34,065 nt of DNA from Cyclobacteriaceae bacterium (GTDB lineage Bacteria > Bacteroidota > Bacteroidia > Cytophagales > Cyclobacteriaceae), in NCBI GenBank assembly GCA_947458475.1, contig CANGZP010000019.1, positions 1 to 34,065 on the forward strand. Reading direction: 5' to 3'. The translations under genes and the position numbers were made by a program. The first letter of the stretch is position 1, and every line of letters begins with the position of its first letter. A model generated the notes under the pieces. It was not told the origin of the DNA. It ran no database searches and saw only the letters and a list, made by a program, of their open reading frames with translations. Of this stretch, positions 1 to 34,065 are shown piece by piece.

Positions 1-944
1 GAGGAAATAATGAACCCAATTTTTTCTAAATCTTTCGCCCAACTTGGATCTTTGAGGATAAAAACTGGAAAATTGGGAGAGCCTTTAATTGTGGATAACC
101 GGCTCGTTTCTTGGTTAAAAATGCCCGCAAAATCTCGAATTTTCTGACTTTGAGCCTTATAAATATCCTGCGTCTCCAAAAACGCCTGCAAGTTTGCCGG
201 AGCACCTGGAGAGGATCCAGTAAAAATAGCTTGACTTTTTATCCCTGCAATCAGTTCCGATTTTCCCAAAATAATCCCCGCAGGCATCGCCAACCCTTTG
301 CCCAAAGATCCCGAAACCACCAGATTCACCTGAGGATATTGCCGTTCCGCATACGTACCAAAAAGGGATTTTCCCAATACCCCAAAAGCATGACTCTCAT
401 CTAAAAGCAGGGTTACTTCGTGTTTTTTTGCAAGTTCTTGTACCCATGCATACTCGTGTATCTCTGCACGGAGGGGATCCACGGTATTTCCCAAAATCAA
501 TATTTTCCTGGGAGAAAGTGCCTCCGATTGCTCCAAACACTTTTTTTTCCAGGAAACGAAATTCAACTGAGGGTCGACTTGTAATCCCACAGGAAGAATA
601 GCTGGGTGAGTGTCCGGTGCTGCCCAACAAATATCCGCCTTCGGATATAGCCATTGGGAAGCTGCAATTCCTGCCAAAAACCCAGAGCTCATCACCACGG
701 CTGCCTCAGCCTTTGCATTTTTTGCGAAAAACTTCTCAAACTCCTCGAAGACTTTCAGACGCACATTATTCACGCGACTCAGCCCATGATTTGCTCCATA
801 TTGTCGGAGACAATCCTGGAGCACTGCTCCATAATGCGCGTCCTCCTCCATTCCGAGGTAGGAGGTTCCGCTGAAAAAAAGATACTCCTTTTTTCCAATG
901 CGGACCACTGGACCTAGGGCCTGATTAAGGGATATGGGCTTCAC
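1..944 (-). CDS. BioF/KBL-like PLP-dependent aminotransferase (3' part beyond the window edge)
   Basis: Fold type I PLP enzyme of the alpha-oxoamine synthase/aminotransferase group, of which about 314 residues are visible; the C-terminus lies beyond position 1. I chose the GTG at 942-944 because an in-frame TAA sits immediately upstream. Residues seen: SGTSYLG near the N-terminus, GLSRVNN where BioF has its GxxGSR loop, DTHPAIL, the PLP-binding motif LLLDESHAFGVLG (Asp182, His185), and GSLGKGLAMPAG with Lys216 as the probable Schiff-base lysine. The family joins an amino acid to an acyl-thioester or transfers an amino group. The substrate cannot be read here and no biotin gene is nearby, so 7-keto-8-aminopelargonate synthase is only one possibility. 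It lies 8 bp after the VOC-protein stop on the same strand, so the two may be cotranscribed. Confidence 0.85.
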   Translation of the reverse strand, partial: MKPISLNQALGPVVRIGKKEYLFFSGTSYLGMEEDAHYGAVLQDCLRQYGANHGLSRVNNVRLKVFEEFEKFFAKNAKAEAAVVMSSGFLAGIAASQWLYPKADICWAAPDTHPAILPVGLQVDPQLNFVSWKKKCLEQSEALSPRKILILGNTVDPLRAEIHEYAWVQELAKKHEVTLLLDESHAFGVLGKSLFGTYAERQYPQVNLVVSGSLGKGLAMPAGIILGKSELIAGIKSQAIFTGSSPGAPANLQAFLETQDIYKAQSQKIRDFAGIFNQETSRLSTIKGSPNFPVFILKDPSWAKDLEKIGFIIS

Positions 945-952
945 TTACTCGA

Positions 953-1375
953 CTACTTCGCAAAAATCTGGGCCTGATCTTGGAAGGATTTAAACTCCAA
1001 GGCATTGCCACAAGGGTCCAAGAAAAACATAGTAGCCTGCTCACCCACCTCTCCTTTGAAACGGATGTAGGGCTCAATCACAAATTCAATGCCGTGGGCT
1101 TTGAGTTTGTCGGCCAAGTCGTGCCATTCCTCCCAACCGAGAATCGCACCGAAGTGGCGCACAGGAACATTTTTTCCATCCACCTCGTTAGTTTTGGCGT
1201 TGGCGAGTTCCTCCGGCTTGATGTGTGCCGAAAGCTGGTGACCAAAGAAGTTGAAGTCAATCCACTTGTCGGTACTCCTTCCAATATCACAGCCCAGGAG
1301 GCCCCCATAAAATTGGCGAGTTTCTTCAATGTCACGAATTGGAAAAGCGAGGTGGAAGGGTTTAAAGTCAGACAT
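953..1375 (-). CDS. VOC (glyoxalase/bleomycin resistance/dioxygenase) family protein
   Basis: A 140-residue protein with one vicinal-oxygen-chelate unit of two beta-alpha-beta-beta-beta modules. Visible features are [22 protein letters not shown] at the start (His8 a likely metal ligand), FGHQLSAH in the middle, HFGAILGW opening the second half, and [14 protein letters not shown] near the end, where the Glu is the usual last ligand. Such proteins are metal-dependent lyases, dioxygenases or resistance proteins; the substrate cannot be inferred. The start is an ATG at 1373-1375, divergent from the patatin gene with about 60 bp between them. It may share a transcript with the downstream PLP enzyme. 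Confidence 0.88.
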
Positions 1376-1435
1376 AATGCTTAGTTTCGTTGGGTGATGT
1401 GTTCAGGGATTGATCGAAAATTGTACCCTAAATAT

Positions 1436-2335
1436 ATGGCAAAAAATAAAACAGTTTCATTGGTTTTGAGCAGCGGTGGCGCAAGAGGATTGGCGCACGT
1501 AGGAGTGATCGAAGAGCTGGAGCGTAGAGGATATACCATTACCGAAATTGCGGGCTGCTCTGCGGGTGCCCTAGTTGGAGGCATGTATGCCGCGGGCAAG
1601 CTGCCCGAATTCAAGGATTGGATCTGCAACCTCGATCGCGTAGATGTATTTTCCTTGATGGACTTTACGTTTTCAAGCCGTGGATTTATCAAAGGGGAAA
1701 AGGTCTACAAAGCCCTAAAAAAGGTGGTTCCCGACCAAGCCATTGAAGATTTACCCCTCCGATTTTCATGCAATGCCGTCGATGTCAACTCCGGAAAGGA
1801 GCATGTATTTGCGCATGGCAGTTTGTACAAAGCCATCCGAGCCTCGGGTAGTATCCCCTCGGTTTTCTTACCTGCTCAAATCGATAAACGAAACCTTATC
1901 GATGGAGGTGTTTTGAATCCCGTCCCCATCTCCTTACTTTCTGATCCTCATAACACCCTCGTGGTGGTGGTCAATACAAATAGCTTGGCCGAACATTTTC
2001 TCCCCCCTCCACACAAAAAATCAACCAAAAAACAGTCTCTTAACTTACCAGAATGGCTGATGGACTACCAGAATAAGATGAAAGCCTTTTTCCCGGAGGA
2101 GGAGAAAAAAGTCCAACAAAAGCGCTATTCCGCTCTGGAACTGGTCACCCGCTCTTTTGACTTGCTCCAAGACCGCTACTGCCAACTGCTGCTTGAAAAT
2201 TATCCAGTAGAGGTCGAAATCAAGGTTGCCAGTAGTCAGGCAGGAACACTGGAGTTTCACCGGGCCGCGGAACTGATTGAAGTGGGGAGAATCAAAGCTT
2301 CTGAGGCCTTAGATCGATTGGAAAATGGAAATTGA
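1436..2335 (+). CDS. Patatin-like phospholipase family protein
   Basis: A 299-residue serine lipase/acyl hydrolase of the patatin family, likely acting on phospholipids or acyl esters. The oxyanion-hole sequence SSGGARGLAHVGV lies near residues 11-23, the nucleophile elbow GCSAG places Ser42, and IDGGVLNPVPI supplies the catalytic Asp156 of the Ser-Asp dyad. There is no signal peptide, so the protein is probably cytoplasmic. Upstream GTG/ATG codons at 1394-1399 would add a poorly conserved extension; the ATG at 1436 is preferred because the domain begins right after it. The C-terminal third is charged, without a recognised domain. The stop overlaps the methyltransferase start by 11 bases, so the two genes are probably translated together. 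Confidence 0.9.
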   Translation: MAKNKTVSLVLSSGGARGLAHVGVIEELERRGYTITEIAGCSAGALVGGMYAAGKLPEFKDWICNLDRVDVFSLMDFTFSSRGFIKGEKVYKALKKVVPDQAIEDLPLRFSCNAVDVNSGKEHVFAHGSLYKAIRASGSIPSVFLPAQIDKRNLIDGGVLNPVPISLLSDPHNTLVVVVNTNSLAEHFLPPPHKKSTKKQSLNLPEWLMDYQNKMKAFFPEEEKKVQQKRYSALELVTRSFDLLQDRYCQLLLENYPVEVEIKVASSQAGTLEFHRAAELIEVGRIKASEALDRLENGN

Positions 2336-2942
2336 CGAACTGAATCGCCTGCTTGGCAATGTGGATAACTACCTTTTGGATCAACTCTTAAAAGGTCGAT
2401 TTACCAAGGACATGAAGATCTTGGATGTGGGCTGTGGCGAAGGCCGCAATGCAATCTATTTCCTTCAAAAAAACTACCCCATTTTTGGCATCGATCCGAA
2501 TGAGGTGGCCATTCAGTATTGCCGGTACCTGGCCAAAAGTATTCAGCCTGAAACAGACATCCACCGCTTTCAGGTAGGCGATGGGGCTGCCATCCCCTTT
2601 CATGCAGCTGCATTTGATGCCGTCATCAGTTCGGCCGTGCTCCACTTCGCAGAGGGGCATGCTCATTTTTGGAAAATGATTTCTGAAATCCATCGCGTAC
2701 TTAAGCCAGGAGGGATTTTTTGGATGCGCATGTGTACGGGCTTTGGCAACATCCTGGAAGAAAGTCAGGATTTAGGAGAAGGGAGGTATGCGCTACCAGA
2801 CGGATCCGAACGGTATGTGCTCTTACCTGAAGGCCTGCAGCAATTGGAAAAGATGGGCTTTCAGTTCCTCGAAGCACCCAAAACCGTCCTTGTCTACGGG
2901 CAGCGTGAGATGGGGGTATTTTTGATGGAGAAAAAGTTTTAA
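2325..2942 (+). CDS. Class I SAM-dependent methyltransferase
   Basis: A 205-residue methyltransferase with a Rossmann SAM-binding domain. Motif I is ILDVGCGEGRNAIYF (about residues 32-46), the acidic strand is FGIDPNE, motif IV is FDAVISSAVLHF, and the post-motif is RVLKPGGIFWMRM. The acceptor is unknown. The ATG lies inside the end of the patatin gene (11-base overlap), which fits a two-gene operon. The gene ends 16 bp from the convergent eboF stop, with no obvious terminator hairpin in between. Confidence 0.9.
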   Translation: MEIDELNRLLGNVDNYLLDQLLKGRFTKDMKILDVGCGEGRNAIYFLQKNYPIFGIDPNEVAIQYCRYLAKSIQPETDIHRFQVGDGAAIPFHAAAFDAVISSAVLHFAEGHAHFWKMISEIHRVLKPGGIFWMRMCTGFGNILEESQDLGEGRYALPDGSERYVLLPEGLQQLEKMGFQFLEAPKTVLVYGQREMGVFLMEKKF

Positions 2943-2958
2943 CTGATCCTGCTCGACA

Positions 2959-4332
2959 CTATTTCCCCTGTATCGCATTCACAATCAAGTCAAAAACGCT
3001 CGTGGGAGCAATGCGCTCTGCCTGCGTTAACGAGGCCTCACAAACCAATAGCGGCTTGTCCAAGTCCGATTCCGGGACACGTCCATGGGCGCCCTTGACC
3101 AAGGTGGCGTCCAAGGGAATCACATCCATCAAATACCGAAAACCAAGCTTCTTCTTCAAGAGCTTGGTCCCCACCTTGAGCATAGGAATTGGGATGGCAG
3201 GGTCCATGATCAGTTCCACAGGATCATAGCCGGGCTTGCGGTGGATGTCTACACAGCGGGCATAGTCTGGGGCTTTGGCATCCTCTAGCCAGAAGTAGTA
3301 GGTAAACCAGGAGTTGGCATCTGCCACGACCACCAAATCACCGGAGCGCGCATGGTCCAGGTGGGCCTCTTTTTTTCCTTGGGCATCCAACACTTTTTCC
3401 ACACCGGGCACTTGCGCAAGTAGGGCCTGCACCTCAGCAAGGAGGGATTGATCCTGCACATGCACATGAGCGACCTGATGGTCTGCCACAGCAAAAACGG
3501 TCGAAGTACCGGCATCGAGAGTTTCCAGGCCCAGTTCATTTTTCACTTGAATCCATCCCTTCTCTCGGAAAATACGGTTAAGGTGGATTGGCTGAGAAAC
3601 AGTCGTAATGCCATATTCGGATAGCAGCAAGACTTGGGTTCCTTGACTTTCAAAATAGGTGATTAGGTCCTTAGCCAGGTCGTCAATTTCCCGCAGGTCT
3701 TTCCCAATTTTGGCAAAATCAATCCCATACTTCTGCAACGCATAGTCCAGATGGGGCAGGTAGATCAAGTTGAGCGTTGGGGAATGCCATTGGTCCACCT
3801 TTTTGGCTGCCTCTGCTATCCAGCGGCTTGAAGCGATGGTCGTCGCGGGTCCCCAAAAGCTAAAAAGTGGAAAAGGGCCCAATTCGGCTTGCAGACGATC
3901 CCGAAGTTCCATAGGTTGGGAATGACAATCGGGCAACTTTCGTCCATCGGCAGGATACAGGGGTCTTGGCGTCACGGCAAAGTCCGCCGTGGTATACATG
4001 TTATACCACCAAAAAAGGTTGGCCACGGTAAATGTAGGATCCTCTTTGCGCAGCAAGTCCCAAACCTTGTCCCCTTGAACGAGCTTGTTGGACTGCCTCC
4101 AAAACTTGATTTCACACTCCTCTTCGAAGTACCAGCCATTGCCTACAATGCCATTTTCGGAAGGCCACTTCCCTGTGAGATAGGTGGATTGCGCAGAGCA
4201 GGTCACCGCAGGAAGCACGGGCTCCACCACGGCTTGATGCTTCGATGCAATCCATTGTTTCAAAAATGGAGTATGCTCCCCAATTACTCTTGGTGAAAGG
4301 GCGACGATATCGAGGACAACGGTTTTTTTCAT
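2959..4332 (-). CDS. eboF: EboF-like protein, alkaline phosphatase/nucleotide pyrophosphatase superfamily
   Basis: Last gene of the ebo cluster, 457 residues from the ATG at 4330-4332; a longer reading frame from 4449 would overlap eboE and was rejected. The fold is recognisable: VVLDIVAL (Asp8), nucleophile motif PAVTCSAQSTYLTG (Thr44), LPHLDYALQKYG (Asp196), LLSEYGITTV (Glu239, Tyr240), DIHRKPGYDPVEL, and GAHGR near the end (His416). Compared with the usual D-x-x-G-H-x-x-G and SDHG motifs, the metal-ligand His appears as Gln200 and the Asp-His pair as Glu239-Tyr240. The nucleophile and some ligands remain, so activity may be altered rather than lost. No signal peptide is visible. It starts 29 bp after eboE. 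Confidence 0.87.
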   Translation of the reverse strand: MKKTVVLDIVALSPRVIGEHTPFLKQWIASKHQAVVEPVLPAVTCSAQSTYLTGKWPSENGIVGNGWYFEEECEIKFWRQSNKLVQGDKVWDLLRKEDPTFTVANLFWWYNMYTTADFAVTPRPLYPADGRKLPDCHSQPMELRDRLQAELGPFPLFSFWGPATTIASSRWIAEAAKKVDQWHSPTLNLIYLPHLDYALQKYGIDFAKIGKDLREIDDLAKDLITYFESQGTQVLLLSEYGITTVSQPIHLNRIFREKGWIQVKNELGLETLDAGTSTVFAVADHQVAHVHVQDQSLLAEVQALLAQVPGVEKVLDAQGKKEAHLDHARSGDLVVVADANSWFTYYFWLEDAKAPDYARCVDIHRKPGYDPVELIMDPAIPIPMLKVGTKLLKKKLGFRYLMDVIPLDATLVKGAHGRVPESDLDKPLLVCEASLTQAERIAPTSVFDLIVNAIQGK

Positions 4333-4361
4333 GGGTTTGAAAAATGGAATGCGGGGATCAA

Positions 4362-5573
4362 TTACTGGAGTTGCTCCCGAACCCAGGCCAACTCTCGAGA
4401 GATGGCCTCTCCCAAGGTGAGGTGCGTGTCTTCTGGAAGAACCTCCCAAGTGTACGTTTCCACTTCCAAGTGTTTGGTGATGCTTGGATCTGCATGGACT
4501 AATTTCAACACCTCCACAATGTCCTCCTGTGTGGACTGAAAGGTGCCGTAATTTTCAAGAAAAATAGGAACATGGAAATGTACGCGCCACTCCAAATCCT
4601 GGGTTTCTCCTAGTTGTGTAAGGGCTTGGGGTAAGTCGGGATAGGAATTCAAGCCCCCAGATTTTGTGCTCCCCACCACTTGGTGGAGGTAGGTGGTATC
4701 GGCAAATTCTGCAAGCCTTTTTCCGATGCTAAACCGCTCGTAGGGCGATTCAGGAAGTAGCAATTTGAGGGCAGCGGAAAGCTGAATTTTGCCAATTCCA
4801 ATCCCCGCCTGCTTCAATTTTTTGAATGCCTCTTTTGGCTTTTCGTAGCCAATCGCAAAATGACATACATCGTAACACACCTGGAGGTGGTCTTTGATCA
4901 GTTTTTCTGCGGCTTTTTCGGTAATCCCAAGTTGCTTGGCAAGGCTAACCTTCCCAACTGGCAGAAGCCATTCCTTAAAATACCGGATCAATTCCTCAGA
5001 ATTCTCAAGCAAGCCATCCGGTTCGGGCTCAATGTCTAAGTGAAGGAATTTTCCCGTTTCCTTGTTCAGCTTGACCAACTCTTCCACAACGGCAATCAAG
5101 TGAGTAGTGGCTTTTTCATAGGCCTCCTTCTTTTCCAAATCAGTCACAAACCAATGCCTGTACGTCAGCGGGGAAGTGGAAATTCCGCCTTCTACCCCTT
5201 CGGGAAGCAGCTCAGCTAAAATTCGAAAACTACGAATTGTGTAATCTAGTCGGTCCTCCGTGGTCCAATCTGGAGCATGTACCTGTTCCTTCACCTTGGT
5301 TCGGTGAAATCCACCGTAAGGAAAGCAGTTTAGGGTAAAAACGTAGGTGTTACTTTTTTTCAGCCAATCCCGAAACTCTTGCAGGCGATCCGGACGCTCC
5401 AATACCAAGGCTGCTTCATGAGAAAGGCGAAGGCCAATGCCAAAAGCACCCTTGTGGGTCAAGCGTTTCTTTACTTCAGGAATGTATATTTTCAGGTTTT
5501 GAAAGGTAGCATCCCAAGTTTCCCCTGCATGGATGTTGCTGCAATAGCTTAAATGGAGGTCCTTGATGTTCAT
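4362..5573 (-). CDS. eboE: EboE-like protein, xylose-isomerase-type TIM barrel (metabolite traffic protein)
   Basis: A 403-residue TIM-barrel protein related to sugar isomerases/endonuclease IV-like enzymes. It opens with HLSYCSNIHAGETW. Likely divalent-metal residues are Glu182 in LDIEPEPDG, Asp235 and His238 in CYDVCHF, His332/His334 in RVHFHVP and Glu370 in HLEVETYTW. I used the ATG at 5571-5573; a TTG six bases upstream is possible. It starts 14 bp after eboD and ends 29 bp before eboF. In other organisms EboE is listed as a metabolite traffic protein of the ebo cluster; the substrate is unknown. The intact metal-binding pattern argues that it is an active enzyme. Confidence 0.9.
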   Translation of the reverse strand: MNIKDLHLSYCSNIHAGETWDATFQNLKIYIPEVKKRLTHKGAFGIGLRLSHEAALVLERPDRLQEFRDWLKKSNTYVFTLNCFPYGGFHRTKVKEQVHAPDWTTEDRLDYTIRSFRILAELLPEGVEGGISTSPLTYRHWFVTDLEKKEAYEKATTHLIAVVEELVKLNKETGKFLHLDIEPEPDGLLENSEELIRYFKEWLLPVGKVSLAKQLGITEKAAEKLIKDHLQVCYDVCHFAIGYEKPKEAFKKLKQAGIGIGKIQLSAALKLLLPESPYERFSIGKRLAEFADTTYLHQVVGSTKSGGLNSYPDLPQALTQLGETQDLEWRVHFHVPIFLENYGTFQSTQEDIVEVLKLVHADPSITKHLEVETYTWEVLPEDTHLTLGEAISRELAWVREQLQ

Positions 5574-5587
5574 AGGCAACGAGTAAC

Positions 5588-6739
5588 TTAACCTTGGATG
5601 GTGCCTTGCTTTTCCCAGCGCTGAAGAAGATGTAAGGCTTTCACAATCAAGTTAGCGTCCATTTCATGCACCTCCACGCCTTTTCCTAACTTTTCTAGCA
5701 ACATGATTGTGAGGGTACCTCCCAGGTGCTCTTGAAATTCTTTGAGTCCTTGAAGCAAGGCCTCCTCTTGAAGTTCGGGAGCGTACAAAGACAGTCCCAA
5801 GACATGAAACACCTTAAAAACACGGAGTAAATCGCCTTCTTCTATTCGCCCTTGCAAAAAGGAATAGGCCGAATCCAGTGCAATGCCTATGGCAACTGCC
5901 TCTCCGTGGCGAATTCGAAAGTCACTCAATTTCTCCAATTTGTGCGCCGCCCAATGTCCAAAATCCAGTGGTCTGCTCGAGCCAAACTCAAAAGGATCTG
6001 CACCTGCAATATGGTCCATGTGGTGCTGCGCGCTGCGGATGATGTGCTCCTTCATGGGCTCCATCTCCCGACTCGCAAGTGTGGGTGCTGCTTTTTCTAG
6101 CCACTCAAAAAACTCCAAGTCCTTGATCAAAGCCACCTTGATGGCTTCCGAAATCCCCGAAGCCCAATCCCGGTCTTGCAAACTTTCCAAAAAGTTAAAG
6201 TCATTGAGTACCGCAAAGGGTGGGGTAAAGGTGCCCAGGTAATTTTTTTTACCGAAGGCATTGATGCTATTCTTTACTCCAACAGCGGAATCGTTTTGGG
6301 ACAAGACCGTTGTAGGAATTCGGATCAGGCGAATTCCTCGATGGGAGATCGCTGCAGCAAAGCCCACCATGTCCAGTACCGCTCCACCGCCGATCGCAGC
6401 GATGTAGGAATGCCGATCGATACCAAAGCTATTGGTGGCCTCCACCACCTGTTGGTAGGCATCAGGATCATTTTTGCAAGCCTCTCCCCCAGCTACCACT
6501 AGCGGCTCAGCCACTAGGGCAAGTCGTGAAGGATAAGCCGCTACATAGTTTTTGATCTGGGAAATCAACTCCGAATGATGGGCCACTACTCCGGAGTCCA
6601 ACACAAAAAATACCCGTGCCAATTGCCCTTCTGGGAAGGTATCGGCAAACAAGGTTTGGGAGGCTGCAAACAAATTCTCCGTGAACGCAACCGGGTAGCG
6701 AAAGGGTACCGAGAAAGATTGTTGGAGAATCGTGGACAT
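5588..6739 (-). CDS. eboD: EboD-like sugar-phosphate cyclase (3-dehydroquinate synthase homologue)
   Basis: A 383-residue member of the 3-dehydroquinate synthase fold. The NAD-binding loop is IGGGAVLDMVGF (117-127). Zinc ligands match AroB: Glu198 in SGISEAIKVAL, His262 in FGHWAAHKLE and His278 in RIRHGEAVAIG, with the usual 16-residue spacing between the two His. The substrate loop reads LSQNDSAVGVKNSIN instead of the AroB form with VDSSVGGKTGIN, which together with the operon marks it as the ebo paralogue rather than the shikimate enzyme. It probably cyclises a sugar phosphate or related acid; the product is unknown. It follows eboC after a 61-bp gap, the longest in the cluster. Confidence 0.9.
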   Translation of the reverse strand: MSTILQQSFSVPFRYPVAFTENLFAASQTLFADTFPEGQLARVFFVLDSGVVAHHSELISQIKNYVAAYPSRLALVAEPLVVAGGEACKNDPDAYQQVVEATNSFGIDRHSYIAAIGGGAVLDMVGFAAAISHRGIRLIRIPTTVLSQNDSAVGVKNSINAFGKKNYLGTFTPPFAVLNDFNFLESLQDRDWASGISEAIKVALIKDLEFFEWLEKAAPTLASREMEPMKEHIIRSAQHHMDHIAGADPFEFGSSRPLDFGHWAAHKLEKLSDFRIRHGEAVAIGIALDSAYSFLQGRIEEGDLLRVFKVFHVLGLSLYAPELQEEALLQGLKEFQEHLGGTLTIMLLEKLGKGVEVHEMDANLIVKALHLLQRWEKQGTIQG

Positions 6740-6800
6740 TTTGGGAGGGGATAACTCGTCTTGAGAAGCAAGTTGTGAAAGAAATTGAATTATTCGGTGT

Positions 6801-7715
6801 TTAAGTCACTGCAAATTTTTTGGCGAGGCCTAGAGAAATGGGTAAAAGCACCAAAATCAAGAGCCCAATGGGCCAACCCGAAAATGCGGTGGCCAAAGCC
6901 GCGTTGACCACAATCAGCGAAAGCACGGCTGCTTTGACCGACTTGCCAATGTATTGCGGTTCTTGGGTACGAATGGCTTTTAAAAGCGGTGGAAAGAGTC
7001 GGTAGCCCAAAAAGGCTAAAAATGGCAAAATCTGCAGGTAGCCCGGACTCTTCACAAAGGCCAAAATAAAGATCGCCACAAAGATGCTCGTGTACATGCC
7101 TGCCCCTAGAAATAGCGCATTCCTGTTTTTTCCATGCACCTCTCCTCTACTAATGATCGTAATCGCCGCGACATAGACTAGGGGAAGCAAACCCAAGTAC
7201 CAGGTAGTATTCAGCAATGCAGGAACTACCGAGATCCCCAAAAGGAGATTTCCACTGCGGCAAAGCCCCATGTTGATGGGTCCAAATACCTGCTGGTGTT
7301 TGCCCCAGTAATCGTACAGCAAGGCGCAGCATGCGACAGCGATGGCTAGGCCTCCTGCCATAAGATTCACTTGAAAAGCAGAGGTAATTCCTCCCAGAAG
7401 CAGGAGCGTAGCCATCCCAATTGCTCCTTGTTTGGAAACTCGTCCACTGGGAATCGGGCGCTCCGGACGTTCCACAGCATCCAGTTCCGCATCGGCAATG
7501 TCGTTGAAAGCCACCCCTCCACCATACAGTCCGATGGTGCTCAGCGATAGCCAAAGTAGGTTCCACCAGAAGTCTTGGTCACCATAGATCCAGTTGGTGG
7601 CCATGGCATCCCAAGCACCTGCAATCGCAAATCCCGCCCAAATATCTGCCACCGCCGTGACCACATTGGCCGGCCGGGTGAGTTGGAGGTAGGCGAAAAT
7701 CTTGGAATTGGCCAT
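6801..7715 (-). CDS. eboC: EboC-like UbiA-family membrane prenyltransferase homologue
   Basis: A 304-residue integral membrane protein of the UbiA fold with about eight to nine hydrophobic helices. The first Asp-rich motif is present as FNDIADAELD (Asn71, Asp72, Asp75, Asp79), followed by RPERPIPSGR and YDYWGKH. Where UbiA enzymes carry the second Asp-rich motif, this protein has ISRGEVHGKNRNA (about 188-200), without the Asp pair. In UbiA members both motifs bind Mg and prenyl diphosphate, so the reaction or the diphosphate binding may differ. The ATG at 7713-7715 lies only 3 bp after the eboB stop, implying coupled translation. Confidence 0.9.
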   Translation of the reverse strand: MANSKIFAYLQLTRPANVVTAVADIWAGFAIAGAWDAMATNWIYGDQDFWWNLLWLSLSTIGLYGGGVAFNDIADAELDAVERPERPIPSGRVSKQGAIGMATLLLLGGITSAFQVNLMAGGLAIAVACCALLYDYWGKHQQVFGPINMGLCRSGNLLLGISVVPALLNTTWYLGLLPLVYVAAITIISRGEVHGKNRNALFLGAGMYTSIFVAIFILAFVKSPGYLQILPFLAFLGYRLFPPLLKAIRTQEPQYIGKSVKAAVLSLIVVNAALATAFSGWPIGLLILVLLPISLGLAKKFAVT

Positions 7716-7718
7716 GAT

Positions 7719-8630
7719 TTAGTTTTCTACGCGGTCATCTGGACCTTCCACGCGCGGCACCTGCCCACCGCGAAGTACAGAGTTGCCGCCCAGTTTCTTG
7801 GTTTGGTCGATCGGCGCTGCTTTGAGCCAATCGTCCTCATGCATCTGCCCACTCAAGCCAAATACAGTGAGTGCATTTTGGTAGGTAGTCAAGCGAACAT
7901 GCTCCTCAGGTACGCCCATTTTGCGCATCAGCGCGGCAGTTTTAGGCACGGCAATGGGATCAGAGATGCCCCAATCCGCGGCCGAGTTCACAATGATGCG
8001 TTCCGGACCATATTGCTTGACGATTTCCACCATGCGCTCCGAGCCCATCTTGGTATGTGGATAAATGGTGAAGGCTGCCCAAAAACCGCGATCAAGCACC
8101 TCTTTGACTGTTTCCTCGTTGTTGTGATCCACTACCACCCAATACGGATCCATGCCGTGTTCCACCGCCACATCCATGGATCGGGTTGTGCCTTTCTTCT
8201 TATCCCGGTGGGGAGTATGGATCAAAACGGGTAGCTCCACCTCTTTGGCCAACTCTAATTGCAGGCGGTAAAATCGATCTTCGGCTTTAGTTTGGTCATC
8301 GTAACCAATTTCGCCGATGGCGACCACCCCTTCTTTTCCCGCATAGAGGGGCAGAAGTTCCATGACCTGTTCTGCCAAAGCCACATTGTTGGCCTCCTTG
8401 GAATTGAGTCCCATGGTGCAGTAGTGAACGATACCAAATTGGCTGGCACGAAAACGCTCCCAGCCCACTAGCGTAGAAAAATAGTCTTTGAAGGAACCTA
8501 CTTCCGTGCGGGGCTGTCCCAGCCAGAACGCAGGTTCGATCGTGGCCACAATGCCTGCTTTGCGCATGGCTTCGTAGTCGTCGGTAGTTCTAGAAACGAG
8601 GTGAATGTGGGGATCTATGTACATTTCCAT
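7719..8630 (-). CDS. eboB: EboB-like TatD-family metal-dependent hydrolase
   Basis: A 303-residue amidohydrolase-superfamily TIM barrel of the TatD type. The full set of metal ligands is visible: DPHIH (His8, His10), GEIGYD (Glu107), LIHTPH (His138), VDHNNEE (His169) and SAADWG (Asp219). TatD proteins are metal-dependent hydrolases, some of them nucleases; in the ebo cluster the substrate is unknown. The tail after about residue 260 (GQMHEDDWL, then a Gly/Pro-rich end) is longer than the classical TatD core. It starts 46 bp after eboA and is almost fused to eboC. Confidence 0.9.
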   Translation of the reverse strand: MEMYIDPHIHLVSRTTDDYEAMRKAGIVATIEPAFWLGQPRTEVGSFKDYFSTLVGWERFRASQFGIVHYCTMGLNSKEANNVALAEQVMELLPLYAGKEGVVAIGEIGYDDQTKAEDRFYRLQLELAKEVELPVLIHTPHRDKKKGTTRSMDVAVEHGMDPYWVVVDHNNEETVKEVLDRGFWAAFTIYPHTKMGSERMVEIVKQYGPERIIVNSAADWGISDPIAVPKTAALMRKMGVPEEHVRLTTYQNALTVFGLSGQMHEDDWLKAAPIDQTKKLGGNSVLRGGQVPRVEGPDDRVEN

Positions 8631-8676
8631 GAGTATATACTGAGGGATGGGGGTGAATTTAGGGGTTGAGGAGCGA

Positions 8677-9561
8677 TTAAACTCGATTTTTTTGAAATTC
8701 TATTCCTAGCTCTTCCCAGCCATAGGCAGCGGTAGCGCAGGCCTCCTGAAGTAGGGGATAAGCTGCCAAAAGTTCCTTTGCAGGGGCAAAACTACTCTGG
8801 TACGCGGCCAAAGCCCCGGCTTTTTGCTCCAAGGCATCGTTGGATGCCAGTACTTTTTTCAAATCTTCCAGGTACTGGGCACCCATAAATGGCACGAGCA
8901 GTCGCCATACTTCTGGCATCACCGCTCTTCCGGCTGCCCAGCGCTCGTGCGCAAAATCGGTGGCCATGGCTGCAAGCGCCGAATTGCGTCGCTCATCTAG
9001 CTGCTGAATCTGGTAAAGCGGGCGCTGCATGAAAATGGCTTTGAGGACCAGCTGGTTCCAGTTGGCCTCCGGAAAAAAGCGCGCAGGATAGGGATTATTG
9101 AGGGCGATAGCATCAAAGACCAGCGACATGTTGGTGCGGCACCCTTCGATGGCCCGTGGTACGAGGTCTTCCGCAAAAGGCAATAGGGGCAGCGCGGCAT
9201 ACAAGGCCTGCTGTTCGTACATATCTGCCGTTTCAAAAAGTTGCTGCACAGTGGTCATCCAAGGGGTTTTTTCTTGGGGCAGCTGAAGTAATAGAAAGGT
9301 GCGGGCAGCCTGCAAAGTATCCCAATGGCTCAGGGAAAACGGGAGCATGCCGGATTCCTCCAAAGAAAGTGTGCCCAGAGCTGGTGAAAGCGTTTCTTTT
9401 TTAAAGTGTCGGGAAGCCTTGGAGAAGGCTAAAAAAAAGGCGTTCGGGCTAGTCGAATGGGTAATTTTTTGGGCTTGTTCGGCTAGCCAAGCAAGCGCTT
9501 CGGGGCCTGAGTTGTCTGCTAGGGCCTTTTTTAGGGTTTCTTGAACTGCTGCTTTCGCCAT
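8677..9561 (-). CDS. eboA: EboA-like protein (function unknown)
   Basis: First gene of the ebo cluster, 294 residues, rich in Ala, Leu and Gln and predicted by eye to be mostly alpha-helical, resembling a helical-repeat adaptor. No catalytic motif, signal peptide or membrane segment is evident. The assignment rests mainly on position, length and composition: EboA-domain proteins of about 250-300 residues precede eboB in this cluster elsewhere. A central stretch with NPYPARFFP and NQLVLKAIFMQRPLYQIQ fits the conserved part of the family as I remember it. The ATG at 9559-9561 is preceded on its strand by a purine-rich GGGAGG, one of the few SD-like sites in the window. The operon promoter should lie in 9562-9651. 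Confidence 0.8.
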   Translation of the reverse strand: MAKAAVQETLKKALADNSGPEALAWLAEQAQKITHSTSPNAFFLAFSKASRHFKKETLSPALGTLSLEESGMLPFSLSHWDTLQAARTFLLLQLPQEKTPWMTTVQQLFETADMYEQQALYAALPLLPFAEDLVPRAIEGCRTNMSLVFDAIALNNPYPARFFPEANWNQLVLKAIFMQRPLYQIQQLDERRNSALAAMATDFAHERWAAGRAVMPEVWRLLVPFMGAQYLEDLKKVLASNDALEQKAGALAAYQSSFAPAKELLAAYPLLQEACATAAYGWEELGIEFQKNRV

Positions 9562-9651
9562 GGGAGGAGGGATCTTGGGTATTGTTACGTAAAGAAACTG
9601 GAAGCGAAAGAAAAATCCATCCTGTTTTAGACAAATGGAGGAAAAAAAGTG

Positions 9652-9679
9652 GTCAACAGTCGACGGTCAACAGACGACA
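9652..9679 (+). repeat. Degenerate heptad array, GTCAACA type
   Basis: Four consecutive 7-bp units, GTCAACA, GTCGACG, GTCAACA and GACGACA, in exact phase. It lies in the 300-bp divergent gap between eboA and the M28 peptidase. The same GTCNACN type recurs at 11411 and 32276. Confidence 0.75.
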
Positions 9680-9718
9680 GCCGTGGCGGTATATGAATAG
9701 GATTAGAATCCATACTTC

Positions 9719-9790
9719 GTACTTGGCCTGCCCGCCGCGGCGGGTACTTGGTACATTGTACTTTAGTCTGTTAGCCGTTGACCGACTTTT
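9719..9790 (+). repeat. Degenerate heptad array, GTACNNN type, interrupted by a GC palindrome
   Basis: The units are GTACTTG (9719), then an 18-bp GC-rich interruption, then GTACTTG (9744), GTACATT and GTACTTT. A second short run, GTTAGCC then GTTGACC, follows at 9770-9783. Without the interruption the GTAC units are a continuous 7-bp series. The rest of the 9562-9861 gap shows no gene. Confidence 0.75.
9726..9743 (+). repeat. 18-bp GC-rich palindromic unit inserted in a heptad array
   Basis: The inserted unit is GCCTGCCCGCCGCGGCGG. With the following G it contains the perfect 14-bp palindrome CCCGCCGCGGCGGG at 9731-9744. It is flanked by two copies of GTACTTGG (9719-9726 and 9744-9751, each sharing an edge base with the unit). 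Closely related 18-nt units are in the superoxide dismutase gene at 32806-32841. Confidence 0.7.
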
Positions 9791-9834
9791 CCGAATTATC
9801 CACCAGCGGCTTCAACAAATTTGAAGTTAATTCC

Positions 9835-9842
9835 TAGATTTA
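9835..9842 (+). promoter_or_regulatory. Possible -7 box upstream of the M28 peptidase
   Basis: TAGATTTA matches the Bacteroidota -7 consensus TAnnTTTG except at the last base and lies 19 bp before the ATG at 9862. No TTG is seen at the expected -33 distance, so this is weak. Confidence 0.3.
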
Positions 9843-9861
9843 GAAATTAAACGATCTCGCT

Positions 9862-11406
9862 ATGAAAATCCGTAACAGTTGGTACTTCGGGCTTGTGTTT
9901 TTTGTTGCCGTACAAGTACAGGCACAAAATCCGGTCATCGATGCCATCATCAAAGAAGCAACCGAAAATTCCAAACTAGAAGTTCTTGCCCATGAAATCC
10001 TAGATGGAGTCGGCCCACGATTGGTTGGCTCCCCACAAATGCAAAAGGCCCATGACTTAGCCGTGACCACCTACCAGAGTTGGGGCATCCCTGCCCGCAA
10101 CGAAAAGTGGGGCGAATGGAGAGGCTGGGAAAGAGGTATCACCCACCTAGACATGGTAGCCCCTTGGACCAAATCCTTGGCCGGCACCCAATTGGCTTGG
10201 AGCCCCTCCTCTCCGCAAGGAGGTGTAAAAGGGGAAGTGGTCATTCTTCCAGAGTTTGCCGACTCGCTGGCATTTCAAAAGTGGTTGCCAACTGTCAAAG
10301 GCAAGTACGTGATGATCTCCATGCCTCAGCTTACAGGCCGCCCCGATTACAACTGGGACGAATACGGCACGCCAGAATCCATTGAAAAATTGAAGAAAGA
10401 CCGCACCGCCCTCAATGCCTCTTGGACCAAGCGCCTCCAGGCCACTGGCAAAAGTCGCAATCAATTGCCTATTGCCCTTGAAAATGCAGGTGCAGCAGGC
10501 ATCTTGACCTCCTACTGGTCTAGCGCCTTTGGTGCCAACAAGATTTTTTCTGCCTCCACCAAAAAGGTTCCTACCGTAGATATTTCCTTGGAAGACTATG
10601 GCATGCTGTACCGATTGGCTGAAAGTGGTAAGAAACCAATGCTACACCTCAATGCCCAATCCAAAGAAACAGGCATGCAACCGACCTACAATACCGTCGC
10701 TGAAATCAAGGGAAGTACAAAACCAGACGAATACGTGATGCTATCTGCACACTTTGACTCTTGGGATGGAGGCACTGGCGCTACGGATAATGGTACCGGC
10801 ACCATCTTGATGATGGAAGTGATGCGCGTCTTGAAGCAAGTGTATCCTAACCCAAAGCGTACCATCCTAGTCGGACACTGGGGATCCGAGGAACAAGGAC
10901 TCAATGGCTCGCGTGCCTTCGTAGAAGATCATCCTGAGATGATCTCTAAGATTCAAGCGCTCTTCAACCAGGACAATGGAACGGGCCGCATCGCCAATAT
11001 CTCCGGTCAAGGCTATGTGGATAGCTACGAATACCTGGGCCGTTGGCTCAACAAGGTGCCAAGAAACATCACCAAAGACTTGAAAACCGAGTTTCCTGGC
11101 AACCCAGGGGCGGGAGGTACAGACCACGTTTCCTTTGTAGCAGCGGGCGTGCCGGCCTTCAACTTGAGTGCCTTGCCTTGGAGCTATTCCAACTACACCT
11201 GGCACACCAACTTGGACACCTACGACAAGATTATTTTTGACGACGTGCGTCAAAATGTGATCCTCACCGCCATCCTCGTGTACATGGCCTGCGAAGAAGA
11301 AACCATGGTATCCCGTGAGCAGCGCATTCCTATCAATGCCCGCACTGGCGAACCGGCAGAATGGCCAGGCAAAAGATCTCCAACAAGAAAAGGAGGGGTA
11401 AATTAA
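9862..11406 (+). CDS. Secreted M28-family zinc metallopeptidase (carboxypeptidase Q/PGCP-like)
   Basis: A 514-residue exported aminopeptidase/carboxypeptidase. The N-terminal 22 residues form a signal peptide (Lys-Arg, hydrophobic core, VQAQ cleavage region). A PA-like insert domain spans about 120-270. The M28 di-zinc site is complete: His297 and Asp299 in LSAHFDSWDGG, the bridging Asp309 in ATDNGTG, Glu343-Glu344 in GSEEQG, Asp371 in FNQDNGTG and His448 in WHTNLDTYD. It presumably trims peptides in the periplasm or outside the cell. The gene is monocistronic, flanked by repeat-rich DNA on both sides and followed by a strong terminator at 11512. The C-terminal 30 residues are basic and Pro/Arg-rich, without a T9SS sorting domain. 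Confidence 0.94.
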   Translation: MKIRNSWYFGLVFFVAVQVQAQNPVIDAIIKEATENSKLEVLAHEILDGVGPRLVGSPQMQKAHDLAVTTYQSWGIPARNEKWGEWRGWERGITHLDMVAPWTKSLAGTQLAWSPSSPQGGVKGEVVILPEFADSLAFQKWLPTVKGKYVMISMPQLTGRPDYNWDEYGTPESIEKLKKDRTALNASWTKRLQATGKSRNQLPIALENAGAAGILTSYWSSAFGANKIFSASTKKVPTVDISLEDYGMLYRLAESGKKPMLHLNAQSKETGMQPTYNTVAEIKGSTKPDEYVMLSAHFDSWDGGTGATDNGTGTILMMEVMRVLKQVYPNPKRTILVGHWGSEEQGLNGSRAFVEDHPEMISKIQALFNQDNGTGRIANISGQGYVDSYEYLGRWLNKVPRNITKDLKTEFPGNPGAGGTDHVSFVAAGVPAFNLSALPWSYSNYTWHTNLDTYDKIIFDDVRQNVILTAILVYMACEEETMVSREQRIPINARTGEPAEWPGKRSPTRKGGVN

Positions 11407-11410
11407 AGTG

Positions 11411-11445
11411 GTCAACCGTCCACAGTTCACGGTCGACCGCTAACT
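11411..11445 (+). repeat. Degenerate heptad array, GTCNACN type
   Basis: Five units in exact 7-bp phase: GTCAACC, GTCCACA, GTTCACG, GTCGACC and GCTAACT. It starts 5 bp after the M28 peptidase stop codon and is related to the arrays at 9652 and 32276. Confidence 0.72.
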
Positions 11446-11511
11446 GAATTGAACCTCAAAATTTGTTCTATTTAGTTACTGGTAAAGAACTAGAGAACAG
11501 TACAGTGTACT

Positions 11512-11546
11512 AAAAAAGGCTGCTCAGATATTGGGCAGCCTTTTTT
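11512..11546 (+). terminator. Rho-independent terminator, probably bidirectional
   Basis: Six A, then GGCTGCTC, a 7-nt loop AGATATT, GGGCAGCC, then six T. The eight-pair stem with one G-T wobble, flanked by A and T tracts on opposite sides, can end transcription from the M28 gene and also minus-strand read-through coming from the phosphatase at 12017. Confidence 0.88.
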
Positions 11547-11568
11547 GTAATTAGGTTTTCGTGGTGAA

Positions 11569-11655
11569 TTGACCTACCGGAGGCAGGTTAACCTACCGGA
11601 GGCAGGTTGACCTACCGGAGGCAGGTTGACCTACCGGAGGCAGGTTGACCTACCG
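11569..11655 (+). repeat. 19-bp tandem repeat, four units plus a partial fifth
   Basis: The unit TTGACCTACCGGAGGCAGG occurs at 11569, 11588 (TTAACC variant), 11607 and 11626, and its first 11 bp again at 11645. There the sequence switches into a palindrome with CCGCGG. Each unit contains an imperfect dyad CCTACC-GGA-GGCAGG, so every copy could fold. Confidence 0.93.
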
Positions 11656-11663
11656 CGGTAGTT

Positions 11664-11683
11664 CAACCCGCCTTTGCGGGTTG
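11664..11683 (+). repeat. Short hairpin, 8-bp stem
   Basis: CAACCCGC, loop CTTT, GCGGGTTG: a perfect 8-bp stem directly following the imperfect palindrome that ends the 19-bp array. Confidence 0.75.
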
Positions 11684-11706
11684 TGCGGAATACGCTACCC
11701 ATTTTA

Positions 11707-11743
11707 CCCCGGGTTTACCTGCCGTTGGCAGGTAAACCCGGGG
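11707..11743 (+). repeat. Long perfect hairpin, 17-bp stem and 3-nt loop
   Basis: The left arm CCCCGGGTTTACCTGCC is exactly complementary to positions 11727-11743 around the loop GTT. No T tract follows, so it is not a typical terminator. The inner CCTGCC/GGCAGG echoes the other palindromes of this region. Confidence 0.9.
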
Positions 11744-11756
11744 CTATGCAAGATTT

Positions 11757-12010
11757 GATCCGCCTTAGCGGATCCTTACTCGAGACAATTTTGGTGCACA
11801 TAGGTTGTCCCTTTTTTTACCAATAACGATTGTCGTTGATTTTGACTAGGATCCGCCACGGGTGACTAATCCACAACCGCGGGCTAATCCACCGCGGGGG
11901 ACTGATCCGCAACTGCGGATCCAACTTTGAATAGCCGCGGGTTGACCTACCGCGGTAGGTCAACCCGTGGATTGAAAAATAAATAGATTTCACAATCCGC
12001 CTCGGCGGAT
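11757..12010 (+). repeat. Cluster of ATCCGC/GCGGAT mini-hairpins
   Basis: Three small stem-loops share the arm ATCCGC: 11757-11774 (GATCCGC, loop CTTA, GCGGATC), 11904-11921 (GATCCGC, loop AACT, GCGGATC) and 11995-12010 (ATCCGCC, loop TC, GGCGGAT). Between them, 11860-11920 carries loose direct repeats of the form GACTAATCCACAACCGCGG, GCTAATCCACCGCGG and GACTGATCCGCAACTGCGG. No gene is seen in 11407-12016. Confidence 0.75.
11935..11970 (+). repeat. Perfect 30-bp palindrome extended by wobble pairing
   Basis: Positions 11938-11967 are a perfect palindrome with half-site CGGGTTGACCTACCG. Three flanking bases on each side extend it with two pairs and one G-T wobble. The half-site contains the start of the 19-bp tandem unit (GTTGACCTACCG), tying both structures to one family. 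Confidence 0.9.
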
Positions 12011-12016
12011 CGAACT

Positions 12017-13252
12017 CTACAGTTTCCCCGCCACCTTCCAGGTGTTTGCACTGTTGTGTTTCCCCACCACCAGCACCTTGAAAAATGATTTTTTAGCCAA
12101 GTCTGGAGGAAGCGCATAGTACTTCGCATCAGAAGGCACCTCCCCTAGGAAAAAATACTCGTCCCGACCACCCTCGGCAAAATGATCCGTTGGACTCCAA
12201 TAAACTGCAAGAGTCTCGGATAGGGCTCCTGGAACCCAGGTGATGGTTTGGTTTTTACCCTTGCCTTGCAACCCAAGCTGGCTTACCGAAATGGGGCCTG
12301 TTAGCGGAATCCCATCCAATTCTCTTTCCTGATGCTCTGGAACTACCAAGTTGTAAAAGCGAAAAAAAGAAGGGAGCAGGTCCACATGAGCCGCTTTCCC
12401 GGAGAAAAAGTGGGGGTTTAAGTCACTGGCATTGGAGGCGATCCACACTTCCCGTTCCGCCTCGCTCTGCCCACCATGGCCTTTGGCATCCGGCTCCTTA
12501 CGACCGTGGTCGGTGGTCACCCAAAGCTGCCAATCTTCCCCTTTTTGTTGCCGCTGCTGAATGGCTTGCCAGATCAAGCCTACCTGCGCATCTGCTTTTT
12601 GGATGGCGGCATCCATTGCGGGACCTCTCCCAAATTTGTGTCCCATGTCGTCGGTGTACTGCAAATACACCCAGGTCAAGTCAGGTCCTTGGCTGCTTAG
12701 GTAAGTTGCCGCCTCTTGGGCCACCTGTTGGTCAATTTGGTGAATGTAGTCCGACTGGGCATCATGGGGGTAGCGTAAGGTATCCAGTTCCAAACCATCC
12801 AATGCCCGGTCTAACTTCAAGTAGCCTGTTTGAGGCAGATTTTCCCCCAGCAGTTTGGTACGATTGTCCTGCCAGGTAGAAAAAATAGCGATCTTGGCAT
12901 CTGGTCGAGCTTCTTTGAGGTAGCGGAAAATCGTCCAGTACTGGTAGTTGGGGGCTTCAATTCCATTGCCCCAAACCTGGTGCTTATTCGCCCAAGTACC
13001 TGTCAATATCGAATTGTAGCCGACGGCAGATATGGTGGGCGATTCGGAATAGCCTCCCTTCTGGCCTCCAGTGTAGGCGCGCGCATAGCCTCCCTGACTG
13101 GCAATTTGGTCCAAATTGGGAGTGGCCACCCGCTCCAAATCCTGGGCAGGAATGCCATCTAGAATGATGAAAACGAGCTTTTTCTGTTGCCCCACTGCCG
13201 CGGTGCTACACAGGACTAGAATAGAAACTAGGGCTAAAGCTAGGGTTCGCAT
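12017..13252 (-). CDS. Secreted alkaline phosphatase/phosphodiesterase-superfamily enzyme
   Basis: A 411-residue exported phosphatase or nucleotide pyrophosphatase-like enzyme with an intact metal site: Asp32 in FIILDG, nucleophile region SPTISAVGYNSILTG, Asp201 and His205 in YTDDMGHKFG, Asp248-His249 in TTDHG and His259 in GHGG. The nucleophile position aligns with Ser75 rather than the Thr common in ENPP-type enzymes. The first 22 residues form a signal peptide; I chose the ATG at 13250-13252 because an upstream extension to 13366 would put charged residues before it. It is divergent from the S9 peptidase with a 56-bp gap. It makes a useful contrast with EboF in this window, which has a degenerate site. 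Confidence 0.9.
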   Translation of the reverse strand: MRTLALALVSILVLCSTAAVGQQKKLVFIILDGIPAQDLERVATPNLDQIASQGGYARAYTGGQKGGYSESPTISAVGYNSILTGTWANKHQVWGNGIEAPNYQYWTIFRYLKEARPDAKIAIFSTWQDNRTKLLGENLPQTGYLKLDRALDGLELDTLRYPHDAQSDYIHQIDQQVAQEAATYLSSQGPDLTWVYLQYTDDMGHKFGRGPAMDAAIQKADAQVGLIWQAIQQRQQKGEDWQLWVTTDHGRKEPDAKGHGGQSEAEREVWIASNASDLNPHFFSGKAAHVDLLPSFFRFYNLVVPEHQERELDGIPLTGPISVSQLGLQGKGKNQTITWVPGALSETLAVYWSPTDHFAEGGRDEYFFLGEVPSDAKYYALPPDLAKKSFFKVLVVGKHNSANTWKVAGKL

Positions 13253-13308
13253 CTTGGTTTTTTTTAGAAATAAAAGAGAATTTGTACCTTTTACCAAAAC
13301 CTGCTCCC

Positions 13309-15381
13309 ATGAAAAATTTCCTGCTTCTCCTTTCTGTCCTTTTTTGCTCCTTCCAGGGAATGGCACAGCAACTCAGTGACTACCTCTCGGCTGCATTTCC
13401 TACCCACATGACTGCGGCTGCGGACGGCAAAGCGGTGGCTTGGGTGCTCAACGACAAAGGAGAGCGCAATGTATTTTATGCCAAAGCCCCCAATTATGAG
13501 GCGCAGCAGCTGACGCAGTACAAAGGAGACCAAGGCGTGGATCTGGGTCCTTTGGTTTTTTCTCCCGATGGCAGCACCTTGCTAGTCGTTCGCGGGAATC
13601 CCAAAAACTCCTCCGGCTATGCGGCCAATCCGGCCCAACTGCAGGAAAACACCCAAAAGAAAATTCATGTGGTCGAACTCCAAACGGGAAAAAGTCGGGA
13701 GTTTTCGGTGGGCGCCTCCCCTGTATTTAGCCCAGACGGCAAGCAGGTCGCATTTTTGCAAGGCGGGGAAGTATACTTAAAAGCACTGTCCGACAGCAGC
13801 GGGCAACTAGGCAAGCCCCTGTTTATTGCCAGAGGCACCTCCTCCAACCTGGCCTTTTCTCCAGATGGATCTCACCTAGCCTTTGTATCGGCACGCACCG
13901 ACCATTCCTTTGTAGGCCTTTGGAATTTTGCGAAAAAGAGCCTCCACTTTTCAGAAACGAGTTTGGACCACGACAGCTACCCCGCCTGGAGCCCAGATGG
14001 CACCCAGCTGGCCTACTTGCGCGTACCCAACATCCTGAATCACCTTCCCTTCACCTCCTTGACCGAAGCCAATCCCTGGAGTATACGCGTCCTTCAAGTC
14101 GCAACTATGACGGCAGAGGAAGTGTGGCGGGCCGATGCGGGCCGAGGCTCCGTGCTAGTAGAAGACCTGCCAGCATCCTCAGAGCGCCTCTGGTGGACGC
14201 CCGATGGGCAATTGGTCTTTCCTTGGGAGAAAAATAACTGGATGCAGCTCTATGCCGTTCACCCAAAAACAAAGCAGGTGAAGCTCCTCAGTCCAGGGGA
14301 AGGACAAGTCGAATGGGTGCAAACTTCCTACACCAAGAAAGAGCTCCTCGTCACACACAACATTGGAAATATTGATCGACGTCAGGTGTCGCTGCTCGAC
14401 TTATCCACATTGGAAATGAAACTTCTTTCCAATCCAGAAAGCATCTCTTGGGCACCGGTAGCGGTAGAGAAGGGATGGGCTTGTTTCGAGTCCAACTGGA
14501 ATCAGCCAGGCTGGCCTATCCTTCATCTTTCGGGGAGCAGTAAACTGCTGGCAGAAGCGCTCTTCCCTAAGGAATTTCCAAAGACCTTCAGCAAGCCAGA
14601 AGCACTCACGATACAGGCAAAAGATGGATTCAAATCCTCCGCTCAGTTGTTTTTACCGCCCAACTACGACCCCAAGAAAAAGTACCCTGCCGTCATTTTC
14701 CTTCACGGAGGCAGCCGTAGGCAAATGCTTTTGGGCTACAACTATGGGATCTATTATTCCCATACCTATGGCGCACAACAATACTTTGCTTCCCAAGGCT
14801 ACATTGCTTTGACCCTCAACTACCGCAGCGGAATCGGCTATGGAATGGACTTTAGGGAAGAGAAAAACTTCGGCGCAGGGGGTGCCAGCGAGGTACAGGA
14901 TGTCTTGGCCGCAGCAGACTATTTGGCTTCTCGATCCGACGTGGATGCTAGCCGAATTGCCCCCTGGGGAGGAAGCTATGGAGGATATTTGACTGCGCAT
15001 GCGCTGACACAAGCTCCTGAAAAGTTCCATGTCGGCGTCGACATCCATGGGGTCCACAATTGGAACAAGGACATTCCGGTCTTTGCTCCCTGGTATGCCC
15101 CCGAGAAGTTTCCAGAGATGGCCGATTTGGCTTTTCGTTCCTCTCCCATGGCTCATGTGGAAAACTGGGAGGATCCCGTATTGCTCATCCATGGAGATGA
15201 CGACCGCAACGTGCTCTTTTCTGAAAGTGTGGAGCTAGCAGAAGTATTGCGGAAGAAGGGAGTGTACGTGGAGCAATTGGTCTTCCCGGATGAGGTACAT
15301 GCTTTCTTACTTCACCAAAACTGGGTGAAAGCCTTTGAGGCAACCTACCGATTTATTACCAAACATTCTTTGGAAAAATAA
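13309..15381 (+). CDS. Secreted S9-family (prolyl oligopeptidase/DPP-like) serine peptidase
   Basis: A 690-residue exported peptidase. Residues 1-20 form a signal peptide ending near MAQQ. About residues 30-390 hold PD40/beta-propeller repeats with recurrent FSPDG and WSPDG motifs. The C-terminal alpha/beta hydrolase domain carries the triad: Ser556 in GGSYGGY, Asp632 in HGDDDRNV and His664 in DEVHAF. FLHGGSRR supplies the oxyanion region. It likely releases dipeptides or acyl amino acids from periplasmic peptides. An alternative TTG at 13282 would precede the signal peptide and was rejected. Confidence 0.94.
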   Translation: MKNFLLLLSVLFCSFQGMAQQLSDYLSAAFPTHMTAAADGKAVAWVLNDKGERNVFYAKAPNYEAQQLTQYKGDQGVDLGPLVFSPDGSTLLVVRGNPKNSSGYAANPAQLQENTQKKIHVVELQTGKSREFSVGASPVFSPDGKQVAFLQGGEVYLKALSDSSGQLGKPLFIARGTSSNLAFSPDGSHLAFVSARTDHSFVGLWNFAKKSLHFSETSLDHDSYPAWSPDGTQLAYLRVPNILNHLPFTSLTEANPWSIRVLQVATMTAEEVWRADAGRGSVLVEDLPASSERLWWTPDGQLVFPWEKNNWMQLYAVHPKTKQVKLLSPGEGQVEWVQTSYTKKELLVTHNIGNIDRRQVSLLDLSTLEMKLLSNPESISWAPVAVEKGWACFESNWNQPGWPILHLSGSSKLLAEALFPKEFPKTFSKPEALTIQAKDGFKSSAQLFLPPNYDPKKKYPAVIFLHGGSRRQMLLGYNYGIYYSHTYGAQQYFASQGYIALTLNYRSGIGYGMDFREEKNFGAGGASEVQDVLAAADYLASRSDVDASRIAPWGGSYGGYLTAHALTQAPEKFHVGVDIHGVHNWNKDIPVFAPWYAPEKFPEMADLAFRSSPMAHVENWEDPVLLIHGDDDRNVLFSESVELAEVLRKKGVYVEQLVFPDEVHAFLLHQNWVKAFEATYRFITKHSLEK

Positions 15382-15450
15382 GCAGTTATCCACAGCTAGC
15401 CGCCTTGTAAAAATAGCACTACCGTTTGTCGGCCCACGCTTAAGGCGGTT

Positions 15451-15981
15451 TTACTCTTTTATCAAAGATTCTACCGCCTCAATAGCTGTGCTCAACCTTT
15501 CAGCTTTTTCTCCAGAGATAAGGACCCAAGGAAATCCACTCGCTTTGCTGAGTTGCTGGTAGAATTCAAAAAAATGCTGCCGCATCTCCAATTCCGGATG
15601 CTCTCGGAGCGGATCCTCCTGCCAAGGAAGATCGGGAGCACATAGAAGAATGAGGTCGTAGGTTCGTCGGGCGATTTCCTCCAGCACCCAAGGATCTACT
15701 TTCCCAAAGCGGTGCTGGGACCAGACCTGAATCACCCGTAGGTCGGTATCGCAAAAAAGGAAGCGGGTAGCAGTTAGTGCCAACTCGTCTTCAAGATTCA
15801 TCTGTTGCTTACCGATTTGAAGCAGGTCCTCGTAGGTGTAGGGACGATCTAATTTTTCCAAGTACTCCCGGGCCACTTCAGGTACCCAGGGATCCGCATA
15901 GTGCAGGGCCAACTTCTCAGCCAAAGTGCTCTTGCCCGTGGACTCAGGGCCCAAAATCAGAATTCGCTTAGACATGGGCAT
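15451..15981 (-). CDS. NadR-type P-loop kinase (probable nicotinamide riboside kinase)
   Basis: A 176-residue P-loop protein resembling the C-terminal kinase domain of NadR, without the N-terminal regulatory and adenylyltransferase domains. Walker A is GPESTGKST (residues 11-19), then VPEVAREYLEKL, the kinase motif FCDTDLRVIQVW, and LLCAPDLPWQEDPLRE in the lid region. It probably phosphorylates nicotinamide riboside to NMN. Its ATG overlaps the end of pnuC by 14 bases (a second ATG at 15975 overlaps by 8), so import and phosphorylation are translationally linked. Confidence 0.9.
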   Translation of the reverse strand: MPMSKRILILGPESTGKSTLAEKLALHYADPWVPEVAREYLEKLDRPYTYEDLLQIGKQQMNLEDELALTATRFLFCDTDLRVIQVWSQHRFGKVDPWVLEEIARRTYDLILLCAPDLPWQEDPLREHPELEMRQHFFEFYQQLSKASGFPWVLISGEKAERLSTAIEAVESLIKE

Positions 15982-16585
15982 TGGTCTTGAAAGCTTTGAT
16001 CCAAGCTAGGAGACCTGCAATGGCGAGGCCCGTGAAAAAAAGGTACTGAAAGGAAGTCAACAGCAACCCTTTGTGAAAATAAAGCGGAATCGAAACCACG
16101 TCCGTTAAGATCCAAAAAATCCAGTTTTCCACTTTTTTCTTCGCCATCAGCCACATCGCCACAAAGGCCGAAGCAGTCGTGAAGGAGTCCCAGTAAGGAA
16201 CCGTACTGTCTGTAAATTCAAGCAAGACAAAAACCAAGAGCAGAAAGGAACTCCCAAAAATGGTCAAGGATACCAGCCAACCCCTTGCATCAAGCCAAGT
16301 GACGGCTAAGGCATCAGCCCCTTTTTTCGGGGTATTCCAGAGGTACCAGCCATAGATAGACATCCCAAAATAGTAGGCATTGATGCCCATATCGGCATAA
16401 AGCCCGTAGTTAAAGCAAATCCACACATAGATCAGCACCGAGACGATGCCTGTAGGATACACCCAAATGTGCTGCTTTGTAGAAAAATACACGGATAGAA
16501 TCCCCATAAACACCGCAAGACCCTCCAGCCAACTGAGTTGCTGCAGCCCTTCTACCAAGCCCGTAAGGAGAAATTCAAAATCCAT
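15968..16585 (-). CDS. pnuC: Nicotinamide riboside transporter PnuC
   Basis: A 205-residue inner-membrane protein of the PnuC family with about seven hydrophobic helices. Characteristic stretches are LEGLAVFMGILSVYFS, WVYPTGIVSVLIYVW and NAYYFGMSIYGWYLW. PnuC admits nicotinamide riboside by facilitated diffusion, driven by phosphorylation inside the cell, which fits the overlapping NadR-type kinase gene. The ATG at 16583-16585 is preferred; the open frame upstream to 16957 runs antisense into uvrA and has no membrane character. I recognised no TPP or NAD riboswitch in the 132 bp before it, but did not fold the region. Confidence 0.93.
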   Translation of the reverse strand: MDFEFLLTGLVEGLQQLSWLEGLAVFMGILSVYFSTKQHIWVYPTGIVSVLIYVWICFNYGLYADMGINAYYFGMSIYGWYLWNTPKKGADALAVTWLDARGWLVSLTIFGSSFLLLVFVLLEFTDSTVPYWDSFTTASAFVAMWLMAKKKVENWIFWILTDVVSIPLYFHKGLLLTSFQYLFFTGLAIAGLLAWIKAFKTNAHV

Positions 16586-16717
16586 GATGCGAAGAAAAGG
16601 ATAATTTTGAGAGCCAAAACCTAAGCCACCGGTTAAATTAGGTTCCTTCCCCTCAAATTTGTGGCAAAGAATTAACTTTTCCTGCAGTTGCCAGGTTTGA
16701 TTGCTAAATTGCGCTTT

Positions 16718-19519
16718 ATGACGTTGCCCAGTTTCCCGCACAACCAAGACATTGATTCCCTCGATCCGAAGGACTTTATTTTGATCAAAAATGCTCAGGT
16801 CAACAACCTGAAGCAGCTCAGTGTGGCCATCCCTAGAAATGCCTTTGTGGTCATCACGGGTTTGTCGGGCTCGGGCAAATCCTCCTTGGCCTTTGACACC
16901 CTTTTTGCAGAGGGACAGCGCATGTATGTGGAGAGTTTGAGCTCCTATGCCCGCCAATTTCTAGGCAGAATGGAGAAGCCCGAAGTGGAATACATCAAGG
17001 GTGTGGCTCCCGCTATTGCGATCCAACAAAAAGTAAGCACCAAAAATCCGCGCTCCACGGTAGGCACTACCACCGAAATCTACGATTACCTGAAACTCTT
17101 TTTTGCGCGGGTAGGCAAAACCTACTCTCCCATTTCTGGGAAAGAGGTCAAGCACCATACCGTCAGCGACATTGTAGATTTTGTGCATTCCTTTGAGGAA
17201 GGTTCCAAAGTGATGGTTTCCTGTCCCCTGCAACCCAATGGTGATCGGAAATTGGATAAAGAGCTGGAGCTGCTCCTTCAGAAAGGCTATACCCGAGTAC
17301 TACGGGATGGTGAAGTTTTGCTTTTAGAAGAACTGTTGGGAGGAGGAAAAATCGAAAAAGGGAACTATGAAATCCTGATTGATCGCTTGACCGTACAGAA
17401 AGAAGACGAGGACAACCAGTTCCGTCTTTCTGACTCCATACAAACTGCCCTCTTTGAAGGGCATGGAAATTGCAAAATCACCCTCCCTGGACTAGAAACT
17501 CGTACCTTCTCAGACCGATTTGAGTTGGACGGGATGAGTTTTGAGCTTCCGTCTGTCAATTTCTTCTCCTTCAACAATCCCTATGGCGCCTGCAAGCGCT
17601 GCGAAGGCTTTGGAACTGTCTTGGGTATCGATCGAGATTTGGTCATCCCTGACAAGGAACTTTCGGTGTACGAGGGAGCCATTGCACCTTGGCGAGGAGA
17701 AAGTGGAAAAGGCTGGTTGGAGCCCTTATTGAAAAAAGGTATCGATTTTAATTTTCCCATTCACCGCGCTTACCAAGACCTCACAGAGAACGAAAAAGAG
17801 TTGATTTGGACAGGAAATGGGTATTTCCGAGGACTCAACGAATTCTTCGAAGACCTCGAGTCCAAGACCTATAAAATCCAGTACCGGGTGATGCTCTCCC
17901 GATTCCGGGGACGTACGGCCTGTCCCGATTGTCGGGGCACACGCCTGCGAAAGGATGCCTCCTATGTCAAAATAGCCGGAAAGTCCATCACCGACCTGGT
18001 TTTGATGCCCATTGAAGATGCCCTCCATTTTTTCCAGACGATCCAACTTTCTGCACACGAAGCCAAATTGGCCAACCGACTCCTGAAAGAGATCAGCAGC
18101 CGATTGGAGTTTATGCACCAGGTAGGACTCGGCTACTTGACCCTCAACCGACTTACTTCTAGCCTTTCTGGGGGCGAGTACCAGCGCATCAAGCTGGCTA
18201 CCTCCCTGGGTTCGGCCTTGGTTGGCTCCATGTATATCCTGGATGAACCGAGTATTGGACTGCATCCGCGGGATACCGACCGACTGATTGAGGTGCTCAA
18301 AGCCTTGAAAAATCTAGGTAACACCGTCATTGTTGTGGAGCATGAGGAAAAAGTGATGAAGGCTGCCGACCAAATCATTGACATTGGTCCCGAAGCCGGT
18401 GCAAAAGGAGGGGAATTGCTTTTCCAAGGAAGCATTGAAGAGCTGATTGCAACCGGGCAAACCTACACGGCAAAATACCTTCGCGGGGAGGAAAAAATAT
18501 TCAACAAGACCACCAACCGAACTTGGAAAGATTCCATCTGGGTGAAAGGCGCTCGAGAAAACAACCTGAAAAATTTAGCGGTACAATTTCCACTGCATAC
18601 CCTTACCGTCATCACCGGCGTATCGGGTTCGGGCAAGTCTACGCTCGTGAAGAAAATCCTCTATCCTGCCCTGGGAAGACTGTTGGGCACGGTGATGGAC
18701 GAGGCGGGCAAGTACGATAAGCTCGAGGGAGACTACAAAAAGGTCACGCAAGTGGAGTTTGTAGATCAAAACCCCATCGGCAAGTCCTCCCGCTCCAACC
18801 CCGTCACCTACGTGAAGGCTTACGATGTGATCCGCACCCTCTTTTCAGAGCAGCCGCTCTCCAAACAGCGGGGCTACAAGCCAGCCTTTTTCTCCTTCAA
18901 TGTAGATGGAGGACGCTGTGAAGCCTGCCAAGGAGAGGGAAACGTGACCGTAGAAATGCAGTTTATGGCGGACATCCACCTCACCTGCGAGTCTTGCAAG
19001 GGCAAGCGCTTCAAAAATGAAATTTTGGAGGTAACCTACAAGGACAAGAATATCTCCGAAGTGCTCGACATGACGATTGATGAAGCCATCGATTTTTTCA
19101 GCGGAAAGTCCCAACTCGTCAATCGTTTGCTTCCACTGCAGGAAGTGGGATTGGGCTACATTGGGATGGGTCAGAGTTCGAATACCCTCTCAGGAGGCGA
19201 GGCACAGCGCGTGAAGTTGGCTTCCTTCCTAGGCAAAGGCGGAACCAAAACCGGCGATCACATCCTTTTTATCTTTGATGAGCCGACCACCGGCTTGCAT
19301 TTTCACGACATCAGCAAGCTCTTGATTAGTGTCAATGCATTGATCGAGCAAGGGCACTCCGTGCTGATCATCGAGCACAACACCGAGGTGATCAAGTGTG
19401 CAGATTGGGTGATCGACTTGGGTCCTGAAGGAGGAAATAAAGGCGGAAATCTCACCTTTGCCGGTACTCCGGAAGACCTGGCGAAGGAGAAAGGGAATTT
19501 TACGGGGGCCTATTTGTGA
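16718..19519 (+). CDS. uvrA: Excinuclease ABC subunit UvrA
   Basis: A 933-residue DNA damage-recognition ATPase of nucleotide excision repair, normally a dimer working with UvrB and UvrC. Two ABC modules are complete: Walker A GLSGSGKSS (near residue 50) and GVSGSGKST (near 635), with signatures SLSGGEYQRIKLA and TLSGGEAQRVKLA. The zinc modules include CKRCEGFG and CPDCRG in the first half and CEACQGEG with CESCKGKRF in the second. The ATG at 16718 is preferred over a TTG 30 bases upstream. It is divergent from pnuC. I saw no SOS box, consistent with Bacteroidota lacking the E. coli-type motif. Confidence 0.97.
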   Translation: MTLPSFPHNQDIDSLDPKDFILIKNAQVNNLKQLSVAIPRNAFVVITGLSGSGKSSLAFDTLFAEGQRMYVESLSSYARQFLGRMEKPEVEYIKGVAPAIAIQQKVSTKNPRSTVGTTTEIYDYLKLFFARVGKTYSPISGKEVKHHTVSDIVDFVHSFEEGSKVMVSCPLQPNGDRKLDKELELLLQKGYTRVLRDGEVLLLEELLGGGKIEKGNYEILIDRLTVQKEDEDNQFRLSDSIQTALFEGHGNCKITLPGLETRTFSDRFELDGMSFELPSVNFFSFNNPYGACKRCEGFGTVLGIDRDLVIPDKELSVYEGAIAPWRGESGKGWLEPLLKKGIDFNFPIHRAYQDLTENEKELIWTGNGYFRGLNEFFEDLESKTYKIQYRVMLSRFRGRTACPDCRGTRLRKDASYVKIAGKSITDLVLMPIEDALHFFQTIQLSAHEAKLANRLLKEISSRLEFMHQVGLGYLTLNRLTSSLSGGEYQRIKLATSLGSALVGSMYILDEPSIGLHPRDTDRLIEVLKALKNLGNTVIVVEHEEKVMKAADQIIDIGPEAGAKGGELLFQGSIEELIATGQTYTAKYLRGEEKIFNKTTNRTWKDSIWVKGARENNLKNLAVQFPLHTLTVITGVSGSGKSTLVKKILYPALGRLLGTVMDEAGKYDKLEGDYKKVTQVEFVDQNPIGKSSRSNPVTYVKAYDVIRTLFSEQPLSKQRGYKPAFFSFNVDGGRCEACQGEGNVTVEMQFMADIHLTCESCKGKRFKNEILEVTYKDKNISEVLDMTIDEAIDFFSGKSQLVNRLLPLQEVGLGYIGMGQSSNTLSGGEAQRVKLASFLGKGGTKTGDHILFIFDEPTTGLHFHDISKLLISVNALIEQGHSVLIIEHNTEVIKCADWVIDLGPEGGNKGGNLTFAGTPEDLAKEKGNFTGAYL

Positions 19520-19524
19520 AAATT

Positions 19525-19552
19525 GTACGAAGTACCAAGTACAATGTACCAA
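19525..19552 (+). repeat. Degenerate heptad array, GTACNNN type
   Basis: Four units in exact phase: GTACGAA, GTACCAA, GTACAAT and GTACCAA. It starts 5 bp after the uvrA stop. It is the uninterrupted counterpart of the array at 33756, which is split by a palindrome. Confidence 0.78.
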
Positions 19553-19592
19553 GACACTTATCGAGCAGAATACCAGTCCTAATTCAAATTCC

Positions 19593-19655
19593 TACTTTGT
19601 ACTTGGTACGTGGTACATTGTCCAATCTTGCTACTTGCTACTAGATACTTGCTAC
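19593..19655 (+). repeat. Nine consecutive heptads running into the quinone oxidoreductase 3' end
   Basis: The units are TACTTTG, TACTTGG, TACGTGG, TACATTG, TCCAATC, TTGCTAC, TTGCTAC, TAGATAC and TTGCTAC, all in one 7-bp phase. The last three overlap the end of the minus-strand gene at 19641 and supply its stop codon and final residues. Two heptad types (TACNNNG and TTGCTAC) are joined without a phase change. Confidence 0.8.
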
Positions 19656-20627
19656 TAATAAAACTACTCCCTTCCCCAGCATTTTCCGATCCATCAGATC
19701 CTGCAAAGCTTGAGGCGCCTCGGAAAGCGTATATTTTTTGCCGACATGCTGGGCAATCGCACCTTCTTGAATCCATGCCAGCAGCTGCCGGGTATTCTGA
19801 AGGCTTGCTTTGGGCTCCAACTTGGCAAATTGTCCCCAAAACACACCCACCACAGCGCAGCCTTTCAACAAGGGGAGATTCATTGGAAGCTTGGGAATCT
19901 CTCCATTGGCAAAGCCAACCACCAAATAGCGCCCTTTCCAAGCCATCCCACGCAGGGCAGCTTCGGAAAACTTTCCTCCTACCGGATCATACACCACATC
20001 CACTCCTTTCCCTCCAGTCAGCTCTTTGATTCGAGTTTTTAAATCCTCCGTTTCGTAATTAATCGTTTCCACGGCCCCCTTTTCTCGGCAGAGCGCCAGT
20101 TTTTCTTCGGTCGATGCTGCCGCAATCACCCGGGCACCCATCAAGGTGCCTAATTCCACTGCCGCCAAGCCCACACCCCCTGCGGCGCCAAGCACCAAGA
20201 GCGTTTCCCCCGCCTGCAGCTGCGCACGATCTTTCAGTGCATGGTAGGAAGTGCCGTAGGTATAGAGTGTGGTCGCAGCTACCTCAGCTGAGAGACCGGG
20301 AGGCAAAGGAAAAACCCGATCCAGATCTACGGCTACTTTCTCCGCAAAGCCTCCCCAACCACATAGCGCAAGTACGCGCTGCCCCAATTCAAATCCCTGT
20401 ACCTCATCGCCCAATTCCACGATAGTGCCGGCCACTTCTCCGCCAGGCGAGAAAGGCAGTTCGGGGGTAAACTGGTATTTATTTTGGATAATCAATACAT
20501 CTGGAAAGTTGACCCCACAGGCCTCCACTGCGATGACCACCTGCTTGGAACTCGAAATAGGGCTGGGAATATCCAGTACCTGTAAGGTATCCGGAAGTCC
20601 AAATTGGGAACAGACAACTGCTTTCAT
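19641..20627 (-). CDS. NADPH:quinone oxidoreductase-like medium-chain dehydrogenase
   Basis: A 328-residue zinc-independent medium-chain dehydrogenase/reductase of the quinone oxidoreductase group. The GroES-like half opens with MKAVVCSQFGLPDTL and has CGVNFPDVLIIQNKYQ; the Rossmann half has LGAAGGVGLAAVELG for NADPH binding. The cysteine ligands of the catalytic and structural zinc sites of alcohol dehydrogenases are absent. The ATG at 20625-20627 begins the domain; an upstream extension to 20738 is not domain-like. The final codons (V-A-S-I-stop) lie inside the TTGCTAC heptad array, so the natural C-terminus may have been replaced. The gene is divergent from the M20 dipeptidase. Confidence 0.92.
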   Translation of the reverse strand: MKAVVCSQFGLPDTLQVLDIPSPISSSKQVVIAVEACGVNFPDVLIIQNKYQFTPELPFSPGGEVAGTIVELGDEVQGFELGQRVLALCGWGGFAEKVAVDLDRVFPLPPGLSAEVAATTLYTYGTSYHALKDRAQLQAGETLLVLGAAGGVGLAAVELGTLMGARVIAAASTEEKLALCREKGAVETINYETEDLKTRIKELTGGKGVDVVYDPVGGKFSEAALRGMAWKGRYLVVGFANGEIPKLPMNLPLLKGCAVVGVFWGQFAKLEPKASLQNTRQLLAWIQEGAIAQHVGKKYTLSEAPQALQDLMDRKMLGKGVVLLVASI

Positions 20628-20699
20628 AGTTGGGGGGTTTTGCCGAAGGCGTGGAGATACAAAAGAAGGAAAAAAGAAGGAATATTGGCTCGAAAGGGA

Positions 20700-20707
20700 T
20701 AATTTTG
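20700..20707 (+). promoter_or_regulatory. -7 promoter box for the M20 dipeptidase gene
   Basis: TAATTTTG is a perfect match to TAnnTTTG and lies 29 bp before the ATG at 20737. A TTG at the canonical -33 distance is not evident, so the call rests on the -7 box alone. Confidence 0.45.
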
Positions 20708-20736
20708 AGTCCAATTCACCCCTAAGACTTTCTTTC

Positions 20737-22125
20737 ATGTCCGTAGCATCCTACCTCGAAAAAAATAAAGATCGCTTTCTTCAAGAACTCTTTGACCTGC
20801 TCCGCATCCCATCGGTAAGTGCCGATCCCAAGTTTAAGCAGGATGTGGTCGCAGCTGCTCACTTTGTCAAAGAAGCTATGGAAAAAGCAGGAGCTGATAC
20901 GGTTGAAATCTGTGAGACGGCGGGCTATCCCATCGTCTATGGGGAAAAAATAATTGACCCAGCACTTCCAACAGTCCTCGTCTACGGGCACTACGACGTG
21001 CAGCCGGCAGATCCCTACGAACTATGGGATTCACCTCCTTTTGAACCCGTTCTCAAGAAAACGGCCATCCATCCAGAAGGCGCTATCTTTGCCAGAGGCG
21101 CTGCAGACGACAAAGGACAGTTTTACATGCACATCAAGGCCTTCGAAGCGATGATGGCTACCGGCGCTCTTCCCTGCAATGTCAAATTTATGATCGAAGG
21201 CGAGGAGGAAATCGGCTCGGATAACTTGGACACCTTTGTGCTGGCCAACAAGGAGCGCCTCAAGGCAGATGTCATCTTAATTTCTGACACGCACATGATT
21301 GGCATGCAGGATCCTTCCATCACGGTGGGTCTTCGCGGCATGGCCTACATGGAGGTAGAAGTCACTGGATCCAACCGGGATCTGCACTCCGGTACCTATG
21401 GAGGAGCGGTGGCCAACCCGATCAATGTGCTCTGCAAAATGATCGCTTCCCTCAAGGACGAAAACGAGCACATCACCATCCCAGGGTTTTACGAGAAAGT
21501 ACAAGAACTAAGTGCTGCCCAGCGTCAGCGCCTCAACGAGGCTCCATTTGACCTTGCCGAATACAAGGGCAAACTAGATATCCAAGACGTACACGGAGAA
21601 AAAGGCTACAGTACCATTGAGCGAGTAGGCATCCGACCTACCCTAGACGTGAATGGCATCTGGGGTGGCTACACTGGCGAGGGAGCCAAAACAGTACTTC
21701 CTTCCAAAGCTTACGCCAAGATATCCATGCGTCTGGTACCAGATCAGGACTGGCACGAAATTGCTACGCTTTTTGAAAATCATTTCAAGGCCATTGCCCC
21801 GGCTTCCGTGACGGTAAAAGTAAAAGCCCACCATGGTGGCGCGCCTGCCGTGGTGTCGGATTCTTCTTTGGGCTACCAAGCAGCTGAGGCGGCTATGGAG
21901 GAAACCTTCGGCAAACGACCCATCCCAACCCGTGAGGGTGGCTCCATTCCCATCGTGGCCCTCTTCCAAAAGGAACTGGGTTCGGACCCGATCCTCTTCG
22001 GCTTTGGCCTGGATACGGATGCACTTCACTCTCCCAACGAGCACTATGGAGTGAAAAACTACCTCATTGGCATCGAAACCATCGCCGCCTTTTTCAGACA
22101 CTTTAGCGCTGCCCACGGAAAGTAA
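20737..22125 (+). CDS. M20-family dipeptidase
   Basis: A 462-residue metallopeptidase of the M20 (PepV/carnosinase-like) group. The di-metal site is visible: His85 and Asp87 in YGHYDVQPADP, the bridging Asp124 in RGAADDKGQ, catalytic and ligand glutamates in EGEEEIGSDN (about 155-160), an Asp in LISDTHMIG and His in DALHSPNEHYG near the C-terminus. It presumably cleaves dipeptides in the cytoplasm; no signal peptide is seen. A longer frame from 20269 overlaps the opposite-strand oxidoreductase and was rejected. Confidence 0.94.
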   Translation: MSVASYLEKNKDRFLQELFDLLRIPSVSADPKFKQDVVAAAHFVKEAMEKAGADTVEICETAGYPIVYGEKIIDPALPTVLVYGHYDVQPADPYELWDSPPFEPVLKKTAIHPEGAIFARGAADDKGQFYMHIKAFEAMMATGALPCNVKFMIEGEEEIGSDNLDTFVLANKERLKADVILISDTHMIGMQDPSITVGLRGMAYMEVEVTGSNRDLHSGTYGGAVANPINVLCKMIASLKDENEHITIPGFYEKVQELSAAQRQRLNEAPFDLAEYKGKLDIQDVHGEKGYSTIERVGIRPTLDVNGIWGGYTGEGAKTVLPSKAYAKISMRLVPDQDWHEIATLFENHFKAIAPASVTVKVKAHHGGAPAVVSDSSLGYQAAEAAMEETFGKRPIPTREGGSIPIVALFQKELGSDPILFGFGLDTDALHSPNEHYGVKNYLIGIETIAAFFRHFSAAHGK

Positions 22126-22199
22126 ATTTTCCGATTCGCTAGAGGGTTGAGAAACCTTCGCGTCCCCTTTGCTGTTTTCCTTGGTAAACCCAGCTTTTC

Positions 22200-24284
22200 A
22201 TGTTCCAATTCTCAAAAAAGTCAGTCCTGCTCCTCACACTTTTCCTTCTGCTCTTGAGCCCTTTGGCACAGGCTCAGTTGGTGAAGCCCCCTGTTTGGAA
22301 CATCCGACTGGAGGGCAAGGAACTCGAAGTGGGCAAGACTGCCACCCTGGTGATGGAAGCGCAAATCCCCATGGGCTGGTACGTGTATTCCAATGATTTT
22401 GACAAGAATCTCGGCCCTTTACTGACCGAATTTATTCCTGCAAACTCGCCCGATTTTTCGGTGGCAGGAAAGCTTCAAGGTATCCAGGCCAAAAAGAAAT
22501 ACGACGAGGTATGGGAGGGAGATATCACTTACTTTATGGGAAAAGGGCGCTTTGAGCAGCCCATTACGCTACTGAGCACTGCGGGAGTTGTTAAAGGCTC
22601 CCTCGAGTACCAAATGTGCACGGATCTCACTGGGCAGTGCATCAACTACGAGCAGGACATCGAGGTCAGATTCACGGCCAAAGCTGCTACTGTAATTGCT
22701 CAAGAAGCTACCCCGGTTCAGAAGGCCGATACCTCCACTTCCGCTACACCAGCATTAACGGAGAATTCCTCTGTGGAAACTGCGGACTCTATCCAGGAGT
22801 CAGCAATTCCTGAGGAGCAAAAAGTCCCCCTAGCGGATGGCGCAGAATCAGAATCCCTAGTTGGATTTATGGTGCTGGCCTTTTTGGCCGGACTCGCTGC
22901 GCTGATCACCCCTTGCGTATTCCCGATGATCCCGATGACCGTGAGCTTCTTTACCGGAAGAGCTAAAAAACGATCCGAAGGTATCCGGCAGGCATTTATC
23001 TACGGCATTTCGATTATTGGTATTTACACCATCGCTGGCACCGCCTTAGCCGCTATTCAGGGGCCTGAGTTTGCCAACTGGTTAGCAACCCACTGGGTGC
23101 CCAATGTCTTCTTCTTCGCCATTTTTGTGGTGTTTGCCTTGGCCTTTTTGGGGATGTTTGAACTCACACTGCCATCAAGCTTTGTCAACAAAATAGATGC
23201 AAAAGCAGAAAAAGGAGGACTTGGAGGCGTATTCTTCATGGCCTTTACCTTGGTACTCGTATCCTTCTCCTGCACCGGGCCGATTGTCGGATCCATCTTG
23301 ATTTCCTCCGCAGGGGGAGAACTGGTGAAGCCTGTCCTAGGCATGTTTTCCTTTGGCCTGGCCTTTGCCATTCCCTTTACCCTATTTGCGATCTTCCCCG
23401 AATGGATGCAGCGACTTCCCAAGTCTGGAGGCTGGCTGAATACCGTGAAGGTGGTCTTGGGCTTCCTCGAATTGGCCTTGGCCTTCAAGTTCCTCTCCAT
23501 CGCCGACCTAGTCTACCATTGGGGCATCTTGGACCGGGACATCTTCCTCGCCATTTGGATCGTCATCTTCTCCGCCTTGGGTCTTTACCTACTGGGAAAA
23601 ATCAGACTTCCGCACGACTCCAAGATGGAGCACCTCGGGGTTCCCCGACTCTTGCTCGCCTTAGTCACGTTTACCTTTGTGGTTTACATGATCCCTGGGC
23701 TTTGGGGAGCTCCATTGAAACTCCTCAGCGGCTACCTGCCTCCAATCACCACACAGCAGTTTAGCCTGACTGGAAGCACTGCAACTAACGAATCAACCCC
23801 CTCTTCAACCGAAGTGGTGCTGTACGGTGATTTACTCAAAATCCCTCACGGCATCCCCGGTTACTTCGCCTACGAACAAGCCCTTGCTGCTGCCAAGCGG
23901 GAAGGAAAGCCCCTGCTCATTGACTTTACTGGCCACGGCTGTGTGAACTGTCGCAAAATGGAAGAGAATGTCTGGGTCGATCCCCAGGTAATGACGCGAT
24001 TGAAGGAAGACTTTGTGATGGTGGCCTTGTACATCGACGAGCGTCTCGAACTTCCCGAGAGCAAATGGTATACCTCCAGCTACGATGGGAAGGAGAAAAA
24101 AACCTTGGGCAAGCAAAATGCCGATTTCCAAATCACCCGCTTCAACAACAACGCCCAGCCTTACTATGTGATTTTGGATCACCAAGAGCAACTATTGGCT
24201 ACTCCAAGGGGCTATGACACCGACATTTCTGCGTTCGTGGCATTTTTGGATGGGGCCAAAGCCAAGTTTCAGTCCAAAAAATAA
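22200..24284 (+). CDS. dsbD: Thiol:disulfide interchange protein DsbD
   Basis: A 694-residue three-part protein that passes electrons from cytoplasmic thioredoxin to periplasmic disulfide-reduction pathways. A signal peptide (residues 1-25) precedes the N-terminal immunoglobulin-like domain with Cys140 and Cys147. The central part (about 220-500) has eight or so membrane helices with the redox pair Cys239 (TPCVFPMIP) and Cys358 (SFSCTGP), about 120 residues apart as in E. coli. The C-terminal thioredoxin-like domain has CVNC (Cys581, Cys584). All three Cys pairs are present, so it should be active. The gene ends 3 bp before the convergent RES toxin stop. Confidence 0.95.
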   Translation: MFQFSKKSVLLLTLFLLLLSPLAQAQLVKPPVWNIRLEGKELEVGKTATLVMEAQIPMGWYVYSNDFDKNLGPLLTEFIPANSPDFSVAGKLQGIQAKKKYDEVWEGDITYFMGKGRFEQPITLLSTAGVVKGSLEYQMCTDLTGQCINYEQDIEVRFTAKAATVIAQEATPVQKADTSTSATPALTENSSVETADSIQESAIPEEQKVPLADGAESESLVGFMVLAFLAGLAALITPCVFPMIPMTVSFFTGRAKKRSEGIRQAFIYGISIIGIYTIAGTALAAIQGPEFANWLATHWVPNVFFFAIFVVFALAFLGMFELTLPSSFVNKIDAKAEKGGLGGVFFMAFTLVLVSFSCTGPIVGSILISSAGGELVKPVLGMFSFGLAFAIPFTLFAIFPEWMQRLPKSGGWLNTVKVVLGFLELALAFKFLSIADLVYHWGILDRDIFLAIWIVIFSALGLYLLGKIRLPHDSKMEHLGVPRLLLALVTFTFVVYMIPGLWGAPLKLLSGYLPPITTQQFSLTGSTATNESTPSSTEVVLYGDLLKIPHGIPGYFAYEQALAAAKREGKPLLIDFTGHGCVNCRKMEENVWVDPQVMTRLKEDFVMVALYIDERLELPESKWYTSSYDGKEKKTLGKQNADFQITRFNNNAQPYYVILDHQEQLLATPRGYDTDISAFVAFLDGAKAKFQSKK

Positions 24285-24287
24285 GAG

Positions 24288-24749
24288 TCAGACCCCAAAA
24301 AACCGCGAATCAAAGGGAAAATCCACCCTGCTCTTGATCTGAATTCGTTCAAAATCTGGATGTGCGGGATTCATCAAGTAATTGAAATCCCCAGGCACTA
24401 CGGCCGAGGGTACTTGCAGCACACAACTTTCTGCTGCAGCTACAAATTCATCTCCGATTCGCTGCGTTGGTATGAGGTGTGGAAAGTTATTCCATCCTAC
24501 AGGAAGGTTAGCTGGAGCTAGCGCCCTCAAACTCACCTCATCGGAAATTTCCAATTCAACCATTTCATAGTCCTTGGGCAAGAGCCCGAGAGAAAGATGC
24601 ACCGCCACTTCAGCCATGGCCAAAGCACGGCTATCTGCACAGTAGATCAGCGCCGTTCCTTTGGAATTCCAGCGATTGCCCGAACGAGCAGCTCCTTCAC
24701 CAGATAAAGGATTCGCATACTTTTTCCGTACCAAGCGAAAGGCACGCAT
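24288..24749 (-). CDS. RES-domain toxin of a RES/Xre toxin-antitoxin system
   Basis: A 153-residue RES protein. RES toxins are ADP-ribosyltransferase-fold enzymes; characterised members destroy NAD or modify a metabolic target. Visible conserved elements are FRLVRKKYANPLSGEGA, RWNSKGTALIYCADSRALAMAEVAVH (Arg26, Tyr36 and Glu47 region) and CVLQVPSAVVPGDFNYLMNP with the late conserved serine. The ATG overlaps the antitoxin stop codon (ATGA), so the pair is translated together from the promoter at 25260-25303. Confidence 0.94.
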   Translation of the reverse strand: MRAFRLVRKKYANPLSGEGAARSGNRWNSKGTALIYCADSRALAMAEVAVHLSLGLLPKDYEMVELEISDEVSLRALAPANLPVGWNNFPHLIPTQRIGDEFVAAAESCVLQVPSAVVPGDFNYLMNPAHPDFERIQIKSRVDFPFDSRFFGV

Positions 24750-25255
24750 CAGACAAATATCCCTTGATCGATGCGGTGCAGCTCCTGGATGACTAGCTCT
24801 TGGCCATAGGAATCTTTCAACAACTCCAACGGCATTTTACCACCAAGCGCTGGACTGGCAGCATTGAGCCAAGCTTGGAACTCCTCTGGAATATCAAATA
24901 CCTCCAAGCCTAGGGCAGTCACTTCTGCTAGCTCTAGGATCTTCTCGGAATGGATGGATTTGAAGAGGTAGTCTGGCTCTTTCTTGTAGCGCTGCAAGGA
25001 CTTGAGGGAGATATCCAAAAAATCCGACCACTCCTCGTCTGAAAAAGGAGCCATTTCTTTAATTGTCAAAAAAAGCGAGGTAGGTATCCCCTTACGAATC
25101 ATCTCCACCAGCAGCATGCGATCGGCAAAGAAAGCAGTCAACAACAGCCCTTGAGTCAAGGCCTGCTGGGTTGCATAGCGGGGCAAAGACCTGGCATAGG
25201 TGGTCATTTCTTCCGCTACGAGATGGACTTTTGCGGGGGGAGGAATTGGATACAT
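24749..25255 (-). CDS. Xre/MbcA/ParS-type antitoxin of the RES/Xre pair
   Basis: A 168-residue antitoxin. The N-terminal half holds a helical, degenerate Xre-like DNA-binding region (FSDEEWSDFLDISLKSLQRY). The C-terminal toxin-binding domain is clear: SEKILELAEVTALGLEVF, FQAWLNAASPALGGKMPLELL and a terminal HRIDQGIFV, which in this family blocks the RES active site. It is expected to neutralise the downstream toxin and to repress its own promoter. The ATG at 25253-25255 begins 4 bp downstream of a perfect inverted repeat that is the obvious operator candidate. Confidence 0.94.
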   Translation of the reverse strand: MYPIPPPAKVHLVAEEMTTYARSLPRYATQQALTQGLLLTAFFADRMLLVEMIRKGIPTSLFLTIKEMAPFSDEEWSDFLDISLKSLQRYKKEPDYLFKSIHSEKILELAEVTALGLEVFDIPEEFQAWLNAASPALGGKMPLELLKDSYGQELVIQELHRIDQGIFV

Positions 25256-25259
25256 AATG

Positions 25260-25303
25260 GAGAAAATTGTCTATGAATTTAAGACAATTTTCTCAGCATT
25301 CAA
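25260..25303 (-). promoter_or_regulatory. Promoter and inverted-repeat operator of the RES/Xre operon
   Basis: On the minus strand a -33 TTG (25301-25303) is followed after exactly 19 bp by TAAATTCA (25274-25281), a moderate match to TAnnTTTG. A perfect 13-bp inverted repeat flanks this -7 box: GAGAAAATTGTCT at 25260-25272 and AGACAATTTTCTC at 25282-25294, with a 9-bp spacer. A dimeric antitoxin binding both arms would cover the core promoter, giving autoregulation. Confidence 0.75.
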
Positions 25304-25318
25304 AAAATAGCGGGTTTT

Positions 25319-26095
25319 TTATGGATAAATCTCCTCCAATACCTGCGCCAACCGTACGCTTGCAGCAATCAAACGCTCCTCAGCAATGCTGAAATTTTGG
25401 TACATATAGGGGTAGCTGATTTTTTTATTCTCAGGGAGATTGTACACCTGAGGCCGATAGCTCACCGCTTCTTTGAGCCAATCCTCCATTGTTCCAGCGC
25501 GATAGGTTGCTTGCAGTTGAGGCGTCATGCGACGATACAATTCTTCTCCCAATTCGGTGTAGCTCATCCCTTGGCGATCGATCATGCCGCTATCCCAGAG
25601 GGCATGCAGATTGGTTGGCTGTCCAAAAAACTCTATCCGCACATCATTTCCGCCCTTGTCGGTACCCGTCCCTACGTGAAGGGGCTGGTGGATATCCTCA
25701 ATCATGTGAATGAGCATTTTTAGCTTTTCAGCTTCTGTTTTTGGGTCTAGGCCTCCTTTTTTCAATTCGGCTTTGATTCGTTTGATGGCTTCGTAGGCAT
25801 CGCCCGTTTTTTCTTGGGTGCTTGGATCGTATTCCCCATTTTTACTGTTTAGGTAATGCCAGGTCGTCGCATAGTCGTAGCTTTTGTCCGAACGGATGTC
25901 ATCCATCCAAGTGCCGCTTTTGCTCAGGGAAACCGGGTAGAGCAGCCCCTCCACTTTTTTGAGCGTGGATTTTTTAAGTTGCTTCTCGGCCATCAGGCCA
26001 ATCAGGTAGTGTCCCAATTGTCCCCAAGCAAAGGCTTGAGTAGTCAAGGTGAATGCTAAAGTAAGGGCTAGCGAAAGTGAATAGATTCTTTTCAT
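25319..26095 (-). CDS. Secreted S1/P1-type nuclease
   Basis: A 258-residue zinc-dependent nuclease of the S1/P1 family that degrades single-stranded nucleic acids or 3'-nucleotides. A 23-residue signal peptide ends TQAFA, so the mature protein starts with Trp24, whose free N-terminus is a zinc ligand in this family. The other ligands fit the P1 spacing: His29, Asp65, His80, His130, Asp134, His140, His164 and Asp168. All nine are present, so the enzyme is probably active, in the periplasm or outside. It lies downstream of the M20D amidohydrolase on the same strand (21-bp gap). Confidence 0.94.
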   Translation of the reverse strand: MKRIYSLSLALTLAFTLTTQAFAWGQLGHYLIGLMAEKQLKKSTLKKVEGLLYPVSLSKSGTWMDDIRSDKSYDYATTWHYLNSKNGEYDPSTQEKTGDAYEAIKRIKAELKKGGLDPKTEAEKLKMLIHMIEDIHQPLHVGTGTDKGGNDVRIEFFGQPTNLHALWDSGMIDRQGMSYTELGEELYRRMTPQLQATYRAGTMEDWLKEAVSYRPQVYNLPENKKISYPYMYQNFSIAEERLIAASVRLAQVLEEIYP

Positions 26096-26116
26096 AGCAG
26101 GAGAGCGAAAATAGAG

Positions 26117-27307
26117 TTAGGTAGAAGCCAGTTCGGACACCGCCAACCAGGCCATGAGCCCAGCGCCGATCTCCAACGCTTCTTCTTCAATGTCAAAGGT
26201 AGGCGTATGCACACCTGAAGTAATGCCTCGGGCCTCGTTGCGGGTGCCCAATCGGTAAAAGCAGCCATCAATCTCCTGAGAGAAATAGGCAAAGTCCTCG
26301 GCAGCCATCCAAATGTCTAGGTCGAGCACATTCTCGACTCCCAAATAGGTTTGTGCTGCAGCCACAGATCGCGCCGTCAATTCCGGATTATTTTTTAGAA
26401 AAGGATAGCCCTTTCGGATTTCAAAATCGAGTTGCCCACCCATTCCCTCCACAATTCCTTCGGCGATTTGACGCATTTTTTCATGTGCCTTGGCTCTCCA
26501 GCCTTCGTCCAAGGTGCGGAAAGTCCCTTGAATCTTCACCTCGTTTGGAATGATGTTGGTGGCTCCCAATGCCTCCACCCGTCCAAAGGAAAGGACAGAA
26601 GGAATCTTGGGATTGGCTACGCGACTGACGATCTGCTGCAAGGCTACCAACAGGTGCGCAGAAATTAAGACCGGGTCAATGAAGGTTTCAGGCATGGCTC
26701 CATGTCCTCCCTTCCCTTTGATGGTCAGGTACAATTCATCTGCGCTTGCCATATACAGCCCTGAACGAAAGCCCACCTTGCCGGCAGGAATCATGGGCAT
26801 CACATGCTGACCCAGGATATACTGGGGACGGGGGTTTTCGAGCACCTTATCTTTGATCATCAAGGAAGCTCCCCCAGGAATGATTTCCTCTCCAGGTTGG
26901 AAAATTAGTTTGATCGTCCCCTCAAACTGATCTCTGACCTCGTGTAATATTTTTGCTGCTCCAAGCAAGGATGCAGTATGCGCATCGTGCCCACAGGCAT
27001 GCATGACGCCTGGGTTTTGAGATTTGTAGGGCACCTCATTTGCTTCAATAATCGGCAAGGCATCCATGTCCGCACGAAGGGCCACCACTTTTTTCTCCGG
27101 GTTTTTTCCTTTGATCAGGGCAGACCAACCTGTGGTTGCTTTAGATTCAATCTCGGTGATGCCAATCGCTTTCAACTTTTCTGCTACAAAGGCTGCCGTT
27201 TGAAACTCTTGGAACGAAAGCTCTGGGTGGCTGTGGAGGTGGCGACGGAGATCGATGACCTCCTGCTTGTAGGCTTGAGCCAGGGATTTAATTCTGTCCT
27301 TGAGCAT
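26117..27307 (-). CDS. M20D-family amidohydrolase (N-acyl amino acid hydrolase-like)
   Basis: A 396-residue metallo-amidohydrolase of the hippurate hydrolase/IAA-amino acid hydrolase type. Signatures seen are RRHLHSHPELSFQE (22-34), RADMDALP (78-85), the metal motif HACGHDAHTA (Cys105, His107), QPGEEIIPGG (Glu140-Glu141), GKGGHGAMP in the dimerisation domain and GVHTPTF near the end. It likely deacylates N-acyl amino acids; no signal peptide is visible. The ATG at 27305-27307 overlaps the end of the upstream lipoprotein gene by 20 bases. Confidence 0.93.
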   Translation of the reverse strand: MLKDRIKSLAQAYKQEVIDLRRHLHSHPELSFQEFQTAAFVAEKLKAIGITEIESKATTGWSALIKGKNPEKKVVALRADMDALPIIEANEVPYKSQNPGVMHACGHDAHTASLLGAAKILHEVRDQFEGTIKLIFQPGEEIIPGGASLMIKDKVLENPRPQYILGQHVMPMIPAGKVGFRSGLYMASADELYLTIKGKGGHGAMPETFIDPVLISAHLLVALQQIVSRVANPKIPSVLSFGRVEALGATNIIPNEVKIQGTFRTLDEGWRAKAHEKMRQIAEGIVEGMGGQLDFEIRKGYPFLKNNPELTARSVAAAQTYLGVENVLDLDIWMAAEDFAYFSQEIDGCFYRLGTRNEARGITSGVHTPTFDIEEEALEIGAGLMAWLAVSELAST

Positions 27308-27824
27308 TTGCGGGGGAAGATATCGTGTACTCTTTCCTTAAAAATCGATCTTGTATGATTCGTGCTGCGGGAAATTGGGTCTTAAGCTGGTAATAGGCAG
27401 GTTGCGCTTCAATTTTAAAGCCATAGCTACCTACTTTAACCAAATAGCGCGGCTGCTGGTATTGTATTTCAGGATTTAAGTCTGGATATGCGGACGAAAG
27501 GAGCTCTTTGGTTCGAAAGGCTTCGTTTCGATTCACGCCTGAATAGACGAGCACCGTAAATCCGCTGTAATAGGGTTCCGACTTCGCTTTTTCGTAATTC
27601 TTACTCATCCGTTGCGCAAGTACTGAATCCACCGATTGGGAGGAGGAAGGCAAGGACGGGGTCACCTCCTGCAATGCCTGCTTGTAATCCGGAAAGTCGG
27701 GAAGTCTTTCGCCCAGATTTTCTTGGTACTTGGAATAATCCACTACTTCCGCTTGCGGAAGACCTGTGCTTGTTTGGCAAGCTCCAAACAGTAGAATTAT
27801 TCCTAAGATCCAATAATTTTTCAT
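27288..27824 (-). CDS. Lipoprotein with a SPOR-like C-terminal region
   Basis: A 178-residue small lipoprotein. Residues 1-16 form a lipoprotein signal with lipobox LFGAC (Cys16). A low-complexity Pro/Ser region follows, and the C-terminal 90 residues resemble a SPOR domain: GFTVLVYSGVNRNEAFRTKE, then PRYLVKVGSYGFKIEAQPAYYQLK. SPOR domains bind denuded peptidoglycan glycan strands. A start codon six bases upstream (ATG overlapping the secA TAA as TAATG) is equally possible. It lies between secA and the M20D gene in one transcript. Confidence 0.75.
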   Translation of the reverse strand: MKNYWILGIILLFGACQTSTGLPQAEVVDYSKYQENLGERLPDFPDYKQALQEVTPSLPSSSQSVDSVLAQRMSKNYEKAKSEPYYSGFTVLVYSGVNRNEAFRTKELLSSAYPDLNPEIQYQQPRYLVKVGSYGFKIEAQPAYYQLKTQFPAARIIQDRFLRKEYTISSPANAQGQN

Positions 27825-27829
27825 GGGCA

Positions 27830-30800
27830 TTAGCTTTCTATAACCACACAACTGCCGTTTTCCACGTCTTGTTCGACACTCTTGTATTTGACATCTGCCT
27901 TAGTGCTGCCGTCTCGGTATTGTACCGTTACCTTGTCGTTTCTCCCGTACACCTTATCCGCCTTTCGTGGGGCTATTGGCGCAGGAGCCGGTCTGCCGGC
28001 AGATGCTGCTGCAGTAGCCGCACGGTTGGCACCTGGATTTAGGCTACTTCCAACCTCAGCTTTGGAAGCTTGCACCCGTGATTCCGAAGCGCGCTGTGGT
28101 TGAGGAGCCTGCTGAACCTGTGCAGGATCCTGCTTGGGCAGGTCGGCACGGGTGATGAAGGATGTCATGTCTTCGTTGAGCTTGCCTACGAAGCGCTTGA
28201 ATAGCTCAAAGCCCTCAAACTTGTAGATCAAGAGCGGATCTTTTTGCTCGTATACCGCATTCTGAACAGACTGCTTCAAGTCATCCATGTCGCGGAGGTG
28301 CTCCTTCCAATTTTGGTCAATGATCGCCAAGGAAACATTCTTTTCAATGGCACGAACAAGCTCCTGTCCATTGGTTTGCAGGGTTTTTTCGAGGTTGCAC
28401 ACCACCCCAATTTGCTTGACCCCATCCGTGATCGGCACCATGATGTCCTTGACCGTAGCGCCTCGTTCTTCCTGAACATTTTTGAAGACCGGAAGAGCCG
28501 TTTGAGCAATCTGCGCATTCTTCTTTTGGTAAAAATCAAAAGCAAGGGCATAGAGCTCTTGGGTAAGTTTCTGCAAATCCTTTGATTTCAGGTCATCATT
28601 TGTCACCGAAAAATCTACCCCCAAGGTAGTGAATACATTCATGCGCAAGTTTTCTGCATCTCCAGTTGACTTGCCTACTTGGATGAGGTTTTCGCTGACA
28701 TCAAACAACACATTGAGGATATCAAGCTCCAATCGGTCTCCCTTGAGTGCGTTTCTTCTTCGCTTGTACACTACCTCGCGCTGGGAGTTCATCACGTCAT
28801 CGTACTCCAATAATCGCTTACGTGTCCCAAAGTTGTTTTCCTCTACCTTCTTCTGCGCGCGCTCGATGGACTTGGTGATCATGCTGTGCTGGATCACTTC
28901 TCCTTCTTCTAGACCCATGCGGTCCATGAGCTTGGCGATCCGGTCTGATCCGAAAAGACGCATCAAGCTATCTTCAAGAGACACAAAAAACTGGGAAGAA
29001 CCCACGTCCCCTTGACGACCTGAACGGCCTCGAAGCTGACGGTCTACGCGACGGGATTCATGTCGCTCCGTACCGATGATGGCCAGACCTCCTGCCTTTC
29101 GGGATTCCGGGGTCAACTTGATATCCGTCCCTCTACCCGCCATGTTGGTAGCAATAGTCACGGTGCCAGGCTTGCCTGCTTCCGCCACAATATCCGCTTC
29201 ACGGGCGTGCTGCTTCGCGTTCAATACCTGGTGATTGATTTTTTTCAAGGTCAGCATGCGGCTGAGTACTTCGGAGATTTCTACCGAGGTGGTGCCTACT
29301 AGCACCGGTCTACCCTGTGCTACGAGTTCATTGATTTCGTCCGTCACGGCGTTAAACTTCTCACGTACGGTTTTGTATACCTTGTCTTCACGGTCTTGGC
29401 GGATGATCCCTCTGTTGGTTGGGATGACCACCACGTCCAACTTGTAGATCTCCCAAAATTCTCCCGCTTCCGTTTCGGCGGTACCTGTCATGCCTGCGAG
29501 CTTGTGGTACATGCGGAAATAATTTTGCAGCGTGATCGTGGCGTAGGTTTGCGTAGCATCCTCCACCTTCACATTTTCCTTGGCTTCAATCGCTTGGTGT
29601 AGGCCGTCAGAGTAGCGTCTGCCTTCCATCACACGGCCTGTTTGCTCGTCGACAATCTTCACCTTTCCATCTACGAGGATGTACTCCGTGTCGCGCTCAA
29701 ACATGCAATAGGCCTTCAGTAGCTGATTGACCGTGTGGATACGCTGGGCTTTCACTCCGTAGTCCTTGATGACCTCTTCCTTGCGCGCCAACTTTTCGGT
29801 TTCGTCCAAGGAACTGCTTTTTTCCAGTTCATCAAGCGCAATCCCAATATCTGGAAGAATGAAGAAGCTTGGGTCTTCGTTCTTGGAAGTCATGGTTTCG
29901 ATGCCTCGATCGGTCAGGTCAATCACATTGGTCTTCTCATCGATGGTAAACAACAGCGGCTCGTCTGCCTCAGGCATGTTGCGCTTGTTGTCTTGGAGGT
30001 AGTAGTTCTCTGTTTTCTGAAGAATCACGCGAACACCTGGCTCAGAAAGATACTTGATCACCGGCTTGTACTTGGGAATACCTCGGTAGGCTCTGAAGAG
30101 GGCAAGACCTCCTTCTTTTTCGTTGCCGTCGGCAATTGCTTTTTTTGCAGCAGTCAAAAATCCCTGCACCAACTTGCGTTGTTCCTCCACCAAGGTGGCT
30201 ACGCGGGGCTTCATCTGGTCAAACTCGTGTACATCTCCTCGAGGAACAGGCCCCGAAATGATCAATGGTGTACGGGCATCGTCAATCAAGACGGAGTCCA
30301 CCTCATCCACCATAGCAAAGTGGTGCTTGCCTTGTACCAAGTCTTCAGCCTCTCGAGCCATGTTGTCGCGGAGGTAGTCAAAGCCAAACTCGTTGTTGGT
30401 ACCGTAGACAATATCCGAAGCATAGGCTCGCTTTCGCGCGGGAGAGTTGGGTTGGTACTTGTCGATGCAGTCGACCGTAAGGCCGTGAAATTCAAAGAGG
30501 GGAGCGTTCCATTCGGAGTCACGCTTGGCCAAGTAGTCGTTGACCGTCACCAAGTGTACGCCACGTCCAGAAAGTGCATTGAGAAAGGCCGGCAGGGTAG
30601 ACACGAGGGTTTTTCCTTCACCCGTCGCCATTTCAGCGATTTTTCCTTTGTGAAGGACCATGCCACCGATCAACTGTACATCGTAGTGAACCATGTCCCA
30701 GACCACTTCGTTTCCTGCCGCCATCCACTTGTTGTGCCAAATGGCTTGATCGCCTTGAATCTGCACATTGGATTTGGTAGCGGCAATTTCCCGATCACGA

Positions 30801-31213
30801 GGGGTAGCCGTTACTTCCAACTGTCCTACTTCTTTAAATCTTCTGGCGGTTTCTTTGACGATAGCAAAGGCAGTTGGCATCACCTCATCCAACACCTTTT
30901 CCAATTCGGTGTCGCGCTCCTTTTCTAAAGCGTCGATTTGGTTGAAAAGCTGGTCTTTCTGGTGAACTGCTTGCGCAGGCAAAGCCTCTATTTGGCCTCT
31001 GATCGCAGTGATTTTTTCGTCAATGGTCTTGAGCTGCTCGTTGATGCGTGCCCGAAGGGAATGGGTCTTTTCACGCAATTGATCGCCGGAAAGGGAAGCC
31101 AATCCAGCAAAAATCTGGTTGGTCTCGGTTACCCGGGGAAGAAATTCTTTGATATCTCGGTCGGATTTGGTGCCAAAAATCTTGGCCAATCCTTTTGCAA
31201 TAAAATCTAGCAT
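27830..31213 (-). CDS. secA: Preprotein translocase ATPase SecA
   Basis: An 1127-residue motor ATPase that pushes preproteins through SecYEG. Walker A is MATGEGKT (about 195-202), the DEAD-type motif is VDEVDSVLIDDARTP, and motifs of the second helicase domain include TNMAGRGTDIKL and GRSGRQGD. It is longer than E. coli SecA (901 residues), partly through a charged coiled-coil-like segment at residues 55-115. The C-terminus has an Ala/Pro/Gln-rich linker followed by a short basic domain (GRNDKVTVQYRDGST) ending CVVIES. The usual zinc tail CxCxSGx8CH is missing. The stop overlaps the ATG of the lipoprotein gene. Confidence 0.97.
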   Translation of the reverse strand: MLDFIAKGLAKIFGTKSDRDIKEFLPRVTETNQIFAGLASLSGDQLREKTHSLRARINEQLKTIDEKITAIRGQIEALPAQAVHQKDQLFNQIDALEKERDTELEKVLDEVMPTAFAIVKETARRFKEVGQLEVTATPRDREIAATKSNVQIQGDQAIWHNKWMAAGNEVVWDMVHYDVQLIGGMVLHKGKIAEMATGEGKTLVSTLPAFLNALSGRGVHLVTVNDYLAKRDSEWNAPLFEFHGLTVDCIDKYQPNSPARKRAYASDIVYGTNNEFGFDYLRDNMAREAEDLVQGKHHFAMVDEVDSVLIDDARTPLIISGPVPRGDVHEFDQMKPRVATLVEEQRKLVQGFLTAAKKAIADGNEKEGGLALFRAYRGIPKYKPVIKYLSEPGVRVILQKTENYYLQDNKRNMPEADEPLLFTIDEKTNVIDLTDRGIETMTSKNEDPSFFILPDIGIALDELEKSSSLDETEKLARKEEVIKDYGVKAQRIHTVNQLLKAYCMFERDTEYILVDGKVKIVDEQTGRVMEGRRYSDGLHQAIEAKENVKVEDATQTYATITLQNYFRMYHKLAGMTGTAETEAGEFWEIYKLDVVVIPTNRGIIRQDREDKVYKTVREKFNAVTDEINELVAQGRPVLVGTTSVEISEVLSRMLTLKKINHQVLNAKQHAREADIVAEAGKPGTVTIATNMAGRGTDIKLTPESRKAGGLAIIGTERHESRRVDRQLRGRSGRQGDVGSSQFFVSLEDSLMRLFGSDRIAKLMDRMGLEEGEVIQHSMITKSIERAQKKVEENNFGTRKRLLEYDDVMNSQREVVYKRRRNALKGDRLELDILNVLFDVSENLIQVGKSTGDAENLRMNVFTTLGVDFSVTNDDLKSKDLQKLTQELYALAFDFYQKKNAQIAQTALPVFKNVQEERGATVKDIMVPITDGVKQIGVVCNLEKTLQTNGQELVRAIEKNVSLAIIDQNWKEHLRDMDDLKQSVQNAVYEQKDPLLIYKFEGFELFKRFVGKLNEDMTSFITRADLPKQDPAQVQQAPQPQRASESRVQASKAEVGSSLNPGANRAATAAASAGRPAPAPIAPRKADKVYGRNDKVTVQYRDGSTKADVKYKSVEQDVENGSCVVIES

Positions 31214-31305
31214 ACGAATGGGTCTGTACCCTTTTTTGGGGACTTAAAAATACGCGGTTTTTTTAGAATTGGTACTCCTTAATCGCTTGTAATTCACAAA
31301 GGACT

Positions 31306-32100
31306 TTAGAAATTGGGGAGCTGGATCTGTCCAGCATAGACCTGCTGCGCTGGTCCAATCAGCCAGATGTTGTCAAATCCCTCTTTGGCATTGCCTTCAA
31401 AGGTCACCTGCAAATTTCCCCCTAGGGTACGGATTTGGATGCTATTTTGTTGGGTAAGTGCTCCACAAACAAGGGCTGCTGCCGTCACGCCGGTGCCACA
31501 GGAGAGCGTTTCGTTCTCTACGCCACGCTCAAAAGTGCGGACGAAAATTTCGGCATCGCCTAGTTTTTGCACAAAGTTGACATTGCTGCCTCCAGGTGCA
31601 TAGCAAGGGTCATGGCGCAGGACTTGTCCTTGTTCAAAGACCGGATAAGTCTCCACATCCTCCACCCAGCGCACGTGATGAGGAGAGCCTGTGTGCACAA
31701 AAGCGTCGCCCAAGCTTTCTGAGATTTCAGAGACATCTCCCATTTTTAGTGCCACTAGGCCGTCCTTCAGGCTTCCCTCGTGGGGGCCGTCAATGGCTAG
31801 AAATTGCGTTTTTTGGTCAATGATTCCCAAAAAAGCTGCAAAGGCAACTGCACAGCGGGCGCCATTTCCGCAGAAACTTTGGCTGCCATCGGCATTGAAA
31901 TAGACCACTTCAAAGTCATAGTTGGCATGGGGACGGATCAGGATTAGCCCATCGGCACCAATGCCAAACCTCCGGTCACAGAGGGCCGAGATGCGCGCAG
32001 TATTGCCGAGATCCCAAGCCGCTTGCCGGTCGTCCACCATCACAAAGTCATTGCCTGTGCCTTGGTACTTGTAAAAGGAAATTAGCTGTGAAGCGCCCAT
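31306..32100 (-). CDS. dapF: Diaminopimelate epimerase
   Basis: A 264-residue cofactor-independent epimerase interconverting LL- and meso-diaminopimelate for peptidoglycan and lysine synthesis. The start FYKYQGTGNDFVMVD, the two catalytic cysteines in FCGNGARC and SCGTGVTAAA, and GPHEGS all match the family. The ATG at 32098-32100 begins the conserved domain; an open frame extending to 32247 is not domain-like. It lies upstream of secA on the same strand with a 92-bp gap. A perfect -7 box is 36 bp upstream. Confidence 0.95.
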   Translation of the reverse strand: MGASQLISFYKYQGTGNDFVMVDDRQAAWDLGNTARISALCDRRFGIGADGLILIRPHANYDFEVVYFNADGSQSFCGNGARCAVAFAAFLGIIDQKTQFLAIDGPHEGSLKDGLVALKMGDVSEISESLGDAFVHTGSPHHVRWVEDVETYPVFEQGQVLRHDPCYAPGGSNVNFVQKLGDAEIFVRTFERGVENETLSCGTGVTAAALVCGALTQQNSIQIRTLGGNLQVTFEGNAKEGFDNIWLIGPAQQVYAGQIQLPNF

Positions 32101-32136
32101 CGCTTGAATTAAGTAAATGTATTCCTCAATAACGGA

Positions 32137-32144
32137 CAAAGTTA
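32137..32144 (-). promoter_or_regulatory. -7 promoter box for dapF
   Basis: On the minus strand TAACTTTG is a perfect TAnnTTTG match 36 bp upstream of the dapF ATG. A TTTG lies 12 bp further upstream, shorter than the canonical 19-bp spacing. Confidence 0.45.
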
Positions 32145-32245
32145 CGCATTTGTCTGCAAAGGAAACCCCCTCTTCGATTCTGCCGTTAATCCGATGCAAG
32201 CATCTACTTTTTTCCAAAATATGTTGATCCGCAACTAAACGAATC

Positions 32246-32266
32246 ATTCTAAAAGCGTTTTAGAAT
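32246..32266. repeat. Perfect inverted repeat in the dapF-sod divergent gap
   Basis: ATTCTAAAA, loop GCG, TTTTAGAAT: a 9-bp perfect stem. It could be a regulator-binding site or a weak terminator; neighbouring sequence does not decide. The 32101-32408 gap otherwise holds promoter sequence and a heptad array and no gene. Confidence 0.55.
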
Positions 32267-32275
32267 AGTGCGGAT

Positions 32276-32310
32276 GTCAACAGTTGACCGACCACTGTCC
32301 ACAGCACACC
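32276..32310 (+). repeat. Degenerate heptad array, GTCNACN type
   Basis: Five units in exact 7-bp phase: GTCAACA, GTTGACC, GACCACT, GTCCACA and GCACACC. It lies about 100 bp upstream of the superoxide dismutase gene. Confidence 0.65.
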
Positions 32311-32408
32311 AAATTAAACTTCAACCCTTATTTTCTTTGGCTGCCAGTAAAAAGACGAAAAATCACATTCCAAAATAATGTAGATTCGTAATCCAATCCG
32401 TACATGCG

Positions 32409-33182
32409 ATGAAAAACTACCCGAGTCGAAGAGAATTTTTAGCCACCACTGCCAAAGCAGGACTTACTGTAGGCCTGGTGGGTACGGCATTTTCAGACCT
32501 TCTTGCCCAAACCGCTCAAGCGGTAGCAGGCACTGGGTTTACCCAAAAGCCTTTGCCCTATGCCTACACGGCCCTCGAGCCGCACATCGATGCGCGCACG
32601 ATGGAGATTCACTACAGCAAGCATGCGGCTGCCTATGCGAGCAACCTTCGGGATGCCGCCAAGGAAGAAGGCGTTGATACGGCGCAGCCCTTGGAGCAAG
32701 TGCTGACCTCCATCTCGAAGTACTCCGCCAAAATGCGAAACAATGGAGGGGGGCATTACAATCACGAACTTTTCTGGAGTATTCTAGGGGCCCCTACAGA
32801 AGGAGGCCTGCCCGCTGCAGAGGGCGTGCCCGCCGTGGCGGGTCCGGATGGCGCGCTATTGAAAGCCATTAAAACTTCATTCGGGAGTTACGAAGCCTTT
32901 GTGAGCCAGTTTGAAACTGCTTCCAAAACTCGCTTCGGATCAGGTTGGGCATGGCTACTCGTAGATGCCACAGGGAAGCTCGTGGTAAGTTCCACACCCA
33001 ACCAAGACAATCCCCTAATGGATATTGCTGAAGTGAAGGGAACCCCGATTTTGGGCTTGGATGTGTGGGAGCATGCCTATTACTTGCACTACCAAAACCG
33101 CCGACCGGACTATGTAACTGCCTTTTGGAAGGTAGTCAACTGGAAGGCCGTAGCAGATCGCTTTGCGGCAGCGACAACCTAA
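32409..33182 (+). CDS. Exported Mn-type superoxide dismutase with a repeat-derived insertion
   Basis: A 257-residue Fe/Mn-family superoxide dismutase. The N-terminus has a twin-arginine motif (SRREFLATT) and a hydrophobic stretch ending near residue 35, so export by Tat is likely. Metal ligands are His68 ([10 protein letters not shown]), His119 ([10 protein letters not shown]), Asp218 and His222 ([10 protein letters not shown]). SGWAWLL and the [27 protein letters not shown] segments resemble Mn enzymes more than Fe enzymes. Residues 133-144 (GLPAAE then GVPAVA) form a two-unit hexapeptide repeat encoded by two copies of an 18-nt palindromic unit; this lengthens the stretch between FW and FGS by 12 residues over the usual value. 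Confidence 0.93.
32806..32841 (+). repeat. Two tandem 18-nt palindromic units inside the superoxide dismutase gene
   Basis: Unit 1 (32806-32823) is GCCTGCCCGCTGCAGAGG and unit 2 (32824-32841) is GCGTGCCCGCCGTGGCGG. They match the intergenic unit at 9726-9743 at 15 and 16 of 18 positions, in the same phase. Together they are 36 nt, in frame, encoding 12 residues. Confidence 0.7.
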
Positions 33183-33237
33183 TCCCTTGAATTTCCCGAT
33201 TAATCGTTCATCTACAACCCCTTTTCATCCCCTTTCC

Positions 33238-33705
33238 ATGCAAGATCCAGCCTCCCTCAGTTCCGTAGCGCTCTTTCACAAGACCTTCAAGCATCCTATT
33301 TTGGCTCAGCCCACCATCCCTTCCGAAACCCGCTGCGCGCTGCGCGTATCCTTGCTCGCGGAAGAGTTGAAGGAACTGGAAGAAGCGATTGAAAACAAGG
33401 ATTTGGTGGAGATTGCAGATGCGCTGTGTGACTTGCAGTACGTACTTTCGGGCGCCATCTTGGAGTTTGGATTAGGAGAAAAGTTCAAGGCTCTTTTTGA
33501 CGAGGTGCAGCGCTCCAACATGAGCAAGGCTTGTAAAACGGAAGAGGAAGCAAAGGCTACCGTGGCGCATTACGAAGCGAAGGGCACGCCATGCTTCTAT
33601 GAAAAAGAAGGGGGTCTCTACTTGGTTTTCCGCGAAGGCGACCACAAGACCTTGAAGTCTGTTGGGTATTCGCCTGCTGATTTGAAGGGGATTTTGAAGG
33701 GTTAA
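33238..33705 (+). CDS. MazG-like nucleoside triphosphate pyrophosphohydrolase
   Basis: A 155-residue all-alpha NTP pyrophosphohydrolase. The Mg-binding signature ExxE...ExxD is visible as AEELKELEEAIENKD then EIADALCDLQYVL (Glu43, Glu46, Glu58, Asp61). Members hydrolyse NTPs or non-canonical dNTPs to the monophosphate and pyrophosphate. The C-terminal part (EVQRSNMSKACKTEEEA and YLVFREGDHKTLKSVGYSPADL) is typical of the PRA-PH-like subgroup. I chose the ATG at 33238; an upstream frame overlapping the sod stop lacks domain character. Confidence 0.88.
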   Translation: MQDPASLSSVALFHKTFKHPILAQPTIPSETRCALRVSLLAEELKELEEAIENKDLVEIADALCDLQYVLSGAILEFGLGEKFKALFDEVQRSNMSKACKTEEEAKATVAHYEAKGTPCFYEKEGGLYLVFREGDHKTLKSVGYSPADLKGILKG

Positions 33706-33720
33706 TAAGAGATGTTTGCG

Positions 33721-33744
33721 CGCAAAGGCGCAGAGACGCAAAGA
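33721..33744 (+). repeat. Octamer repeat, three CGCARAGR units
   Basis: CGCAAAGG, CGCAGAGA and CGCAAAGA in exact 8-bp phase, 15 bp after the MazG-like stop. Similar CGCAAAGGCGCAGAGACGC strings occur in intergenic DNA of many bacteria as far as I recall. Confidence 0.7.
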
Positions 33745-33755
33745 AATTTTAATAT

Positions 33756-33802
33756 GTACGAAGTACCCTGCCTGCGGCAGGCAGGCAAGTACAAGGTACA
33801 AA
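33756..33802 (+). repeat. GTACNNN heptad array split by a palindrome
   Basis: GTACGAA (33756), GTAC (33763), then a 19-bp insertion, then CAA completing the split heptad, GTACAAG (33789) and GTACAAA (33796). Removing the insertion restores a perfect 7-bp series resembling 19525-19552. Confidence 0.78.
33767..33785 (+). repeat. 19-bp GC-rich palindrome inserted in a heptad array
   Basis: CCTGCCTGCGGCAGGCAGG folds as CCTGCCTG, loop CGG, CAGGCAGG (8-bp perfect stem). It sits inside the fourth to fifth base boundary of one heptad, with no loss of flanking bases. Confidence 0.75.
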
Positions 33803-34065
33803 GATCTTTAGGAACAAAATTCAGGTACTAAAACGAATGCCTACTTCAAAATTCTTCAATCGGCATTCGGTGTTCGATATTAGAAAAAATTTCTACACGC
33901 CTTTTTTAAACCACATTAGACACAGTAGAAAAGATACTATGTGTCTCCTATGTTAGCTCCCAGTTAAAAAAATCCTTTCCAGTAATTAAATTTAATAAAA
34001 AGTGGTGAGGGATGAGAGCCAAAATGTGTCTAAATAATCAAAAGATATATTCTCACATAGAAACC
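33803..34065. other. AT-rich right-hand end without a supported gene
   Basis: No open frame with domain character is seen. The box TGTGTCT occurs three times: inverted at 33918-33924 (AGACACA), and direct at 33940-33946 and 34025-34031. The first two form a small stem. This may be upstream sequence of a gene beyond the window. Confidence 0.35.

Follow-up and report, generated by a model that had tools for sequence, protein, structure and literature searches.

The window, by which we mean the whole 34,065-nucleotide stretch of Cyclobacteriaceae DNA analyzed here, carries at positions 32409 to 33182 of its forward strand a gene for a 257-amino-acid Fe/Mn superoxide dismutase (SOD), as evidenced by its open reading frame, its Pfam families (PF00081 and PF02777), and its relatives in the PDB. 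A sequence-only reading of the window had already named this gene a superoxide dismutase, and the matched domains, Sod_Fe_N at residues 44 to 126 and Sod_Fe_C at residues 146 to 251, agree with that identity. Between the two domains lie 36 additional bases (32807 to 32842), which take the form of two 18-mers resembling a repeat of the genome and which add twelve amino acids to the linker. The first part of the gene (32409 to 32520) also encodes an RREFL stretch, which we take to resemble a twin-arginine export signal.

The repeat is a GC-rich palindrome of 18 letters with the consensus (G)CCTGCCCGCCGYGGCGGG. On the forward strand of the SOD gene, unit 1 (32807 to 32824; CCTGCCCGCTGCAGAGGG) has three mismatches against this consensus, and unit 2 (32825 to 32842; CGTGCCCGCCGTGGCGGG) has one mismatch against its T variant. 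The sequence-only reading had placed the two units at 32806 to 32823 and 32824 to 32841 and had counted matches of 15/18 and 16/18, respectively, to an intergenic sequence at 9726 to 9743. Both counts were reproduced, and the two tandem 18-nt units stand, while their natural edges fall 1 base farther to the right. The intergenic sequence is an exact copy of the repeat, CCTGCCCGCCGCGGCGGG, at 9727 to 9744 of the forward strand, and it sits within a TACTTGG-type heptad array that extends on the same strand from 9713 to 9765, with edges set by eye. Around this array are a 14-nt direct repeat, GGTCAACAGTCGAC (window positions 9651 to 9678), and imperfect inverted arms of 22 nt (9659 to 9782).

Twelve extra residues had been said to explain an unusual spacing in the protein, and they do: the distance from the FW motif to FGS is 34 residues in the window SOD and 22 in most relatives (39 and 27 if the motif letters are counted). 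We examined 110 SOD loci, of which 35 yielded no motif. Among the 75 SODs yielding it, the spacing is 22 in 56, 34 in the window SOD only, and 25 in a single relative, G010; twelve values of 40 to 43 probably arose where the search pattern ran past the motif, as judged from the 10 that were inspected. No special RNA structure was found either for the SOD insert (z-score, -0.29) or for the 18-mer alone (z-score, -1.11).

Copies and edges of the 18-mer

The window genome (G000), an incomplete draft (78.7 percent, 188 contigs) that we infer to belong to Algoriphagus, holds many more copies. With up to one mismatch, the 16-mer TGCCCGCCGYGGCGGG gives 19 strand matches at 13 distinct places, and with up to three mismatches, the 18-mer gives 36 strand matches at 27 distinct places, both SOD units among them; the reversed pattern gives none in either search, and the numbers of distinct places are our own count from the strand matches. 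The unit therefore occurs elsewhere in its own genome far above the reversed control, as the earlier claim of a repeat had implied. Beyond this genome, the exact 16-mer was found in 19 of 58 genomes, all of them inside the 36 of the genus and none among the 22 outside it (control, 0/58). The 18-mer was found in 11 of 12 close genomes with up to two mismatches and in at least 52 of 72 genomes across the genus with up to one mismatch, with controls of 0 in both cases. Of 241 genomes sampled from the order, 6 contain the exact 18-mer, and 4 of these are among the 232 outside the genus.

The copies share little besides the unit itself. Their surroundings include TACTTGG heptads, GAAATA arrays, CTTTGCG arrays, and others; the flanks are unrelated, and copies nest inside other repeats. 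An alignment of 64 unique contexts has about 19 conserved positions, and every flanking position carries 0.6 bits or less. When exactly 18 bp were excised in silico and the joined flanks were compared with the fetched DNA, 14 of 66 sites gave an ungapped sequence that exists elsewhere, these matches being related repeats and not proven orthologous sites, whereas none of the 66 did so in any of eight controls shifted to distant positions. Permitting one gap raised the count to 20/66, against 0 or 1 in the controls. The ungapped joins fit a plain 18-bp excision and equally a 1-bp (G) duplication or, in heptad arrays, a 7-bp one. Exact joins of 10 plus 10 bases are too rare to fix the insertion edges (at most 3/64 at any offset and 1/64 at the plain 18-bp offset). 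For the intergenic copy of the window, the 18-mer is missing from the orthologous spacers of six relatives (G007, G006, G035, G002, G003, and G019), and the spacer of G002 retains the heptads without it. Insertion into the loops of host-repeat hairpins was considered and rejected: at 50 sites, the longest complementary run shared by the two flanks averaged 4.56, compared with 4.52 for permuted pairs, and 71 of 200 permutations reached the observed value.

Each unit is divisible by three in length and has no stop in the frame used by the SOD gene, as the sequence-only reading had noted; in fact, the 18-mer is open in all six reading frames. Copies in other genes were sought in two batches. The first comprised 166 distinct sites (up to two mismatches), 32 of them within open reading frames of at least 80 amino acids. 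Judged by eye, 29 of these 32 frames were spurious, either made by the repeat or with the repeat before the likely start, and three were real, namely, SOD in G000, SOD in G010, and hsdS in G014; among the fetched copies of the 12 close genomes, SOD was the sole gene judged real. In the second batch, 31 of 87 sites fell in frames of at least 80 amino acids, and the 18 rows with frames of at least 100 amino acids were inspected, yielding 12 sites in 11 genes judged real and 6 judged spurious. Nine of these 11 genes have a Pfam match above the cutoff, while L348 falls below it and L363 lay outside the scan. The nine supported genes, each with an in-frame 18-mer, are the hsdS genes of G058 and G063, the gmd gene of G065, three glycosyltransferase genes (G067, G068, and G076), a copper ATPase gene of G060, and, again in G063, hsdM together with an MBOAT gene.

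Comparison with solved structures places interruptions in three of these proteins. The Gmd query leaps from residue 297 to 349 where its relative passes from 289 to 298, the HsdM query leaps from 377 to 436 where its relative passes from 496 to 505, and the alignment of the copper ATPase breaks at 404 to 430. In all three, the insertion exceeds the length of the 18-mer. In hsdS, hsdM, and the MBOAT and copper ATPase genes, the 18-mer lies within a larger repeat, G[TC][TC]ATTGCG followed by the 18-mer and GAAGCAATC; since this is the arrangement in most coding cases other than SOD, the 18-mer may have arrived there as a passenger. The SOD gene, by contrast, has the 18-mers alone, without the larger repeat. 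In the hsdS genes of three species (L057, L345, and L354), the repeat module occupies approximately the same place, past the first specificity domain.

The SOD site among relatives

The insert is not private to the window genome. In an alignment of 30 SODs (row L047 excluded), extra residues of this kind occur in the window SOD and in G010 only, and a genus-wide search, which gave an SOD match in 71 of 72 genomes, added G085 as a carrier. Of the long-form SODs in the genus, 31 had their linker read (25 from the alignment and 6 more), and outside the window SOD, the twelve residues are missing from all of them except G010 and G085, which have related versions. This absence from relatives is what the insertion reading had predicted. 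The SOD site is thus occupied in three species, all represented by incomplete drafts, and empty in close relatives, including G006, G011, G026, and G035. Unit 1 reads CCTGCCCGCTGCAGAGGG in G000, CCTGCCCGCCGCGGAAGG in G010, and CCTACCCACCGCGGCGGG in G085, and taking the most frequent letter at every position across these three reproduces the repeat consensus exactly. The inserts of G010 and G085 are partly decayed, each in its own way: G010 keeps the left part of the consensus and G085 the right part.

Immediately 5' of the insert lies a 20-mer, GGGGCCCCTACAGAAGGAGG (32787 to 32806, forward strand). Among the 72 genus genomes, its exact copies are confined to SOD, in G000, G010, and G085. We considered whether this 20-mer is a mobile repeat in its own right and rejected the idea: beyond the three SODs, it gives only matches with three mismatches, about as many as the reversed control. 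The linker is hypervariable within the clade. In G088 and G090, it has a different gain of four residues containing the palindrome CCTTCCGCGGAAGG (L244 and L245).

The gene trees do not fully agree on the history of the insert. In SOD trees built without the linker, G000 pairs with G006, which has no insert, and G010 falls together with G035, G026, G011, and G085; because G010 stands apart from G000, one simple gain would need a loss or a transfer. The dapF tree, from which G035 is absent, has G085 at the base, then G010, then G011 with G026, and the SOD, mazG, and dapF trees are partly in conflict. At the positions across SOD and the MazG gene that distinguish G000 from a uniform G035/G026/G011 sequence, G010 mostly matches the latter; at 7 of these positions it is G000-like, three of them within 32826 to 32846. 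In three relatives, SOD is followed by a MazG-like gene, and a copy of the repeat lies a short way downstream of the latter (G010:C58:1691, G035:C158:1509, and G005:C87:12611).

Origin of the insert and known relatives of the repeat

Taken together, the absence of the insert from relatives, the dispersed copies, the excision joins, and the further coding copies support the original proposal that a palindromic mini-repeat was inserted into the SOD coding sequence, with the corrections given above, and suggest that the Algoriphagus 18-mer is probably a mobile mini-palindrome that tolerates insertion into coding sequence. We put the probability at about 0.84 that the insert derives from a dispersed, non-autonomous, mobile Algoriphagus mini-palindrome that was inserted in frame between the two SOD domains. 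Under this model, an 18-bp GC-rich palindromic repeat would have dispersed through Algoriphagus as a non-autonomous mobile sequence, and one copy would have landed in frame in the inter-domain linker, either in an ancestor of the G000, G010, and G085 lineages or in a donor to them. Another unit would then have been added beside it, through a further insertion or through duplication in tandem. The conserved edges and the excision joins suggest that the repeat moves as an 18-bp unit. Its SOD copy may be close to neutral because of its location in the linker, and a length divisible by three with no stop in six frames may be what lets the repeat survive in genes. The SOD insert is probably old, and the likeliest reason for its patchy presence in closely related species is an early gain followed by loss, or the exchange of alleles by recombination. 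A stronger version of the model, which we hold tentatively and at slightly under even odds, is that the 18-bp sequence itself is the mobile unit, which inserts cleanly with a target-site duplication of at most 1 base, mostly into repeats, and writes LPAAAG, PARRGG, and RHGGQ into many unrelated Algoriphagus proteins, SOD being the barest case.

Chance is a very improbable source of the resemblance. It would require a linker rich in proline, alanine, and glycine that grew by slippage and whose GC-rich codons look like the repeat by accident. The hypervariability of the linker would suit this idea, as would a synonymous-codon test, in which codons were redrawn from the genes of the window with the amino acids held fixed and in which unit 1 by itself was not significant (P of about 0.07). 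Yet in that same test, unit 2 fits the repeat better than resampled codons do (P of about 0.0014), as do both units jointly (P of about 0.0004); moreover, the two units are in tandem and in register, the reversed control is 0 at up to three mismatches, and G010 and G085 retain opposite parts of the consensus. Unit 2 could have arisen by tandem duplication or through an insertion at a later time. That a single insertion was followed by duplication of unit 1 into unit 2 is plausible, although we lean somewhat against it. The spacing of exactly 18 nt, the identical phase, and the lack of a clear unit 2 in G010 all favor duplication, whereas unit 2 has a CCGTGG variant that is also present elsewhere in the genome (C28:10636) and, of the two units in the gene, is the one nearer to the repeat. 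These two features suit a later insertion, but a similar picture would be expected had unit 1 been duplicated before it decayed.

Whether the SOD variant descended vertically or crossed from one species to another through homologous recombination of short tracts is nearly an even question, tipped a little toward descent. The mosaic of G010, which is mostly G035/G026/G011-like and yet resembles G000 at 7 sites, three of them at 32826 to 32846, and the 20-mer that is identical next to the insert in all three carriers both point to exchange; the dapF tree, however, would permit one gain and a few losses. Loss and short-tract exchange are both possible. A REP-type nature for the palindrome, with movement by a RAYT (Y1, HuH) transposase, is unlikely. 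Y1_Tnp genes are present in 49 of the 58 genomes searched (48 above the cutoff), with 7 matches in the window genome, and at one locus of that genome (G000:C11, L326), the transposase gene is flanked at 552 to 571 and 1312 to 1330 by ACCCGCC..GGCGGGT palindromes that resemble the repeat core. This was the one locus with a core-like palindrome nearby among 20 taken from a longer list, including 6 of the 7 window-genome matches; the other 19 lack a core-like match at up to four mismatches. Nor is the REP tag enriched: GT[AG]G occurs within 10 nt of the repeat in 3/64 contexts, compared with 5/64 at a control position, and its downstream complement occurs in 6/64, compared with 4/64. CGTC was seen beside the repeat in 3/64 contexts, a count that has no control position. 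With no tag found and no flanking position above 0.6 bits, identity with a classical REP was rejected, and the link to RAYT is weak.

In its nesting inside other repeats, the 18-mer recalls the cyanobacterial SDR sequences attributed to Elhai et al. in 2008, which reportedly measure about 21 to 27 bp, are mobile as whole units, and can lie inside other repeats. These belong to a different phylum, and the likeness is one of description, not of sequence.

The sequence-only reading had likened the insert to the Rickettsia palindromic elements, and one half of that likeness holds. According to PMC2229807, which describes the elements of Ogata et al. 2000, these are dispersed palindromes that occupy intergenic DNA and also lie in frame within conserved protein genes, as the 18-mer is in the genes for SOD, HsdS, HsdM, Gmd, the copper ATPase, the MBOAT protein, and the glycosyltransferases. 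The same paper gives their length as 105 to 146 bp, far above 18 bp (conserved block, 18 to 19 bp), so identity was rejected and the comparison, made by description and not by sequence, is an analogy only; the 18-mer also differs in belonging to Bacteroidota and in often nesting in other repeats. The GTAG/CGTC REPs, as described by Di Nocera et al. 2013 (PMC3733652), are likewise short palindromes, mostly intergenic but at times in frame within the genes of several species, and often arranged as dimers or groups; the Algoriphagus repeat has neither the GTAG enrichment nor, at the 20 loci taken, a consistent RAYT neighbor. Yeast mitochondrial GC clusters, as described in PMC4478555, are GC-rich palindromes too, and they proliferate, merge, and cross species by recombination at conserved flanks; they differ in being longer (GC42 has 42 nt), in having a putative target-site duplication, and in residing in an organelle.

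Small palindromic repeats that enter genes are a known kind, with coding insertions reported for Rickettsia and several REP-rich species in PMC2229807 and PMC3733652. Within the phylum, PMC6006769 describes in-frame REP insertions in transposase genes belonging to a subclass abundant in Bacteroidetes and Cyanobacteria, which provides a precedent for coding insertion of palindromes. Titles and opening lines of abstracts from the open-licence literature on repeats in Algoriphagus, Cyclobacteriaceae, and Bacteroidetes do not describe the 18-mer. The unit described here is much shorter and occurs in several conserved enzymes in an environmental genus of Bacteroidota. With one site that is empty in some close species, occupied in another, and decayed in others, the spread of the palindrome and the question of whether proteins tolerate it or use it are directly testable.

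A related core, TCCGCCGCGGCGGA, occurs in the window genome within a tRNA-Met-like sequence (L220:1507-1591, on the minus strand of G000:C29) just upstream of an intact tRNA-Met. ARAGORN does not call this sequence, which is possibly a tRNA copy struck by the repeat.
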